Assembly (NCBI RefSeq): GCF_900107215.1
Contig: NZ_FNPD01000002.1
Coordinates: forward strand, 124,001-188,000
DNA: 64,000 nt
Reading direction: 5' to 3'
Origin: Acetomicrobium thermoterrenum DSM 13490
Lineage (GTDB): Bacteria; Synergistota; Synergistia; Synergistales; Acetomicrobiaceae
The notes beneath the pieces were generated by a model. It saw only the letters and a program-made list of their open reading frames with translations. It was not told where the DNA came from and did not search any database. Made by a program: the position numbers and the translations under genes. Shown in pieces: positions 1-64,000 of the stretch. Each line of letters begins with the position of its first letter. Position 1 is the stretch's first letter.

Positions 1-1
1 C

Positions 2-133
2 GATACATCAGCTTTGGGCATGGCCTTCTTGCTGTCGATTTTCGGCATCGGCTTCATGGCTTTGCCACAGGGCGCTCACCCATATTGGTTTGCCCTGTGG
101 CTGTTTGCCTCTCTTATTCTCGTCAGAAGGTAG
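2..133 (+). CDS. C-terminal fragment of an integral membrane protein (cut by window edge)
   Basis: The reading frame is open from the left edge to a TAG at 131-133 and gives 43 residues. They are mostly hydrophobic (a Leu/Ile/Phe/Gly-rich helix, a short PQGAHP turn, then a second helix) and end in Val-Arg-Arg. This looks like the last one or two transmembrane helices of a permease or other polytopic protein, with the basic end in the cytoplasm. The family cannot be named from this fragment. It converges on polA, leaving 10 bases between the two stops. Confidence 0.55.
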   Translation, partial: DTSALGMAFLLSIFGIGFMALPQGAHPYWFALWLFASLILVRR

Positions 134-143
134 CGGCTGCGCT

Positions 144-2714
144 TCACACTTCGGCCAAAGTGCGGCCGCTCTTTAGGTTAACCTCCAGAGGCACCGAAAG
201 CTCTACGGCGCTTTCCATGCTCTCTTTTAGGATCCCGGAAACGACCTCCTCGTCCTTTGCGGAACATTCACAAATGAGTGAGTCATGAATTTGCAATATT
301 AGCGCAGCATCAATATTTTCTCTTTGTAGGGCTTCGTCCAAGCGTATCATGGCGATCTTTGTTATGTCGGCGGCCGTGCTTTGAATTGGGGTATTAATAG
401 CGACCCTTTTCAAAGCTGCCGTGCTGTTTCCCACTACTGTAGTAACCTCGTTCAGTGGTCTTCTTCTCCCAAAAAGCGAGAGGGTATAACCTCTCTTTCT
501 TGCCTCCTCATAGCTTTTTTCAATGTAATCTCCCACTTTAGGAAAGGCAGAAAAGTACCTATCTATAATTGTTTTGGCCTCTTCTCTGCCTATATTTAAC
601 CTCGATGCAAGGCCATAGGGAGTCATTCCGTACAGTAATCCGAAGTTTATCATTTTCGCCATTCTCCTAAGTTCTGGGGAAACCTTTTCCGTATCCACAC
701 CAAATATCCATGCTGCCGTCTCTGCATGAATATCTCTACCCTTCTCAAAGGCTTCGCATAGCTTTTTGTCTCCTGAAATGTGCGCCAGAACGCGTAACTC
801 TATCTGTGAATAATCGGCAGCGATAAATATGCCGTCCCTTCGATCCGGGATAAACGCCTCCTTTAGTTTCGTTGCCCAGTCACCGTAGGCAGGGAGGTTT
901 TGAAGGTTTGGATCTCGGCTGCTCAACCGCCCGGTACCGGTGCTCGTATGCTCAAATGTTGTATGCACCTTTCCGGTCTTGGGATCGATGGCGTCGATCA
1001 AGGGCTGTACAAATCCGGTAAGCATCTTAGTAAGCTCCCTGTGATCCAGGAGAAGTTTTGCCACCAATGCCTCGGGCCTATCCAATCGACTTAACTCCTC
1101 AAGAACGGTAACATCGGTCGAATATCCCGTTTTAGTCTTCTTTATGACAGGTAATCCCAGGTGATCGAAAAGCAGCCAACCAACCTGCTTGGGCGAGTTT
1201 AGGTTTACCTTGGAACCGGCCGCCATGTCTATGGAGGCCTTTACGTCATCGAGTGTTCTCTCCAGCTCATGCTTTACCTTCCAAAGATGGTCCAGGTCGA
1301 GGCGTATTCCCTTTCTTTCCATCTTTGAAAGGACAACCGACAAAGGTATATCGATTCGATACATGAGGCCATGCAATGCTTCGTCCATCTCTGAAGATAT
1401 CTTCCCGTACAGGTCAAAAAGGGACAAAGCCTCTTTATCGAGGCCTTCTTCGCTTTTCAGCATCCTTTTTATTTCGGCCAAACCTTCTTTGGATGACGAT
1501 TTGTCGGGATGAAGCAAATAATAAGCTATTTTGCCGTCCCATACCTTGTCCTTTTCAAAGGGTGCTTTCTTTATTGCAGTTGTAAACTCCTTGAACCCCC
1601 AGATCAGGATTTCTTTTTCCCTTAATTTTTCGACCAAAGCATCGTAATCGTCATCGCCTTTAGGCTCTAACAGATAAAAAGACCCTTCCCTTTCGGCTAA
1701 GACGCATCGTGAAAGGGCAAAGGACTGAGGATAACGGCCCCTGCCTTCAAAGGCTAAGGCTACGATTTTACTCCAATCTTGGCTTTTCTCAGTGTTTGGC
1801 GTCTTTTCACCCTCTCCCGCTTTAGAGCGAGTTTCCCTTGAATCGACATCCTTTACGCTCAGGCCAAGCCTTTCGGGTATCTGCTTAAAGCCAAGCCTTT
1901 GAAATATATCAATCAGTGCTTCTTTATCTCTTTCTCCCCCGCCTTTAAATTCATCGGGGTTTATACACAAGGTATCACGCAGGCGAATGAGCTCTCTCCA
2001 TTGGAACAGTTCGTCCTTTTTATCCTTCAGGCTCGATGCAATTTTTTGGGGCAGCTCGTTTATGTGGTCATATAAATTTTCCAAACTGCCATATTGTTGT
2101 ATTAATGCCGAAGCTCTTTTGGGCCCAATGCCGGGAATGCCGGGAATGTTATCCACTTTATCTCCTATCAAAGAGAGATAATCGGGAAAGGAAGAGGGAG
2201 GAAAACCAAACTCCTCTTCAAAGGTTTTTTCATCATATACCTTGAAAGTAGAAACGCCCTTTATGGGTCTCATGACTTTGACATCAGCCCTTATCAATTG
2301 GAGCATGTCCTTATCGGCCGTCAGCACTAAAGTGCTGCCCTTTCCCTCCAAAATACGAACGACAGAGGCTATTGCATCGTCTGCCTCAACGCCCTCAATC
2401 TCTATGACGGGATAACCGAGGTATTTCATTATTTCCTTTATGAGGAGCAATTGCGACTTAAACTCCTCAGGAGTCGGAGGCCTTCCTTCCTTGTATTCTT
2501 TGTATGCTTCATGCCTGAATGTCTCGCCTTTGGCATCGAAAAAGACAATGACTTGATCTGGGTTTTCATCGTTTATTATCTTAAGCAGCATATTTAAAAA
2601 TCCTAATATTGCATTGGTAGGCATACCATCGGGCGCGTTAAGTTCCGGCAAGGCATAGAAAGCCCTGAAGGCCAAGGCATGTCCATCCACTAAAAGTATC
2701 CTTTCTTCCTTCAA
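144..2714 (-). CDS. polA: DNA polymerase I (family A)
   Basis: This 856-residue protein has the 5'-3' exonuclease/FEN domain first (LLVDGHALAFRAFYALP near residue 7, then the GIPGIGPKRA helix-hairpin-helix). A degenerate 3'-5' exonuclease region and the polymerase palm/fingers follow, with DYSQIELR (motif A) and RRMAKMINFGLLYG (motif B). It would act in Okazaki fragment maturation and repair. The Asp-x-Glu of the proofreading site is not visible, so proofreading is probably lost. Motif C reads HDS (Asp811-Ser812), where the family normally has HDE. An ATG at 2762 is in frame, but a consensus promoter lies between it and the gene, so I start at the TTG at 2714, ten bases after a GGGAG Shine-Dalgarno. 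Length is normal. Confidence 0.95.
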   Translation of the reverse strand: MKEERILLVDGHALAFRAFYALPELNAPDGMPTNAILGFLNMLLKIINDENPDQVIVFFDAKGETFRHEAYKEYKEGRPPTPEEFKSQLLLIKEIMKYLGYPVIEIEGVEADDAIASVVRILEGKGSTLVLTADKDMLQLIRADVKVMRPIKGVSTFKVYDEKTFEEEFGFPPSSFPDYLSLIGDKVDNIPGIPGIGPKRASALIQQYGSLENLYDHINELPQKIASSLKDKKDELFQWRELIRLRDTLCINPDEFKGGGERDKEALIDIFQRLGFKQIPERLGLSVKDVDSRETRSKAGEGEKTPNTEKSQDWSKIVALAFEGRGRYPQSFALSRCVLAEREGSFYLLEPKGDDDYDALVEKLREKEILIWGFKEFTTAIKKAPFEKDKVWDGKIAYYLLHPDKSSSKEGLAEIKRMLKSEEGLDKEALSLFDLYGKISSEMDEALHGLMYRIDIPLSVVLSKMERKGIRLDLDHLWKVKHELERTLDDVKASIDMAAGSKVNLNSPKQVGWLLFDHLGLPVIKKTKTGYSTDVTVLEELSRLDRPEALVAKLLLDHRELTKMLTGFVQPLIDAIDPKTGKVHTTFEHTSTGTGRLSSRDPNLQNLPAYGDWATKLKEAFIPDRRDGIFIAADYSQIELRVLAHISGDKKLCEAFEKGRDIHAETAAWIFGVDTEKVSPELRRMAKMINFGLLYGMTPYGLASRLNIGREEAKTIIDRYFSAFPKVGDYIEKSYEEARKRGYTLSLFGRRRPLNEVTTVVGNSTAALKRVAINTPIQSTAADITKIAMIRLDEALQRENIDAALILQIHDSLICECSAKDEEVVSGILKESMESAVELSVPLEVNLKSGRTLAEV

Positions 2715-2746
2715 AAAGCGACATCTCCCTTTTAGTTTTTGATACA

Positions 2747-2775
2747 ATTGTAATATATGCAACAGCCGATGACAA
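2747..2775 (-). promoter_or_regulatory. Sigma-70 type promoter of polA
   Basis: On the minus strand TTGTCA (2775-2770) is followed after exactly 17 bases by TACAAT (2752-2747). This predicts a transcript start near 2740. The upstream ATG at 2762 would then be untranscribed, which supports the TTG start at 2714. Confidence 0.65.
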
Positions 2776-2876
2776 AGGCAGATTTTTGTACCATCTTCAA
2801 GTCTAAAAATGCCATAATGTTTATTGGATGCTGAAATATCACATTACTCGTTACTCTTGATTAGGAGGTATTATTC

Positions 2877-4196
2877 ATGAACGGAGTCAGAGTTCGCTTC
2901 GCCCCGAGTCCGACGGGAAATCTTCACATTGGAGGTGCCCATACGGCACTTTTTAATTGGCTTTGGGCAAGGCACATGGGCGGTAAATTTGTGCTTCGCA
3001 TAGAAGATTCGGACAGAGAAAGGTCAACCCTGGAATATGAGGAAAGCATATATTCCGGCCTTGAATGGCTTGGCTTGCTGTGGGACGAAGGCCCCAGAGC
3101 CGGTGGTCCTTATGGTCCCTACCGTCAATCCGAAAGGCTTGAAATATATAGGGAATATGCCGGCAAGCTGGTGGATAGGGGGCTCGCCTATCGCGAAGGC
3201 GAAGCCATTATATTCAGGGTCGTTCCCGGCGAGATAGTGTCCTTCGATGATATAGTTTACGGACATATTGAGGTTAAAAGCGAAACCTTAAAGGACATAG
3301 TAATGATAAAAAGCGACGGAATGCCAACCTATAATTATGCCGTTGTCATAGACGACTACACTATGTCCATAACCCACGTCATAAGAGGGGAGGACCACAT
3401 CGCCAATACGCCTAAGCAAATATTGCTTTATAAGGCCCTGGGTTTCGAGCTCCCGCAATTTGCACATCTGCCAATGATTCTTGGAAAAGACAAAAAGAAA
3501 CTTTCTAAAAGGCACGGAGCCACCAACGTGCTTGAATATAAAGATATGGGCTTTTTGCCAGAAGCGTTATTTAACTTCCTTGCTTTGCTGGGATGGTCAC
3601 CGGGAGATGACCGCGAGATCTTTACCATAGAAGAAGCCGTCGAGTTGTTTGACATCAAAGACGTAAATAAAAGGGCAGCGGTATTCGATATGGACAAATT
3701 GCGCCACATCAATCAGGAACATATCAAGCGAATGAATCCCGACAAACGTCTGGAAGCCGTCAAGCCATTCTGGGAAGATTTGGGACTGCCTTATCACAAC
3801 CATAGCTCCGATTATCTGGCCAAGGTCTTAGGTATAATGGAAGGAAGGGGACAAACCTTAAAGGAGCTGGCAGAATATACTGATTATTTCTTGACCTTCG
3901 AGCCCGTTAAAGAAAGGGTCGATCGCGAATACGCTGCAGCTTCTAAGGAGGTGTTGGGTCCCTTTTGTGAGGATATGATAAAACTATCCCAGTGGGAAAC
4001 GAAGGCTTTGGAAGATTTCGCTCGGGAGTGGAGCAACAAAAAAGAAGTGCCTTTGAAAAAGATAGCCATGCCGTTGAGAATCCTTCTGACGGGCACCAAG
4101 GTTAGCCCGGGAATTTTCAAAGTTATCGAACTTCTTGGAAAGGACGAGACGATAAAAAGGCTTTCCCACTGGGGCATACTCAACGTATCCGAATAA
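2877..4196 (+). CDS. gltX: Glutamate--tRNA ligase
   Basis: This 439-residue class I aminoacyl-tRNA synthetase charges tRNA-Glu with glutamate in the cytoplasm. The opening RFAPSPTGNLHIGGAHTA carries the HIGH-type signature and KKLSKRHG is the KMSKS equivalent. It is somewhat shorter than the usual 470-490 residues. The start ATG follows AGGAGG at good spacing. The organism also carries gatCAB (51311-54553), so this enzyme may be non-discriminating and also form Glu-tRNA-Gln for amidation; that is inference. It is transcribed alone, divergently from polA, and ends in a strong terminator. Confidence 0.95.
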   Translation: MNGVRVRFAPSPTGNLHIGGAHTALFNWLWARHMGGKFVLRIEDSDRERSTLEYEESIYSGLEWLGLLWDEGPRAGGPYGPYRQSERLEIYREYAGKLVDRGLAYREGEAIIFRVVPGEIVSFDDIVYGHIEVKSETLKDIVMIKSDGMPTYNYAVVIDDYTMSITHVIRGEDHIANTPKQILLYKALGFELPQFAHLPMILGKDKKKLSKRHGATNVLEYKDMGFLPEALFNFLALLGWSPGDDREIFTIEEAVELFDIKDVNKRAAVFDMDKLRHINQEHIKRMNPDKRLEAVKPFWEDLGLPYHNHSSDYLAKVLGIMEGRGQTLKELAEYTDYFLTFEPVKERVDREYAAASKEVLGPFCEDMIKLSQWETKALEDFAREWSNKKEVPLKKIAMPLRILLTGTKVSPGIFKVIELLGKDETIKRLSHWGILNVSE

Positions 4197-4215
4197 GTTT
4201 TCAAACTAAACTTTG

Positions 4216-4261
4216 AAAAAGGGCCCGAGCATTTTAATCATAAGCCGCTCGGGCCCTTTTT
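4216..4261. terminator. Bidirectional intrinsic terminator between gltX and the mbh operon
   Basis: GGGCCCGAGC at 4221-4230 pairs perfectly with GCTCGGGCCC at 4247-4256. The stem is flanked by AAAAA on the left and TTTTT on the right, so it can end transcription both from gltX (plus) and from mbhN (minus, stop at 4274). Confidence 0.9.
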
Positions 4262-4273
4262 GTATTCGTATTT

Positions 4274-4678
4274 CTAATTATTCCCCACCACAACCTGTTC
4301 TTTTCTATTATAGGAGGCCAGTAAGAACTCGTTGCTCATCGATAGACACTGTACAGGGCATATCTCGGTACATTGAGCACAGAAACAACATCGGTCAACA
4401 TGTACCATAATTTTCTTTTCCTCCGTTATATAGGATATAGCATTGGCGGGACATACTCTTACGCACAATCTGCAGCCGATGCACTTATCTTTATCGTATG
4501 CTATCCTTCCCCTGAAGCCCTCGGGCGTTGGCACTGGTGGGTTAAGCTCTACCTCGCCCGATTTAACCCTTTTCAATACAGCCAACAAGTGATCCGGTAT
4601 GTGCGCCAGCGGAAACAAATTGGTAAAGGGCTTTTTGAAGAATTGCTTGATGTTGATAAATAACATTTTATTTATCAT
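4274..4678 (-). CDS. mbhN: Membrane-bound [NiFe] hydrogenase ferredoxin-like subunit MbhN
   Basis: This 134-residue NuoI-like protein has two [4Fe-4S] motifs: Cys66-x2-Cys-x2-Cys-x3-Cys76 followed by Pro, and Cys97-x2-Cys-x2-Cys-x3-Cys107 followed by Pro. It is expected to take electrons from reduced ferredoxin and pass them to MbhJ on the cytoplasmic face. It is the last gene of the 14-gene operon, 12 bases after mbhM, and is followed by the terminator at 4216-4261. The gene order and the TGFRGR-like region before the first cluster match the NuoI/EchF/MbhN family. Confidence 0.88.
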
Positions 4679-4690
4679 TTTGTGTCCCTC

Positions 4691-5686
4691 CTAAAAAAAC
4701 ATCACATCTAGCGTAACGAGGACCATCCCCGCCAGCGCCAACCCTCCCATTTGAAACCAGTAAAATTGGGAGGCCTGCCATATTTTAAACCTTCCGTACA
4801 TCGTCCTGACTACAGTAATGGCCACAATCTGAACCAGAAACACCTTTACCCAAAACCAGATAAAATCTACCAGCACGAATGATGCTCCGTTTAAGCCAAA
4901 CAACTTGCCCAGCGAAAAGGGGAAGAAGAGCGGTACCAACAATGCAGACATGGCAAGGGATCGTAGGGCAAAAGTGAGTTTAAACAGCGCTAAATTCCTT
5001 CCCGAATATTCAGCCAAGAAGCCTTCCAAAATCTCCGTCTTGGCCTCGGCAATATCCATCGGGACCTTGCCCACTTCTGCCGGAACCACTCCCAGCAAGG
5101 AGAGAAGAAGGGCAAAAATTCCCATGCCGCCAATCAAACCGACGGTATTCCATACAGGAACGGCGACAAAGGTCTCCAAGCTAAAAGGAGCTCCCGGAAC
5201 TCCCCTCTTGTATACCAACCATGCCAGAGTCAAAACTACGAGTGCCAAGGGAAGCTCATAGCTCATCATCAAGACCATTTCCCGCTGTGACCCGACGTTG
5301 GCATAGGGAGAGCCGCTGGCGAAGCCTCCGATAACCATCATCACAGCGGAAGCTGCGAGTAGGTAGAGTATTAAAATAATATCTCCGTTTCCGGCCAAGA
5401 TTGGCGGTATGGAACCGATGGGAATATATAAAAAGATCAACAGCGTCAACGCCATGGCCATCCAAGGAGATGCCTGAAACACGGCCCTGACAGCCCTTCT
5501 GGGAACTATGGACTCCTTTCCCAACAATTTTATTACATCGTAAAAAGGCTGCAGCAAGGGCGGTCCAAAGCGCCTCTGCATTCGAGCGTGAACGATCCTA
5601 TCGACTCCTTCATACAAAAGAGCAATCAATATAACAAGGCAAAAGAGCGCAAAACCCGATACAATCTTCGTAAGCAGCGGGCTCAT
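4691..5686 (-). CDS. mbhM: Hydrogenase membrane anchor subunit MbhM (NuoH-like)
   Basis: This 331-residue protein has about eight hydrophobic segments and the conserved NuoH/HyfC/MbhM stretch QPFYDVIKLLGKE near residue 47. A later acidic loop, DIAEAKTEILEGFLAEYSG, is the hallmark loop that faces the electron-carrying module in complex I relatives. It anchors the peripheral hydrogenase arm and couples electron flow to the ion pump. Its ATG overlaps the mbhL stop by four bases. Confidence 0.9.
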   Translation of the reverse strand: MSPLLTKIVSGFALFCLVILIALLYEGVDRIVHARMQRRFGPPLLQPFYDVIKLLGKESIVPRRAVRAVFQASPWMAMALTLLIFLYIPIGSIPPILAGNGDIILILYLLAASAVMMVIGGFASGSPYANVGSQREMVLMMSYELPLALVVLTLAWLVYKRGVPGAPFSLETFVAVPVWNTVGLIGGMGIFALLLSLLGVVPAEVGKVPMDIAEAKTEILEGFLAEYSGRNLALFKLTFALRSLAMSALLVPLFFPFSLGKLFGLNGASFVLVDFIWFWVKVFLVQIVAITVVRTMYGRFKIWQASQFYWFQMGGLALAGMVLVTLDVMFF

Positions 5687-6918
5687 CTATGCATCAGCCT
5701 CCTCGTCTTATCACGGCACATCCTTATCAGCTCCTCCTTGGTCGCGATAGTAGATGAACCTTTCTCATTAACGACCAACATCCTCTCCATACAAGAAATG
5801 CAGGGGTCTATGCTGTTAATGATTAGCGGAGCATCAGCTATCTCCTGATCTTTAAACATAATGGGCCACGACATGGCATTCGCATAGGTTGGAGCTCTGA
5901 CCTTCCACCACGTAACGTTTTCCTGCGCCTGAGTCAGTTTGACGACATGAGTATCATCTCCTCGAGGCGCTTCTATAGATGATTGGCCTACACCATCAGC
6001 TGTCTTTAACAGGTTCAACAGTTTTGCTGGTTTCGGCTCATGCATGATCGGCCCTTCCGGCAGGCCGTCCATGCATTGTTCTATAATTTCCAAAGATTGA
6101 TAAACCTCCATGACCCTCACGAAAAATCTGTCGAAAACATCGCCCTGAGCATTGCCGAAGTAATCCTGCGGAACAATTGGCTCTACCTTCAAATCCTCGT
6201 AAGCCTCATAGGGGGAAGACCATCTGAGGTCAACGCGCAATCCGCTGGCACGCGCCGTGGGGCCAACGGCACAATATTTCACGGCATCTTGTTCGGAAAG
6301 CACGCCAACGTTTCGCATCCTGGCTTTGACGATAGGATCCTCGGTAACGGCATTATAAAAATACGAGAACTCCCGCTTGTAATATTCGACCATTTCTTTT
6401 ATTGCTTCAGCCACTTGGAAAGTTATATCCCGACGAGCGCCCCCTATCGTACCGACGCCATAATTTACCCTATTGCCCGTCATGGCCTCCAATACATCCA
6501 TGACCTTTTCCCGAAGCAACATACCCAAATTGAAGGCTGAGTCGTATCCGAAGGTATAACAAGCTACGCCAGCCCAGAGGATATGGGAGTGTATACGTTC
6601 AAGCTCCAGCAAGATAGTGCGTATATACTTTGCCCTCGGAGGAACTGGAATGCTGGCAGCATCTTCTACAGCCCTCACAAAGGAAATTATGTGAGCAAAT
6701 GAACAGATACCACATATCCTTTCCGCCAGATATATGACTTGAATGGGATTTCTTTCCCTTGCCATATATTCAATCCCTCGATGTATTGCGCCAGGCCGTA
6801 TGCGCACATCTACAATTCTTTCGCCATCAACTTGCAGCCAGGCGGTAATCGGCTCCTTGAGGCCTACATGAACAGGACCGATCGGAATAGTATAAGTTTT
6901 TCCCTCTTCAATAGCCAT
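5683..6918 (-). CDS. mbhL: Membrane-bound [NiFe] hydrogenase large (catalytic) subunit MbhL
   Basis: This 411-residue homologue of complex I 49-kDa/NuoD keeps both nickel-binding pairs: Cys69-x2-Cys72 in ERICGICSFAH and Cys373-x2-Cys376 in DPCISCMER. That marks it as a real proton-reducing group 4 [NiFe] enzyme, not a Mbs/Mbx sulphur reductase or NuoD, which lack these cysteines. It produces H2 with electrons from ferredoxin by way of MbhN and MbhJ. The protein runs only about 35 residues past the last CxxC, so a C-terminal maturation extension, if present, is of the short energy-converting type. Confidence 0.93.
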   Translation of the reverse strand: MAIEEGKTYTIPIGPVHVGLKEPITAWLQVDGERIVDVRIRPGAIHRGIEYMARERNPIQVIYLAERICGICSFAHIISFVRAVEDAASIPVPPRAKYIRTILLELERIHSHILWAGVACYTFGYDSAFNLGMLLREKVMDVLEAMTGNRVNYGVGTIGGARRDITFQVAEAIKEMVEYYKREFSYFYNAVTEDPIVKARMRNVGVLSEQDAVKYCAVGPTARASGLRVDLRWSSPYEAYEDLKVEPIVPQDYFGNAQGDVFDRFFVRVMEVYQSLEIIEQCMDGLPEGPIMHEPKPAKLLNLLKTADGVGQSSIEAPRGDDTHVVKLTQAQENVTWWKVRAPTYANAMSWPIMFKDQEIADAPLIINSIDPCISCMERMLVVNEKGSSTIATKEELIRMCRDKTRRLMHR

Positions 6919-6932
6919 CGCTCATCACCTTT

Positions 6933-7478
6933 TCAAGAAAGTTCCCGTATATGTTTGGGAGATAACCCGGAATCGTCACGCCGCCAGGGATGAACCTTTT
7001 CATCCCAATTTTCGGGCAAAAATACCAACGATTGATCCGGCAACCCCTCGAAAGACACGCCTAGCATCTCATGCATCTCTCGCTCGCTGTATTCAATGCC
7101 AGGAATCTTATCATAAAGAGAAGGCATCGTAAGATCATTCTTTTGAACTTTTACAGAGACGACAACGCCCACTCTTTTGCCTCGTCCCGCACTGGTAAAG
7201 AGAGAGAAATGGTAATTCAGCAATACGAAATCTCCCGCATCGTCTCCGGATATCACATGAAATATAGGGAAATCGAGCATAAAGAGGGAGTCGACAAGAT
7301 CAATAAAGGCACCTTTGTCGCATGTGATCCACATGTCATAAAAGGACATCTTTTCTTCTGCTCCGGCCACCATCTCTCTTATCTCCAAGCTTTCCAGGTT
7401 ATTAGCCAACCTTTCTTCCAAGAAAGATTTTATCTCCTCAGGCGTTTTAGGAAGGGGGTTCAGGCTGTATTTAAACAT
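6933..7478 (-). CDS. mbhK: Hydrogenase subunit MbhK (NuoC-like)
   Basis: This 181-residue 30-kDa/NuoC-type subunit helps dock the catalytic arm. The family signature is seen as SEREMHEMLGVSFEGLPDQS and then PWRRD near the C-terminus. I start at the ATG at 7478 because GGGAGG lies eight bases upstream. A longer in-frame start at 7499 has no such site. The ATG overlaps the mbhJ stop by eight bases, suggesting translational coupling. Confidence 0.87.
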   Translation of the reverse strand: MFKYSLNPLPKTPEEIKSFLEERLANNLESLEIREMVAGAEEKMSFYDMWITCDKGAFIDLVDSLFMLDFPIFHVISGDDAGDFVLLNYHFSLFTSAGRGKRVGVVVSVKVQKNDLTMPSLYDKIPGIEYSEREMHEMLGVSFEGLPDQSLVFLPENWDEKVHPWRRDDSGLSPKHIRELS

Positions 7479-7953
7479 CGGCAATGCCTCCCGTCCCAAG
7501 CAGCTCGTTTCTTTTCTCCTCGAGCTTTGCGATCGCCTTAGTCACGCCATCGATGATCGCCTCAGGCCTCGGCGGACAGCCATGTACATAGACATCTACA
7601 GGAAGTATTTGATCCACAGGACCGTCTAAGTTGTAGGATTTATAAAACACGTCCCCGGAGGCACCACAATTTCCTACGACTATTACCACCTTAGGATTGG
7701 GCATTTGAGCATAAACTCTCCTCAACCTATCAGTCATATATTTCGTAACCGGTCCGGTGACCAATAAGGCATCGGCATGCCTTGGAGTCCCTACTAACTT
7801 CATGCCAAAGCGTTCTATGTCGTATCTGGGCGTAAGCAAGGCAACAATTTCTATATCGCAACCGTTACAGGACCCGCTGTTGCAATGAAAGGCCCATATC
7901 GACCTCGGCAAAATTCCAAGTTCTTTCTTTATGTCCACCTTAAACATATCCAC
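7471..7953 (-). CDS. mbhJ: Hydrogenase small subunit MbhJ (NuoB-like)
   Basis: This 160-residue NuoB/EchC-like protein holds one [4Fe-4S] cluster next to the NiFe site. The likely ligands are Cys29, Cys32 (SCNGCDIE), Cys96 (GNCG) and Cys126 (HGCPPRP), with an extra Cys24. It passes electrons from MbhN to MbhL. The length fits the family, and mbhK overlaps its end. Confidence 0.92.
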   Translation of the reverse strand: MDMFKVDIKKELGILPRSIWAFHCNSGSCNGCDIEIVALLTPRYDIERFGMKLVGTPRHADALLVTGPVTKYMTDRLRRVYAQMPNPKVVIVVGNCGASGDVFYKSYNLDGPVDQILPVDVYVHGCPPRPEAIIDGVTKAIAKLEEKRNELLGTGGIADV

Positions 7954-7959
7954 GTCCTC

Positions 7960-8301
7960 CTATAAAAGAATCAAAATCGAAATGACGGCAACAGTTACGA
8001 CCAAAATCCCCATGTAATCGGACAGTATTCCCGTGTGCATGCTCACCAACACATCGTAGAAACGAGAAAGCGCTTTCGTAAAACCCCAGTAGGACGAACT
8101 GGCGGGAACGGCCAAATCCTCGCCGTCTTGGGGAACTGGATTTCCTCCGTAAAATACTTCATCCTGATATGTGCCCTTTTCGTAGTCTCCTCTTCCCGTC
8201 GAGCGCAAGAATAAAACAATAAGAGCTCCAAGGGCAAAGAACATAACCCAAGCATATACGTTCCAAAAGCCAAATCCTGTGTATACAGTCCCGAGGACCA
8301 T
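7960..8301 (-). CDS. mbhI: Small membrane subunit MbhI
   Basis: This 113-residue protein has one hydrophobic helix near the N-terminus, a polar central loop (residues about 35-75) and a second helix at the very C-terminus. Position and form match MbhI of the archaeal Mbh operon, the subunit that bridges the antiporter-like and hydrogenase membrane modules. Sequence motifs alone would not name it; the call rests on the exact operon order. It overlaps the mbhH stop by one base. Confidence 0.72.
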   Translation of the reverse strand: MVLGTVYTGFGFWNVYAWVMFFALGALIVLFLRSTGRGDYEKGTYQDEVFYGGNPVPQDGEDLAVPASSSYWGFTKALSRFYDVLVSMHTGILSDYMGILVVTVAVISILILL

Positions 8302-9860
8302 TATAGACCACTCCCCATTACTGCCTGAATGTAACTGGCTTGGTTAACTAAATCGCGGGCAGCAGGTTCAATTAAATTAGCTAACACCCAATTCGGCATC
8401 AAGCTAAGAGAAATTATCATGACGCAAAGGACCATCATACCCACAACCATGCTCAACGGTACTTCTCTGACGTTATTCAAGTTATCCCTTGACGGACCCA
8501 AAAAGCCCGACTGAAAGACCTTGACAAAAGAAGCGAGGGTCAATATAGAGGTTACCATCGCGACCACAGCCAAAAAGGGATGAACCACAAAAGAGGATTC
8601 GTATATCAAAAGCTTGGAGACGAAACCGTTGAAGGGAGGCAAACCTGCAATAGCAGCCGCCGCAACCGCAAACATGAAGGTCGTATAGGGCATTTTCCTG
8701 GCCAATCCCCCAAGCTTGTTAAGATTCGTCGTCCCGGTAGCGTAAAAAAGGGAACCCGCTGTCAAAAAGAGCAATCCCTTATACATTGCATTGTTGATTA
8801 TATGGAAAATACCGCCCTTCATTGCCGTAAAACCGTATTCGCTCATGGCTTGCGAACTAGAAAGGGCGAGCAATCCCAAACCTATGCCCATAAGCATGTA
8901 ACCCGTCTGCGAAATGCAGTGATATGCCATCAGGCGCTTCGCTTCCTTTTGTATAACTGCCATTATTACCCCTATAAACATGGAAAGCAAACCCAAAACT
9001 ATTATCACCCATGCAAGCACGTTGCCCTCAAAAGCCTGCCCGTAAACGGAAAAAGCAATTCTAAACATCCCGTAAAGCGAGGCTTGTCCAACCACAACGA
9101 GGAAACAAGAAACGCCTGCCGGCGCCTGACCGTATGCATCTGGCTCCCACATATGCAAGGGAACGGCCCCGCTTTTCATAGCCAAAGAAACGATAAAAAG
9201 CACCAAGGCAAGCTTTTCCAGGAAACCCACCTGCATGTTTTTGGCTATTGCTGCCATATTAAGCGTCCCATACACACCGTACAGGATACCAACGCCTATC
9301 AAAAAAATGAGGGCCACAAAGGTCGACAATACGGCATATTTAAAGCTCGCTTCTATCGCTTCGGGCCTGTCGCGCCAAAAGGCTATCAACCCGAAGGACG
9401 CCACTGAAGCGATCTCGAGAAAGACGAAGAAATTAAAGAAGTCTCCCGTCACCTCAAGGCCCAGCATGCCGGCAAAAAGGAGGAAAAATAGGGCCACAAA
9501 CTTATTTCCATCATTAACACGATCTAAGAACCTTACGGAGAACAAACCGCTGGCCAAGGTGGCTATAGACCCGGCAAGAGCCATAAAAGCCCCGAATGCA
9601 TCGACCTCCATAATTATCCTGATGGGCAAGGTCATACCCGAAGGAAGCGTAAGGTTCCATCTTTCGCCACCCATTACATAGACCAATGTACCGTTGATTG
9701 CGACGTATCTCCACATAAGAAAGGCCAAAACTGTCGTAGCCACTAAAATTGTTGCAAACCATAGATTACGCAATCGCGGTTTTACCATTGCAATAGAAAT
9801 AAAGGCTCCTAACAATGGGACGGAAACTACCAAAGCGGGAAGATGTACCTGCCAACTCAT
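8301..9860 (-). CDS. mbhH: Antiporter-like proton channel subunit MbhH (MrpD/NuoN-like)
   Basis: This 519-residue polytopic protein has about 14 helices. The key ion-path residues of the MrpD/NuoL/M/N family are present: Glu149 in FFVFLEIAS (helix 5), Lys229 in LAMKSGAVPLH (helix 7) and the later FHIINNAMYKGLLFL segment. It should move protons in exchange with the Na+ module. It lies between mbhG and mbhI with four-base and one-base overlaps. Confidence 0.92.
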   Translation of the reverse strand: MSWQVHLPALVVSVPLLGAFISIAMVKPRLRNLWFATILVATTVLAFLMWRYVAINGTLVYVMGGERWNLTLPSGMTLPIRIIMEVDAFGAFMALAGSIATLASGLFSVRFLDRVNDGNKFVALFFLLFAGMLGLEVTGDFFNFFVFLEIASVASFGLIAFWRDRPEAIEASFKYAVLSTFVALIFLIGVGILYGVYGTLNMAAIAKNMQVGFLEKLALVLFIVSLAMKSGAVPLHMWEPDAYGQAPAGVSCFLVVVGQASLYGMFRIAFSVYGQAFEGNVLAWVIIVLGLLSMFIGVIMAVIQKEAKRLMAYHCISQTGYMLMGIGLGLLALSSSQAMSEYGFTAMKGGIFHIINNAMYKGLLFLTAGSLFYATGTTNLNKLGGLARKMPYTTFMFAVAAAAIAGLPPFNGFVSKLLIYESSFVVHPFLAVVAMVTSILTLASFVKVFQSGFLGPSRDNLNNVREVPLSMVVGMMVLCVMIISLSLMPNWVLANLIEPAARDLVNQASYIQAVMGSGL

Positions 9861-10204
9861 CCCTTAAGCCTCCTTATCTCGTGGACGTCCAGTGTCCCGT
9901 AATGTTTGTAAAGAAGCATGATCAACGTCAACAAAAGCGCAGTAGTAGCTAAACCAATGACTATTGCTGTAAGCGTCAAGGCTTGCGGTGTCGGCAAGAC
10001 CATTTTTTTGAACTCGCCTGCCAATGTGTAAACGGGTATGGAACCTCCCGTCCGATAGCCAAGGACTATCAAAAAAAGGTTCGTGGACGACTCTATTATG
10101 CTAATGCCAATGGCTATTTTTATGATATTGCGCTTAAACAAAACTCCATATAACCCAATGACGAATAATGCTCCGACTGTTAACATGGGAATGTTATTTA
10201 TCAT
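9857..10204 (-). CDS. mbhG: Subunit MbhG (MrpC/NuoK-like)
   Basis: This 115-residue protein has three predicted helices and matches MrpC/NuoK. The conserved middle part (IGISIIESSTNLFLI) carries the helix-2 glutamate, and TPQALTLTAIVIGLATTA follows as the third helix. It belongs to the proton-translocating half of the complex. It overlaps mbhF by eleven bases and mbhH by four. Confidence 0.9.
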   Translation of the reverse strand: MINNIPMLTVGALFVIGLYGVLFKRNIIKIAIGISIIESSTNLFLIVLGYRTGGSIPVYTLAGEFKKMVLPTPQALTLTAIVIGLATTALLLTLIMLLYKHYGTLDVHEIRRLKG

Positions 10205-10688
10205 CCTTTACCCCCTCCTTGCCGCCTTCAGAGACATAACGCATTCCTAAGAACATAAAGACGAGAATGGTCGAAAGACCACCCACGACTTCAAGGCCTA
10301 CGGCTATATTGGCCAACGCTATGGTGCCGGAGCTGTTCAGAACGCCCGCATTGGGCCCTAAAGGTACGGCAGATCCAAACAAGCCGCCTTTCAAAGCCAG
10401 AAAGTTATATAGAAAGGTCGTAGACAAGCCCAAAAAACCGACACATACAAAAGCAACCAACCCGGCGCCCTCAAAGGAGGAGAAAATTTCCTTTTTAACC
10501 CATCCCAAGAAGCTCTTTCCTCCATGCGCAACCAATAGAAGGGCTATAAAGGTTGCCACTATAGCTCCGCCCTGAAAACCGCCGCCAGGCGTCAGATGGC
10601 CGTGAAGTATGACGTAGGCTCCAAAGATTGCAACAAACCAGGCAAAAATATTGCAAATCGTTCTAACAACTATTGATAGGGGCTTCAT
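10194..10688 (-). CDS. mbhF: Subunit MbhF (MrpB domain)
   Basis: This 164-residue protein has four helices. It carries the MrpB/MnhB signature GHLTPGGGFQGGAIVA near residue 30, which is diagnostic of the Mrp antiporter B subunit. In Mbh this subunit works with MbhA-C in the Na+ channel module. It is five bases downstream of mbhE and overlaps mbhG. Confidence 0.92.
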   Translation of the reverse strand: MKPLSIVVRTICNIFAWFVAIFGAYVILHGHLTPGGGFQGGAIVATFIALLLVAHGGKSFLGWVKKEIFSSFEGAGLVAFVCVGFLGLSTTFLYNFLALKGGLFGSAVPLGPNAGVLNSSGTIALANIAVGLEVVGGLSTILVFMFLGMRYVSEGGKEGVKDDK

Positions 10689-10693
10689 TGCTG

Positions 10694-10963
10694 CTACTCC
10701 TCCTTCCGAAAGAGAGCGGCCACAGACATTACCGCCGTAAAAAGCACCGCCGCTTCACCGAGAGTATCGAAACCTCTGTAATCAAACACTATTGACGTCA
10801 CTACATTGTTGGCTGCCCGCTCGCTCTGGGCATTGTTTATGAAATAATCGTCCATAGCCGATACACGCGGTTCTCCAAAGGGATGGATATTATATAATCC
10901 TTGACACAAAATCCCCGCAAATATGACGAAGAAGATCAAAAAAATTACCCTAGGACCTTTCAT
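10694..10963 (-). CDS. mbhE: Subunit MbhE (MrpA C-terminal-like)
   Basis: This 89-residue protein has two helices around a polar centre. The motif VVTSIVFDYRGFDTLGEAAV is the conserved end of MrpA (DUF4040-adjacent region), here coded as a separate gene as in Thermococcales mbh operons. It is part of the ion path between MbhD and MbhF. It overlaps mbhD by fourteen bases. Confidence 0.87.
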   Translation of the reverse strand: MKGPRVIFLIFFVIFAGILCQGLYNIHPFGEPRVSAMDDYFINNAQSERAANNVVTSIVFDYRGFDTLGEAAVLFTAVMSVAALFRKEE

Positions 10964-11225
10964 TTTTATCGTTCCCCTTTCCGGGCCAACGAGATGACCG
11001 ACAAGCTTTGAGGGCCATTATATAAATGGCTGTAGTAAGTCCGGCTCCTATGCCCGCTTCGGCAATCGCTACATCAGGAGCCTGCAATATATAAAATTCC
11101 AGAGAGATGAGCAGGCTCATAACGCAAAGCGAAATCACCGCATTCAGCAGATTATCAAACCAGATTGCGAAAAAAGCGGATATCACGATCATCAACAATA
11201 TAGCAATATGGGCAATATCCATCAT
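10950..11225 (-). CDS. mbhD: Subunit MbhD (DUF4040, MrpA-like)
   Basis: This 91-residue protein has about three helices. The DUF4040 core LQAPDVAIAEAGIGAGLTTA includes the acidic residues thought to lie in the ion path of MrpA/MbhD. The ATG overlaps the mbhC stop (ATGA). Together MbhD and MbhE equal the C-terminal part of MrpA. Confidence 0.9.
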   Translation of the reverse strand: MMDIAHIAILLMIVISAFFAIWFDNLLNAVISLCVMSLLISLEFYILQAPDVAIAEAGIGAGLTTAIYIMALKACRSSRWPGKGNDKNERS

Positions 11226-11593
11226 GAGAACTTTTCACCCGCCTTTTCTTCCGATAACTTATCGACGATTCCAATTGGCTTTATCCCGCTTTTATGTGCT
11301 GCACGTGCTATAGCGTGGGCAGCCGTAGGATTGGTAATCAAAAGCGCAAATATTGCTATAATGACGTGGATGGCAAAGGTCATAAACCTGGGCTCTCCGG
11401 TCGTCACGTATTTGGATATCGAGTAAACCACTACCGATGCCGATGTAAATATAGAACCAAAGGTAGTACACTTCGTGGTTCCATGCAGACGAGTATATAC
11501 ATCGGGAAACCTATAAAGAGCAACAACGCCAAGGACATTGAAGGCTAACCCAATTCCCAACAGTATCTTTATAAGAATTGTTGAGCCATCCAC
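11222..11593 (-). CDS. mbhC: Subunit MbhC (MrpG-like)
   Basis: This 123-residue protein has three helices. It has the MrpG features LYRFPDVYTRLHGTTKCTTFG and, later, ITNPTAAHAIARAAH. It starts with GTG one base after the mbhB stop, with GGGGG eight bases upstream. It is part of the Na+-translocating MrpEFG-like module. Confidence 0.92.
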   Translation of the reverse strand: MDGSTILIKILLGIGLAFNVLGVVALYRFPDVYTRLHGTTKCTTFGSIFTSASVVVYSISKYVTTGEPRFMTFAIHVIIAIFALLITNPTAAHAIARAAHKSGIKPIGIVDKLSEEKAGEKFS

Positions 11594-11594
11594 T

Positions 11595-11849
11595 TTAGAA
11601 ACCCCCTTCGATATAGCGCGCTATGAACAATGTGCCGACAAAGGACAGGGCAGCATAGACGATAGCAATGTCTACCATGACAATTGAATCGAACAACGCT
11701 CCCAAAATTACCATAGTGGCAACCACAAAAGTATTCAACGTATCTAAAGCAACGACCCTATCCGGAGTAGTCGGGCCCATAATCAAACGCCCCGACATGG
11801 CGAGTATAGCAAGGCTGAGTATTAAAAAGGCAAAGGAAAACACGCTCAT
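11595..11849 (-). CDS. mbhB: Subunit MbhB (MrpF-like)
   Basis: This 84-residue protein has three short helices. GPTTPDRVVALDTLNT in the first loop is the typical MrpF motif. Its ATG overlaps the mbhA stop by four bases. It belongs to the Na+ module of the hydrogenase. Confidence 0.92.
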   Translation of the reverse strand: MSVFSFAFLILSLAILAMSGRLIMGPTTPDRVVALDTLNTFVVATMVILGALFDSIVMVDIAIVYAALSFVGTLFIARYIEGGF

Positions 11850-12334
11850 TCTTCAACCACCTTCCTAGCCCAATCTTCAAAGGAACCATAAACATCTTTT
11901 CCGCTTGGATCAACATTATTAATGTTTATCCAGTGAATATAATAGGTGCCGCTTTCCTGATCCACGTCGACGGTTAAAGTACCTGGAGTCAAGGTTATTG
12001 AATTGGCCAACATAGTCATGGCGTAGGCATTTTTTAACGAAGTTTGAACCCTCACTATACCGGGATTTATCTTCCCCGTTATGACTCTGTAGGCAACGTC
12101 GAAATTTGCCTTTGTCATCCCCCAGAGAAAGGGGCCAAAGATAAAGGCAAGCAATTTAAACCATCTGTCGGGCCTTAGCGCAGTCATCCTGTATAACCCG
12201 GGGCTCCAAGAGCGACAGGCATATGTTATGATCCCACCCAAGGCTATAGCGATGACTACTTCATTTAAGGGGATTGACCCTCCAGACCAAACGAGCAACA
12301 AATACATAATGACTGAAGCCAAAAAGATTACCAT
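11846..12334 (-). CDS. mbhA: Subunit MbhA (MrpE-like), first gene of the hydrogenase operon
   Basis: This 162-residue MrpE homologue has two N-terminal helices. A cytoplasmic part follows, containing ANSITLTPGTLTVDVD, the family signature. It is the first gene of the operon. The leader upstream (12335-12536) contains a 16-bp perfect hairpin and a candidate promoter. A GGGGGGTG run lies about ten bases before the ATG. Confidence 0.92.
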   Translation of the reverse strand: MVIFLASVIMYLLLVWSGGSIPLNEVVIAIALGGIITYACRSWSPGLYRMTALRPDRWFKLLAFIFGPFLWGMTKANFDVAYRVITGKINPGIVRVQTSLKNAYAMTMLANSITLTPGTLTVDVDQESGTYYIHWININNVDPSGKDVYGSFEDWARKVVEE

Positions 12335-12388
12335 TCATTAGACACCCCCCTGGGTATATCTCTAATAAAAAACTTGCTAGACACACAA

Positions 12389-12430
12389 ACATCTTTTCAG
12401 TCATGCATAAAGAGATGACTGAAAAGATGT
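12389..12430. repeat. Perfect 16-bp inverted repeat upstream of the mbh operon
   Basis: ACATCTTTTCAGTCAT (12389-12404) is repeated in inverted form at 12415-12430 around a ten-base loop. A second small inverted repeat, ATGGCT-4-AGCCAT, lies at 12434-12449. Neither strand has a proper U-run just after the stem, so it is a poor intrinsic terminator. It could be an operator or a structured mRNA leader of mbhA, or a weak terminator of the ABC operon. Confidence 0.8.
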
Positions 12431-12453
12431 GACCATGGCTTAAAAGCCATTCT

Positions 12454-12482
12454 AAAATATTAACAGCAATAAATCCAGTTAA
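12454..12482 (-). promoter_or_regulatory. Candidate promoter of the mbh operon
   Basis: On the minus strand TTAACT (12482-12477) is followed after 17 bases by TATTTT (12459-12454), four of six consensus matches in each box. The leader would be about 115 bases and would contain both inverted repeats. This is a weak call. Confidence 0.3.
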
Positions 12483-12536
12483 AAAATCTAATCTGATGAT
12501 TAACTAAAAATAAAACTTCACTTTGAAATCTATGCT

Positions 12537-13475
12537 CTATATGGATCTAATTTCTTTCCTCATAAACGCCAAATAAGAGACGGCAAAACATATGACCGAA
12601 GCAGCAATCAGCGCAACAAATTGCGGCCACACCACTAACACACTCTGACCAAGCGAAAGAGGGGTCAAAATCAACCCTTTAAGCTGCGTTTCAAACATGG
12701 GACCAAAGACTCTGACTGTCGGATTTAAAAGGGCAGCAGATATTTCTTCTAAAAGAACGGCAGGAGAAAACCTGAGCAACATGGTCCTCAAGCTCTCGTG
12801 CTTTGCCAAAAGCTCCGGAGTAGATTGTTGCGTGATAGGATAGATCTTATCGGCTACAACACCTGCAATCATATATACAAAGAAGGACAGAAAAATCCAC
12901 AAGGCTATTGAGGTCAAAGCGGATGTAGAACTTTTTTCAAAAATAATGGAAAAAAGTATCGCCAAACTCATCCAAAAGGCAATATACAAAATACAGGCAA
13001 TAAAAAACAAAATCGCCCTCACTACCTCTTGTCCGTTAGGAACGACTCCTAATTTCGCAATAGAGATACCGGCAATCATGACCATTATGCTGGCTATCAT
13101 TATGGCCACCGTCGTTAAAGAGGCCAGAAACTTTCCGTTTATAATCGCATCGCGATAAATCGGCTGAGAAAGGATGAGACTCAAGGTGCCCCTTGTGCGT
13201 TCGCCGTTAATCGCATCAAAACCCAAAATGATGCCAAGCAGAGGCCCAAAGAAGCTGATGAAAAACAAGAATGAAGGCAATCCTCCACCCGATGAAGTAA
13301 AAAGACCAAGGAATAAATACTCCTCGTTCAAAAACTGTTGTTCCTTCAGCGCCTCAGAGGCTGTATATGAAGAAAAGAGCCCTGTGATAACTATGATCAA
13401 GGTTATCAACATGAACCTCTTACTTCCAAACTGATCCGTGAGCTCTTTTAAAAACACGGGAAGTAATCCGCCCAT
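12537..13475 (-). CDS. ABC-2 type transporter permease
   Basis: This 312-residue membrane protein has about six helices and the form of the NosY/ABC-2 permease family: an N-terminal cytoplasmic KELTDQFGSKRF, a helix, then a large loop with FDAINGERTRGTLSLILSQP. That motif is typical of the family and contacts the ATPase. It partners with the ATPase six bases upstream and the NEW3 protein before it. The substrate cannot be told from sequence. Confidence 0.88.
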   Translation of the reverse strand: MGGLLPVFLKELTDQFGSKRFMLITLIIVITGLFSSYTASEALKEQQFLNEEYLFLGLFTSSGGGLPSFLFFISFFGPLLGIILGFDAINGERTRGTLSLILSQPIYRDAIINGKFLASLTTVAIMIASIMVMIAGISIAKLGVVPNGQEVVRAILFFIACILYIAFWMSLAILFSIIFEKSSTSALTSIALWIFLSFFVYMIAGVVADKIYPITQQSTPELLAKHESLRTMLLRFSPAVLLEEISAALLNPTVRVFGPMFETQLKGLILTPLSLGQSVLVVWPQFVALIAASVICFAVSYLAFMRKEIRSI

Positions 13476-13481
13476 CCCGAA

Positions 13482-14414
13482 TCACTCCTCCCGAAAATAT
13501 CTAATATATATCTCTTCCAGGCTATATTCTCTCCCCTTGACCTCGATAGGAAGGAAGCCTCTCATTACAACTTCGCGCACTATATCAAGTTTTTTATCCT
13601 CGTTAAATTTTAGGATGATCGAATGATTGTCAATTCTCTTCTCTACAATCCCTTCAATTCCGTCGAGTTTATTTAATGCCTCCTCGTTAATATACTCGTA
13701 TGACAGCTTCATAATCCCTTCACGTTCGCCCAAGGCTTGCCGGCCTATTTCTTCTATGCTCCCCATGGCGACCATCTTGCCCTTAAACATTATGCCGACC
13801 CTGTCGCAAATCTGCTGAACCTGATACAAAAGATGGGAGCTGAGCAAAATGCTGACACCCATTTCTTTGCTCATCTTATAAATTAAGCTTAATACCTGTT
13901 CTGTTCCTTCTGGATCTATCCCTGTAGTGGGTTCATCCAGAATGACCAGCTTGGGATCTTTGATAAGGACAGAGGCAAGACCCAGCCTCTGCCTCATTCC
14001 CTTGGAATATGTGCCGGTGAGCTTGTCCCTCACATCCGAAAGGCCCACCGTTTCTAAAATATCATCAATTTTTTTGATAGCAACATCATCCGGGATGCCG
14101 TTCAACCTTGCAAGGTAAAGCAAGTTTTCCCTCGCCGTCATATCTTCGTAGAAACCGACGTTTTCCGGCAAATAACCAGCAATCCGCTTGACTTTGAGAG
14201 GCTCTTTATTTGGGTCATATCCACAAACCTTTATTTCCCCTGCCGTTGGTTCTGTCATCCCTAAAAGCATCAATATGGTCGTAGTTTTTCCTGCGCCGTT
14301 AGGCCCGAGAAGCCCAAAGATCTTGCTCTGGGCCACGTGAAAACTAATGCCATCTACCGCTTTGAAATCGCCATATTTTTTTACGATATCCCGAGCCTCA
14401 ACCACCAATTCCAT
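13482..14414 (-). CDS. ABC transporter ATP-binding protein
   Basis: This 310-residue ATPase has Walker A LLGPNGAGKTTT near residue 38, signature YSKGMRQRLGLA and Walker B LVILDEPTTGIDPEG. It powers the permease downstream. The start at 14414 follows AGAGG and lies two bases after the upstream stop; an in-frame ATG at 14498 lies inside the upstream gene and adds a tail unlike the family. The C-terminal ~80 residues form the usual accessory domain of exporter ATPases. Confidence 0.93.
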   Translation of the reverse strand: MELVVEARDIVKKYGDFKAVDGISFHVAQSKIFGLLGPNGAGKTTTILMLLGMTEPTAGEIKVCGYDPNKEPLKVKRIAGYLPENVGFYEDMTARENLLYLARLNGIPDDVAIKKIDDILETVGLSDVRDKLTGTYSKGMRQRLGLASVLIKDPKLVILDEPTTGIDPEGTEQVLSLIYKMSKEMGVSILLSSHLLYQVQQICDRVGIMFKGKMVAMGSIEEIGRQALGEREGIMKLSYEYINEEALNKLDGIEGIVEKRIDNHSIILKFNEDKKLDIVREVVMRGFLPIEVKGREYSLEEIYIRYFREE

Positions 14415-14416
14415 CT

Positions 14417-15655
14417 TTATCGCCTCTTGAGCTTTGCAAAAATTCCAAACAACAAAGCGATGACAATTACGATAACACCTACGCCTATCCATCCCCACGT
14501 AGTGGGAACTTTGACCGTGGCTCTCAGTTCTATAGACTTTCTGTCTTGGTCGCCTGCTGCCGTAAGCACTACTTGATAATCCCCGGGGATCGCCCTCTCG
14601 GGTGCTTTAAAAGTGATTTCGACTATTTCGGGTTTTTCGGTCTTTGCAAGGGGCTCAAGCACGCCTATTTTATCGGGCTTAAAGGTTATTTCCCAATCCT
14701 CAGGCTTGCTGACCACCAGGAAAGATATGTTCTCTATCGGTGCCGACCCTTCGTTCCAGACGTAAAATACCTGCTGGCTTTCTTTCCCAGCTACCATATC
14801 GAAGTTGAGCCTTCTGCTCTCCGGTGCTATCTGCAATTTATAGGTTCCCTCGACGATAACTTTTAAATCCAATTTAACGTCACTGTCTCCAACCTTGGCA
14901 TGAAACTCCAAAGGATACTCCCCTTTTTCGGATTCGATGGGAGGAACGACTGTAAAGTTCAGGGTCTCGCTAGAATTTGAAGCAATTTTAATGGAATTTA
15001 CGCGCTTTTCCGTCTCCCATCGGGGAGTCACATAGGCATTCCAACCCGATGGAGTAACAGTAACAAAATCTACTACTGCATCTTTATCGGAGTTATTTTT
15101 CACCTTAATTTCAAAACTCAGAGATTTGCCTGCAGCGCCCTCTAAAACGGGATACTTGGTTTCGAGTTCCAATTTCCCCGCACCCGAATCGACCGCAACT
15201 TTACCGCCTTTTAGATGCACAAAAACAGGATACTCTTTCGTAATTCCGTTAGCCGAAGCCTTCACTGCGAACTTGTAATTTCCGGGTTCGGCATTTTCTC
15301 CAGGCTTGATATGCAACTTAATCGTGACTTCTCTATTTTCCTCTCCGGTCCCTAAACGAACCCTGTTGACGCCAAAACCACCCCATTGAGAACTTATGAA
15401 CCTGACATCCCAATTGTTCGCCTTTGGATCTCTCTCCAGGTTAAGCGTTACTTCAATATCGTTATTTGTGGCGTTCCTTAAATTTACATCGACGTTGACG
15501 TCGTCTTCAGTACCCATTTCGATGCCGGTAAAGGGTATGTGTAGCGTAAATCCTCCCTGCTGTGCAATCGCCACACCGGCAAAAAGCATAAACGAAATAC
15601 CAATTAGAAATGTAAATAGGATACATTTTTTATAAGCGCTACCGAACATGTTCAT
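14417..15655 (-). CDS. Exported NEW3-domain protein linked to ABC exporter
   Basis: This 412-residue protein has a signal peptide (residues 1-31, ending near AIAQQG). Three or so beta-sandwich repeats of the NEW3/alpha-galactosidase-associated type follow (segments such as VTVTPSGWNAYVTPRW and KPEDWEITFKPDKIGVL). A C-terminal transmembrane helix (about residues 385-407) and a basic tail come last. Such proteins often precede an ABC ATPase and permease; here the three genes are spaced by two and six bases. It probably sits outside the inner membrane and takes part in export or envelope maintenance. The exact role is unknown. Confidence 0.82.
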   Translation of the reverse strand: MNMFGSAYKKCILFTFLIGISFMLFAGVAIAQQGGFTLHIPFTGIEMGTEDDVNVDVNLRNATNNDIEVTLNLERDPKANNWDVRFISSQWGGFGVNRVRLGTGEENREVTIKLHIKPGENAEPGNYKFAVKASANGITKEYPVFVHLKGGKVAVDSGAGKLELETKYPVLEGAAGKSLSFEIKVKNNSDKDAVVDFVTVTPSGWNAYVTPRWETEKRVNSIKIASNSSETLNFTVVPPIESEKGEYPLEFHAKVGDSDVKLDLKVIVEGTYKLQIAPESRRLNFDMVAGKESQQVFYVWNEGSAPIENISFLVVSKPEDWEITFKPDKIGVLEPLAKTEKPEIVEITFKAPERAIPGDYQVVLTAAGDQDRKSIELRATVKVPTTWGWIGVGVIVIVIALLFGIFAKLKRR

Positions 15656-15855
15656 GGATACCCCTCACCCTCCCGTTTAATTTATTTTCATATCCTTGGA
15701 AAGGATACCCCACTATCCATGAAAGTTCAAGGAGGACTCACAACTCATTTGCTTAGGCCAGCCCAAAGCCAATATACCTAAAGAAGTATTTTATAATAAG
15801 ACTTGAATAGCCTGCCCCAAGTACTAACACTACAGAACCAGCTAAAAAGTGAATA

Positions 15856-17730
15856 TCAATTTACCGTAACCGCCACTTTCTTCGCAGCCTTTTTGCGGTC
15901 CTCCTGCCGTAAAATGCTCTTCCTTACCCTTACGGAAAACGGGGTCACTTCGACAAGCTCATCTTCGGCGATCCATTCAAGGGCTGCATCCAAAGTAAGC
16001 TTCCTTGGGACGTCGAGAATTATCGGAGTATCCTTAGATGCGGAACGATGATTGGTAACGTGTTTCTTCTTTGTAGGGTTGCATGGCAAATCATTGGGCC
16101 TGGAATGCTCTCCGATGATCATTCCCTCATAAACCTGATCCATAGGCGATATAAATAGCGTACCTCTGTGCTGTAAATTATCCAGCTGATAGCTCGTCGC
16201 CTCTCCTGTATCCATGCTGACCATCGATCCTCTGTTTCGACCGGATATTTCCCCCCGCCACAAATCGTAACCTATAAATCGGGATGACATTATTCCCAAA
16301 CCCCTAGTATCGGTAAGAAACTCAGTCCGATAACCTATAAGCCCCCTGGTCGGAATGTTGAACTCCAAACGAAGCAAACCGGTCCCAAGGTTTTGAACGC
16401 TCATGAATTCTCCCTTTCTTTTGGAGATCTTTTCTATGACTACTCCCTGATATTCCTCGGGCACATCAATAATAAGTTGCTCAAGAGGTTCCAAGAGGTT
16501 GTTGTCATTGTCGTATTTAATAATTACCTCGGGTCGGGATACGCAAAATTCCATCCCTTCGCGCCGCATCTCTTCGATCAGAATAGCGAGATGCAGCTCT
16601 CCCCTGCCCGATACCTTAAGCCCGTCGGGTCTGCCGATATCCTCGACCTTCAGCGCGACATTTGCCCTTGCCTCTTGCATTAACCGTTCCTTCATTTGTC
16701 TCAAGGTGACGGGTTTGCCCTCCTTGCCCGCAAAGGGTCCGCTATTTACGAGAAAGAACATTGAAACCGTCGGTTCTTCTATGTCAAGCGGAGTGAGCAG
16801 GGAATCCGCATTTTCTTCGAAGGACAGGGTGTCACCGATCATTATATCCTCAGGGCCGGCAATCCAAACCACATCGCCAGCAGATGCCTCCTCAATCTCC
16901 ACTGGTTTCAATCCCTTTGTAACCCAAAGATGGTTCACCTTCGCCAATTCTCGACCGGTTATTTCCCACTCGCCTTTATCCTTGTCCTGCCACCTGGTGC
17001 TCGTCCTGACAATCGTGTCCCCTTTCCTTATCTTTCCTTGCAGTATCCTTCCGCATCCGACTCTTCCTATGTAATTATTCCAGGTCAACGTAGTTGCCTG
17101 CATCAAAAATGGTTTGTTGACGTCGCCAAGAGGAGCAGGTACATAATTTATTATCGTTTCAAAGAGAGCGTCCATTCCTTCGCGCTCTTCATCTTCCATG
17201 TCTTTGACGAACCAACCGTGAAGCCCCGAGCCATAAAGGACGGGAAAGTCCGCTTGTTCGTCCGTTGCACCTAATTCCAAGAATAAGTCGAAGGTGGCAT
17301 TCAAAGCAGCTTGCACATTTGCGTTTGGCCGATCAACTTTGTTTAGCACCACGATGGGCTTAAGCCTGGCTTTCAAAGCGCGCATCAAGACATATCTGGT
17401 CTGAGGCATTGGCCCCTCGTTGGCATCCACCAAAAGCAAAACCGAATCTACCATACACAGCACTCGCTCTACTTCTCCCGAAAAATCTGCATGTCCGGGT
17501 GTATCGATGATATTTATCAAATAATCTTTCCACTGAACAGAACAATGTTTGGATCTTATGGTTATGCCCCGTTCGCGCTCCAATTCATCGTTGTCCATCA
17601 CCCGATCTTCGACTTTCGCGTTTTCCCTAAACAGCCTCGTTGCCCGAAAAATAGAATCAAGGAGAGTGGTCTTGCCGTGATCGATATGGGCTATAATGGC
17701 CACATTGCGTATCTTGGAGATATCGTTCAT
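15856..17730 (-). CDS. typA: Ribosome-associated GTPase TypA/BipA
   Basis: This 624-residue translational GTPase starts with [20 protein letters not shown] (P-loop) and has the switch [13 protein letters not shown] and NKVDRPNA (G4). EF-G-like domain V and the TypA-specific C-terminal domain ([20 protein letters not shown]) follow. It acts in ribosome assembly and stress adaptation. Starts at 17730 and 17742 are both possible; I chose 17730, which has AAGGA upstream. It lies after the tmRNA terminator and seems to have its own promoter. Confidence 0.95.
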
Positions 17731-17792
17731 AATTCTGTCCATTCCTTCTTTCCAATGCAATTTACGCCTCGCTTAGAGGCAAACAAATTTGT

Positions 17793-17821
17793 ATTATACA
17801 GCAAAATATACAAACCATATG
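17793..17821 (-). promoter_or_regulatory. Candidate promoter of typA
   Basis: A perfect TATAAT lies on the minus strand at 17798-17793. The box 17 bases upstream (CATATG, 17821-17816) is poor. Its place between the tmRNA terminator and typA fits a typA promoter. Confidence 0.4.
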
Positions 17822-17831
17822 TATACCAAAC

Positions 17832-17866
17832 AAAAAAGCAGCCCCCCATATCCGGTTGGGGACTGC
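17832..17866 (-). terminator. Intrinsic terminator of ssrA
   Basis: On the minus strand GCAGTCCCC pairs with GGGGGCTGC (one G-T pair), followed directly by TTTTTT. It lies 12 bases after the tmRNA 3' end. Confidence 0.88.
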
Positions 17867-17877
17867 TCGTTGTCTTC

Positions 17878-18230
17878 TGGTGGAGGCGGGGGGAATCGAA
17901 CCCCCGTCCGACAAGGGCCAGCCGTGAAGTTCTACGGGCATAGTCCCTGTTTTAGTTTTCGGCTAAGCGCTCTCCCAGGGACAGAATCGCGCTTGCCTAT
18001 CCTCCTGAAGTGTCCCCTCAGACAGGGAGGAGCTGCCTGAGAACTAGCCACCTATTGTGACGCCCGTCGATATCGCGGTGGCGGCGACATCGCGGACGTG
18101 GCCGCTAACTAAGCAGCCAGTGCGTAATTTTCGTTGGCAATTATTGTTTTCCCGCCTGTTTAACGAGGTTTGCGGGGACCTCGGCCCGCTCTTCACGACC
18201 CTCCGCTTGCCGTCGACACCATTCGCCCCC
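17878..18230 (-). ncRNA. ssrA: Transfer-messenger RNA (tmRNA)
   Basis: This one-piece tmRNA is about 353 bases long. The 5' GGGGGCG pairs with the 3' CGCCTCC, and the T-arm GGTTCGATTCC and an encoded CCA are present. The tag frame at 18138-18109 reads ANENYALAA and then TAG, a typical tag ending in Leu-Ala-Ala. It rescues stalled ribosomes with SmpB and marks the nascent chain for proteolysis. The mature 5' end starts two bases after the smpB stop codon, so it is probably made from the smpB transcript. A terminator follows. Confidence 0.96.
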
Positions 18231-18232
18231 GT

Positions 18233-18691
18233 TTAAGTTTTCGTAATCTTTCGCGCCCTTTCCATCTGAAGCCGGGCGTCTCTTTCTGCTATGGCATGGC
18301 GTTTATCGTAAACTTTCTTGCCCTGGGCTAACGCCAACTCGACCTTTGCCCATTTTCCGTTTTTTAAGTAGATTGAAAGCGGAATGAGTGTCAAGCCTTT
18401 TTGCTGAGTTTTGCCGATGAGCCTTTTGATTTCGTCTTTATGAAGTAATAACTTTCTCGGTCTCAGAGGATCGTGATTGTAGTAGGTGCCTTTTTCATAA
18501 GGTGATATATGGACATTATATAGCCAGCATTCGCCGTTTTCTATCCTGGCATATCCATCCTTCAAGTTAACTCGTCCCGCACGAATCGACTTGATCTCCG
18601 TGCCAGTTAAAACAAGACCGGCTTCATAGGTTTCAAGAATGAAATAATCGTGTCGAGCTCTTCTGTTTTGAGCAACTATTTTCTTATCCAT
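18233..18691 (-). CDS. smpB: SsrA-binding protein SmpB
   Basis: This 152-residue small basic protein carries [20 protein letters not shown] at the start, [11 protein letters not shown] in the first third and the C-terminal [13 protein letters not shown], all hallmarks of SmpB. It binds tmRNA and brings it to stalled ribosomes. I start at the ATG at 18691, because a consensus promoter at 18711-18739 makes the longer in-frame start at 18739 untranscribed. GGAAGGGTG precedes the ATG. It is followed directly by ssrA. Confidence 0.95.
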
Positions 18692-18710
18692 CACCCTTCC
18701 TCCGATACCA

Positions 18711-18739
18711 ATTCTAACAAAACACAGCTTGATAGTCAA
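18711..18739 (-). promoter_or_regulatory. Sigma-70 type promoter of smpB-ssrA
   Basis: TTGACT (18739-18734) is followed after 17 bases by TAGAAT (18716-18711) on the minus strand, with five of six matches in each box. The predicted start near 18704 leaves a short leader before smpB. The promoter lies between the tRNA-Pro gene and smpB. Confidence 0.65.
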
Positions 18740-18755
18740 TATTGATCAAAAAAAA

Positions 18756-18833
<78 letters not shown>

Positions 18834-18842
18834 AGCTAGGAA

Positions 18843-18871
18843 ATATTATCATCAAAAGAGGCTATTTTCAA
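18843..18871 (-). promoter_or_regulatory. Sigma-70 type promoter of tRNA-Pro
   Basis: TTGAAA (18871-18866), a 17-base spacer and TAATAT (18848-18843) lie on the minus strand, with the tRNA starting ten bases after the -10 box. The spacing and position are what a tRNA promoter should have. Confidence 0.65.
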
Positions 18872-18922
18872 CTGCAATTTTTTGCCCATGACCCTCTTCG
18901 TAGCGACATCTTCGGTTGAGGG

Positions 18923-20248
18923 TTAAAACATCTCAATGCCATCTCTCCTGACGATCCCATATACGAGCTTCCTCCTGCCTTCTTTTTGCCCTGATATCTT
19001 TATCGAAGCTTCCGCTTCTGGCAATACCTCTTGGAGGCGTTTTTCGTCGTTTCCGTAGAGTGTGGCTATATTTTCTCCCTTATTTACGTATTCTCCTACC
19101 TTTTTATTTAGAAATATACCTGCCGACAGGTCGATCCTGCTTTCTTTTCTCTCTCTTCCAGCCCCAAGCTTCATAGCACATATCCCAAGCCTCTCGGCAG
19201 CCATCTTTGAGACGTAGCCATCTACTTTTGCTTTTAGTTCGTATTTAAATCTCGCTTGAGGGAGTAAAGAATAATCTTCCAGCGCATTCACGTCACCGCC
19301 CTGAGCCATGACCATTTCCTTTAGCTTCATCATTCCCCTACCGGAATTAAGCACATCTATCAATAGATCCAGGGCTTCCTCTCTGTCTTTCGCTACGCCA
19401 GCCAAGATCGACATTAAACTTCCAAGTGCAAAACATACCTCCATCAAATCTCTATTACCCCTGCCCTTCAACGCCTCACAGGCTTCCATCACCTCCAGGG
19501 AGTTTCCGATTGCCTGCCCTAAAGGCTGATTCATATCCGTTATGACCGCCACAGTCTTTTTGCCTGCACTTTCGCCTATGTTAACCATGGTCTTCGCCAG
19601 TTTTGCAGCTTCATCGACATCCTTCATAAAGGCTCCGTTCCCTACTTTTACATCTAAAACTATGCCGTCGGATCCGCCGGCAATCTTTTTACTCATAATG
19701 GAGCTGGCAATGAGCGGAATGGAATCCACTGTGGCGGTAACGTCTCTCAGTGCGTAAAGCTTTTTGTCGGCAGGGACAAGATCTTCCGTCTGGCCAATTA
19801 TAGAGATGCCTATGGTGTTTACTATATCGACAAATTCCTCAAGGGGCAAAGAAACCCTCATACCCGGTATAGATTCGAGCTTATCCAAGGTTCCTCCGGT
19901 GTGTCCGAGCCCTCTTCCCGACATTTTAGCTATAGGGACTCCGCAAGCAGCTACAAGGGGACAAACAATTAAAGTTGTCGTATCGGCCACGCCTCCTGTG
20001 CTGTGTTTGTCGATTTTTACGCCCTTTATGGAAGATAAGTCCACTATTTTTCCCGAATTGGCCATGGCTAAGGTGAAAGATGCAACTTCCTCGTAGCTCA
20101 TGCCCCTAAAATACGTGGCCATCAAAAATGCTGTTATTTGATAGTCAGGAATATCATCGGATGAACAACCCTTTATTAAAAAATTTATTTCTTCCTCACT
20201 CAGAGGCTTCCCGTCTCTTTTCTTCTTTATAATATCAACTGCTCTCAT
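18923..20248 (-). CDS. deoA: Pyrimidine-nucleoside (thymidine) phosphorylase
   Basis: This 441-residue enzyme splits thymidine or uridine with phosphate to base and (deoxy)ribose-1-phosphate for salvage. KIDKHSTGGVADTTT (Lys81 region) and the signature SGRGLGHTGGTLDKLE are clear. The N-terminal alpha domain, the phosphate-binding core and the C-terminal Pdp domain are all present. Family members act on thymidine only or on both nucleosides, and this cannot be settled from sequence. Cytidine deaminase at 39670 would feed the same pathway. Confidence 0.93.
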   Translation of the reverse strand: MRAVDIIKKKRDGKPLSEEEINFLIKGCSSDDIPDYQITAFLMATYFRGMSYEEVASFTLAMANSGKIVDLSSIKGVKIDKHSTGGVADTTTLIVCPLVAACGVPIAKMSGRGLGHTGGTLDKLESIPGMRVSLPLEEFVDIVNTIGISIIGQTEDLVPADKKLYALRDVTATVDSIPLIASSIMSKKIAGGSDGIVLDVKVGNGAFMKDVDEAAKLAKTMVNIGESAGKKTVAVITDMNQPLGQAIGNSLEVMEACEALKGRGNRDLMEVCFALGSLMSILAGVAKDREEALDLLIDVLNSGRGMMKLKEMVMAQGGDVNALEDYSLLPQARFKYELKAKVDGYVSKMAAERLGICAMKLGAGRERKESRIDLSAGIFLNKKVGEYVNKGENIATLYGNDEKRLQEVLPEAEASIKISGQKEGRRKLVYGIVRRDGIEMF

Positions 20249-20324
20249 ATCTATATTTGTAACCTCCCGTCATCTTTGTCACATCTATCATAACAAAATT
20301 TTTTGTAAATTAGATTGTTATGTA

Positions 20325-20353
20325 TAGTTAAATAATAATTTATACTATATAAT
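20325..20353 (+). promoter_or_regulatory. Candidate promoter of the ferredoxin-AOR operon
   Basis: A perfect TATAAT (20348-20353) lies in a very AT-rich stretch. TAGTTA (20325-20330) is 17 bases upstream. The leader before the first gene would be about 65 bases. Confidence 0.42.
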
Positions 20354-20425
20354 TATGACACAGAGGCATTTTAGATTCGCCCAAGGGGGAAAGGAAATTT
20401 GTAAGGCGACAAAGGGGGGAAAGGA

Positions 20426-20809
20426 ATGAAATGGCTTGCAACATATCCGGAAAGATGCGTGGGATGCGAAAGTTGTATGTTAACCTGTTCAAAGACTTGG
20501 TTCAAAGAAGAGGACAAAGAACTATCTAGGATTCAGGTAAGCAGCAGCGAATCGGGTTATGCTATCAACGTATGTAATCAGTGTGGCGAGTGCATCGATT
20601 ATTGCCCTACTTTGGCCATCAAACGAGATAACAGCGGAGTGGTACGCATTGATGAAAGCAAGTGCGTCGGATGCCTCATGTGCGCAGGATTTTGCCCGAC
20701 GGAAAGCATGTTCGTTGTCGAAAAAAGAGAAAAGCCTTTCAAATGTATAGCCTGCGGCATCTGCAGCAAAGAGTGCCCGTCGGAGGCACTTGAGATCAAG
20801 CAAGATTAA
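20426..20809 (+). CDS. Polyferredoxin with four [4Fe-4S] clusters, AOR electron carrier (AorA-like)
   Basis: In this 127-residue protein four complete CxxCxxCxxxC motifs start at Cys11, Cys50, Cys80 and Cys107, so it should hold four [4Fe-4S] clusters. It lies 17 bases before the AOR gene. This layout recalls the AorA subunit of bacterial tungsten AORs, which carries electrons away from the catalytic subunit. It could also act as a general ferredoxin partner. The start has a GGGGGGAAAGGA run before the ATG. Confidence 0.85.
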   Translation: MKWLATYPERCVGCESCMLTCSKTWFKEEDKELSRIQVSSSESGYAINVCNQCGECIDYCPTLAIKRDNSGVVRIDESKCVGCLMCAGFCPTESMFVVEKREKPFKCIACGICSKECPSEALEIKQD

Positions 20810-20826
20810 CAAAGGGGGGATAATCC

Positions 20827-22995
20827 GTGGAGAAGATGAAGCTTCTTGCGGAATGGAAATACGAACCGAAAAAAATCGAAAGAGGATATGCCGGAAGGAC
20901 GCTTTACGTCAACATTGGCGATCGCTCTTTTATAGAAAAACCCGTTACGGAAGATATGAAGGAGAAGTTCGTCGGCGGAAGGGGATTCGGACTTAAGCTG
21001 CTCTGGGACGCAGTGAAGGACACCACAAAGTGGAACGATCCTGAAAACGAGTTGGTAATTTCAGGCGGTCCTTTGTGCGGCATCACCCAATACCCCGGCT
21101 CCGGAAAATGTTATACCGTGTTCATCTCACCGCTGACAGAGCAGACCTACGACAGTAACGCAGGAGGCTATTTCGGTCCTTTGCTTAAATTTTCCGGGTG
21201 GGACGCCTTGGAGGTTCAGGGCAAATCCGACAGGGATGTAATACTTTTCATCGATGGAGACAACAATAAAGTTGAAGTTTACGAATCTCCCTTCGAGGAT
21301 ATAAATGCCGTTACCATTACAGAAGCTTTGCACGAGTATTTTGCAGACAGCGAAGAGGACAAACGCAACATATCGGTCGTGTCAACCGGAAAGGGGGCAG
21401 AAACCACTAATTGGGGATGTCTCAACATGAGTTTCTACGACTTGAGGCGCAAAACTCCGCGCCTGAAACAAGCAGGAAGAGGAGGCGGTGGAACCGTATT
21501 TAGAGACAAAAAAATCGCTGCCATCGTCGTCAAAAAAAGGGGCGTAGGTCCTGCCAGCAACAACCCTGCAGATATATCGGTGCTGCAAAGGATGGGCCTT
21601 AAGCTCCACAAGGAGATCAGAGACCTGGACGACCAACAGAACAAAATGCGCAAAGTGGGCACCCCTCATTTAAACGAAATAATGAACGAATATCATCTCC
21701 TACCTGTTCACAACTACAAGTTCGGCCAACACCCTGAGGCTTCGAAGATCCACTCTAAAATATTCGAAAAACTATTCACGCAAGGAATACCTGACGGATG
21801 TTGGTATGGCTGCTCCATGGCCTGCGCGAAAGCAGTAGATGGTTTCGAACTAAAGACAGGTCCTTTGAAGAGCAAAAAGGTTACCGTCGACGGCCCTGAA
21901 TACGAGACATGTGCAGGGTTGGGATCGAACATCGGCATATTCGATCCCGAATGGATCATTGAAGCAAACTTTTACGCCGATCATTACGGCATCGATACCA
22001 TATCCTTGGGAACGGGACTCGCTTTCGTATGTGAATGCTTCGAATTGGGTTTTCTAAATAAAGATATCACCAACGGGCTCGAGCTGAAGTTCGGCTCGAA
22101 AGATGATCTTATGGAATTGATACACAGAATGGGTCGCGGAGACGATGAATTCGCCCGCATTGTAGGGCTTGGCATACATAAAATGAAAAAGGCATTCGCG
22201 GAAAAATACGGAGCCCCCTTCGACGTGATGGAAAAGATAGGAATGGAAGGCCAGGGCATAGAAGTATCAGAGTACGTCCCGAAGGAATCCGTAGCTCAGT
22301 GGGGCGGTTATTTCCTCACCCTTAAAGGCCCTCAACACGATGAAGCCTGGCTTATTTTCATGGATAGGGTAAACAAACAACTTCCCACCTTCGAGGATAA
22401 AGCTGAGGCGCTTCACTACTTCCCCAACTTCAGGCTATGGTTCTCCCTGGTTGGCCTCTGCAAACTGCCATGGAACGATATCGAACCTGCGGACAACGTG
22501 ATCAAATATAAAGGTATAGAGGCCGCAAAAGTTCCGGAACACGTTCAAAACTACGTCGATCTCTTCAACGCTGTAACCGGGAAGAACATCACCAAAGAAG
22601 AGCTAATAGTCCAATCCGAAAGAGTATACAACTTCCAAAGAGTATTCCAACTGAGACTGGGCAAGGGAACACGAAGAGAACATAACATACCCTTGAGGGC
22701 AATTGGACCCGTTTTTCCCGAAGAGTGGGAGGCCAGGGCGGAATATTACGATAACGAATTAAAGGCGGCAGGCATAGATCCCCAAGGTCTGACCACCGAA
22801 GAAAAGATCCGGAAATTACAGGAATATCGCCTGTCTCAATGGGAACAGCTGGTAGATGCAGTGTACAAGCGCAGGGGCTGGAACAAAAACGGCATTCCAA
22901 CAGTAGAGACCTTGAAGCGTTTAGGAATCGACTATCCGGATGTCGTAGAAGTGGTGAGAAAACACTCAAATCCCGAGGATAACTGGGAGGAGTAA
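20827..22995 (+). CDS. Aldehyde:ferredoxin oxidoreductase (tungsten enzyme)
   Basis: This 722-residue member of the AOR family oxidises aldehydes to acids, or the reverse, with ferredoxin, using a tungsto-bispterin and one [4Fe-4S] cluster. The N-terminal domain has FVGGRGFGLKLLWD and GPLCGITQYPGSGKC. Likely cluster ligands are Cys325-x3-Cys329-x3-Cys333 and Cys545 (GLCKLPW). The protein is about 100 residues longer than the archaeal AOR. The GTG start follows GGGGGGA by about seven bases; an ATG three codons later is possible. It sits between a polyferredoxin and a ThiS/MoaD-like gene, in tight spacing. Substrate is unknown. Confidence 0.9.
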   Translation: MEKMKLLAEWKYEPKKIERGYAGRTLYVNIGDRSFIEKPVTEDMKEKFVGGRGFGLKLLWDAVKDTTKWNDPENELVISGGPLCGITQYPGSGKCYTVFISPLTEQTYDSNAGGYFGPLLKFSGWDALEVQGKSDRDVILFIDGDNNKVEVYESPFEDINAVTITEALHEYFADSEEDKRNISVVSTGKGAETTNWGCLNMSFYDLRRKTPRLKQAGRGGGGTVFRDKKIAAIVVKKRGVGPASNNPADISVLQRMGLKLHKEIRDLDDQQNKMRKVGTPHLNEIMNEYHLLPVHNYKFGQHPEASKIHSKIFEKLFTQGIPDGCWYGCSMACAKAVDGFELKTGPLKSKKVTVDGPEYETCAGLGSNIGIFDPEWIIEANFYADHYGIDTISLGTGLAFVCECFELGFLNKDITNGLELKFGSKDDLMELIHRMGRGDDEFARIVGLGIHKMKKAFAEKYGAPFDVMEKIGMEGQGIEVSEYVPKESVAQWGGYFLTLKGPQHDEAWLIFMDRVNKQLPTFEDKAEALHYFPNFRLWFSLVGLCKLPWNDIEPADNVIKYKGIEAAKVPEHVQNYVDLFNAVTGKNITKEELIVQSERVYNFQRVFQLRLGKGTRREHNIPLRAIGPVFPEEWEARAEYYDNELKAAGIDPQGLTTEEKIRKLQEYRLSQWEQLVDAVYKRRGWNKNGIPTVETLKRLGIDYPDVVEVVRKHSNPEDNWEE

Positions 22996-22999
22996 GAAT

Positions 23000-23197
23000 A
23001 TGATAAGAGTAAACGGCGAGGAGATGGAGTGGCGTCCGGGGCTTACTGTAAAAGACATCCTCGAGGCCAAAAGGTTTGTCTTTCCCATGATCGGAGTTTG
23101 GATTAACGATAAACCCGTCCCCCGCGACAAGTTTGAGACAACCACCGTCAACGACGGCGATGAAGTTCAAGTCATACACATGATTAGTGGAGGGTAA
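23000..23197 (+). CDS. ThiS/MoaD-like ubiquitin-fold sulphur carrier
   Basis: This 65-residue beta-grasp protein ends in Gly-Gly, with DGDEVQVIHMISGG at the C-terminus and the ThiS/MoaD pattern GLTVKDILE near the start. It lies four bases after AOR. Such genes often travel with tungsten AORs, where they probably give sulphur for the pterin dithiolene of the cofactor. A role in thiamine synthesis is less likely, given the neighbours. Confidence 0.85.
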   Translation: MIRVNGEEMEWRPGLTVKDILEAKRFVFPMIGVWINDKPVPRDKFETTTVNDGDEVQVIHMISGG

Positions 23198-23247
23198 TAG
23201 CCCCGCCATTAAGTCAACGAAAACTCACCTTTCGTCATAAATATAAC

Positions 23248-23297
23248 TTTTCAATGGACACTTCTACAACGTTCGTTGTAGAAGTGTCCATTGAAAA
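23248..23297. repeat. Perfect 23-bp inverted repeat with 4-base loop
   Basis: The 23 bases at 23248-23270 (starting TTTTCAATGGACACTTC) are exactly reverse-complemented at 23275-23297, around the loop GTTC. It lies between the AOR operon and nhaC. No U-run follows on either strand, so a plain intrinsic terminator is not certain. It may still end or process the AOR transcript, or be a palindromic element. Confidence 0.9.
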
Positions 23298-23326
23298 ATA
23301 ACTACACAGGTTAGGGGGCGTTTTAA

Positions 23327-24754
23327 TTGGAGGTAAAAGGAGAACCTAGGCCAAGGATCATCGATTCGTTGATCTCAATAGGAGCGCTGATCTTCGTAAT
23401 GGCAATCTGCCTCGCAGTATATCACACAGATCCTCACGTTCCACTATTAATGGGATCGCTCTTTGCAAGCATCATCGCACTCAAGGTCGGTTACAAATGG
23501 AAAGATATCGAGACGGGTATGATGCAGGGAATTACCCAGGCTTTGCAAGCAATAGTGATACTTGCAATTATCGGATTACTGATAGGAGTGTGGATAAAAG
23601 CGGGCGTAGTTCCATCCATGATTTATTACGGACTTATGGTCATTTCGCCAAAATTTTTCCTCGTAGCGACATTGTTAATTTGTTCCATAGTGTCTCTAGC
23701 CACAGGTACTTCATGGGGAACCATCGGGACAATGGGCATCGCCCTGATGGGCATAGGAGCTGGCCTCGGGATACCTCCGGCGCAAACGGGAGGCGCGATA
23801 ATAAGTGGCGCATATTTTGGCGACAAAATATCGCCCCTCTCGGACACGACCAACCTTGCTCCAGCCATGGCCGGAACAGACTTGTTTACCCACATTAAAC
23901 ACACCTTGAAAGTCAGTGCAGTTTCTTATCCTTTAGCGATCTTGATATTTTTATTCTTAGGGATGAAATACTCCTCCACTAATGTCGATCTGTCTCAGAT
24001 AAAATCTATACAGGATGCCCTCGCCTTGCAGTTCAGCATCAATCCTCTGCTATTATTGCCGCCAATAATAGTAATAATATGCATCGCCTTAAAGGCACCT
24101 GCCATTCCAGGTATCACAATCGGCATCATAGCAGGAGCGATTGCAGCAGTAATATTTCAAGACGTTAACTTCGGAGATATAGTTAACGCAGGATACAGCG
24201 GATACGAAAGCATTTCCGGCAACGAAATGATCGATGAACTTTTAACCGCTGGGGGTTTGACGGGAATGATGTATTCGATATCCCTTACGATAATAGCAAT
24301 GATGTTCGGAGGCATAATGGAAAGGACAAAGCAACTCGAGGTCCTTGTTGATGCCCTTCTCAGCAAAGTCAAGACCACGGGCAATTTGGTTGCAGCAACG
24401 GCAGGGACATGCATAGCTTCAAATATGCTACTTCCAGAACAGTACATTTCGATCGTCTTGCCAGGCCGAATGTATGCAAATGCCTACCAAAAAATGGGGC
24501 TTCACCCCAAAAATTTGTCTAGAGCTCTGGAGTGTTCCGGAACGGTTACGTCATCATTGGTTCCGTGGAACACCTGCGGAGCCTTCATAAAGGGAACATT
24601 AGGGATATCTCCCTTTATGTATGGACCATATGCTTTTTTTAATATTTTGACCGTTTTGACTTTAATTATCTTCGGTTATTTCAATATCACCATGACCAGA
24701 CTTGACGAAGAGCCCGAAACTGTATTACGACTTGGCCAAATGACCGAAGAGTGA
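23327..24754 (+). CDS. nhaC: Na+/H+ antiporter of the NhaC family
   Basis: This 475-residue protein has about 11-12 helices. The stretch GAYFGDKISPLSDTTNLA near residue 163 is the NhaC signature, followed in the second half by the inverted-repeat equivalent (LPEQYISIVLPGRMYA and SSLVPWNTCGAFI). It exchanges Na+ for H+ across the inner membrane and would link to the ion gradient made by the Mbh complex. The start is a TTG eight bases after GGGGG; no other start fits near the N-terminus. A terminator follows. Confidence 0.92.
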   Translation: MEVKGEPRPRIIDSLISIGALIFVMAICLAVYHTDPHVPLLMGSLFASIIALKVGYKWKDIETGMMQGITQALQAIVILAIIGLLIGVWIKAGVVPSMIYYGLMVISPKFFLVATLLICSIVSLATGTSWGTIGTMGIALMGIGAGLGIPPAQTGGAIISGAYFGDKISPLSDTTNLAPAMAGTDLFTHIKHTLKVSAVSYPLAILIFLFLGMKYSSTNVDLSQIKSIQDALALQFSINPLLLLPPIIVIICIALKAPAIPGITIGIIAGAIAAVIFQDVNFGDIVNAGYSGYESISGNEMIDELLTAGGLTGMMYSISLTIIAMMFGGIMERTKQLEVLVDALLSKVKTTGNLVAATAGTCIASNMLLPEQYISIVLPGRMYANAYQKMGLHPKNLSRALECSGTVTSSLVPWNTCGAFIKGTLGISPFMYGPYAFFNILTVLTLIIFGYFNITMTRLDEEPETVLRLGQMTEE

Positions 24755-24771
24755 TTCGAGTGGTCCTTTTA

Positions 24772-24804
24772 AAAAATAGAGGGGGGTTACCCCCCTCTAT
24801 TTTT
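24772..24804. terminator. Bidirectional intrinsic terminator after nhaC
   Basis: AAAAATAGAGGGGGG, a three-base loop and CCCCCCTCTATTTTT form a perfect 15-bp stem. The T-run serves nhaC (plus). The A-run on the other side serves the gene ending at 24806 on the minus strand. Confidence 0.93.
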
Positions 24805-24805
24805 G

Positions 24806-25441
24806 CTAAGATGTCTTTCCCTCGTCGTTTCCCTTTTGAAGATGATTGTTCCTCCTCCGAAACCTTTCTTTCCAAAGGAGACCGCGCTTTTCGTCTCCAC
24901 TTATTTCCCTGAACAACGGAATTTCCGTCCAGCCCCAGGGAGTCAAAAGGATGAAGCGAAGGGAAACGCCCATTTCCGTTAATGATTTTATGTGCTTTGA
25001 GTACTGAATTACATCGCTCAATTCCCAATTTTCGGCAATAATCCATATCCTTCGGCATGTTTCTTTTGCAAACAGCGCCGCATGATCTATTGCCCACCTC
25101 ATCGCTTCATCGTTATCGACTGGCGTAAACGAGAGAACGATGGCTTCCTCATGCCCGAACCCGTCTATCTCCGGACCTACAATGTCAGCGTATTCTCTAA
25201 GCCATGCCAACTGCTCCAATAAGTATTGCGGATCGTCGAGGTCGTAACCCTCCGAGGCCAATTCTTCTATTCTTTTAACCTCGTCGCCGTTGGAGACAAA
25301 CCCCCACATGAAGCCCTGAATTTGAGAAAGCAACCTCTCAATGAATGGTGGATAATCTTGCATAGACATCATTTTAAGCAAATCCTCCACATAAAGTTGA
25401 TTATCGTCGTTTGCACTACGCCTATCCTTCTTGTTTGTCAT
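24806..25441 (-). CDS. Conserved-looking hypothetical protein
   Basis: This 211-residue soluble protein has no family I recognise. The N-terminal third is polar and helical. The middle has LASEGYDLDDPQYLLEQLAW. The second half alternates hydrophobic strands and helices (CRRIWIIAENW, VSLRFILLTPWGW), which suggests a small alpha/beta domain. The tail is very basic and polar. I start at the ATG at 25441 because GGGAGGTG lies just upstream; in-frame ATGs further up lack a ribosome site. It is transcribed alone, divergently from the cysteine hydrolase. Confidence 0.7.
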   Translation of the reverse strand: MTNKKDRRSANDDNQLYVEDLLKMMSMQDYPPFIERLLSQIQGFMWGFVSNGDEVKRIEELASEGYDLDDPQYLLEQLAWLREYADIVGPEIDGFGHEEAIVLSFTPVDNDEAMRWAIDHAALFAKETCRRIWIIAENWELSDVIQYSKHIKSLTEMGVSLRFILLTPWGWTEIPLFREISGDEKRGLLWKERFRRRNNHLQKGNDEGKTS

Positions 25442-25584
25442 GTCACCTACACCTCCCGCCATCCCATACAACCGATGGCCGAAAGAGAATAACATAACGG
25501 GACTAAAATTTCCAGTGGAAAAATTACTGTATTTGAAGCAAAATAAATATGACAATCAATCAAACAAAAGGAGGACCAGGCCGA

Positions 25585-26139
25585 ATGACGCCTTATACAC
25601 TGAAAAAAGACAAATCCCAGCTGTTAATAATAGACGTACAGGAACGTTTGTTGCCCGCCATCTGCGATAACACGTCAATTGTAAGAAATATCAAACTACT
25701 TTTGAAGGCAGCTCAACTGCTCTCTGTCCCGACGAAATATACAGAGCAATACCCGAAGGGTTTGGGCCCAACTGTTTCCGACATATTGGAGTTGCTTCCC
25801 ACCGAAACCCCCCGGTTTGAAAAAATCCATTTTTCCTGTTGCGATGAGGGCAATTTCAAAGATTTTCTCGGACAGGAAAGGAAACAGGTAATATTAGCAG
25901 GCATAGAGACCCATATATGCATATTGGCCACGGCAATGGATCTGTTAAATGACGGATACCAAGTGGTGATAGCCATGGAGGGGGTGGGAAGCAGGCGTAA
26001 AGAACATCATCTTGCTGCCCTCAATGTCCTTTCGCAACGTGGGGCTATGCTATTGCCAACAGAAAGCATTATCTATCAGTGGTTGAGCAAATCGGGGACT
26101 CCCGAGTTCAAGAAAATGTTGCCTTTTTTTAAGGAGTAA
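25585..26139 (+). CDS. Isochorismatase-family cysteine hydrolase
   Basis: This 184-residue protein has the catalytic triad of the cysteine hydrolase/isochorismatase-like superfamily: Asp17 (LLIIDVQE), Lys80 and Cys112 (GIETHICI). It is closest in layout to the short YcaC/ycaC-like and nicotinamidase-type members. Substrate is unknown. The start at 25585 follows GGAGG. It heads a three-gene run with the MBL hydrolase seven bases downstream and the malic-enzyme homologue. Confidence 0.88.
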   Translation: MTPYTLKKDKSQLLIIDVQERLLPAICDNTSIVRNIKLLLKAAQLLSVPTKYTEQYPKGLGPTVSDILELLPTETPRFEKIHFSCCDEGNFKDFLGQERKQVILAGIETHICILATAMDLLNDGYQVVIAMEGVGSRRKEHHLAALNVLSQRGAMLLPTESIIYQWLSKSGTPEFKKMLPFFKE

Positions 26140-26146
26140 CTTCAAA

Positions 26147-27019
26147 ATGAACGATATTGCCGATCTATTCTTCAAGGGAGCATTCATTAAGTTTTTAGGT
26201 ACAGGCGGCGCCAGGTTTGTAATGATAAACCAAACCCGCTCCACAGGTGGTATCTGGCTTGGCCTTTTCGGCTACCACGTCCTAATTGATCCGGGTCCGG
26301 GTTCGCTGGTAAGAATTTGCGAAGCAGGTACACCCTTCACTCCGGAGATCCTGGAAACGGTCATGCTTACACATAAACATCTGGACCATAGCAATGACAT
26401 AAATGTTATGGTTGAGGCAATTACGCATGGCGGTTTTAAAAGACGGGGCACTCTCATTCTCCCCCGAGATGCCGCGATGGGAGAAGGGCAAATATTGCTC
26501 TCTCACTTCAACACAAAAATTGGCAAAATTCACTACTGGGAGGATGAAAGACTGATACCGCTCAGCGAGGGAATGCTGGAAGCGGTCCGGTTGATTCATC
26601 ACGGAGTGGAGTGCTACGGCTTTATATTGAGATATCCTGAGATTGCTCCCTTTGGTTTTATAAGCGATACACGATACGATGAAGAAATAGTAAAAAGATA
26701 TCATGGTTGCAAGGTTTTAGTAGTCAACATGACCTTCAATCACATCAGAAATGGCGTTGACCATTTAGCCGTCGATCATGTCGCTCTGATCAGAGACCTG
26801 GTGGCTCCAGAGCTGATCATGCTAAATCATTTTGGCCGAGGAGTAATCGATGCCGGTCCTGAAAAAATTGCCTTATCCTTGACTACCAAAAGCTGCAAGG
26901 TTATAGCACCCTTTGACGGCCAAATGATTGATTTAAAATCTTTCGAATCTTTTTTTTTGAGGAGGATACTTAATGTTAATGGAATGGCATCGTGCAATCG
27001 AGCTGCACAAAAGAACTAA
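26147..27019 (+). CDS. Metallo-beta-lactamase fold hydrolase (RNase Z-like)
   Basis: This 290-residue protein has the metal motif His76-x-His78-x-Asp80-His81 (LTHKHLDH). A later His in LIHHGVECYGF, Asp in FISDTRYD and His in LNHFGRG complete the two-metal site. The order and spacing look like the RNase Z/arylsulphatase-type branch, with FLGTGGAR at the start. Substrate is not known. Its last 47 bases overlap the next gene, whose ribosome site GAGGAGG lies inside it. Confidence 0.85.
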   Translation: MNDIADLFFKGAFIKFLGTGGARFVMINQTRSTGGIWLGLFGYHVLIDPGPGSLVRICEAGTPFTPEILETVMLTHKHLDHSNDINVMVEAITHGGFKRRGTLILPRDAAMGEGQILLSHFNTKIGKIHYWEDERLIPLSEGMLEAVRLIHHGVECYGFILRYPEIAPFGFISDTRYDEEIVKRYHGCKVLVVNMTFNHIRNGVDHLAVDHVALIRDLVAPELIMLNHFGRGVIDAGPEKIALSLTTKSCKVIAPFDGQMIDLKSFESFFLRRILNVNGMASCNRAAQKN

Positions 27020-28217
27020 AGGCAAAGTGAAGGCATACCCATCATTAAGGCTTCGCACCAAAGACGACTTAGCCTGTGCATACTTTCCCGGAAGCTATGC
27101 CGCCGCTGACCTGATAAGCAAGAACAATGATGCTTCCTTTGAATACACGGGGAGGGGAAATTCGATCTTCGTCGTTTCGAACGGTTCTTCGATTTTGGAC
27201 CTCAAGGAACAAGATCCATTTGCAGTATTGCCGATATTGGAGGGCAAATGCCTCATATACAAGATGTTCGGCGACATAAACGCCTTCCCCCTCTGCCTTG
27301 AAGCAAAAAGCGCCGAAGAGATCATCGAGACATGTAAATTGATAGCTCCCACTGTCGGTGGTATAAACCTGTCCAACATATCGTCCCTGACATCGTTTGA
27401 AATATTAAGGAAACTTCAAAGCTCATTGGATATTCCGGTATCTTCCGATGATCATTACGGAATTGCCGTAGCGCTTTTCGGGGCTCTGAAAAACGCCTTA
27501 CGTATAGTAGGCAAGGATCTTTCTGATATCAAGATAGCTATATGGGGAGCAGGCAAGGCAGGCATATCGACGGCAAGATTACTACTTTCAGCAGGAGCAA
27601 ACCGAATAGCAATGGTGAACAGCCATGGCATATTGACAAAGACAAATCCCTACATGAGCAAGGAACAAGCGGAATTGGCGGAAAGATTGGACCTAAACGT
27701 GGACTATCAAGATATTAAAGCAGCCATATCTCAAGCCGATGTTCTAATAGGACTATCGACGAAGGACGCCTTCGAACCTGATTACATTAAGCTCATGAAC
27801 CAAGACCCCATTGTATTTGCCTTGGCACTGCCGGAACCGGAAATTAATCCTGCTTTAGCAAAAGAAAAGGGAGCTGCTATAGTGGCTAGCAGCTTATATT
27901 GGACTACGACCATCAATCCTATAGCCAGCTTTCAGGTATATCCGGGGATAATGAGAGGAGCCCTTGATGTCCGCGCAGCGACAATAACGACAAATATGCT
28001 TTTAAGGGCAGCCGACGGCTTTGCCCAATCAATTGACGATAAGCGGCTATCTCCCGACAACATAGTGCCGCCTCTTTTTTCCGACGAGGTTACTCCACGC
28101 ATAGCGGAGGCCGTGGCCCAAGCTGCCATAGAGGAGGGGATCGCCCTTAACCCTCTTCCGAAAAATAAAGTGTATGCACAAACCTGGGAGAGGTTATTCG
28201 GCGGAAGGATTATTTAA
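26973..28217 (+). CDS. Malic enzyme homologue with altered active site
   Basis: This 414-residue protein has the full malic-enzyme layout: N-terminal domain (LHKRTKGKVKAYP, AYFPG with Tyr37, LPILEGKCLIYK) and NAD-binding domain (IWGAGKAGISTARLL). Key catalytic parts are changed. The metal pair Glu-Asp of the NLED motif is Ser134-Asn135, the DDQHGTA motif reads DDHYGIA, and the ANP motif that binds the acid reads ALP. Asp159/Asp160 remain. It may be inactive, regulatory, or act on another substrate. It is translated from GAGGAGG inside the upstream MBL gene. Its 3' end overlaps the convergent methyltransferase by 24 bases. Confidence 0.85.
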   Translation: MLMEWHRAIELHKRTKGKVKAYPSLRLRTKDDLACAYFPGSYAAADLISKNNDASFEYTGRGNSIFVVSNGSSILDLKEQDPFAVLPILEGKCLIYKMFGDINAFPLCLEAKSAEEIIETCKLIAPTVGGINLSNISSLTSFEILRKLQSSLDIPVSSDDHYGIAVALFGALKNALRIVGKDLSDIKIAIWGAGKAGISTARLLLSAGANRIAMVNSHGILTKTNPYMSKEQAELAERLDLNVDYQDIKAAISQADVLIGLSTKDAFEPDYIKLMNQDPIVFALALPEPEINPALAKEKGAAIVASSLYWTTTINPIASFQVYPGIMRGALDVRAATITTNMLLRAADGFAQSIDDKRLSPDNIVPPLFSDEVTPRIAEAVAQAAIEEGIALNPLPKNKVYAQTWERLFGGRII

Positions 28218-28700
28218 TACCTTTGCTTCATAGGCTAAAAGGGCTTCCTTTATTTTTATGCCCTGTGGACCTCCATAGCCCAATAAATCTCCGTCCTTGC
28301 CTATTACCCTATGGCAGGGCACAAAAGGGGGCCATGGGTTGTAGCGCATGATAGTGCCTACAGCCCGTGCTCCCTTTGGTTTTCCGGCCAATGCGGCGAC
28401 CTCCCCGTAAGTTTTTTTGTGCCCAAAGGGGATGCCTTCCACTATCTCATATACCTTTTTAGAAAATATCGAAGGCCTTTTGGATGTTCCCAACTTTACA
28501 TTAGGCCTTTCGCCCCTCCAAAATCTGTTCCACGCCTCGAGCAACCACAAAGGCGGGTCTATGGAAGGCTCTAAATAAGAGGGAATCACGCGAACGACAA
28601 TATCCTCGATATATATAATTTCAAAGGAACAAGCAGGCGAAGGCAATACGCAACGGCTTAATATATTCGGTTTTTTGTTTATTACCACAAGCTCCGGCAT
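28194..28700 (-). CDS. ogt: Methylated-DNA--protein-cysteine methyltransferase
   Basis: This 168-residue repair protein takes alkyl groups from O6-alkylguanine onto Cys129 of FVPCHRVIG. The DNA-binding helix part KVYEIVEGIPFGHKKTYGEVA comes just before. An Ada-like N-terminal ribonuclease-like domain is reduced. It is the last gene of the minus-strand cluster that starts at 34692. I start at the ATG at 28700; a GTG at 28712 is also in frame. Confidence 0.92.
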   Translation of the reverse strand: MPELVVINKKPNILSRCVLPSPACSFEIIYIEDIVVRVIPSYLEPSIDPPLWLLEAWNRFWRGERPNVKLGTSKRPSIFSKKVYEIVEGIPFGHKKTYGEVAALAGKPKGARAVGTIMRYNPWPPFVPCHRVIGKDGDLLGYGGPQGIKIKEALLAYEAKVLNNPSAE

Positions 28701-28702
28701 CT

Positions 28703-29269
28703 TTACCACCACAATCTGCTTATGATCAATAAGCTCCCTACTATAGTTACCCGCAGAGAGTGTCTTTCGCTTTTTACCAGAACCTCCCGCGAGAATGGCC
28801 CTTTAATCTCCTCCATCTTCGGCCACCTTTTTACAATCAAAGCCCCTGTCCTATCCTTGTAACTAAGATATTCATTGCCGAATTTGCTTTGGAGAAATCC
28901 CTCCTCATAGGGTATGATCAAAAGGCAATAGATTATATAAAAGGACACCAAAAAGACCCAAAGGCTCAAACCGCCTGCCATAATCGCCCACCCTAAACCA
29001 ATGAGGCCATTCCCCAGATAAAGTGGGTTTCTGACAAATGCATAGGGACCCCAAGTAGTTAATTTTGAAGCCTTTACCTCTACGCCTCTATATAACCCGA
29101 TCGAACCGGCTGCCCAAAACCTGATCGCCTGGCCTGCAGCAACGAAAATAATCCCCCAAATAATGCTTTCATAGGTCGGCTTTGCCAAGAATAGGATAAT
29201 TAAATAAAGAGCAGTCCACAGACCGCCTCTCCACTTAAAAGCTGTCTTTCTGACTTCCTGTAGATTCAT
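28703..29269 (-). CDS. Integral membrane methyltransferase (isoprenylcysteine/phospholipid methyltransferase-like)
   Basis: This 188-residue protein has about four to five helices. The family core is ASKLTTWGPYAFVRNPLYLGN and then EEGFLQSKFGNEYLSYKDR, as in ICMT/PEMT-like methyltransferases that bind S-adenosylmethionine in the membrane. Bacterial members act on lipids or unknown substrates. Its start overlaps the upstream flippase-like gene by 35 bases, which suggests coupling. Confidence 0.85.
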   Translation of the reverse strand: MNLQEVRKTAFKWRGGLWTALYLIILFLAKPTYESIIWGIIFVAAGQAIRFWAAGSIGLYRGVEVKASKLTTWGPYAFVRNPLYLGNGLIGLGWAIMAGGLSLWVFLVSFYIIYCLLIIPYEEGFLQSKFGNEYLSYKDRTGALIVKRWPKMEEIKGPFSREVLVKSERHSLRVTIVGSLLIISRLWW

Positions 29270-30299
29270 TTTCGCTTTTTCTCTCCAATATACTAGTTAT
29301 AATGCTCATTCCTATCGTTCTAATGGCGACGGCAACGCCTATTGCTATGGCTAAATAATGCGTAAAAAACCTCCATCCCAGCGACAAAAGACCTGCCATA
29401 TTGAGAGGAACCAAGGTCTTGTACACCACCACACCACCCCCCTCGGCCACACCGCTTGCTCCGGGAGTCGGTATGAAATATAGGACGAAAAAGAAAAGCC
29501 CCTGAAGTATCGTGGCTTTCATAAAGGACACGCTCACGCCTAAAGCATAGGCGAGAAGAGGGAACACCGATACGGTAAAGACAATATAAAGCAAAGTTAA
29601 AAGACAAACCAGCGATAACCTCAAAAATCCACTTCTTGCCAATAATTGCATATTATGCACATACAGATCGATTTGTCGATTTAAAAAACGGACTGCCGAG
29701 AAGACACGAAAGTTAAAGACTTTTAACTTGTCAATTCGTATCGTAGTTACTTTAGCAATGTGTTTGAGGGAATCTGACTTTGCTACGCTTATGATAATTA
29801 CAGCGCAAAACAAGATGACAAAGACAACAGCGTAAAGAAACATGCCCTTCATCGTAAGGCTGTCGATAAAGGCTTCCGGAACCATAAACATTGACAGAGG
29901 CACAAAAATGCTGAGTACGAGCACCGTTATTATCGTCCTCACTATGGTTAGGGCAACCCCTTTCCCGACTGGTACCCTGTTGCTGTGAAGAGCATATATT
30001 ACAAGGGGGCCTCCGCCACTTTGAAAGGGGGTAACGGCAGAGCCAAAGGCATTCAAAAAGACCAGCGAAAGAGCCAACTTGAGGGAAACATTCTCGCCAA
30101 TTATCGCTGCAATTGCCTTAAAGCGAAGAGCATCAAATATCCAAGCGGCGATAGAAAAAAGAAGGGCCAAAGACAGCAACGACATTTTGGCTGAAGCGAA
30201 CAATCGCCATGTTTCCTCGTCACTGGTGTAATATAGGGCTAATGTGCCAACGCATATTGTTAACCCGATAAAATATAATATTCCCCTCTTCAACGACAA
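29235..30299 (-). CDS. UPF0104 / flippase-like membrane protein (MprF N-terminal type)
   Basis: This 354-residue protein has about eight helices and the family signature NAFGSAVTPFQSGGGPLVIYAL near residue 93, broken here to the core SAVTPFQSGGGP. A second conserved region is FYIPTPGASG-like (YFIPTPGASGVAEGG). Relatives of this lysylphosphatidylglycerol synthase transmembrane family move lipids or lipid-linked sugars. In this cluster, lipid or glycan export would make sense. It starts with TTG nine bases after GGGAGG. Confidence 0.85.
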   Translation of the reverse strand: MSLKRGILYFIGLTICVGTLALYYTSDEETWRLFASAKMSLLSLALLFSIAAWIFDALRFKAIAAIIGENVSLKLALSLVFLNAFGSAVTPFQSGGGPLVIYALHSNRVPVGKGVALTIVRTIITVLVLSIFVPLSMFMVPEAFIDSLTMKGMFLYAVVFVILFCAVIIISVAKSDSLKHIAKVTTIRIDKLKVFNFRVFSAVRFLNRQIDLYVHNMQLLARSGFLRLSLVCLLTLLYIVFTVSVFPLLAYALGVSVSFMKATILQGLFFFVLYFIPTPGASGVAEGGGVVVYKTLVPLNMAGLLSLGWRFFTHYLAIAIGVAVAIRTIGMSIITSILERKSENESTGSQKDSF

Positions 30300-30381
30300 A
30301 GGTTGCTTCCTCCCAACACGACAAGACGTTTAAAGAACAATAATATGTTCAAAAGGTATTTTTGCCCTCTCCTCCAAAACC

Positions 30382-30966
30382 TCAATGAGAACGTAAAGAA
30401 ACATCGGATTTAATGTACAAAGCCCCCTCAAATAAATCATATTTAACGGCTTCATATAGTGAAGTATCGCAAAAGGACTCCTTTGAGATAGAATGCAGAT
30501 CATCATCTCTATTGAGAAGTATACCTTTGCACCCTGCATTTCTTGCAAGTTGCACATCTACGAGCGAATCGCCTATTACCCAAGAATTGGATATATCTAT
30601 ATCATACTCACAGATAGCCCTTTTTATCATCCCTGTTTTGGGCTTTCTGCAATCGCAATTAACATTGTAAGGGGGGAAGCCCTCCGTAGGATGGTGGGGA
30701 CAATAATAAAAGGCATCGATAGCAACGCCATTATCCTTAAATAATCTACCTAAAATATCGTGAACATTTTGCACAAAATCTTCGCTGAAAAAACCTCTCG
30801 CAACTCCACTCTGATTCGTAACCACAATCAAAAGATATCCCATCGACTTGAGCAACTTCAAGCCGTCAACAACGCGCGGAAGGACTTTAATTTGAGAAAT
30901 AGAAGAGAGATATCCTACATCCTCTATTAAAGTGCCGTCACGATCGAGGAAAACCGCTGAGCGCAA
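30382..30966 (-). CDS. gmhB: D-glycero-D-manno-heptose 1,7-bisphosphate phosphatase
   Basis: This 194-residue HAD-family phosphatase has the nucleophile motif FLDRDGTLIEDVGY (Asp8, Asp10), VTNQSGVARG, and the zinc loop CPHHPTEG to CDCRKPK typical of GmhB. VIGDSLVDVQLARNAG forms the last acidic motif. It removes the C7 phosphate in heptose synthesis. The TTG start follows GGGAG. It belongs with gmhA and the guanylyltransferase in the same operon. Confidence 0.9.
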   Translation of the reverse strand: MRSAVFLDRDGTLIEDVGYLSSISQIKVLPRVVDGLKLLKSMGYLLIVVTNQSGVARGFFSEDFVQNVHDILGRLFKDNGVAIDAFYYCPHHPTEGFPPYNVNCDCRKPKTGMIKRAICEYDIDISNSWVIGDSLVDVQLARNAGCKGILLNRDDDLHSISKESFCDTSLYEAVKYDLFEGALYIKSDVSLRSH

Positions 30967-30970
30967 ACCC

Positions 30971-31399
30971 TCATTCTCCCTTTGTCGCTATATCGTGAAG
31001 TTCGTCCACATAGGGCTTCATCTCCCTGAATTTGGGCAGTATTTCTTCGCGCAAACGATAGGCCAGCTCGAAAAATTTACCCTCCTGCAGGCAGGGCATG
31101 GCGTCTTCAAGGGAATGAGTCAAGGCTTGACTGGCATCGAGCAAATTCCCGTCTGCTATACTTTCGCCCTTTACGCCCAACAACATTATGCTGTTTTGTA
31201 TAACTTTCATTACCCAGCTGATACCTTCCATGAGCTTCGACATCAACATTAGAGCTTCTTGCGTATCTTCGCTTTCGAGTTTCTGTGCGACGAGATCTAC
31301 TCCCTGCACGACAACAGGAATGTATTTTTTCGTCTCCTCCAAGGCCTCTATGACCAACTCCTTGACGTCCTTCTTTTCACCGTCGATATCCACATACAT
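30971..31399 (-). CDS. Helical hypothetical protein in the heptose cluster
   Basis: This 142-residue protein is acidic, soluble and nearly all helical (for example LVIEALEETKKYIPVVVQGV and MLMSKLMEGISWVMKVI). I do not recognise a family. The start at 31399 lies eight bases after GAGGG; an in-frame GTG three codons upstream is less likely. It sits between the NDP-sugar reductase and gmhB, so a scaffold or regulatory role in glycan synthesis, or in flagellar modification given fliD nearby, is possible but unproven. Confidence 0.7.
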   Translation of the reverse strand: MYVDIDGEKKDVKELVIEALEETKKYIPVVVQGVDLVAQKLESEDTQEALMLMSKLMEGISWVMKVIQNSIMLLGVKGESIADGNLLDASQALTHSLEDAMPCLQEGKFFELAYRLREEILPKFREMKPYVDELHDIATKGE

Positions 31400-31419
31400 T
31401 GCAGTCACCCTCTATCCTA

Positions 31420-32373
31420 TTATTTTAAATTTTCCTTCCACCATCTAACCATATCTTCAACCGTTTGCCTCAAGGAGAACCTCTGAACAAAGCCTGCTTC
31501 CTCTTTCACTTTGCTCAAGTCGTTCCAGTATATGGGTTCATCCTTTTCGCGGACGAGATTTTTGTCCACAACAATTTCCACCTTGACAGGACAACCTTCG
31601 AGGACTATATCCAAAAGTTCCTTGATCGAGCACGGCTTCTCTCCCGAAACATTGTAGGCCTCTCCACTCCTTCCGTGTTTTTCGAGGGACAAAAAACAAT
31701 CAACGGCATCTCTTACGTCAAGGAAAGCCCTTTTCGTATGGAGGTTACCCACTCGAAACACAGGCTCTGTCATTCCAAGCTCGATTACGGCTCTTCTATA
31801 TGTGAAATCTGAAACTACCTCGCCTTTCCTGCCCGGACCTACACAATTTCCAATGCGAAGCCTTATTATATCAAGCCCGTAAGAACTGAAATAGGTAAAG
31901 CCAAGCAGGTCCTGTGTGGCCTTTGAAACGCCATATACGTGGGCGGGCCTGAAGGGCTGATTTTCCTTCACAGGGGTTTCGGAAGGATCGATAAATCCGT
32001 AAGCTGCCGTGGAAGAAGCAAGCATGATCCTTGTAGATTTCAGACCCAATTCCAGAAGGGACTCGAACAAATTTAAGGTTCCCAAGACGTTGGTTTCCAT
32101 TGTGTAAGACGGGGCTTTGAAGGACTCCATGGGATAGCTTTGTGCTGCCATGTGATACACTACATCGGGGCCGACTTCCTCTAAAGCCTCTTTAAGATGA
32201 GGCTTATATCTTACGTCAATGTTGTAGGTCTTAACCGCATAGGGTTTTACCATTTCTACGTCAGAAGTTGGACGAAAATAAGATCCGTATACCTCGTATC
32301 CGACTTCGGACATTTTTTTGGCCAGATGAGATCCGATAAACCCCCCGATTCCAGTTATAAATGCTCTTTTCAA
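31420..32373 (-). CDS. NAD-dependent NDP-sugar epimerase/reductase (Rmd/GDP-mannose dehydratase-like)
   Basis: This 317-residue extended short-chain dehydrogenase has the Rossmann motif FITGIGGFIGSHLA. The catalytic motifs are SSTAAYG and YGVSK. The segment GNCVGPGRKGEVVSDF and VGNLHTKRAFLDVRDAVD resemble GDP-4-dehydro-6-deoxy-D-mannose reductase more than a generic epimerase. It may reduce or epimerise GDP-linked (6-deoxy)heptose made by the neighbours. I start at the TTG at 32373, eight bases after AGGAGG; a TTG two codons upstream is too close to that site. Confidence 0.85.
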   Translation of the reverse strand: MKRAFITGIGGFIGSHLAKKMSEVGYEVYGSYFRPTSDVEMVKPYAVKTYNIDVRYKPHLKEALEEVGPDVVYHMAAQSYPMESFKAPSYTMETNVLGTLNLFESLLELGLKSTRIMLASSTAAYGFIDPSETPVKENQPFRPAHVYGVSKATQDLLGFTYFSSYGLDIIRLRIGNCVGPGRKGEVVSDFTYRRAVIELGMTEPVFRVGNLHTKRAFLDVRDAVDCFLSLEKHGRSGEAYNVSGEKPCSIKELLDIVLEGCPVKVEIVVDKNLVREKDEPIYWNDLSKVKEEAGFVQRFSLRQTVEDMVRWWKENLK

Positions 32374-32385
32374 CTGCAAACCCTC

Positions 32386-33117
32386 CTAAGAACCTAGAAT
32401 ATAAGGTATTTCCCTTTGAGCTTTAAAATAGTCCCCTGGCACACCGATGTCTATGAAATAACCATCCGAACGGAATGAGTAGACAACACCCCTTCGAACC
32501 AATTGCGGAACAACCTCCTTCTCCCAGGACAGGCGTCTCAATGGAAGCTCTTCCACGATATCTCTATCGACTACATAAAAACCCCCGTTGACCAACCAAA
32601 AACCACCTTCTTCTGGCGGGACGTTCTTTTCTCCGAAGGATACTACCTTGGATTCGTCATTGACCTTCAGGGGATCTACCCGGGTCAGATCCTTCCATGG
32701 CCTAGCTGCAATAGTCAGTTTTGCACTTTTGTTGACATGGAAATCGAACATTTCACCCAAATCCATATCGAGCAAAGTATCGCCATTCATGAAGAAAAAA
32801 GTCCCCTCGTCGATATAGGGCAATGCATTTCGCAGTGCTCCGCCTTTGTCTAAGGGCTCTTTCTCCAGGCTGTAAGTCGCTTTAAGGTTCCATTTGCTCC
32901 CATCTTCGACAAAGGCCATAATCTTATCTGCACCATACCCCAGAAGCAGCAGGATTTTTGTAATCCCCCTGCAGCTTAACATGGTCAACAGCCAATCCAA
33001 AAAGGGCCTCCCCGCTATAGGCGCCAAGGCCTTGGGAACGTCCGAGACGACGCCTCTAAGACGTGTTCCCAAACCGCCGGCTAGTATTACAGCCAATCTA
33101 CTTCTATTTTCTTCCAT
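32386..33117 (-). CDS. Sugar-1-phosphate nucleotidyltransferase (HddC-like, heptose-1-phosphate guanylyltransferase)
   Basis: This 243-residue enzyme has the Rossmann-like motif VILAGGLGTRLRGVVSDVPK and the NGDTLLDMDLG metal site. The VVSDVPKALAPIAGRPFLDWL form is typical of HddC, which joins GTP and D-glycero-alpha-D-manno-heptose-1-phosphate. A mannose-1-phosphate guanylyltransferase is the alternative. It starts at the ATG at 33117 with GGTGGAGG twelve bases upstream and overlaps gmhA by 14 bases. Confidence 0.85.
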   Translation of the reverse strand: MEENRSRLAVILAGGLGTRLRGVVSDVPKALAPIAGRPFLDWLLTMLSCRGITKILLLLGYGADKIMAFVEDGSKWNLKATYSLEKEPLDKGGALRNALPYIDEGTFFFMNGDTLLDMDLGEMFDFHVNKSAKLTIAARPWKDLTRVDPLKVNDESKVVSFGEKNVPPEEGGFWLVNGGFYVVDRDIVEELPLRRLSWEKEVVPQLVRRGVVYSFRSDGYFIDIGVPGDYFKAQREIPYILGS

Positions 33118-33685
33118 CGAAAAGTCCATCCTCCACCAAACCACAGATGATATGCCCCCAAAGCATGTGAACTTCTTGGATTCTGGGCGTATCTTCCGAT
33201 GGCACGCTCAAAAGGACGTCACACAGGGAAGACATTTCATCCACCTTTCGACCGGTAAAACCGATCGTCTTTAAACCCTTCTTTTTCGCATAATCCAAGG
33301 CCTTTAATACATTCGCGCTTTTGCCGCTGGTGGAAAGCCCTACGAGCACATCCCCAGGCCTACCAAAGGCCTCGATCTGCCTTACGAAGACATCGGAATA
33401 GTCGTAGTCATTGGCAATCGCCGTCAACGCGCTTGTGTTGGCATGCAAGGCCATGGCAGGAAGGGCTTTTCTTTCCCTTTTAAATCTCCCCACCAGCTCG
33501 GCTGCCAAATGCTGTGCATCAGCAGCTGAACCGCCGTTTCCGCAAAACAAAACCTTGCCTCCGCCTTTATAGGCAAGAATTATCAACTCAGCCGCCATCT
33601 TCACGCAACCAAGCAAATCGTCGCTCAAGAGCATCTTTTTTAATTCTATGGAATCATTTATCTGATCCTCTATGAATTTGATCAA
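33104..33685 (-). CDS. gmhA: Phosphoheptose isomerase
   Basis: This 193-residue SIS-domain enzyme turns sedoheptulose-7-phosphate into D-glycero-D-manno-heptose-7-phosphate. The stretch FCGNGGSAADAQHLAAELVG and the later LSTSGKSANVLKAL and DTPRIQEVHM are clear GmhA features. The start is a TTG eight bases after AGGAG. It is the first step of the heptose pathway whose later enzymes lie next to it. Confidence 0.93.
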   Translation of the reverse strand: MIKFIEDQINDSIELKKMLLSDDLLGCVKMAAELIILAYKGGGKVLFCGNGGSAADAQHLAAELVGRFKRERKALPAMALHANTSALTAIANDYDYSDVFVRQIEAFGRPGDVLVGLSTSGKSANVLKALDYAKKKGLKTIGFTGRKVDEMSSLCDVLLSVPSEDTPRIQEVHMLWGHIICGLVEDGLFDGRK

Positions 33686-33699
33686 TCATAACGCTCCTT

Positions 33700-34692
33700 T
33701 CATGCTAAAAGCTCCGCACAGGCACTAAAGACCTCATCAACACCTATTTTTGACATGCATGCAAAATCACCGTATACACACTCTTTTCCGACACAGGGCG
33801 CGCAGGGCAATGAGGGGGCCACCACCCTATGCCTCGTCCCCCAAGGGCCATATCTTTCTGGACTTGATGGCCCATAAAGGCCCACCACAGGAACGCCCAC
33901 GGCGCTTCCTATATGCAATGTGCCCGTGTCGTTGGTAACGAAAAGGGAGGCCATACCAAGAAGAGCACCTAGCTCTGTCAGCGGAACCTTTCCCGTTAAA
34001 TCAAGAGCGTCGATCTCTTGCAGCCCCTTCAGAACTTCCATGCCCAGGGCACGTTCTTCCTCGGAATATCCTATCACACCTATTACGGCACCGAATTCCG
34101 AGATCAAGCGCCTGCCCAAACTTACAAACCCTTCTACAGGCCATCTCTTAGGTGGCCAGTTGGCTCCGGGGTTAAATATCACCAGTTTTCGATCCTTAAG
34201 CTCATCTTTATATTTTGTTTTAACCATTTCTTTCGTCTCGAAAGGCACGAAAAACCTCAATTGCCTTATCCGTATTGGAATGCCAAGAGACGCTAAGGCC
34301 TGCAAAGTCCTTTCTGCTTCATGTAATGTCTTGGGCAAAAATACCTCCCGCAAACCCCATAGGGGCGCGTAGCGGGCCCCCGAAAACAGGGGCATTACAG
34401 TTGCCCTGAGGTCGACAATCAGGTCATATTTCCCCTGCCTCATTAGCTTAATCGCCCTCAATCTCCCTTTGAATCCGGAAAATTCACCTCCCCTATCGTA
34501 GACTCTTATTTTATCCCACATCGGGTCTTCGGAGAGGGCAGCTATTGCCCTAGGGCCTACCCATAGGGTAAATTCGGCCTTCGGCAAAAAAAGCCTCAAG
34601 TTCCACAATGCAGCAGAGGCCATAACCATATCCCCAAGACATGAAAGGCCTATTACCAACACCCTTTCGATTCTATTCTGATCTATCCGCAA
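33700..34692 (-). CDS. Glycosyltransferase family 9 (heptosyltransferase-like)
   Basis: This 330-residue GT9 enzyme has the N-terminal VLVIGLSCLGDMVMASAAL, FNPGANWPPKRWP in the middle and TNDTGTLHIGSAVGVPVVGL for nucleotide-sugar binding, as in WaaF/RfaF. It most likely moves heptose from a nucleotide-heptose to an LPS core or another glycan. I choose the TTG at 34692, which is eight bases after AGGAGG; the ATG at 34737 lies at or before the predicted transcript start. The C-terminus has a Cys-rich patch (CAPCVGKECVYGDFAC), odd but seen in the family. Confidence 0.88.
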   Translation of the reverse strand: MRIDQNRIERVLVIGLSCLGDMVMASAALWNLRLFLPKAEFTLWVGPRAIAALSEDPMWDKIRVYDRGGEFSGFKGRLRAIKLMRQGKYDLIVDLRATVMPLFSGARYAPLWGLREVFLPKTLHEAERTLQALASLGIPIRIRQLRFFVPFETKEMVKTKYKDELKDRKLVIFNPGANWPPKRWPVEGFVSLGRRLISEFGAVIGVIGYSEEERALGMEVLKGLQEIDALDLTGKVPLTELGALLGMASLFVTNDTGTLHIGSAVGVPVVGLYGPSSPERYGPWGTRHRVVAPSLPCAPCVGKECVYGDFACMSKIGVDEVFSACAELLA

Positions 34693-34741
34693 AGAAACTG
34701 CCTCCTGCCAAAAATACCTTTTTCGCTGTTCCGACATGAAT

Positions 34742-34769
34742 ATTTTACCATCACGAACGAAAAAGCGAA
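34742..34769 (-). promoter_or_regulatory. Candidate promoter of the heptose/glycan operon
   Basis: TAAAAT (34747-34742) on the minus strand, with a weak TTCGCT (34769-34764) 16 bases upstream, would start transcription near 34735. This fits the TTG start of the glycosyltransferase better than the ATG at 34737. Confidence 0.35.
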
Positions 34770-34810
34770 GCTCGTGGCGTCATATCCTGACTCTGCTTGC
34801 CAAAGCACCT

Positions 34811-34838
34811 TAAAGGCAGATACAAAATATGTCGATAC
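34811..34838 (+). promoter_or_regulatory. Candidate flagellar sigma-28 promoter of fliD
   Basis: TAAA (34811-34814), 16 bases and GTCGATAC (34831-34838) match the flagellar sigma consensus (TAAA, about 15 bases, GCCGATAA) at six of eight positions in the downstream box. The leader to the fliD ATG would be about 65 bases. A second, poorer match at 34866-34890 is too near the ribosome site. Confidence 0.4.
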
Positions 34839-34910
34839 TACTTATAGCGTTAAACCATGTTATCATAAATAATGAAAATTTCTCCGATTAATAATAAGGA
34901 GGTTATCTCC

Positions 34911-36380
34911 ATGGCTACAACCAACCCTCTCTTTCAGGTAACAGGCTTGGCCTCTGGGATAGATTGGGGCACGATGATCGATAAGGTTATGGAACAGGAG
35001 CGCAAGGTCACCGACATTTGGACAGCTGAAAAGGAAAAGCTGGAATTTAAAATAGATCTCTACAACGAATTCAGCGCAAACTTCAAGAGTTTGCGTTCAG
35101 CGTTGACACCTCTGAAACTGGAATCTACATACACGGCTAAAACCGCTGAAATTACAAACGTTGGTAGCTCTCTGGACCCCACTTCGGTTTTGAGCATAAC
35201 GGCAACACCCGATGCGGAAATCGCAAGATACGATATTGAGGTGTTGCAGCTGGCCAAATCCCACAGCATCGCAAGCAAAAGGCTTGACGATCCGACGCAA
35301 ACCATAGGAGATCTAATAAACGAATTTACCGGGGGAAGTTTTACCGTAGGATCGGGCGACAACATCGCTACAATTCAGGTCACGGCCAACGACACCATCT
35401 CCTCTTTGGCATCCAAGATTAATTCAGCCACGACTGACGATGGAGAAAGTATAGGAGTATCGGCTAAGATATTGGATAACAGGTTGATAATTACCAGCAA
35501 TGAGACGGGAGAGGCTAATGCAATAACGGTTACAGATGACGATGGCATATTAAACGCCCTGGAAATTTGGGATGGATCCGATTTTATCAATGAACTACAA
35601 GCAGCACAGGACGCTAAAATTAAAATTGACGGACTCGAAGTCAAAAGATCCGGCAATGAGATTTCCGACCTTATAGAGGGCCTCACTTTAAAGCTCAACG
35701 GCACGGGCCATGTCGTGACCGATATAGTATTGGATGCCGAAAAGGCAGTTAACGCCATCGCTGACTTTATTGATGCCTATAATGCGGCCATGGATTGGAT
35801 AAACATCAGGGTTTCGGAAAAACCTATCGAAGACCCTCAGGAGGAATACCAAAAGAAGATAGGGTTACTCAGAGGAGATTCCCTGTTGTGGCAAACCAAA
35901 TCCAGAATGCGATCTTTAATCTCTGATCCCGTAGCAACGGACGGCGTGTTTGCAATGCTTTCTCAGATCGGCATTACAACCGAAGCTACCGACTACGGCA
36001 AAAGCGGAATGTTGGAATTCGACGTAGACAAGTTTATGAGCGCCATGACCACGAATTCCGATGATGTCGCAGCTTTGATGACAACGGTGATGTCGAAGAT
36101 GGATACCTTCATCGGAAACACGATAGACAACGTCCCTGTAGCAGTCGGAAACACCACAGGCACCAAAGGACGCGTTGCAAGTCAGATAAATTACCTGAAC
36201 AATAGAATTACGGCAATAGACAAAAGAATCTCCGATTTTGAAGAACGTCTTGCCATAAAAGAAAAGGGACTAATAGAACAATACAGCCAGATGGAAATCA
36301 TCCTCTCCCAGCTTACATCGCAGGCCAATTGGCTTTCAGGAATTGTAACTCAATTATCGTCTTTCGGCTCCGGAGCTTAA
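34911..36380 (+). CDS. fliD: Flagellar filament capping protein FliD
   Basis: This 489-residue cap protein (hook-associated protein 2) places flagellin subunits at the filament tip. The start FQVTGLASGIDWGTMIDKVM and the FliD_N domain, the middle beta domains, and the long C-terminal helix (ISDFEERLAIKEKGLIEQYS, then MEIILSQLTSQANWL) agree with the family. The ATG at 34911 lies eight bases after AAGGAGG. It stands away from other flagellar genes in this window, next to a glycan cluster, and has its own terminator. Confidence 0.93.
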   Translation: MATTNPLFQVTGLASGIDWGTMIDKVMEQERKVTDIWTAEKEKLEFKIDLYNEFSANFKSLRSALTPLKLESTYTAKTAEITNVGSSLDPTSVLSITATPDAEIARYDIEVLQLAKSHSIASKRLDDPTQTIGDLINEFTGGSFTVGSGDNIATIQVTANDTISSLASKINSATTDDGESIGVSAKILDNRLIITSNETGEANAITVTDDDGILNALEIWDGSDFINELQAAQDAKIKIDGLEVKRSGNEISDLIEGLTLKLNGTGHVVTDIVLDAEKAVNAIADFIDAYNAAMDWINIRVSEKPIEDPQEEYQKKIGLLRGDSLLWQTKSRMRSLISDPVATDGVFAMLSQIGITTEATDYGKSGMLEFDVDKFMSAMTTNSDDVAALMTTVMSKMDTFIGNTIDNVPVAVGNTTGTKGRVASQINYLNNRITAIDKRISDFEERLAIKEKGLIEQYSQMEIILSQLTSQANWLSGIVTQLSSFGSGA

Positions 36381-36397
36381 TTGCTGACATTTGAGGT

Positions 36398-36434
36398 AAG
36401 CCAGCTTTTTAATATGTTAAAGGCTGGCTTTTTC
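36398..36434 (+). terminator. Intrinsic terminator of fliD
   Basis: AAGCCAGC pairs with GCTGGCTT around an AT-rich inner part that also pairs, followed by TTTTTCTTTT. The right arm overlaps the last codons of the convergent symporter gene. Confidence 0.82.
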
Positions 36435-37790
36435 TTTTATCCTTCTCCTTTGAAATATATCGAATAACACCAAAAGAGCCGAAAAAACCACGCCCATAAG
36501 AACTCCCTCTCCGGGAAGCCTCAAAATGGGCCATAAACAGGCCGCTCCAATCCCCACCGCACCCGAAGCAAAGGCCATCGATGGAAGCAGCCTTCCGTAA
36601 AGTACCGTTGCAAGAAGGGGCACAAAAACCCCTGCTCCCCTGAGGCCCATGCTAAGATAGCTCCATTGAAGTATGAAAGAACCGGCAGCTTTCAGGCTCG
36701 CAATAAAAGCTATGAGTATCACGACTAAAAGGCTTAGCCGATTTACCAGAAGACTAACTCTGCTCGAAGTAATTTTTTTAAAAGAAACAAAAAGATCATA
36801 GGACACAGTTGTGGCAACTCCCAAAGACAGCCCCGCCGCAGTTCCCAGTGAAGTTATAAAAAGCGTTGCCCAAGCAATCCCGCTGAACACTTTGGGAAAA
36901 TAATTATACAAAAAATAGGGAAGCGCCTGCGAGGGCTCGATGATCACACCTTCTCTCCTCAGAGCTAACCCAATCCAAATGCCTAGTAGACCTATAGGTG
37001 GCATTAACACTGCTGACAGCAGCGCTCCTTTTTTTGCCGTACTCTCGTTTGAGGCCGACAAGACGGCCTGGGCATAAATTTGCGTTCCCAGGGTTCCGAC
37101 GATCAGAGAAAGACAGGCGTTCGATTCCCTTAAAACACCTCTTGCGAAGAGCGAAAAATAGGGAAATTCAGGAAGCTCTCTTACCAGGGCCCAGGGGGTG
37201 TGGCCCATCCTGTAAGCAACTACACCGCAGGCAATTAGGGTGATATATAATAAAATCAGTTTTGTCTGTCCTATAGCGCTATAGCTTTTTGTGCCCCCGG
37301 AATAGATAAATAAAAGTATGAGAAAAGCAACGAGCAAGCTCAAAGCCCAAGACGGCAAAGGTACTATGGCCGACAATAATGCACTCGACGCAAGAAACTG
37401 GGCAACTACAGCCATAAGAGTCCCGATAGCGGAACCGACTGCAGCCAACCTGCTCATCCGGAGACCGTAGTGATTAGACAGAAACTGCGCCAATGTAGTG
37501 ACCTTAGACCTTCTCAGCGGCTCGGCTATGAAGAGTGCCAAAAGAAGGCACCCTATTCCTCCTCCAAGAGTAAACCACCAAGCTGATAAACCATAAACAT
37601 AAGCCATCTCCGCAGTCCCAACTGTAGATGCTCCTCCCACAAGGGCGCCTAGCAATATTCCGGAAACCGCAAAGGGGCTTGCCCTTCTGCCCGCCAATGA
37701 ATATCCCTCTTCGTCTATTTTCTTTCCCGATGCGATAACGCCTATGGATATAACGAATGTCAGCGTAATGACTACCGATAGAAAAAACAT
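36417..37790 (-). CDS. Sodium:solute symporter (SSS family)
   Basis: This 457-residue protein has about 13 helices. The SSS features are GRRASPFAVSGILLGALVGGAST near residue 35 (the helix-1 Na+ region), then KTKLILLY-like GQTKLILLYITLIACG. Solute is unknown; amino acids, organic acids or sugars are possible. I start at the ATG at 37790 after AAGGGTGG, in line with a promoter just upstream. Confidence 0.88.
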   Translation of the reverse strand: MFFLSVVITLTFVISIGVIASGKKIDEEGYSLAGRRASPFAVSGILLGALVGGASTVGTAEMAYVYGLSAWWFTLGGGIGCLLLALFIAEPLRRSKVTTLAQFLSNHYGLRMSRLAAVGSAIGTLMAVVAQFLASSALLSAIVPLPSWALSLLVAFLILLFIYSGGTKSYSAIGQTKLILLYITLIACGVVAYRMGHTPWALVRELPEFPYFSLFARGVLRESNACLSLIVGTLGTQIYAQAVLSASNESTAKKGALLSAVLMPPIGLLGIWIGLALRREGVIIEPSQALPYFLYNYFPKVFSGIAWATLFITSLGTAAGLSLGVATTVSYDLFVSFKKITSSRVSLLVNRLSLLVVILIAFIASLKAAGSFILQWSYLSMGLRGAGVFVPLLATVLYGRLLPSMAFASGAVGIGAACLWPILRLPGEGVLMGVVFSALLVLFDIFQRRRIKEKASL

Positions 37791-37813
37791 ATGACGTGCC
37801 ACCCTTCACAGCT

Positions 37814-37842
37814 ATAGTATTGATTTATTTTTTATGCTTTAA
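37814..37842 (-). promoter_or_regulatory. Promoter of the SSS symporter gene
   Basis: TTAAAG (37842-37837), 17 bases and TACTAT (37819-37814) lie on the minus strand. The transcript would start near 37807, about 17 bases before the ATG. Confidence 0.52.
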
Positions 37843-37853
37843 CTTTTATGTCA

Positions 37854-38447
37854 TCACAATCCCAATGCAAGGGGTACCAAAAGGGGAACTAGAAGCGTCA
37901 GCAAAAAACCCGATATAAAAGAATAAATTGCAATATCGGGAGAATTACTCTTGACGATAACGGGCAAGGCGGTATCCATTGCCGTCGCACCCGCTACGCC
38001 TACTGCTTCAAAAGATCCGATATATTTACTTATCAGCGGTATCGATATCAGGGCAATGACCTCTCTTATCACGTTCGAAAGAAAGGCTACGGTTCCAAGT
38101 TCCACGCTGTGCATCTGAGTGATGAGAACCCCTGAAAGAGAATACCATCCGAAACCGGCGCCAACTGCCAGGGTCTCATTTAAAGGCATTCTCAATAATA
38201 TCGAGGCCAAAGAAGAACCAAACCCTGTCCCTAAAACCGTTGCCACAGGAACGATAAAAAGCTTTATCCCATCTTCTCTGATGTTTCTAAGCGCTTCCTT
38301 ATTGCAGCCAAGATCAATTCCCACGGAAAAGAGCAGTATGAACAATCCTAATGTGATAATTAAATTAGTTACGTTGCTTAAAGAAAATATCGCGAGCTTT
38401 CCAATCAAGATCCCGCTTGTCAAACAGGCAACTATGATGACGATCAA
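37854..38447 (-). CDS. LysO-type exporter, C-terminal part (DUF340)
   Basis: This 197-residue membrane protein has about five helices and matches the C-terminal domain of the lysine exporter LysO (YbjE). The conserved parts are LLFSVGIDLG, GFGWYSLSGVLIT and GATAMDTALPVIV. It begins with TTG seven bases after the stop of the N-terminal partner. The two genes together equal the single LysO of Escherichia coli. The substrate may be lysine or a related basic amino acid. Confidence 0.85.
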   Translation of the reverse strand: MIVIIVACLTSGILIGKLAIFSLSNVTNLIITLGLFILLFSVGIDLGCNKEALRNIREDGIKLFIVPVATVLGTGFGSSLASILLRMPLNETLAVGAGFGWYSLSGVLITQMHSVELGTVAFLSNVIREVIALISIPLISKYIGSFEAVGVAGATAMDTALPVIVKSNSPDIAIYSFISGFLLTLLVPLLVPLALGL

Positions 38448-38454
38448 GGGTTCA

Positions 38455-38760
38455 TCATTCCCTTTTTGTCAGAAATCTGACGAATATATTTATACAAAAT
38501 ATTGTACCTAAAATAGACAAAAAAGAAATCGCGGCAGCTTTATAGCCCAAGTTCCCTAACGCCTTGAGCACTTCTCCGTTGCTTCCAATCTCAATACCTA
38601 TTGCCAACAGCAATAAAATAAGACATAACGTCTGAACTCTCCCGTTATGCCTTTTTATAAAGTTTGGGACCCTCCCGAAATATCCTACTAGCGCTCCCGC
38701 CAACATAAAGGCAACGTAAAAATAAACGCTGTTGTCAACCAAAAATCCAAGGAATTTCAT
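38455..38760 (-). CDS. LysO-type exporter, N-terminal part
   Basis: This 101-residue protein has three helices, with LLLLAIGIEIGSNGEVLKAL matching the N-terminal LysO/DUF340 domain (here as separate gene). It should pair with the downstream protein to form the exporter. I see no sign of a damaged stop: both frames keep good starts and conserved ends, so this is a natural two-gene form. Confidence 0.8.
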   Translation of the reverse strand: MKFLGFLVDNSVYFYVAFMLAGALVGYFGRVPNFIKRHNGRVQTLCLILLLLAIGIEIGSNGEVLKALGNLGYKAAAISFLSILGTIFCINIFVRFLTKRE

Positions 38761-38918
38761 GCCGGCCCGATCACCTTTGTGTTTTTATATTTTATAAACC
38801 TGGACATGTTACCTAATAGCTTTTTGAGATTTCTTGCCTACACATCATTTGAAAATATCCTATTGCAGAATATACTTTACTTCAAGGCTTAAAAAACTTT
38901 TATTCTTTGTCTTAGTTA

Positions 38919-38948
38919 TTGTAATTCATATTACATACATATTAATAT
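38919..38948 (+). promoter_or_regulatory. Candidate promoter of the PP-loop gene
   Basis: TTGTAA (38919-38924), 18 bases and TAATAT (38943-38948) lie in a very AT-rich intergenic stretch just before the gene at 38967. The downstream leader would be very short. Confidence 0.28.
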
Positions 38949-38966
38949 CTCAGCGTGGTGATGTGA

Positions 38967-39677
38967 ATGTTCGATTTACCCGAGAAGATCAAACGCGGCG
39001 TCGGCGAAGCGGTGTGCGCCTATTCCATGATCGAAGAAGGCGATAATATCTTAGTTGGATTATCCGGAGGGAAGGACAGTTCGTTGCTCCTCATTGCCCT
39101 AAAACACTTACAAAGAGTGAGCCCCATCAGATTCAATATAGAAGCCATGATTGTAGATCCAACGGGCGGGCAGTTTGATCCCGCGGGGCTGAAGGATTTT
39201 TGCGAAAGCCTCGATGTGCCCTTTACGCATTATGCCTATCCTATATTTGAAATTATAAAAATCAGAAGGGAAAAATCCCCCTGCAGTTTTTGCGCGAACA
39301 TGAGAAGAGGGATTTTGAGCGGGATCGCAAAGGACAGAGGGTTTAGGAAGATAGCTCTGGGACATCATCTAACCGATGCCACCGTTACGTTAATGCTGAA
39401 TATTTTTTTCTCCGGAAAACTTCATACGCTACAGCCAAAAACGTGGCAAAGCAGAACGCAAACATGGGTGATCAGGCCTTTGATATTCCTTCCAGAGGAA
39501 ACTTTGATATCGGCAGCTTCCGAGATGGACCTGCCGGAACGGGGACCAAAATGTCCTTACGGGGACGACACGAAGAGAAAGAGAATGAATGAAATCCTGA
39601 AAAATATACTTGAAGAAGCGCCACAAGGAGAATACAGCACATTAAGGGCACTTCGCAAGACACTTTGGGCTACTTAG
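38967..39677 (+). CDS. TtcA-like PP-loop tRNA thiolation protein
   Basis: This 236-residue protein has the PP-loop SGGKDS (33-38) and the three cysteines expected to bind the [4Fe-4S] cluster of TtcA: Cys106, Cys109 (CSFCANMRRG) and Cys196 (PKCPYG). TtcA adds sulphur to C32 of some tRNAs. Here the usual GHHRDD reads GHHLTD (residues 132-137), so an active-site loop has changed. A related sulphur transfer is still the best guess. Its last eight bases overlap the convergent cdd gene. Confidence 0.82.
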   Translation: MFDLPEKIKRGVGEAVCAYSMIEEGDNILVGLSGGKDSSLLLIALKHLQRVSPIRFNIEAMIVDPTGGQFDPAGLKDFCESLDVPFTHYAYPIFEIIKIRREKSPCSFCANMRRGILSGIAKDRGFRKIALGHHLTDATVTLMLNIFFSGKLHTLQPKTWQSRTQTWVIRPLIFLPEETLISAASEMDLPERGPKCPYGDDTKRKRMNEILKNILEEAPQGEYSTLRALRKTLWAT

Positions 39678-40050
39678 GCAAGCGAAAGGACTGAGGAAGA
39701 AGCTCTGAAAGGCGGTTTCGCTGAAACTTACCTTCCATATCAAACGATATTATTTCCATATCGCCAAATTCGGCCATTACCTGAAGACACGCTCCACAGG
39801 GGGGAACTATAGAGTCGGCACATATAATCATCATCTCGAAGACCCGCTCTCCCTGAGCGACGGCAGAACACAGAGCAACCCTTTCGGCACAAATAGTTAG
39901 TCCGTAGGAGGAATTTTCAACGTTACATCCGGCGTAAATACGGCCCGATTGGGCGAGCAAAGCGGCACCCACCGAAAAACCGGAGTAGGGGGCATAGGCA
40001 TTTTCCCGCCCCCTCATTGCCACATCATAAAGTTTCGACACTATATCCAT
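39670..40050 (-). CDS. cdd: Cytidine deaminase
   Basis: This 126-residue tetrameric-type enzyme turns (deoxy)cytidine into (deoxy)uridine. The zinc site is TICAERVAL (Cys and catalytic Glu) and PPCGACLQV (two Cys), and YAPYSGFSVGAAL binds the nucleoside. Length is normal. It is the last gene of the glutaredoxin-pgi-suf run, and would feed the phosphorylase at 18923. Confidence 0.95.
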   Translation of the reverse strand: MDIVSKLYDVAMRGRENAYAPYSGFSVGAALLAQSGRIYAGCNVENSSYGLTICAERVALCSAVAQGERVFEMMIICADSIVPPCGACLQVMAEFGDMEIISFDMEGKFQRNRLSELLPQSFRLPK

Positions 40051-40063
40051 TGCGACATCAGAC

Positions 40064-40999
40064 CTACCTCAAAAGGCCCGAAACGATAACGTCAATAGCT
40101 TCGTTCTCGGTCAAACCTTTGGCCATCAGACCCCACAGCTTTTCGTTAGCTATACGGCCTATGGCAGCTTCGTGGGTTATCTCGGCTCCGGGATGAACCA
40201 CGGAGACGACGGGAACGGCTTCAGCTTTCGCATTTCCTTGCACTATTTCAGTGCAATCGACATGACCTTTCGCTCCGTCAGCAGCTCCCTGCACTTCTCC
40301 GAAGAACTTGCCGAAGCTGTTGTCTTTCAATACAACTCTCGCTTTGGCTAATCCGCTAGACTTTTCCCCGGATAACCTTATCGTATCTTTAACGTTGCAG
40401 CTATCGTCGTATTTTCCGTAAACTTTGGAGGTTATCTCCGCACTTCCAAGCCAACCGATGACATCTACTTCCACGTCGAGGGACAGAATACCTACCCTTC
40501 CCTCGATTAACGAAAAATTGCTCACGTACCTGCCCTTTTCATCCACCACGACGCGGGTCAGCGGCCTGACTTCGATCTTTCCCTCAGGTCCGTGGACGTG
40601 CACTTCTTCATATGTCATGTCAGCGCCTTTGCCCACGATTATATCGCCCTCCATCGCATGGAGGAATTTTACGGCATTCGGAAAAATACAGTGCGAGTAA
40701 AATTTAGCTTTCGCGCCTTCTTCCAGCACGATCCTGCTTTCTATGACTTGCTTTCCCTCTTTGCCAAGGTGGCCAAAACAAAGATGCACGGGTTTCTTTA
40801 AAACCGCTCCTGCTTTTACGGTAAAGGATGCCCTAATGCCAAATTCAGTCTCTTCGGCGTCGATTTCAAGACCGGGGATGTCTTTTGCAGCGATGATATT
40901 GTTGGCATGAACTATAACATGAGCATCGTCGGTCTTGATGGGTTCTCCCGCCTTTTCGGCTATTTCTATCAGTGACATATATTCATTACTGAGATTCAT
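40064..40999 (-). CDS. Fe-S cluster assembly scaffold SufB/SufD family, short form (SmsB-like)
   Basis: This 311-residue protein has the right-handed beta-helix SufBD core and the C-terminal SVVHPGAEITHEAAIGRIANEKL stretch of SufB, here as the core HPGAEITHEAAIGRI. It is much shorter than the 420-480 residues of SufB or SufD and has no partner paralogue in the operon. This two-gene SufC plus short SufB layout equals the minimal SMS system known from archaea and anaerobic bacteria. It builds Fe-S clusters, of which this cell needs many. Confidence 0.88.
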   Translation of the reverse strand: MNLSNEYMSLIEIAEKAGEPIKTDDAHVIVHANNIIAAKDIPGLEIDAEETEFGIRASFTVKAGAVLKKPVHLCFGHLGKEGKQVIESRIVLEEGAKAKFYSHCIFPNAVKFLHAMEGDIIVGKGADMTYEEVHVHGPEGKIEVRPLTRVVVDEKGRYVSNFSLIEGRVGILSLDVEVDVIGWLGSAEITSKVYGKYDDSCNVKDTIRLSGEKSSGLAKARVVLKDNSFGKFFGEVQGAADGAKGHVDCTEIVQGNAKAEAVPVVSVVHPGAEITHEAAIGRIANEKLWGLMAKGLTENEAIDVIVSGLLR

Positions 41000-41738
41000 T
41001 GGAAATCACCCCTCTGACTAAAAGTGGGTCTGAACAGGGGCTGCACAGCGACATTAAGTATTGCTTTACGGCAATTGGCTGTCCCTCGAGCATGACCTTG
41101 CCGTTGCAAAGCAGGTAAGCCCTATCGCAGGCCGAAGCTATGTCATCTCTATGGGTTATCACCAATACGCTGCTACCGAAATCTATTAATTTTTTAAAAA
41201 GCTTTATCACATCGCCCAAAGCCAGAAGATCTACTCCCGAATCGGGTTCGTCTAAGATGGCAAGCTTGGGCCTCATTAAATAGATAGACGCAAGCTCTAA
41301 CCTTTTTCTCTCTCCTCCGGATAGAGCCTTGTCGACAAAACGATCCAGGTAAAAAGGTTCCATCTGAATAAAATCCAAAGCCTCTTCCAGTTCTCTTCTC
41401 GTCGCATCCTTACGCGACAACCTAAGATATTCGGCTACGGTAATTCCTTCATATCTGGCCGGATATTGCCATGCTAAAGTTATCCCTAATCTCGATCTTT
41501 CGGTAATCGAAAAATCGGTAATATCCTTTCCTTCAAAGAAGATCCTGCCGGAATTGGGCCTATAGGAAGGAAGGCCCATAACAGTATAGGCTAACGTCGT
41601 CTTTCCCGCACCGTTTCGGCCCAACACTCCAGTTATCTCTCCATGCTCGACTCGCAAATTGACTTGATCGAGCAGTTTTTTCCCGTTTTCTCGGGTTACC
41701 GTTACTTCATCTACTTGAAGCAAGGGGGTATCTGTCAT
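40986..41738 (-). CDS. sufC: Fe-S cluster assembly ATPase SufC
   Basis: This 250-residue ABC-type ATPase has Walker A GVLGRNGAGKTTLA, the SufC-like signature ALSGGERKRLELA and Walker B LAILDEPDSGVDLLAL. The SGGERKR and DEPDSGVD forms separate SufC from transporters. It works with the short SufB-type scaffold, whose start overlaps its end by 14 bases. Confidence 0.93.
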   Translation of the reverse strand: MTDTPLLQVDEVTVTRENGKKLLDQVNLRVEHGEITGVLGRNGAGKTTLAYTVMGLPSYRPNSGRIFFEGKDITDFSITERSRLGITLAWQYPARYEGITVAEYLRLSRKDATRRELEEALDFIQMEPFYLDRFVDKALSGGERKRLELASIYLMRPKLAILDEPDSGVDLLALGDVIKLFKKLIDFGSSVLVITHRDDIASACDRAYLLCNGKVMLEGQPIAVKQYLMSLCSPCSDPLLVRGVISNESQ

Positions 41739-41774
41739 TTATAACTTCCTCCGTTACGCATTCCAAACTTGGAA

Positions 41775-43151
41775 TCATATTATAATCTCCATTTTTTGGC
41801 ATGCTCCAAAATATTCTTCAACTTCCTTCACATATTCCTTGTATCCCTTGCGGCCCATGAGCGAATATATATACCGTTTCCCCTGTTCCACTCCAGGTTG
41901 ATCGAAGGGATTGATTTTCATCAAAAAACCGACAAGAGCTGTTACATATTCATAGAAGAACACCAACGCACCAATATATCTCTCGGAAACTTCAGGAATC
42001 TTAAGGTAAATAATCGGCTTTCCGGCTTTTACCAAAGCCGAAGCCGTCGAACGAGCCTCTATACTCAACAGATCTCCGAGGGCTTTTCCGTATAAAAACT
42101 CCAAATCCTTCAATGCATCTATATCTACAACGTCCGGCAATAGGAATAACGGCCTATTATTTACGTCGATAATCGTAATTAGCTTATCGTCCGGGCCTTC
42201 CGCGTAAAGTTGAAGCTGGGAATGCTGATCTATAGCTCCGAGAGCACGCACAGGAGTGGTGCCGCATCCCTCTTTGCCAAGGCTTTCTCCCCAAAGCTGA
42301 GCAAACCATTCGGCAAAATCGGCAAGATCGTCTCCATAGGGCATCATAACGGCCATATTACGGCCGGCTTTAGCGTGCAACAGGTTAATGCAGGCCAATA
42401 GCCATGCGGGGTTTTCCCAAAGGTGCGACCGCAAGGCAAGTCTTTGATCCATCTCCTTGGCACCTTGAACCAGCTTTTCGATGTTGATACCCAAAGCGGA
42501 AGCCGTTGCCAACCCTACCGAGGAAAGAACAGAATACCTGCCCCCCACGCTTTCTGGAATATTCAAACTCCTACAACCTGTAGATTTGGCAAATTTGCGC
42601 AGAATGCCCTTTCTAGGATCGGTAATTATCAAAAAATTGTCGCTTGCCCTTTCGCCCATCTTTTCCCTGACCTTTTGCCATGCCCATAAAAAGTGCGCAG
42701 CCGTTTCCGTCGTGCTTCCCGATTTGCTGACGACTATAAATGCTGTCTTCGACAAATCAAGCCGATCCAGTAAAGATACTGCCGTCTTGGGATCCGGATT
42801 TTCCAGCAGATAAAACTTGGGGGCCTTTCTGACGGAAGCATCAAGTTCGTTGTAAAAAGGGGGAAGGAGTGCCTTTGCAAGCATTCTGTTTCCCAAAGCA
42901 GATCCGCCAATGCCTATTTGCACGATGGCTTCAAAGCCGGAAAGCCAACGCCCAATTTCAATCGTTTCGGACAAATCCTGATAGGGCAGGTTAATCCAAC
43001 CAAAGCCATCAACGTCGTCCCTCCCCTTTTCCCGCAACAGGACATCGGCTTCTTCCACCATTCTTGAAAGATCATCGATATTTTCTCTCAAGACGGGACG
43101 ATCTCCACCTACAAAAGCACCTCCGACGCTTACGCTCAACAGCTCGTCCAA
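41775..43151 (-). CDS. pgi: Glucose-6-phosphate isomerase
   Basis: This 458-residue glycolytic enzyme interconverts glucose-6-phosphate and fructose-6-phosphate. IVQIGIGGSALGNRML, VVSKSGSTTETAAHF and the PGI signature region (PVRALGAIDQHSQLQLYAEG, read here in its core GAIDQHSQLQLY) are present. The length fits the shorter bacterial form. The start is TTG eight bases after GGGGGA. It lies 25 bases after the glutaredoxin gene. Confidence 0.94.
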   Translation of the reverse strand: MDELLSVSVGGAFVGGDRPVLRENIDDLSRMVEEADVLLREKGRDDVDGFGWINLPYQDLSETIEIGRWLSGFEAIVQIGIGGSALGNRMLAKALLPPFYNELDASVRKAPKFYLLENPDPKTAVSLLDRLDLSKTAFIVVSKSGSTTETAAHFLWAWQKVREKMGERASDNFLIITDPRKGILRKFAKSTGCRSLNIPESVGGRYSVLSSVGLATASALGINIEKLVQGAKEMDQRLALRSHLWENPAWLLACINLLHAKAGRNMAVMMPYGDDLADFAEWFAQLWGESLGKEGCGTTPVRALGAIDQHSQLQLYAEGPDDKLITIIDVNNRPLFLLPDVVDIDALKDLEFLYGKALGDLLSIEARSTASALVKAGKPIIYLKIPEVSERYIGALVFFYEYVTALVGFLMKINPFDQPGVEQGKRYIYSLMGRKGYKEYVKEVEEYFGACQKMEIII

Positions 43152-43176
43152 AAGGTATTCCCCCTTTAAAATTAAG

Positions 43177-43422
43177 CTAATCTAATATACTGTTCTCCTT
43201 TAAAAGCTCCTTAATGGTCTCAGGATCATAACCGACAATAAACTTATCGCCTATGAAGGTTACGGGCACACCCATTTGGCCAGTTCGCCTCACCATGTCC
43301 ATAGCAGCAGCCCTGTCTTTGCTGACGTCTACCTCCTCATACTCGACACCCAAGTCTTTTAAATATTCTTTTACCTTTGTACACCACGGACATGTGGGAG
43401 TACTATAAACTTTCACAGTCAT
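43177..43422 (-). CDS. Glutaredoxin-like protein (CPWC)
   Basis: This 81-residue thioredoxin-fold protein has the redox site Cys11-Pro-Trp-Cys14 and the conserved VPVTFIGDKFIVGYD. It belongs with the YruB/NrdH-like small glutaredoxins of anaerobes and would reduce disulfides or pass electrons from a thioredoxin reductase. It heads the operon with pgi and sufCB. Confidence 0.9.
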   Translation of the reverse strand: MTVKVYSTPTCPWCTKVKEYLKDLGVEYEEVDVSKDRAAAMDMVRRTGQMGVPVTFIGDKFIVGYDPETIKELLKENSILD

Positions 43423-43475
43423 ATTCTACACCTTCCTCTGATTTGAAAAATTAGGGTTACCAAACATACGTAAAG

Positions 43476-43504
43476 AATATAGCATAATACCCGCAAAGGC
43501 GCAA
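43476..43504 (-). promoter_or_regulatory. Promoter of the glutaredoxin-pgi-suf-cdd operon
   Basis: TTGCGC (43504-43499), 17 bases and TATATT (43481-43476) lie on the minus strand. The transcript would start near 43469 and run into the glutaredoxin gene at 43422. Confidence 0.52.
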
Positions 43505-43533
43505 CAACTCGCGATAAAAAAAGCCCGAGGATC

Positions 43534-43562
43534 TTCTAAGTACGAATCAATAGTGTTATATT
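43534..43562 (+). promoter_or_regulatory. Candidate promoter of the nuoE-like operon
   Basis: TTCTAA (43534-43539), 17 bases and TATATT (43557-43562) on the plus strand precede the operon. The -10 box is good, the -35 box weak. Confidence 0.4.
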
Positions 43563-43611
43563 ATCCCTAAATTCATTTTTTTGACCAGCTTTTCAAATAG
43601 GAGGGAAGCCC

Positions 43612-44112
43612 ATGCTTTCAACAAAACAAGATGACGAGCAGGCTTTACAGAACATTATCGAGACCTTTAGGGGTAAAAAGGGCATCACAATTTCGCTTTT
43701 ATCGAAAATACAAGAAAGTTACGGCTATTTGCCACAAGAAGTATTGAGCAGGGTAGCCAAAGAGCTCGATATTCCCGAAGCAAGTCTCTATGGTGTAGCG
43801 ACATTTTATGCCATGTTTAGATTTAAACCTTTAGGCAAATATACCATAAAACTCTGCAGAGGAACGGCTTGTCATGTACAGGGATCCTTGTTAATAGCTC
43901 AAGAAGTGATGAGACATCTGGGAATTTCGGAAGGAGAGACGACGGACGACGGACTTTTTACGTTGGAGCTTGTCGCCTGTCTCGGATGCTGCAGCCTGGC
44001 TCCTGTTATGATGGTCGGAGAAGACGTTTATGGTCGCCTGACGCCCGATAGGGCCGTAAAGGTTCTGGATAGCTACAGAACGAACAAAAGAGGTGAAGGC
44101 AATAATGACTAA
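43612..44112 (+). CDS. NuoE/HydC-like [2Fe-2S] subunit
   Basis: This 166-residue 24-kDa-type subunit has four ligands for a [2Fe-2S] cluster: Cys82-x4-Cys87 (CRGTACH) and Cys123 with Cys127 (CLGCC; Cys126 is extra). It is the small partner of a NADH-oxidising flavoprotein. The start follows GGAGGGAAGC. Its stop overlaps the start of the NuoF-like gene by eight bases, as in HydABC and NADH-linked formate dehydrogenase operons. Confidence 0.93.
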   Translation: MLSTKQDDEQALQNIIETFRGKKGITISLLSKIQESYGYLPQEVLSRVAKELDIPEASLYGVATFYAMFRFKPLGKYTIKLCRGTACHVQGSLLIAQEVMRHLGISEGETTDDGLFTLELVACLGCCSLAPVMMVGEDVYGRLTPDRAVKVLDSYRTNKRGEGNND

Positions 44113-45877
44113 TACAATAGTGCGCGTTGGGATGGCAAGCTGTGGTTTGGCATCGGGGGCAGACTCCGTTTATGAGGAACTCTCCAAAGTGCTTGTCGGA
44201 GACGAAAATACTATTTTAAAAAAGGTCGGATGTATTGGCCTGTGCTCATATGAACCTTTAGTTGAAGTAGAAATCGAGGGCAAGAGAACCATTTATGGAT
44301 ATATGACACCCGAATTGGCCAAGGAATTGGTCGGCTCCTCCTTTCGCCCCACTTCAGCCCTAAAAGAAAAGATTATATACAGCGATGAGGAAACTCAGGC
44401 GCCGGAAAATAACAGGATGGCAAAGCAGGTCAGGATAGTTCTCAGAAACTGCGGGATAATTGACCCGGAAAAAATAGACGAGGCCATTTCCAGAGGGGCT
44501 TATGAGGCGTTTTCAAAGGCCGTGAAGGAAATGTCTCCCGATGAAGTCATAGATGAAGTGTACAGATCAGGCCTTAGGGGTCGTGGTGGCGCAGGATTCC
44601 CAACGGGGCTTAAGTGGAAATTTACGCGACAAGCCAAGGGAGAATCCAAATATGTGATTTGCAATGCCGACGAAGGAGATCCGGGCGCCTTTATGGACAG
44701 GTCCGTATTGGAGGGTGACCCCCACGCCGTCATAGAGGGTATGGCTATATGCGCTTACGCCGTCGGTGCTTCTCACGGTTATATTTATTGTCGAGCAGAA
44801 TATCCTTTGGCCATAAAAAGGATAAACATAGCTCTTGACCAGGCACGCGAAAGAGGCTTTTTGGGAGACAACGTTTTTGGCAGCGGCTTTAATTTCGATA
44901 TAGAGATAAAAGAAGGGGCCGGGGCATTTGTTTGCGGCGAAGAGACAGCCCTGATAGCCTCAATAGAAGGAAAACGGGGAATGCCGCGACCTCGACCTCC
45001 CTTTCCAGCCGAAAGCGGCGTTTGGGGAAAGCCGACCAACATTAACAACGTGGAAACCTATGCAAACGTGCCGTGGATAATACGACATGGAGCATCGGAA
45101 TTCTCAGCTTTTGGTACGGAAAAAAGCAAGGGAACGAAGGTATTTGCCCTCGCCGGCAAGGTAGCCAAAGGAGGCCTCATCGAAATTCCAATGGGAATGC
45201 CCATCAGAGAAGTAATATATGATATTGGCGGCGGAATCGCCGACGGAAAAGAGATCAAAGCAGTACAAATGGGCGGGCCGTCGGGAGGATGCATACCTTC
45301 CTGGCTTCTCGATACACCGGTAGATTACGAATCCATAACAGCCACGGGAGCAATCATGGGTTCCGGAGGTATGATTGTTTTGGACGAAACAAGCTGCGTC
45401 GTCGATGTGGCAAAGTTTTTTCTGAACTTCACACAACGCGAATCCTGCGGAAAATGTCCCTTTTGCAGAATAGGTACAAAAAGAATGCTAGAGATATTAG
45501 AACGCATCAGCAACGGAGAGGGAAAGATGGAGGATCTTGATCTGCTTTATGAACTGGCATTACAGGTAAAGGAAGGTTCCCTATGCGGTCTTGGACAGAC
45601 GGCCCCAAACCCTGTGTTGACTACGCTAAAATACTTCAGAGAGGAATACGAAACTCATGTTAAGGACAAGAAATGTCCCGCAAAGGTGTGCCCTTCTCTC
45701 ATTCGCTACACAATAAATACCGATCTATGCATAGGTTGTACTAGATGTGCCAGGATATGTCCCGTTGGCGCAATTAGCGGCAAAGTTAAGGAACCCCACG
45801 AAATAGACGACGCCAAATGCGTGAGATGCGGGCAATGCAAACAGACCTGTCCTGTCTCTGCTATATTTGTTGATTGA
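44105..45877 (+). CDS. NuoF/HydB-like NADH-binding flavoprotein subunit
   Basis: This 590-residue protein has an N-terminal thioredoxin-like [2Fe-2S] domain (residues 1-100). The 51-kDa domain follows, with NADH/FMN site GRGGAGFPTGLKWKF, GDPGAFMDRSVLEG and GAGAFVCGEETALI. The [4Fe-4S] motif ESCGKCPFCRIGT comes next. Two C-terminal ferredoxin-type clusters (CIGCTRCARICP and CVRCGQCKQTCP) finish it. This layout is that of HydB of electron-bifurcating hydrogenases, not of complex I NuoF, which lacks the ferredoxin tail. I start at the ATG at 44105 after GAGGTGA. Confidence 0.93.
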   Translation: MTNTIVRVGMASCGLASGADSVYEELSKVLVGDENTILKKVGCIGLCSYEPLVEVEIEGKRTIYGYMTPELAKELVGSSFRPTSALKEKIIYSDEETQAPENNRMAKQVRIVLRNCGIIDPEKIDEAISRGAYEAFSKAVKEMSPDEVIDEVYRSGLRGRGGAGFPTGLKWKFTRQAKGESKYVICNADEGDPGAFMDRSVLEGDPHAVIEGMAICAYAVGASHGYIYCRAEYPLAIKRINIALDQARERGFLGDNVFGSGFNFDIEIKEGAGAFVCGEETALIASIEGKRGMPRPRPPFPAESGVWGKPTNINNVETYANVPWIIRHGASEFSAFGTEKSKGTKVFALAGKVAKGGLIEIPMGMPIREVIYDIGGGIADGKEIKAVQMGGPSGGCIPSWLLDTPVDYESITATGAIMGSGGMIVLDETSCVVDVAKFFLNFTQRESCGKCPFCRIGTKRMLEILERISNGEGKMEDLDLLYELALQVKEGSLCGLGQTAPNPVLTTLKYFREEYETHVKDKKCPAKVCPSLIRYTINTDLCIGCTRCARICPVGAISGKVKEPHEIDDAKCVRCGQCKQTCPVSAIFVD

Positions 45878-45891
45878 GGAGGCTTTTAGGT

Positions 45892-48800
45892 ATGGAGCGA
45901 AACATTAGAGTATTGCTAAACGGTCGTGAAGTCTACGGTTACCCGGGACAAACGATATTAGATCTTTGCAAGGATTGTGGTGTGGACATACCTTTTCTGT
46001 GTTACGATCCGCATCTTTCGACACACGGAGGATGTTCTGTTTGCCTGGTGGAAGTGAAGGGGGCCAAGGCTTTGGTGCGAGCCTGCTCCAATAAGATATC
46101 CCAGGGCATGGAGATATACACCAATACGGAAAGAACTGTCGCGGCAAGGAGGACAGCTCTGGAGCTTTTGTTATCGGATCACTTTGGAGATTGCAGACCG
46201 CCCTGTACTCTTGCCTGCCCTGCCAGAGGTGATGTTCAAGGTTACGTAAACTTAGCTGCCTCCGGCTTTTACAAAGAAGCCTTGGACTTGCTCCACGAAA
46301 ACGTAACCCTTCCTGCTTCCATAGGACGAATTTGTCCTGCACCCTGCCAGGAAAAGTGCAGACGCAATTTCGTCGACGAAGAACCTGTTTCCATAAGGGA
46401 GATCAAGCGCTTCGTAGGAGACTGGGCCATCGAAAATGGCATGCTGGGCCACATAGACGAAATACAGGAAAACGGCCACAACGTAGCTATTGTAGGGGGA
46501 GGCCCCGCTGGATTATCGGCTGCCTTTTTTCTCAGAAAAAAAGGTTATGCCGTGACTATTTTCGAGAAAGAATCGCATCTGGGAGGCATGATGCGATACG
46601 GGATCCCAGAGTACAGGCTACCCCGAGACATCATGCAGAAAGAAATAGACTGGTTGCTGTCGTGGGGCATAAAGGTCCAGACGGACACTGCCCTTGGAAG
46701 AGATATAACTTTAGAGCAATTGCGCAGGGAATTTGATGCCATATTGCTCGCCTTTGGCTGCTGGCAAAGCACACCTTTACGCGTCCCGGGAGAGGACCTA
46801 AAGGGTGTATTTGGCGGAATAAATTTCCTGTATCAGGTGAATAACCGTCTTCCCGTAGAGATAGGCAAGAAAGTCGCTGTCATCGGGGGTGGAAATACCG
46901 CAATGGACGCCTGTCGATGCGCCAAAAGGCTTGGGGCTGAAGAAGTTACAGTAGTTTACAGACGCACAAGACAGGAAATGCCGGCCGAGGACGCTGAAAT
47001 CGAGGAGGCAATGGAAGAAGGGATAAACTTTATTTTCCTTGCAGCACCCAAGGAAATATCAGGTGACGAATCGGTCCGTGAACTTGTGTGCGAAAAGATG
47101 GTCCTTGGCGAGCCCGACGAATCGGGAAGAAGAAGGCCCATTCCTACGGGAGAAACATTTACCTTGACTGTAGATACCGTGATAGCTGCAATAGGACAAA
47201 GGGCCGTACTCGACTTTCTGCCGCCTGAAATCCACGACGGCCGAAAGATTTTAGGCGATGACAACTACGCTACCCCTCTCGAAAAGGTATTTCTATGCGG
47301 AGATTTGAGGACCGGACCCGATATAGCAATTGCGGCTATAGGGGAAGGCCATTTTGCTGCTGAATCTATACATCATTTTATTACCCGCGGATATCCCAAG
47401 CGCCCCTTTGAATGCGACGTCACAAGAGAAGACCTAGGGCCCGAAGATTTCAGGGACAAGAAAAAACAACCCAGGGAAATGCCTAAAATCTTCCCGGCAG
47501 AGGAAAGACTTGAAAAACCCTTCAAAGAATTCAGCAAGGGGCTCACGGAAGAGCAGGTAAAAAGAGATGCCAGCCGATGCATGGAGTGCGGATGTCCCGA
47601 CGTCTTCGAATGCAAATTGCGCTCTTATTCGATCGAATACGAGGCTTCGCCTACACGGCTTAGCGGAGAAAGGATAAAGCGCCTTGAGGAAAAATTGAAA
47701 TACTTCGACAGAAACATGGATAAATGTATACTTTGTGGAAGATGCGTCAGGACCTGCGATGAGATCGTCGGACTACATGCCATTGATTTTGTAAGCAGGG
47801 GATTTGTCTCGACAATACACGATGCATACATGAAGCCCTTGGATGAATCTGAATGCACGGGGTGCGGCCTTTGCGTGCAGCTATGCCCCGTCGGCGCTCT
47901 TACCGAGAAACGAAAAGAGCGTTGGCCTCACAGTGAAATCCCAACGGCCACAAAGACCACCTGCGGTGAATGCTCTCTTGGGTGCGAGATATATGTAAAT
48001 GCCGACAAGGGGAAACGTAATGTAGTGCGGGTTACCACAGAGTTGGGGTCCCCAACTTCGCCCACTCGCGGGCTGTGTTGTTTCAAGGCGCGAACCTTCC
48101 ATTTAAAAAGACAAAGGCCGGAAATAAATAAAGATATCAAGGAAACTTTGCCTGAACTCGTCGACTTCCTTCGTTCCGAAGGAGTTGTCTCGCTATTTTT
48201 AGGGAACTCGCTGAGCAACGAAGAATATGAGTCCATAAAAGAGTTTTTAAACCGTAAAGGGCAAAATATCGCAGTCTCAATTTTGGAAGCCGATGACTTT
48301 AAAGCTTTCACGTCCCTTGCCGAGGAGGCAAACTTGAAGAGATGTACGCTGGGACAAATCTACGAATCCGATGTCGTCTTCCTTATTGACGAAAACATGG
48401 ATCAGGAAGTACCTTTGATCACCACGATGTTACGCAAAAATGTCAGAGAAGATGGCTTAAATGTAATTTACTTGGGAAGCGATCCTGGATTGCTCGACAG
48501 GGGTACCACAATTTTACTGAAGACCGATGTAGCGGAAATATATCCTATACTCGAATCTTTCACAGATGAAAAGCTGATCAAAAAGACATCGGAGCTCTCG
48601 GGGATAAAGGAGACAACGCTTATCAGGGCAATAAATACACTAAAATCAGCCAAATATCCTATTTTCTTGGCGGGACCAAAAGTTACCTCAAATGCCTCTT
48701 CAGCCAAGGCGTTCGTAAAATTATGTTCGACCTTGGACAAATGCTCCTACATACCTCTCTATCGGGGTGCTAATACCGAGGGAGCTTTACGCGTACTTGG

Positions 48801-49125
48801 AGATATTTTAACTCCGACAATCGATAATCTGAGCATGATCAAGAAGGGCCAGGTTACAAAGCTGGTGTTGGTCGAACCCGATCAAGCCACCGTTGAAGTC
48901 CTACAAGGGGTCAATGCGGACAATCGTGCCAAATGTGCCCTCTTGGCATCGAGATCATTCGAGGATATTAAAGCAGATCTGGTAATGCCAATTGCGGGTT
49001 GGTACGAAAGGCGGGGAAAGGTAATAAACGTATCGGGAGAGATCTTGAAACAAGAAATAACCGTAATACCTCAGAAAAAGAGCAAAACCCTATCTTCGTT
49101 AATCAAAGCACTCACAGAAATCTGA
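45892..49125 (+). CDS. NuoG/GltD fusion iron-sulfur flavoprotein
   Basis: Domains in order in this 1077-residue protein: [2Fe-2S] ferredoxin (Cys37, 48, 51, 65); GltD-type double [4Fe-4S] domain (Cys101/105/109 and 148/152/156); FAD-binding Rossmann (AIVGGGPAGLSAA, about 199); NAD(P)H-binding Rossmann (VAVIGGGNTAMDACRCAKRL, about 328); two [4Fe-4S] motifs (CILCGRCVRTC at about 613, CTGCGLCVQLCP at about 655); molybdopterin-type [4Fe-4S] domain (CGECSLGC at about 691); and a diverged NuoG/FdhA-like tail to the end. No H-cluster domain and no formate dehydrogenase Cys/Sec motif is seen. It forms a complex with the two upstream genes. I start at the ATG nine bases after GAGGAGG. Confidence 0.9.
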   Translation: MERNIRVLLNGREVYGYPGQTILDLCKDCGVDIPFLCYDPHLSTHGGCSVCLVEVKGAKALVRACSNKISQGMEIYTNTERTVAARRTALELLLSDHFGDCRPPCTLACPARGDVQGYVNLAASGFYKEALDLLHENVTLPASIGRICPAPCQEKCRRNFVDEEPVSIREIKRFVGDWAIENGMLGHIDEIQENGHNVAIVGGGPAGLSAAFFLRKKGYAVTIFEKESHLGGMMRYGIPEYRLPRDIMQKEIDWLLSWGIKVQTDTALGRDITLEQLRREFDAILLAFGCWQSTPLRVPGEDLKGVFGGINFLYQVNNRLPVEIGKKVAVIGGGNTAMDACRCAKRLGAEEVTVVYRRTRQEMPAEDAEIEEAMEEGINFIFLAAPKEISGDESVRELVCEKMVLGEPDESGRRRPIPTGETFTLTVDTVIAAIGQRAVLDFLPPEIHDGRKILGDDNYATPLEKVFLCGDLRTGPDIAIAAIGEGHFAAESIHHFITRGYPKRPFECDVTREDLGPEDFRDKKKQPREMPKIFPAEERLEKPFKEFSKGLTEEQVKRDASRCMECGCPDVFECKLRSYSIEYEASPTRLSGERIKRLEEKLKYFDRNMDKCILCGRCVRTCDEIVGLHAIDFVSRGFVSTIHDAYMKPLDESECTGCGLCVQLCPVGALTEKRKERWPHSEIPTATKTTCGECSLGCEIYVNADKGKRNVVRVTTELGSPTSPTRGLCCFKARTFHLKRQRPEINKDIKETLPELVDFLRSEGVVSLFLGNSLSNEEYESIKEFLNRKGQNIAVSILEADDFKAFTSLAEEANLKRCTLGQIYESDVVFLIDENMDQEVPLITTMLRKNVREDGLNVIYLGSDPGLLDRGTTILLKTDVAEIYPILESFTDEKLIKKTSELSGIKETTLIRAINTLKSAKYPIFLAGPKVTSNASSAKAFVKLCSTLDKCSYIPLYRGANTEGALRVLGDILTPTIDNLSMIKKGQVTKLVLVEPDQATVEVLQGVNADNRAKCALLASRSFEDIKADLVMPIAGWYERRGKVINVSGEILKQEITVIPQKKSKTLSSLIKALTEI

Positions 49126-49144
49126 AAAACGTCAGAAAATGCAA

Positions 49145-49180
49145 AATAATTAAGCGGGAGGATTCTCCCGCTTAATTATT
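49145..49180. terminator. Bidirectional terminator between the NuoEFG-like operon and fusA2
   Basis: AATAATTAAGCGGGAG pairs perfectly with CTCCCGCTTAATTATT around GATT. The outer stem is AU-rich on both strands, so it could end both converging transcripts, although a long U-run is missing. Confidence 0.75.
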
Positions 49181-49208
49181 ATATTCGAGCTAGGGATACA
49201 AAGTATAT

Positions 49209-51293
49209 TTACTCTTCTTCCGCCTCAGCTTGAGCCTGAGCTATTATCTTTTTGGCCAGGTCTTGAGGGACTTCTTCGTAGTGAGAATATTCCATGGAGA
49301 AACTGCCTCGGCCCGAAGTCATGGAACGAAGGACGATGGCATACCTGAACATTTCCGCAAGAGGCACTTGGGCCTTAACCACCTGTAATCTCCCTCTGCT
49401 CTCGATACCCATAATTCTCCCTCTTCTAGAGTTCAAATCGCCCATGACATCGCCCAGATACTCCTCGGGCACTACTACTTCCACGTCCATGATCGGTTCA
49501 AGTAAGACGGGAGAGCCTTCCATAAAACACTTCTTGAAAGCCATTGAAGCTGCTATTTTAAAGGCCATTTCTGAAGAATCGACTTCATGGTAAGAGCCGT
49601 CGTAAAGAACGGCCTTAAAATCTATGGCAGGATAGCCGGCAAGGACACCCTTTTGAGCTGCCTCTCTTAATCCTTTTTCGACGGCAGGAATGTATTGCTT
49701 GGGAACGACCCCACCGACAATACGATCCTCAAACTCGACACCGCTGCCCCGCTCTGTAGGCTGCAACTCAAGCCACACGTCCCCGTATTGTCCTCGGCCA
49801 CCGGTTTGCTTCTTGTATTTGCCTTGCGCTTTAGAGGGCTTTTTGATGGTCTCTCTGTATGGAACTTTGGGTAAACGAGTTTCGAGTTCCACGCCATATC
49901 TTTCTTTAATGCGCGACAGGACTACGTCCAGATGTAAATCTCCCATGCCTGAAAGGAGGTGGTCTCCGGTTTCAACGTTTTTCTCATAGCGCAACGTGGA
50001 ATCCTCTTCGAGCATGCGATGAATAGCGTTAGACAGCTTATCTTCGTCAGCCCTGCTTTTAGGAACGACTGCCAGGCTATAAACGGGATTCGGAAATTGA
50101 ATCGCGGGAAACGTAAAATCGACTCCCTTGACTGCAACGGTATCCCCGACACCGGCGTTTTGCAACTTGGGGATAGCCACAATGTCTCCCACTGTCACCT
50201 CTTTAACGTCCTTCCCTTCCTTGCCCCTCATGAACCTTAGAGAGCTTATCCTTTCCTCGACCTTTTTATTTACAATGAATACAGATTGATCCGAAGTCAA
50301 GGTCCCTGAAAATACTCTAACGAATGATAGCTTTCCCACATAGGGATCGACCATGACTTTAAAACAGAGAGAGCTGAATTTCTCATTGGGATCGGGCTTC
50401 ACTTTTACTTCATTGCCCTCTGCATCTATCGCCTTTCTGGGAAACATATCTACTGGGGAGGGCAGAATATCGGTTATGGTATCTAAAAGCTGGAATATTC
50501 CGATATTCGCAAGAGCCGAACCGGGCAATACGGGCATCACTATCCTATTTAACACCGCCTTTTTCAATGCCTCTACCAACTCTTGTTCTTCCAGTTCTTC
50601 TCCGTCGAGGTAACGCATCATCAGTTCATCGTCAACTTCCACTACCCTCTCCACCAAGGCTTCACGGGCAGAGGAAAGTCCTTCCTCGAGTTCGGAGGGA
50701 CAATCAATCTCCTTATACTCTCGACTTCCATCACCTTTATATATAAAGGCCTTTCCGGTCAGCACATTTACTAAGCCTTTAAAATTTGTTTCCTGACCGA
50801 TGGGTAAAAACAACGGAAGTGCTTTATTCGTCAAAACCTCCTGAATTTCTTTCAATGTCCTGTAAAAATCAGCATTTTCCCTTTCCACTTTATTTATAAA
50901 AAACAGTACGGGTACGGAAAAATCCTCGGCAAAATCGAAGGCCTTTTCAGTTTGAACTTCCACGCCATCGACTCCGCTTACAACTATAACCGCCGAGTCA
51001 GCCACTCGCATTCCCGAACGCAGATCTCCAATGAAATCGGCATAACCAGGGGTATCAAGAACAAACATCCTTTTGCCATTATAGTCGAAGGTTGCGACAG
51101 ATGTATTGATAGAAATCTGTCTCTTCTGTTCTTCGGCGTCATAATCGCTGACGGTATTGCCATCCTCTACTTTACCTAAACGTCCAATAACTTCCGCATC
51201 GAACAACATTGCCTCGACCAGCGATGTCTTTCCTGCACCTCCGTGAGCTGCTACCGCAATCGTTCTCGTATCCTCAGGTTTGTGCGCTCCCAT
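49209..51293 (-). CDS. Elongation factor G-like translational GTPase (EF-G2 type)
   Basis: This 694-residue protein has all EF-G domains: P-loop AAHGGAGKTSLVEAM, switch II LDTPGYADFIGD, G4 FINKVERENADF, domain IV GRGQYGDVWLELQP and domain V RRGRIMGIESRGRLQ. The P-loop reads HGGAGKTS where the main EF-G has HIDAGKTT, and this points to the EF-G2 paralogue. The main fusA, normally in the str operon, is not in this window. It is the last gene of a long operon, 17 bases after gatB. Its role may be in translocation under special conditions, or ribosome recycling. Confidence 0.9.
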   Translation of the reverse strand: MGAHKPEDTRTIAVAAHGGAGKTSLVEAMLFDAEVIGRLGKVEDGNTVSDYDAEEQKRQISINTSVATFDYNGKRMFVLDTPGYADFIGDLRSGMRVADSAVIVVSGVDGVEVQTEKAFDFAEDFSVPVLFFINKVERENADFYRTLKEIQEVLTNKALPLFLPIGQETNFKGLVNVLTGKAFIYKGDGSREYKEIDCPSELEEGLSSAREALVERVVEVDDELMMRYLDGEELEEQELVEALKKAVLNRIVMPVLPGSALANIGIFQLLDTITDILPSPVDMFPRKAIDAEGNEVKVKPDPNEKFSSLCFKVMVDPYVGKLSFVRVFSGTLTSDQSVFIVNKKVEERISSLRFMRGKEGKDVKEVTVGDIVAIPKLQNAGVGDTVAVKGVDFTFPAIQFPNPVYSLAVVPKSRADEDKLSNAIHRMLEEDSTLRYEKNVETGDHLLSGMGDLHLDVVLSRIKERYGVELETRLPKVPYRETIKKPSKAQGKYKKQTGGRGQYGDVWLELQPTERGSGVEFEDRIVGGVVPKQYIPAVEKGLREAAQKGVLAGYPAIDFKAVLYDGSYHEVDSSEMAFKIAASMAFKKCFMEGSPVLLEPIMDVEVVVPEEYLGDVMGDLNSRRGRIMGIESRGRLQVVKAQVPLAEMFRYAIVLRSMTSGRGSFSMEYSHYEEVPQDLAKKIIAQAQAEAEEE

Positions 51294-51310
51294 CGTCCTA
51301 CCCCCCTAAT

Positions 51311-52768
51311 TTAAATCTTGCTCATGATGAGCGATTGCACCTCTTTCGGATCTGCCTGTCCTTTCGTTTCTCTCATGACAATGCCCTGTAAAAATTTAAC
51401 TTTTTTACCTTTTTTATCCTTGCCAGCTCTTATCTCTTCTACAACCTCAGCGTTTTCAGCTAGGACTTTGACGACAATTGCTTCCAAATCGGAGCCTGTT
51501 AATTTACCTGTGCTTAACCCTAAAGCTCTAATGGCGTCATCGACATTTAATGATTTTTCCAACATCATGGCGAAAACCTCTTTTGCAGCTGTCGTCGAAA
51601 GATCCCCTCTATCGATTCGAGACAAAAGAAGGGCCATCTCATCCGGCGGTATCGTAAGCTCCTCTGCAGAAATTGCTCTCTCGTTTAATACCCTCATTAT
51701 TTCAGTCCTTATCCAGTTTGACGCCACTTTAACGGGAGATCCTCGTTTGACTAGATCATCCATGAGAAGAGCCACATCGCGCCGCTCCGTAAGTACCTCC
51801 GCCTCTTCGAGGGATAAACCGTAATCGCTGATAAATCTGTCCCTTACTTCCCACGGAAGTTCGGGCAGTTCCTTGCACAACTGAACTATGGTTCTCTCAT
51901 CCACGACAAGGGGAGGAAGATCGGGATCGGGAAAATATCTGTAATCCTCGGCTTCTTCCTTGCTGCGGCTTGAAATGGTCTTACCCGAATCGTCATCCCA
52001 ATGCCTGGTCTCGCGAACTATCGTCTCCCCTTTGCTTTTAACTTCTTTCTGCCTTTCGTATTCGTACTCCAGGGCTCTCTCTAAAGCTTTTAGGGAGTTC
52101 ATATTTTTTACTTCTACCTTTTCACCCCATTTGCCGCCCGATTCCATTATCGAAATGTTTGCGTCAACTCTCAACGATCCCGACTCCATGTCGCCGTCAG
52201 AAACCCCGAGATATCTGACCAATTGACGCAATCTAGACACGAACTCCCTTGCCTGCTTTGGGGATGTTATGTCAGGTTGGGTGACTATTTCCATCAAAGG
52301 AACTCCCGACCGGTTATAATCTACAAGAGAATAATCAGCACCCATCAACCTTCCGCCGACAGCAGCATGGACAAGTTTTCCGGCATCTTCTTCCAAATGA
52401 AGTCTTTGTATTCTGATCTTGTGCGCCTTTCCGTCATCATTTACCTCAAGATGACCATCAACGGCAAGGGGCAAATCGTATTGACTTATCTGGTAGGCCT
52501 TGGGAAGATCGGGATAAAAATAATGTTTTCTATGGAACACGGTATGGGTATTGACTTTGCACCGCATAGCCAAGGCCATCCTGACTGCATACATTATGGC
52601 CCTTTCGTTAATGACCGGAAGAGATCCCGGCAAACCCAGGCAGATAGGGCATACATGGTTGTTTGGCCTAGCGCCAATATAATCAGTCGAACAAGAGCAA
52701 AACATCTTGGATTTCGTCGATAATTGAACATGAATTTCCAGTCCTATTACAGGAATAAATTCGTTCAC
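51311..52768 (-). CDS. gatB: Aspartyl/glutamyl-tRNA amidotransferase subunit B
   Basis: This 485-residue subunit holds the kinase-like tRNA-binding core. The N-terminal part (IGLEIHVQLSTKSKMFC and CPICLGLPGSLPVIN), DYNRSGVPLMEIVT and the C-terminal YqeY domain are all present. It phosphorylates Glu (or Asp) on the misacylated tRNA before amidation. It starts with GTG overlapping the gatA stop (GTGA). Confidence 0.96.
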   Translation of the reverse strand: MNEFIPVIGLEIHVQLSTKSKMFCSCSTDYIGARPNNHVCPICLGLPGSLPVINERAIMYAVRMALAMRCKVNTHTVFHRKHYFYPDLPKAYQISQYDLPLAVDGHLEVNDDGKAHKIRIQRLHLEEDAGKLVHAAVGGRLMGADYSLVDYNRSGVPLMEIVTQPDITSPKQAREFVSRLRQLVRYLGVSDGDMESGSLRVDANISIMESGGKWGEKVEVKNMNSLKALERALEYEYERQKEVKSKGETIVRETRHWDDDSGKTISSRSKEEAEDYRYFPDPDLPPLVVDERTIVQLCKELPELPWEVRDRFISDYGLSLEEAEVLTERRDVALLMDDLVKRGSPVKVASNWIRTEIMRVLNERAISAEELTIPPDEMALLLSRIDRGDLSTTAAKEVFAMMLEKSLNVDDAIRALGLSTGKLTGSDLEAIVVKVLAENAEVVEEIRAGKDKKGKKVKFLQGIVMRETKGQADPKEVQSLIMSKI

Positions 52769-54246
52769 TTTCGATCGCCCCCTAAAGCAGTTGCAGCCGG
52801 TCCTACTACCTGTTCAATAACCGAAGCCGCTTTTAAGATATCGCCTTCTCCAAACTTCTTTCCTATCAATTGAACGCCCACGGGCAGCCCGGACTGGCTC
52901 ATCGATGCTCTCATCGACAAAGCTGGCAAGCCCGCCAAATTAACGGGTATAGTAAAAAGGTCTGCCATGTAGGCTTTGACTGGGTCAGTCAGCTTCTCGC
53001 CCCGTTTAAAGGGTAACGTAGGCGTTGCAGGAGTTATCAAGACATCGGCTTTTGAAAAGGCTGCATTGAATTCTCTGATGATGAGCTGCCTCACCTTCTG
53101 TGCCTGCAAGTAATAGGCATCGTATCTGCTGGAACCTAGGACGAACGTCCCGATCAGTATTCTCCTTTTTACTTCGGGGCCGAAACCTGAGCCGCGGCTT
53201 TTGAGGTACAGTTCCTTCAAATCATCGGCAGCCACGGAAAAACCGTATTGCACTCCGTCGAAACGGGCCAAATTGGAGCTTGCTTCGGCTGGCGCTATAG
53301 TGTAGTAACAAGGAAGGCCGTATCGTGTCGATATCGGCAAATCGACCTCCACTATTTCAGCACCAGACTCCTGGCATATTTCTATGGTTTGGGAAATTGC
53401 TCTTTTTATCTCATCATCAATTTCTAGGGATTCATAACCCGCCAAATATCCAACTTTAAAACCTTCAAGGGAAGTTACGTTTAAAAATTCGGCGTAATTC
53501 GGCCTTTCCTTTCTGGCACATGTAGCATCTCTGGCGTCAGGTTCAGATATGACCTGTAAAATTGCCGCTACGTCCTTCAAACTTCTGGCAAAAGGGCCAA
53601 TTTGATCCAACGAAGAAGCAAAGGCAATTAAGCCGAACCTACTGACTAGGCCGTATGTCGGCTTTAATCCATACACCCCACAAAAGGCAGCAGGTTGCCT
53701 AATGGAGCCACCGGTGTCACTTCCCAAAGCAATGGGAGCATAACCTGCAGCAACGGATGCGGCACTACCTCCCGAGCTTCCCCCAGGCACTCTGGACAAA
53801 TCCCATGGGTTCAAGGCCGGGCCAAAGGCAGAAAACTCCGTCGAGCTTCCCATAGCAAATTCATCCATGTTGGCTTTGCCAATTATCACCGCTCCGGCGC
53901 GCTCTAAGCATTCAACTACATGTGCACTGTAGGGAGAAATCCAATTTTCCAGCATCCTACTTCCGCAGGTAGTCCTTACCCCGTCGACTGTAATGTTATC
54001 CTTCACTACAACGGGCACTCCGAAAAGGGACCCCAACTCTTCGCCCCTCGCTAAAGCAGCATCCAACATCCACGATCTGGAACGGGCCTCTTCGTAGAGA
54101 GGCGTTATAAGGGCGTTCAAATTTCTTTCGTTAACCTCTATGTATTCCAGGGCCGTCTCTATTACATCTGAAACCGTGAAATCACCTTTTTTGTAACCTT
54201 CCACAAGATCTAAAGCCGATAACTTCAAAAACTCGCTATTTTTCAT
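52765..54246 (-). CDS. gatA: Aspartyl/glutamyl-tRNA amidotransferase subunit A
   Basis: This 493-residue amidase-signature enzyme releases ammonia from glutamine for tRNA amidation. The catalytic Lys is in VVVKDNITVDG and the Ser-cis-Ser-Lys region is in PGGSSGGSAASVA, with GSDTGGSIRQPAAFCG next. The start at 54246 follows GGAGGG by nine bases and overlaps the gatC end. An in-frame ATG at 54342 lies inside gatC and is rejected. Confidence 0.95.
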   Translation of the reverse strand: MKNSEFLKLSALDLVEGYKKGDFTVSDVIETALEYIEVNERNLNALITPLYEEARSRSWMLDAALARGEELGSLFGVPVVVKDNITVDGVRTTCGSRMLENWISPYSAHVVECLERAGAVIIGKANMDEFAMGSSTEFSAFGPALNPWDLSRVPGGSSGGSAASVAAGYAPIALGSDTGGSIRQPAAFCGVYGLKPTYGLVSRFGLIAFASSLDQIGPFARSLKDVAAILQVISEPDARDATCARKERPNYAEFLNVTSLEGFKVGYLAGYESLEIDDEIKRAISQTIEICQESGAEIVEVDLPISTRYGLPCYYTIAPAEASSNLARFDGVQYGFSVAADDLKELYLKSRGSGFGPEVKRRILIGTFVLGSSRYDAYYLQAQKVRQLIIREFNAAFSKADVLITPATPTLPFKRGEKLTDPVKAYMADLFTIPVNLAGLPALSMRASMSQSGLPVGVQLIGKKFGEGDILKAASVIEQVVGPAATALGGDRK

Positions 54247-54553
54247 CGTGATCGCCCTCCACAATTCGCGGCACCTTGAAGTAGCCCTCTTCGGAGACCG
54301 GAGCCTGGGAAAGCACCTCGCTGTATCTGTTCCACGCCACAACTTCGTCTTTACGCCAGGGCATGGGTTCCATATCCTCTAGACTAAAGGGATTTATATC
54401 CTTTGCATTAAGTTCGCTTAACGTCTGAAGCTGATCCAAAATATTTTTAAACTGCGTACCGATATGTTTAATTTCATCTTCATTGAGCTCCAGCATGGCC
54501 AACTTGGCTACGCGTCTTATTTCTTCGACTAGTCCATCCGATGTCCCACTCAT
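54236..54553 (-). CDS. gatC: Aspartyl/glutamyl-tRNA amidotransferase subunit C
   Basis: This 105-residue small subunit stabilises GatA with GatB. IRRVAKLAMLELNEDEI at the start and FSLEDMEPMPWRKDEV near the middle are typical of GatC. I start at the ATG at 54553, eight bases after GAGGAGG; the frame is open further up into ligA but that is not coding. Confidence 0.93.
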   Translation of the reverse strand: MSGTSDGLVEEIRRVAKLAMLELNEDEIKHIGTQFKNILDQLQTLSELNAKDINPFSLEDMEPMPWRKDEVVAWNRYSEVLSQAPVSEEGYFKVPRIVEGDHDEK

Positions 54554-54566
54554 AGCACAAACCTCC

Positions 54567-58082
<3,516 letters not shown>

Positions 58083-58102
<20 letters not shown>

Positions 58103-59072
58103 TCATTGCTTCCTCCTTAGCGCAAAAGTCACTAAAATTATTGGCAAAAGAATTAAATAATTCAAAGGCTTGTGTAATGCCATGGGCTCTTGCCATAGAA
58201 GATCGCAATTGTGAAGCCCCAGGCATTCCTTTAAAAATACATGATAAGAAGCGACGAAGCAAGTGCATGGCTAAATTATCCTTAACTTGACACAAATCGG
58301 ATAGAAAAGAACGAAATATCTCCCTCTGAAATTCAAAGGTAGCTTTTCTGTCATTTCGAAAGCCCAACTTAGCCAGGGCATCTAAAACGATGAAAGGATC
58401 TTTCAAGGCACCTCGCGCCACTAAAACCCCTATGCAACCCTTTTCCAAATAATCGAGTACGTCGTCTGAGGTAAAAACGTCTCCTGTACCCGTTATTTTA
58501 CCCGGGAAAGCTCTGGCTACCTCGCCGATAATATTTCTGTCGGAACTTCCCTTATACCCCTGCGAAACGGTTCTTCCATGCAAAGCTACGTTCTTGGCGC
58601 CAGCAGAGATCAATAGATCACACCAACTTGCTACATCCTTCAAATTGCGACTGGGAATTCTGGTTTTAACCCATATCGGAAATCCTAAATTTTTGGCCTG
58701 TCTAATCATCTCAGCGGCCACATGGGGGCGATTTATTAATGACGCGCCGCCACCGGATGCCATAACTTTTTTCGAAGGACAGGCCATGTTAATGCTTAAG
58801 GCCTCAAAGGAGCTGATTCGGAAGGCTTCCTGAGCGGCTTCCAAAAGGGAAGCCACATCTCCAGAAAAAAGCTGCAACACCAACGGACCCTCGTCATGAT
58901 GCCGTTGCAAAGAATAAAATGCAGAGGAATGTCCTTCCATCAAAGCTCTGGAAGCAACCATCTCTGTATGGGCCAAACCGACACCTACCCGAAAAAACAT
59001 CCTTCTGACGGGCCAGGATGTTATATCTGCCATTGGGGCAAGCCATAGAGGGTTATTTGGCATTTTGTTCAT
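58083..59072 (-). CDS. dus: tRNA-dihydrouridine synthase
   Basis: This 329-residue FMN enzyme reduces uridines in tRNA. The barrel starts with LWLAPMADITSWPVRRM. The catalytic Cys98 lies in INMACPSKKVMASGGGASL, and the phosphate/FMN site is KITGTGDVFTSDDV. The form is DusB-like with small changes (MACPSKK where most have MGCPAPK). The start overlaps the coaX end by 20 bases. Confidence 0.92.
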
Positions 59073-59817
59073 ATATAAGTCTCAAGCCCTCCAACGTTAA
59101 ATTGGAATCAACTGTATTTATTCTGCTCGACCATCTAGCGACTATCTCGGCATGCCCTCCCGTAGCAATGACTTTTGGCGTTTCCTTCTGCTCTTGCGAC
59201 ATTCGATCAACTAAACCATCTATCAAACCCGCATATCCTATAAGTATACCTGACCTCATCGATTCTGACGTAGATCTGCCAACGACCCTCTTTGGAGGCT
59301 CGAGAGTGACGAGGGGGAGTTTTGCCGTCTTTCCGAATAGCGCCTCTATGCTGGCAAGCAAGCCAGGTGCTATTGCACCACCGAGGTAAACGCAGTTTGA
59401 CGTCACGTAATCAAGGGTAACTGCCGTGCCAAAATCGACAACTATTACAGGACATCCATGATGATGAACAGCCGCCACCGCATTTACAAGCCTGTCTGCT
59501 CCGATTTCGGCCGGTGCTTCGTACCCCACTTCGATTCCAAGATCAAGCTCTGAATTTACAACCATAGATTCGATGCCCAAGTATTTGCATATGCCACGGC
59601 TCCAGGCAGCTTCCAATGGCGGAACCACACTCGATATTATTGACCCTGAGATGAGATCTTGACTTATTTTAGTCATATTAAGCAATCCCGTAAGGTATAT
59701 CCCCAGCTCGTCTTCGGTACGCCTTTCAGAGGTGAGTCTCCAATCGGCGATCAGGCAAGCGCCATCAAAGATACCAACGCAAGTGTGGGTATTTCCTATA
59801 TCTAGCACAAGAAGCAT
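59053..59817 (-). CDS. coaX: Type III pantothenate kinase
   Basis: This 254-residue ASKHA-fold kinase phosphorylates pantothenate in coenzyme A synthesis. LVLDIGNTHTCVGIFDG at the start (Asp6), GADRLVNAVAA, IVVDFGTAVTLD and GGAIAPGL are all family motifs. Length is normal. It lies 20 bases after comEC. Confidence 0.94.
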   Translation of the reverse strand: MLLVLDIGNTHTCVGIFDGACLIADWRLTSERRTEDELGIYLTGLLNMTKISQDLISGSIISSVVPPLEAAWSRGICKYLGIESMVVNSELDLGIEVGYEAPAEIGADRLVNAVAAVHHHGCPVIVVDFGTAVTLDYVTSNCVYLGGAIAPGLLASIEALFGKTAKLPLVTLEPPKRVVGRSTSESMRSGILIGYAGLIDGLVDRMSQEQKETPKVIATGGHAEIVARWSSRINTVDSNLTLEGLRLIYEQNAK

Positions 59818-59837
59818 TGCAAAAACCTCCCATCAAA

Positions 59838-61247
59838 TCAAGATAATAACATTATATAAACGAACAACCCACAACTTGAAAGACAAAAATTCCTAAAATT
59901 GTTAAAACTTAATCTTTTGGCCAATATAATAAAAAATATTCCAAGGGAAATAAAGGGCCAGGGCCAAACTTCCGTAAGGGTTGCAGGCATCAAAGATGAA
60001 ATCAGATTAAGCGCCCTTTCAACGGCTACCAACACTCCCTCTATCAAGAGAAGGAAAGGCCTGCCAATTTCGAAGGGCAAGAAAGCAAATGGAGCAAAAA
60101 GAATTACTGTCAAAAACAAAATGCCGAACATCGGAATGGCAATGGGATTAATTACAAGCCCTGCCAATGGCAGCGTTCCAAATGTTGCAAGGACACAACC
60201 GGCGTTAACAACCCAAAGGAGAGAACTCAGTATAAAGGGCAAAAACTTTTTGGGAAAAATCTCCATGCAACCGATTGTCAGAGCAGACATCACGGATAAT
60301 TTCCATCCGATATCCCACACGAACCACGGTCTCCACAATATTAAAGATATGGCCGCTAAGCTGACGGCCTGAAGAAGCTTTATCGGTCTTCCGATCAACT
60401 TACCGATCAAAGCGAAGGTAACCATCAATCCGGCACGGGTAGCGCTCGCTGCAAAACCTGTAAAGATCAAGTATACAAATAAAAAAAGAATGGATATTTG
60501 TACCTTGAGCCTAGATCCTCTTAAAGTCGAAAAGATTACCCCCACAAGAAGGGCTACGTGGAAGCCGGAGACAGCCAACAAGTGAGAGGTGCCCCAGCTT
60601 GAATGAAGTTTCACCAATTCCGGGTCCCTCACGCCCAAAAGCATTGCCAAAAGATATCCCCGAACTCTTGGAGGATAATTCAGCAGTATCCATTCTTTCA
60701 ACGATGATCGCCAACGATAAACGCTCAAAGGAGAGCTCTTGCGGGACTTTTTCACTTGAAGGCCTACCAGACGACCCACTACACCCCTGGACCTCCAATA
60801 AGTATAGGGATTAAATCCGATGTTCCTGCGCTCTATCGGCAATACCGACGCCTTTATACCGACGAAGTCTCCTTCCTTTAAAGCTAAAGAAGGAGATGTA
60901 AAACCGACAAATTTTCCCTTGGGTGTCTTGAATACGACTGCCCTTTTGCCGCCCCAGGGCCTTTCGAAAGCAACAACGGCCTTTTCCGCGAGCCTGCCGC
61001 TTAAAAAGAGATCTGTCTCTACTCTATAGCTCGACCACAGGCTACCAAACATGCTAACAACAAAGCAGAGGATAAAAACATACGAAGAATTCGGTGTTCC
61101 ATCGTAGGCACAAAATCCTAAGCCTAAAAAAATAAACCCAGAGACAATGCCCGACAGCCAAAAAGGGAAACCCTTTCCCGTCAAAAGGATGGAAATCACT
61201 AGGGATAATAACAAGGATAAACAAGGAGCTTCCCTGAATAACTTCAT
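59838..61247 (-). CDS. comEC: ComEC/Rec2-type DNA channel protein (no MBL domain)
   Basis: This 469-residue protein has about ten helices. It has the N-terminal DUF4131-like part and the competence domain with SSWGTSHLLAVSGFHVALLVG and AASATRAGLMVTFALIGKLI. It would carry single-stranded DNA across the inner membrane in natural transformation. The common C-terminal metallo-beta-lactamase nuclease domain is missing; the protein stops after the last helix. It overlaps comEA by four bases. Confidence 0.88.
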   Translation of the reverse strand: MKLFREAPCLSLLLSLVISILLTGKGFPFWLSGIVSGFIFLGLGFCAYDGTPNSSYVFILCFVVSMFGSLWSSYRVETDLFLSGRLAEKAVVAFERPWGGKRAVVFKTPKGKFVGFTSPSLALKEGDFVGIKASVLPIERRNIGFNPYTYWRSRGVVGRLVGLQVKKSRKSSPLSVYRWRSSLKEWILLNYPPRVRGYLLAMLLGVRDPELVKLHSSWGTSHLLAVSGFHVALLVGVIFSTLRGSRLKVQISILFLFVYLIFTGFAASATRAGLMVTFALIGKLIGRPIKLLQAVSLAAISLILWRPWFVWDIGWKLSVMSALTIGCMEIFPKKFLPFILSSLLWVVNAGCVLATFGTLPLAGLVINPIAIPMFGILFLTVILFAPFAFLPFEIGRPFLLLIEGVLVAVERALNLISSLMPATLTEVWPWPFISLGIFFIILAKRLSFNNFRNFCLSSCGLFVYIMLLS

Positions 61248-62011
61248 CGATAGCCAACGGTAATCAGAGGCCTGATTTTTTCCATCTTCTTGGGACCTAT
61301 TCCCTTTACTTCAAGCAGCTCCTCGACAGAACGAAAACCTCCCTTGTCTTCCCGATAGGATAATATCGCTTGAGCTGTCTTGGGCCCTATTCCGGGCAGC
61401 GACTGCAACATCTCGGCAGTTGCACTATTCAGATCTATTAAATCGGAACTACCATGATAGTCCTCAAAGGCATCTTCATCTATTTTCGGGGGCTTCAATT
61501 TACCATTTTGGTCTATAAAGACCGCTCCATTTTGCTCACTCAACGTTAGCGGGATATGTTCTCCTTTTTCGGGTACATGGACGTGACACCCATCTTTCAA
61601 GTTCGCCGCTAAATTGACGGCAACTGAATCGGCTTTCTCGGTAAGCCCCCCTGCTTCTGCCACCAATTCGTATACCCTGGATCCTTCCGGCAGTTTGTAT
61701 ACGCCCGGACTTTTAACTGCTCCCGTGATATACAAAACCCACACCTTCTCGGGAATGGACGTTCCTGCACCATTTGCGTCGTTTTCTCTTTTTACTCCTT
61801 CGAATTTGGTGTTTGTAAGCTCATCGAGGCCGTAATATTTTTCATCTGTTTCATGGACTTTCGATTTGCCTAACGAATAGGCTGTCGAAATGCCGATTGC
61901 CAAGATTAAGCATAGAAAAGCTGCTGCTATCCCTTTGAATCTTTTCCCTTTGCTGTATTTTTCAATTTTTCTTTTCGCTTCCTGTATTTTAAATTCTGAC
62001 TTCGAGGACAT
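61244..62011 (-). CDS. comEA: ComEA-type competence DNA-binding protein
   Basis: This 255-residue protein has an N-terminal transmembrane helix (about 27-47), then an SLBB domain (WVLYITGAVKSPGVYKLPEG). A C-terminal helix-hairpin-helix pair (LIDLNSATAEMLQSLPGIG and VEELLEVKGIGPKKMEKI) that binds DNA follows. It hands incoming DNA to ComEC. Its start overlaps the miaB end by 23 bases. Confidence 0.92.
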   Translation of the reverse strand: MSSKSEFKIQEAKRKIEKYSKGKRFKGIAAAFLCLILAIGISTAYSLGKSKVHETDEKYYGLDELTNTKFEGVKRENDANGAGTSIPEKVWVLYITGAVKSPGVYKLPEGSRVYELVAEAGGLTEKADSVAVNLAANLKDGCHVHVPEKGEHIPLTLSEQNGAVFIDQNGKLKPPKIDEDAFEDYHGSSDLIDLNSATAEMLQSLPGIGPKTAQAILSYREDKGGFRSVEELLEVKGIGPKKMEKIRPLITVGYR

Positions 62012-63341
62012 CGCTAAAATCTCTAAAAGATACTATTTCGCCATATAAATACCAATTAGACGCACCAGTTATGCGCACTTTGCACAATTTGCCGAGCATG
62101 CTTTCATCTCCCGGCACAAGCACCACCTTATCCGTAGGCGTCCTGCCCTGCAACATACCTTTGCCCTTAGGGGCAAAGTCGTCGAGCAATACTTCAAAAA
62201 CCTTACCCTCTAAGATTTTGTTTTTTTTAAATGAAATAGCGTCTTGCAATTCGTTTACGATTGAAAGCCTTCTCTTTTTTTCTTCTTCAGGGATTTGATC
62301 GGGCATATTGGCTGCCGGAGTACCCTCTCTCGGAGAATAGGAAGCGGTATGAACTAAGCCGAATTCCATTGTTTTCAACATCTCTAATGTGCATTGAAAG
62401 TCTTCCTCCGTCTCACCAGGGAAACCAACGATTAGGTCGCTGGTTATAGAAACTTCGGGCAGGGCCTCTCGCAGGCGCTTTATTATTCTTCCGTAGCCCT
62501 CAACTGTGTAACCCCTGTTCATTTTCTTCAAAATCCTGTCGCTCCCCGACTGAATCGGGAGGTTAACGGCCGGACAAATTTTCGATTCCTCTGCCATTGC
62601 TTTTATTACGTCTTCGGTGAAGTCGCGTGGGTGAGAAGTGGTAAAACGAACTCTCAATAGTCGGGGAACCTTAGCCACATCTCGCAGGAGATTAGAGAAT
62701 CGATAACTTTCTTTAAGATCCTTGCCGTAGGAGTCGACGTTCTGCCCTAAAAGAGTGACCTCGAGGACACCATCATCTACGAGCTCGGATACTTCCTTTA
62801 ATATCTCGTTAGGTCGCCTCGACACAAACCTCCCCCGCACATAGGGCACAATACAATAAGTGCAGAAATTGTCGCATCCATGGGCAATGGTTACGAATGC
62901 CTTATAGGGATTGCTTCTGATTACTGGAGCATCATGTAGATCTATCATTTCCCTGGGATCTTCGTCGAGATATAAGACAGTTTTATGCCTCATTGCATTC
63001 TCTAAAGCATCGGGAACCCATCCTATATGTCTCGGTCCTGTTACGACCTTCACTTGAGGAAACCTCCGAAGCAAATCAGCTCCCATGTTCTGGGCCATAC
63101 ATCCGATAACTGCCAAAAGAGGCTTACCCTTTGTCTTGTAGAGTTTCCCGTAACGCCCAATCTCGCTTAACACCTTTTGCTCGGCCTTTTCTCTAATGCT
63201 ACAGGTTACAATTACCACTGCATCAGCTTCGTTTCTATCGGTCTCAATCCAGCCTCTTCGTATTAAGGATGTTCTCAACCGATCTCCATCGTATTGATTC
63301 ATCTGACAACCGTATATATCGATAGCGAAACTAAAAGCCAT
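61989..63341 (-). CDS. miaB: tRNA (N6-isopentenyl adenosine(37)-C2)-methylthiotransferase MiaB
   Basis: This 450-residue radical-SAM enzyme adds a methylthio group to A37 of tRNAs. The N-terminal cluster has Cys12, Cys47 and Cys81. The radical-SAM cluster is Cys156-x3-Cys160-x2-Cys163 (AHGCDNFCTYCIVPYVRGR). A C-terminal TRAM domain is present. I start at the ATG at 63341, nine bases after AAAGGGA; the ATG at 63350 is too close to that site. It heads the long minus-strand operon. Confidence 0.94.
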   Translation of the reverse strand: MAFSFAIDIYGCQMNQYDGDRLRTSLIRRGWIETDRNEADAVVIVTCSIREKAEQKVLSEIGRYGKLYKTKGKPLLAVIGCMAQNMGADLLRRFPQVKVVTGPRHIGWVPDALENAMRHKTVLYLDEDPREMIDLHDAPVIRSNPYKAFVTIAHGCDNFCTYCIVPYVRGRFVSRRPNEILKEVSELVDDGVLEVTLLGQNVDSYGKDLKESYRFSNLLRDVAKVPRLLRVRFTTSHPRDFTEDVIKAMAEESKICPAVNLPIQSGSDRILKKMNRGYTVEGYGRIIKRLREALPEVSITSDLIVGFPGETEEDFQCTLEMLKTMEFGLVHTASYSPREGTPAANMPDQIPEEEKKRRLSIVNELQDAISFKKNKILEGKVFEVLLDDFAPKGKGMLQGRTPTDKVVLVPGDESMLGKLCKVRITGASNWYLYGEIVSFRDFSDVLEVRI

Positions 63342-63379
63342 TAATATCATTCCCTTTGCTGATCTTATCTTACAAAGAT

Positions 63380-63408
63380 ATTATAGGAACTTATCCATGG
63401 TCTAACAT
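63380..63408 (-). promoter_or_regulatory. Candidate promoter of the miaB operon
   Basis: A perfect TATAAT (63385-63380) lies on the minus strand about 35 bases before the miaB start. The -35 box 17 bases upstream (ATGTTA, 63408-63403) is poor. Confidence 0.38.
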
Positions 63409-64000
63409 CACAGACTTAACAACATCCTTATGGCGCTTACCGTCACCACAACAGACAGTATCAACCTTAGCCACCTATTTCCTTTTAAAATGGCAAAATG
63501 CGCCCCTGCAATACCCCCCATGAAATTGCCTATTGCCAAAACGACACCTAATGGAAAGTTAACCATCCCGTTAAGGAGGAAAATCGCTAAGCTTAATGTG
63601 GTGAACATTGCTATGACTACGACTTTTAACGCATTGGCGTGAAGAAGATCCTTACCTCCCAACCCGACAAGTGCCCATAAAAGTAAAAAACCTACACCCG
63701 CCTGTATAAATCCTCCGTAAATACCTATTAGAAACATGGCAAGGATCAAAACCCATCTGGGCAAGGAAATCTCGCGTTCGCGCTCCCACATATCCGGCTT
63801 CAATACCAAAAGTACGGCCATGCAACATATCAACACTGCTACTGCTATCCTCAAATATCTCTCATCCAAACTAACCGCTCCAAATGTGCCCAAGGCAGCA
63901 CCTAAAAGAGAGGGCAACCCAAAAAACAAACAATCTTTGAGACGAAAAAGTGATTTTTTATGAAAGTGTTGGGCAGCAAAGACGTTTTGAAACAAAACAC
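63408..64000 (-). CDS. TauE/SafE-family membrane transport protein (N-terminus outside window)
   Basis: At least 197 residues are seen, with no stop before the right edge, so the N-terminal part is missing. About six helices remain, with LIGIYGGFIQAGVGFLLLWAL, the repeat motif of TauE/SafE permeases, and GNFMGGIAGAHFAI near the end. The family moves small sulphur or organic anions such as sulphite or taurine products across the inner membrane. The substrate is unknown. Confidence 0.85.
   Translation of the reverse strand, partial: VLFQNVFAAQHFHKKSLFRLKDCLFFGLPSLLGAALGTFGAVSLDERYLRIAVAVLICCMAVLLVLKPDMWEREREISLPRWVLILAMFLIGIYGGFIQAGVGFLLLWALVGLGGKDLLHANALKVVVIAMFTTLSLAIFLLNGMVNFPLGVVLAIGNFMGGIAGAHFAILKGNRWLRLILSVVVTVSAIRMLLSL

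Follow-up and report, generated by a model that had tools for sequence, protein, structure and literature searches.

The window analyzed here, a 64,000-nucleotide stretch of Acetomicrobium thermoterrenum DSM 13490 (contig NZ_FNPD01000002.1), contains at positions 43,612–49,125 three ORFs on the + strand that, judged by sequence, are stnABC, the genes of the known Sporomusa-type transhydrogenase (Stn, Nfn-Bfu). Table 1 lists the genes, their domains, and the flanking features. ORFs and Pfam domains agree with a preliminary description of this DNA, which had named a NuoE-like subunit, a NuoF/HydB-like subunit with a ferredoxin tail, and a 1077-residue subunit. The ATG of stnA is preceded by AGGAGGG. 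Reading of the DNA suggests that stnB starts at the ATG at 44105 (590 residues; GTG 44093 and 594 residues in the ORF list) and stnC at the ATG at 45892, shortly downstream of GAGGAGGC (TTG 45874 and 1083 residues in the ORF list). StnC residue numbers below refer to the 1083-residue frame, and 6 should be subtracted for the ATG start. The hairpin beyond stnC was assigned to the - strand by a scan that returned 12 terminator-like sites versus 7.0 in shuffled sequences.

Table 1. Features of the stnABC locus and its flanks (positions in the window).
Feature	Position	Strand	Remarks
pgi, glucose-6-phosphate isomerase	41775..43151	-	PF00342; flank of shared slot
grx, glutaredoxin gene	43177..43422	-	PF00462; left edge of shared slot
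stnA	43612..44112	+	NuoE/HydC-like [2Fe-2S] thioredoxin-fold subunit, 166 aa, ATG 43612
stnB	44105..45877	+	NuoF/HydB-like subunit for FMN and NAD(H), ending in a ferredoxin tail
FMN-binding domain of stnB	44558..45073	+	PF01512
H-x5-C-x4-C motif, B2 [2Fe-2S] site of stnB	45656..45691	+	H522, C528, C533 kept in 66/66
C-terminal 2x[4Fe-4S] ferredoxin-docking tail of stnB	45707..45865	+	PF00037/PF14697; 8 Cys in 66/66
stnC	45892..49125	+	NuoG-GltD fusion, 1077 aa
N-terminal [2Fe-2S] domain of stnC	45898..46128	+	PF13510; C43, C54, C57, C71 in 75/75
GltD/NfnB-type module of stnC	46198..47388	+	PF14691, PF07992; two [4Fe-4S] sites, FAD, NADP(H)
Second part of cluster motifs split by GltD insertion	47578..47613	+	C569, C572, C574, C580
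NuoG-type 2x[4Fe-4S] dicluster of stnC	47710..47904	+	PF22117; 8 Cys in 74/75, gap in 1
FdhF-like C-terminal region of stnC	47962..49122	+	One [4Fe-4S] site and incomplete molybdopterin-type domain
Hairpin, 16-bp, likely terminator	49145..49180	.	Between convergent stnC and EF-G-like genes
EF-G-like GTPase gene	49209..51293	-	Right flank of shared slot; named from sequence reading

The Pfam domains of StnC occur in the order [2Fe-2S], Fer4_20 plus Pyr_redox_2 (the GltD module), NuoG-type dicluster, and PF00384. The GltD module had been placed between the [2Fe-2S] domain and the NuoG chain; more exactly, it sits inside the His/Cys3 motif of NuoG, with H103-x3-C107 before it and C569–C580 after it. 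The four cysteines of the second part are present in 74 of 75 related fusions, the single gap belonging to a protein cut by a contig end. The NuoG family PF10588, matched in this genome on contigs 6 and 4 only, did not match StnC. We attribute this miss to interruption of that motif by the inserted GltD module; it is no argument against NuoG ancestry. Within the GltD module, K178 (75/75), R241 (73/75), and a YRR motif (75/75) are conserved. All 28 cluster-site residues (27 Cys/His and one Lys) are present in the window and are identical, lysine ligand included, in 46 of the 75 fusions, a set of ORFs that includes near-copies (e.g., L026, L027, L028, and L101–L103) and several partial ORFs; in another 28 the only ligands absent are the four Cys of C1, the C-terminal site, and the remaining fusion, L068, is truncated at 445 residues where its contig ends. 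StnC relatives were absent from the viral contigs searched.

The FdhF-like region carries [4Fe-4S] ligands at C697, C700, C704, and C736 and matches positions 43–352 of PF00384. The complete molybdopterin-binding fold of formate dehydrogenase alpha combines PF00384 with PF01568, the latter being the molybdopterin-dinucleotide-binding domain. PF01568 is absent from the 24 Pfam matches of StnC, which thus does not show the domain pair of a formate dehydrogenase alpha subunit. The whole FdhF-like domain is missing from 28 of the 75 fusions (673–702 residues).

StnA matches PF01257 (E 8.9e-52), has 7t2r_C, 9n5u_C, 9bov_C, and 8oh5_A as its four best PDB matches, and carries [2Fe-2S] ligands C82, C87, C123, and C127, each Cys in 40/40 relatives. 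StnB combines NuoF-like PF01512 and PF10589 with a 4Fe-4S tail, and its top PDB match is 8oh5_B (StnB; E 1.5e-260). In an alignment of 66 StnB sequences, the B1 and B3/B4 cysteines and the H/C/C/C of B2 are kept in all, and in the NADEGDPG motif, E is kept in 66/66 and D in 65/66. The H-x5-C-x4-C motif at B2 has been described as a hallmark of bifurcating HydB/BfuB (PMC9304861), and non-bifurcating homologues are described as lacking the ligands of B2 and B3/B4, which StnB keeps. At one of the five B2 positions the window has Ser, neither Cys nor Thr; the NiFe enzyme of A. mobile has Cys there (C476), many proteins have Thr, and the 66 StnB vary (28 T, 16 C, 14 S, 7 V, and 1 I). At the N-terminal [2Fe-2S] site B5, Gly occupies two of the four ligand positions (G13 and G18), C17 being a neighbor of the B5 positions and not a ligand. 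The same loss occurs in 40 of the 41 StnB with letters at those alignment columns and has been reported for StnB of Sporomusa ovata. Taken together, ligands for 12 clusters are present (6x[4Fe-4S] and 1x[2Fe-2S] in StnC, B1–B4 in StnB, and one in StnA), the same number as published for Stn; the earlier estimate of about ten was slightly low.

Stn was purified in 2020, and its cryo-EM structure was reported in 2023. All three subunits match StnABC chains of the S. ovata structure (8oh5), the StnC matches being 9bov_A (719 bits), 8oh5_C (StnC; 663 bits), and 9n5u_A (577 bits). The window system shares with S. ovata Stn (PDB 8OH5/8OH9) the three genes, the domains, the cluster set, the lysine ligand, the Arg (R241; R239 in S. 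ovata), the ferredoxin tail, and the FdhF-like C terminus. The lysine ligand of cluster C7, K170 in S. ovata and reported as strictly conserved in Stn, corresponds to K178 and is Lys in all 75 fusions. The S. ovata StnC is longer (1172 versus 1077 residues); about 710 N-terminal residues align (662 bits), whereas the FdhF part diverges. S. ovata C114, reported to modulate cluster C7, is replaced by V121, and C7 tuning may therefore differ in the window StnC; among the 75 fusions, 41 have V at this position, 28 have C, 5 have I, and 1 has A. Both this frequent Val and the fusions lacking the FdhF-like domain bear directly on questions raised in the 2023 structure paper.

The window complex shares the FMN-containing BfuBC core and the NADP(H)-domain BfuA with Nfn-Bfu, a Type 1 Bfu (Thermococcus sibiricus Nfn-BfuABC; Schut et al. 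2022), and its BfuB-like subunit has a ferredoxin tail and the B1–B4 ligands, the B2 His among them. T. sibiricus BfuA is described as lacking the A4 cluster Cys, whereas the window StnC keeps all sites. Its B5 ligands are incomplete, as are those of S. ovata StnB, which the Bfu authors include in Nfn-Bfu; we therefore assign the window complex to Stn and go no further than to state that it would work like a Bfu enzyme. The complex designated NfnA/B/C in PDB 9N5U has an NfnA of 963 residues, compared with 1077 for the window StnC. NfnAB has the same net reaction and a GltD-type NADP(H) subunit, but it reportedly bifurcates at the FAD of the GltD domain, has a second, different subunit, and lacks the HydBC core; the genes described here do not show its layout, in which NfnA is encoded on its own next to a GltD-type NfnB (about 470 residues). 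In HydABC and NiFe-HydABCSL, HydC and HydB are homologous to StnA and StnB, but the window system has neither an H-cluster nor a NiFe subunit, and GltD is its input module. The window StnC shares 98% identity with its A. hydrogeniformans counterpart and 71% with the StnC of another genome of the genus (G011), and the A. mobile protein Anamo_1498 (1,071 aa), from a different species of the genus, appears as a potential Stn in Table 1 of Kremp et al. 2020. The fusion, its structure, and Synergistota members were in print by 2020–2023, and the novelty implied by the preliminary description is not supported. In the literature searched, mostly open-access, we found no report on the activity of any Synergistota Stn.

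We conclude that stnABC very probably encodes a soluble Stn-type (Nfn-Bfu) transhydrogenase that likely serves as an NADPH source, in line with the earlier proposal of a merged NADH/ferredoxin/NADP+ bifurcating enzyme, which is the activity of the published Stn family. Reaction, electron path, and gating are taken over from published Stn work, by which the enzyme would catalyze NADH + 2 reduced ferredoxin + 2 NADP+ + H+ <-> NAD+ + 2 oxidised ferredoxin + 2 NADPH and so link the pools of NADH, NADPH, and ferredoxin. NADP(H) would react at the GltD-module FAD, the StnC cluster chain would carry single electrons to the FMN of StnB, where hydride exchange with NAD(H) would occur, and swinging of the StnA [2Fe-2S] domain would gate electrons to or from the StnB ferredoxin tail. 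For the FdhF-like C terminus of StnC, a structural and not a catalytic role would apply. In the sugar-fermenting, H2-forming Acetomicrobium, NADPH supply seems the most likely role and direction. Glucose-6-phosphate dehydrogenase was found in 3 of 185 Synergistota genomes and PntB above the cut-off in one; neither was detected in the genome of the window. For the species carrying these genes, a yield of almost 4 H2 per glucose has been reported (PMC6025917).

Across the 185 genomes, Stn was found in 56 and NfnAB in 107; none was found with both, and at the thresholds used 22 had neither, five of these being at least 92% complete. The Stn count comprises 54 genomes with a best E ≤ 1.9e-177 (next value, 3.1e-103) and two (G014 and G120) counted by StnC fragments. 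For NfnB, the cut-off of E ≤ 1e-115 was fixed before the search, and no match at this level occurred in the genome of the window; NfnA was checked in the 35 fetched Nfn loci and was present in all 35. The Fisher value for the exclusion (1.2e-29) ignores relatedness and was not relied on. For 17 of the 26 Stn loci and 20 of the 35 Nfn loci examined, pgi lies within 2.5 kb; these 61 loci are a non-random sample, in which each genus was represented by a single genome where possible and most of family f6 was added, and some of them end at contig edges; left outside this count were Stn loci L026, L029, and L032 (pgi adjoining) and L031 and L053 (without pgi). The grx and EF-G-like genes also adjoin loci of both kinds. 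Related bacteria thus keep either Stn or NfnAB, often at the same chromosomal slot, which is the new observation of this study. A pgi tree, made with a quick method and having several rows with long branches, implies at least four Stn/Nfn exchanges. Synergistota StnC form one clade (31 rows versus 38) in a tree that left out L027, L028, L068, L101–L103, and L125 and in which we assigned L030 ("uncultured bacterium") to Synergistota; the single clade would fit replacement of an ancestral Stn by NfnAB as a tentative direction of exchange.

Two mechanistically different bifurcating transhydrogenases, never found together in the 185 genomes, thus apparently replace each other at the same site. This amounts to a complementation experiment done by nature and supports their functional equivalence. 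Exclusion and shared slot together support a transhydrogenase role in vivo and favor it over a sulfur reductase. The latter reading, an NADPH-dependent sulfur (or oxygen) oxidoreductase like NsoABC of Thermococcus litoralis that would underlie sulfur respiration in A. hydrogeniformans, draws on the naming of the Nso complex as a sulfur oxidoreductase, on NsoC sharing the GltD-NuoG fusion architecture (41% to StnC of S. ovata), and on reports that A. hydrogeniformans reduces sulfur compounds by pathways left unexplained there. We consider it very unlikely, since simple NADPH-dependent sulfur reduction would need no full FMN/ferredoxin core, and Nso itself may act as an NADH-dependent Fd:NADP+ oxidoreductase, as suggested by Kremp et al.

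No hydrogenase or formate dehydrogenase gene was seen beside the window stnABC, as had been stated, and a check proposed at that stage, whether the fusion always adjoins such genes, gave 0 of 46 related loci with a hydrogenase motif or molybdopterin-family neighbor in motif and profile searches of ORFs in flanks of up to 6 kb, some shortened by contig ends. StnB lies directly upstream of the fusion in 44 of the 46 loci, the other two being at contig ends. As controls, L023 and L024 were positive for the molybdopterin-type profile and L024 for NiFe motifs. The [FeFe] H-cluster motifs had no positive control in the 46-locus scan and were absent from its ORFs, StnC included; a looser form later found [FeFe] HydA in other loci. 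Against PDB hydrogenases, the best-matching stretches of StnC end at or before residue 740 (best 60 of 80 matches).

NuoEFG modules often act as diaphorases, and a NiFe HydABCSL-like cluster occurs elsewhere in the genome of the window. The suggestion that stnABC is the electron-input module of some unlinked enzyme, such as a hydrogenase or formate dehydrogenase, nevertheless appears extremely unlikely, given that StnC itself contains an NADP(H) site and its FdhF domain is incomplete, that no catalytic gene was seen beside any of the 46 loci, and that the NiFe hydrogenase has its own HydABC. Loss of ferredoxin coupling, leaving a non-bifurcating NADH:NADP+ transhydrogenase, could be read from the B5 glycines and the B2 Ser but is hardly credible when bifurcating S. 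ovata StnB shares the B5 loss and the B2 His and Cys and all eight ferredoxin-tail Cys are invariant.

A second complex in the genome of the window (G000:C6) has a GltD module in place of the ferredoxin tail of HydB, a design that we did not find in the literature searched, mostly open-access. We tentatively propose, as a possibility somewhat short of an even chance, that the GltD cassette is in Synergistota a plug-in NADP(H) port for two ends of a HydBC-type bifurcating core, namely the mid-potential arm (StnC) and the place of the ferredoxin tail (HydB), where it would substitute NADP(H) for ferredoxin in NADH/NADPH/H2 bifurcating hydrogenases, and that Stn and NfnAB have repeatedly replaced each other at the pgi slot as if selection sees the net reaction, not the mechanism. 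Conservation in the HydB-GltD set was counted on 17 real ORFs, after removal of two spurious ones from 19, and the B3/B4 columns, which are misaligned GltD cysteines, were not used. HydB-GltD relatives occur in at least 18 of the 185 genomes, partly in [FeFe]- or [NiFe]-hydrogenase operons.

The genome containing the window is 1.97 Mb in size and 99.95% complete, and its StnC is 98% identical to that of A. hydrogeniformans ATCC BAA-1850. The three ORFs of the preliminary description were borne out by an ORF listing of the window. The ATG starts at 43612 and 45892 are backed by Shine–Dalgarno-like stretches and the ATG at 44105 by a weaker one, yielding StnA, StnB, and StnC of 166, 590, and 1077 aa (StnC residue numbers below follow a 1083-aa frame). 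Since a hairpin lies between stnC and the EF-G-like gene convergent with it, stnABC is regarded as a stand-alone three-gene unit.

Coordinates of stnABC and of other features in the same genome (L023 to L025 are fetched loci outside the window; G000 is the window's genome, C its contigs)
Feature	Location	Remark
stnABC	window, 43612–49125 (+)	
Hairpin, 16 bp	window, 49145–49180	between stnC and the convergent EF-G-like gene
Second NuoEFG-like set with HydB-GltD	L023:4332–10155 (G000:C6)	
NiFe-HydABCSL-like cluster	L024:2650–10453 (G000:C4)	names partly by similarity, partly by reading
870-aa protein	L025:6958–9570 (G000:C4)	GltD half plus Cys-rich second half, HdrD/CCG-like by reading

Pfam searches showed that StnA is NuoE-like, that StnB is NuoF-like with a ferredoxin tail, and that StnC comprises, in this order, a [2Fe-2S] domain, a GltD module, a NuoG dicluster domain, and a partial PF00384 match. 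The GltD module thus has the position given in the preliminary description, but it does not lie simply between two domains, as it interrupts the NuoG His/Cys3 cluster motif: H103 and C107 precede the module, and C569, C572, C574, and C580 follow it. This split would explain why PF10588, a NuoG family, matches other genes of this genome and not StnC. Kremp et al. (2020) attribute the two Cys-rich motifs to the integration. Residues for six [4Fe-4S] sites and one [2Fe-2S] site are present in StnC, the same count as in the published protein, in which the clusters are named C1 to C7 (2023 cryo-EM paper).

The top PDB matches of StnC were 9bov_A (719 bits), 8oh5_C (663 bits), and 9n5u_A (577 bits), of which the first is named “molybdopterin oxidoreductase” and the last NfnA. 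StnB matched 8oh5_B best, and the four top matches of StnA were 7t2r_C, 9n5u_C, 9bov_C, and 8oh5_A. Entries 8OH5 and 8OH9 represent the StnABC complex from Sporomusa ovata (2023 cryo-EM paper), an enzyme that has been purified and shows NADH- and ferredoxin-dependent NADP+ reduction (Kremp et al. 2020). In the published electron path, electrons pass from NADPH to FAD in StnC and through clusters C7–C3 and B1 to FMN in StnB, and from there to NAD+ and, via a moving StnA, to the ferredoxin tail (2023 cryo-EM paper). Potential stn clusters had been listed for A. mobile (Anamo_1498, 1,071 aa) and for Thermovirga lienii, both of them Synergistetes (Kremp et al. 2020), and the Bfu-family paper (PMC9304861), in which Stn enzymes are called Nfn-Bfu, counts Synergistetes among the holders.

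Genomic context was examined in 46 named-collection loci with the fusion (L026–L071; flanks of up to 6 kb, some ended by contig ends). StnB lies directly upstream of the fusion in 44 loci, the other two being at contig ends. Hydrogenase motifs and molybdopterin-family neighbors were found in none of the 46 within these flanks, and two control loci (L023 and L024) were positive in the same scan. A fusion always found beside hydrogenase or formate dehydrogenase catalytic genes, the pattern that the preliminary description had set against its own reading, was therefore not observed. Together, the PDB matches to Stn, the cluster residues, and the neighborhood support the bifurcating transhydrogenase that was preferred there. 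As a kind, stnABC is an already known type of enzyme and not a new one; the value of the present work lies in two bifurcation mechanisms exchanged at one locus, natural StnC variants, and a second GltD design.

Among 185 Synergistota genomes, 56 carry Stn, 107 carry the NfnB-type GltD of NfnAB, none carries both, and 22 carry neither, five of the latter being at least 92% complete (G072, G079, G087, G143, and G175). In acetogens, the two enzymes were described as “almost mutually exclusive” (Kremp et al. 2020). More telling than genome-level exclusion is the shared position. Among the loci examined, pgi lies within 2.5 kb of 17/26 Stn and 20/35 NfnAB loci, glutaredoxin (grx) within 2.5 kb of 8/26 and 8/35, and an EF-G-like gene within 4 kb of 15/26 and 5/35. 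The gene order is pgi-grx-stnABC-EF-G in the window, L026, and L188, and pgi-grx-nfnA-nfnB-EF-G in L182 and L185. One genus (g27) includes six Stn genomes and a single NfnAB genome (G107), with pgi adjoining the gene in G107 and in all five Stn genomes with fetched flanks. A tree of 39 PGI proteins requires at least seven Stn/Nfn label changes, four of them forced by well-supported branches, and in the StnC tree the Synergistota StnC group in one clade, apart from the other rows. We infer repeated in-place replacement between Stn and NfnAB, in one or both directions. Searches found glucose-6-phosphate dehydrogenase in 3/185 Synergistota genomes and PntB over the cut-off in 1/185, with neither in the window's genome (controls were positive in 9/14 and 4/14 known genomes, respectively). 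These two common NADPH sources are thus mostly absent in Synergistota, which would fit a need for Stn or NfnAB.

Diagnostic residues were compared across 75 StnC-type fusions from fetched loci, near-copies included. The YRR motif, which belongs to the NADP(H) site, is kept in all 75, as is the C7-ligating K178 (S. ovata K170), and R241 (S. ovata R239) is Arg in 73/75. The place of S. ovata C114 is Val in the window, and across the set 41 proteins have Val, 28 Cys, five Ile, and one Ala, meaning that Cys is the minority state here; the 2023 cryo-EM paper mentions two cases of Val or Ile. In 46 proteins, every one of the 28 cluster-site residues is identical. Of the other 29, one (L068) ends at 445 aa at a contig end, and 28 lack only the four C1 cysteines; the latter are 673 to 702 aa long, lack the whole FdhF-like domain, and come, by record title or taxonomy, from Bacillota (26, among L035–L070) and Lentisphaerota (L064 and L066). 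These natural variants bear on the report that S. ovata StnC with this domain deleted did not yield a functional complex (2023 cryo-EM paper). All 66 StnB share the His and three Cys of B2, the four Cys of B1, and the eight Cys of the ferredoxin tail, and the fifth B2 ligand varies (T 28, C 16, S 14, V 7, I 1; Ser in the window). At two of the four B5 ligand positions the window has Gly, as do 40/41 StnB with letters there, and the same state is reported for S. ovata (Kremp et al. 2020). Genome G009 has two equal-scoring StnC copies on opposite strands of one contig (C5:3515–6844 and 23819–27148), reflecting either duplication or an assembly effect.

The second GltD design occurs on contig 6 of the window's genome, in a set encoding NuoE (177 aa), a 133-aa protein that no Pfam family matched, a 1044-aa HydB-GltD, and NuoG. 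In this HydB, a whole GltD module stands where the ferredoxin tail would be, and none of the best 60 of 69 PDB matches covers both halves. At least 18 of the 185 genomes contain a relative, full or partial. The set is followed by an [FeFe] HydA in 7/18 (three H-cluster motifs in five, two in two) and by the small and large subunits of a NiFe enzyme in 3/18; one locus is cut off. No catalytic hydrogenase gene was seen in the remaining seven loci (five Acetomicrobium, G179, and G180), two of which reach a contig edge approximately 1.2 and 0.7 kb on. The 17 long fusions (926–1054 aa) retain all four Cys of B1 as well as the His and three Cys of B2, with Thr (16) or Val (1) at the variable B2 place. 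HydB-GltD departs from the Bfu definition, because the domain set used to select BfuB includes a 4Fe-4S ferredoxin-type domain and B3 and B4 are given as conserved in all members (PMC9304861). We read the GltD module as an NADP(H) port in the place of the ferredoxin. The design was not found in the portions of the literature searched, including PMC5736913, PMC8097209, PMC11406978, PMC5037454, and PMC6288185. The “glutamate synthase-linked” HydDB group A2 is possibly related; its rule excludes NuoF neighbors.

In HydB-GltD locus L152 (G003), a single row of genes encodes NuoE, kinase-like, thioredoxin-like, and HydB-GltD proteins together with another NuoE and another NuoF-like protein, the latter 523 aa long and lacking a ferredoxin tail. 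The cluster in L024 encodes NuoE, histidine-kinase-like, thioredoxin-like, HydB, HydA, HydS, HydL, and maturation-protease-like proteins, and is similar to the NiFe-hydrogenase operon of A. mobile (PMC8880783).
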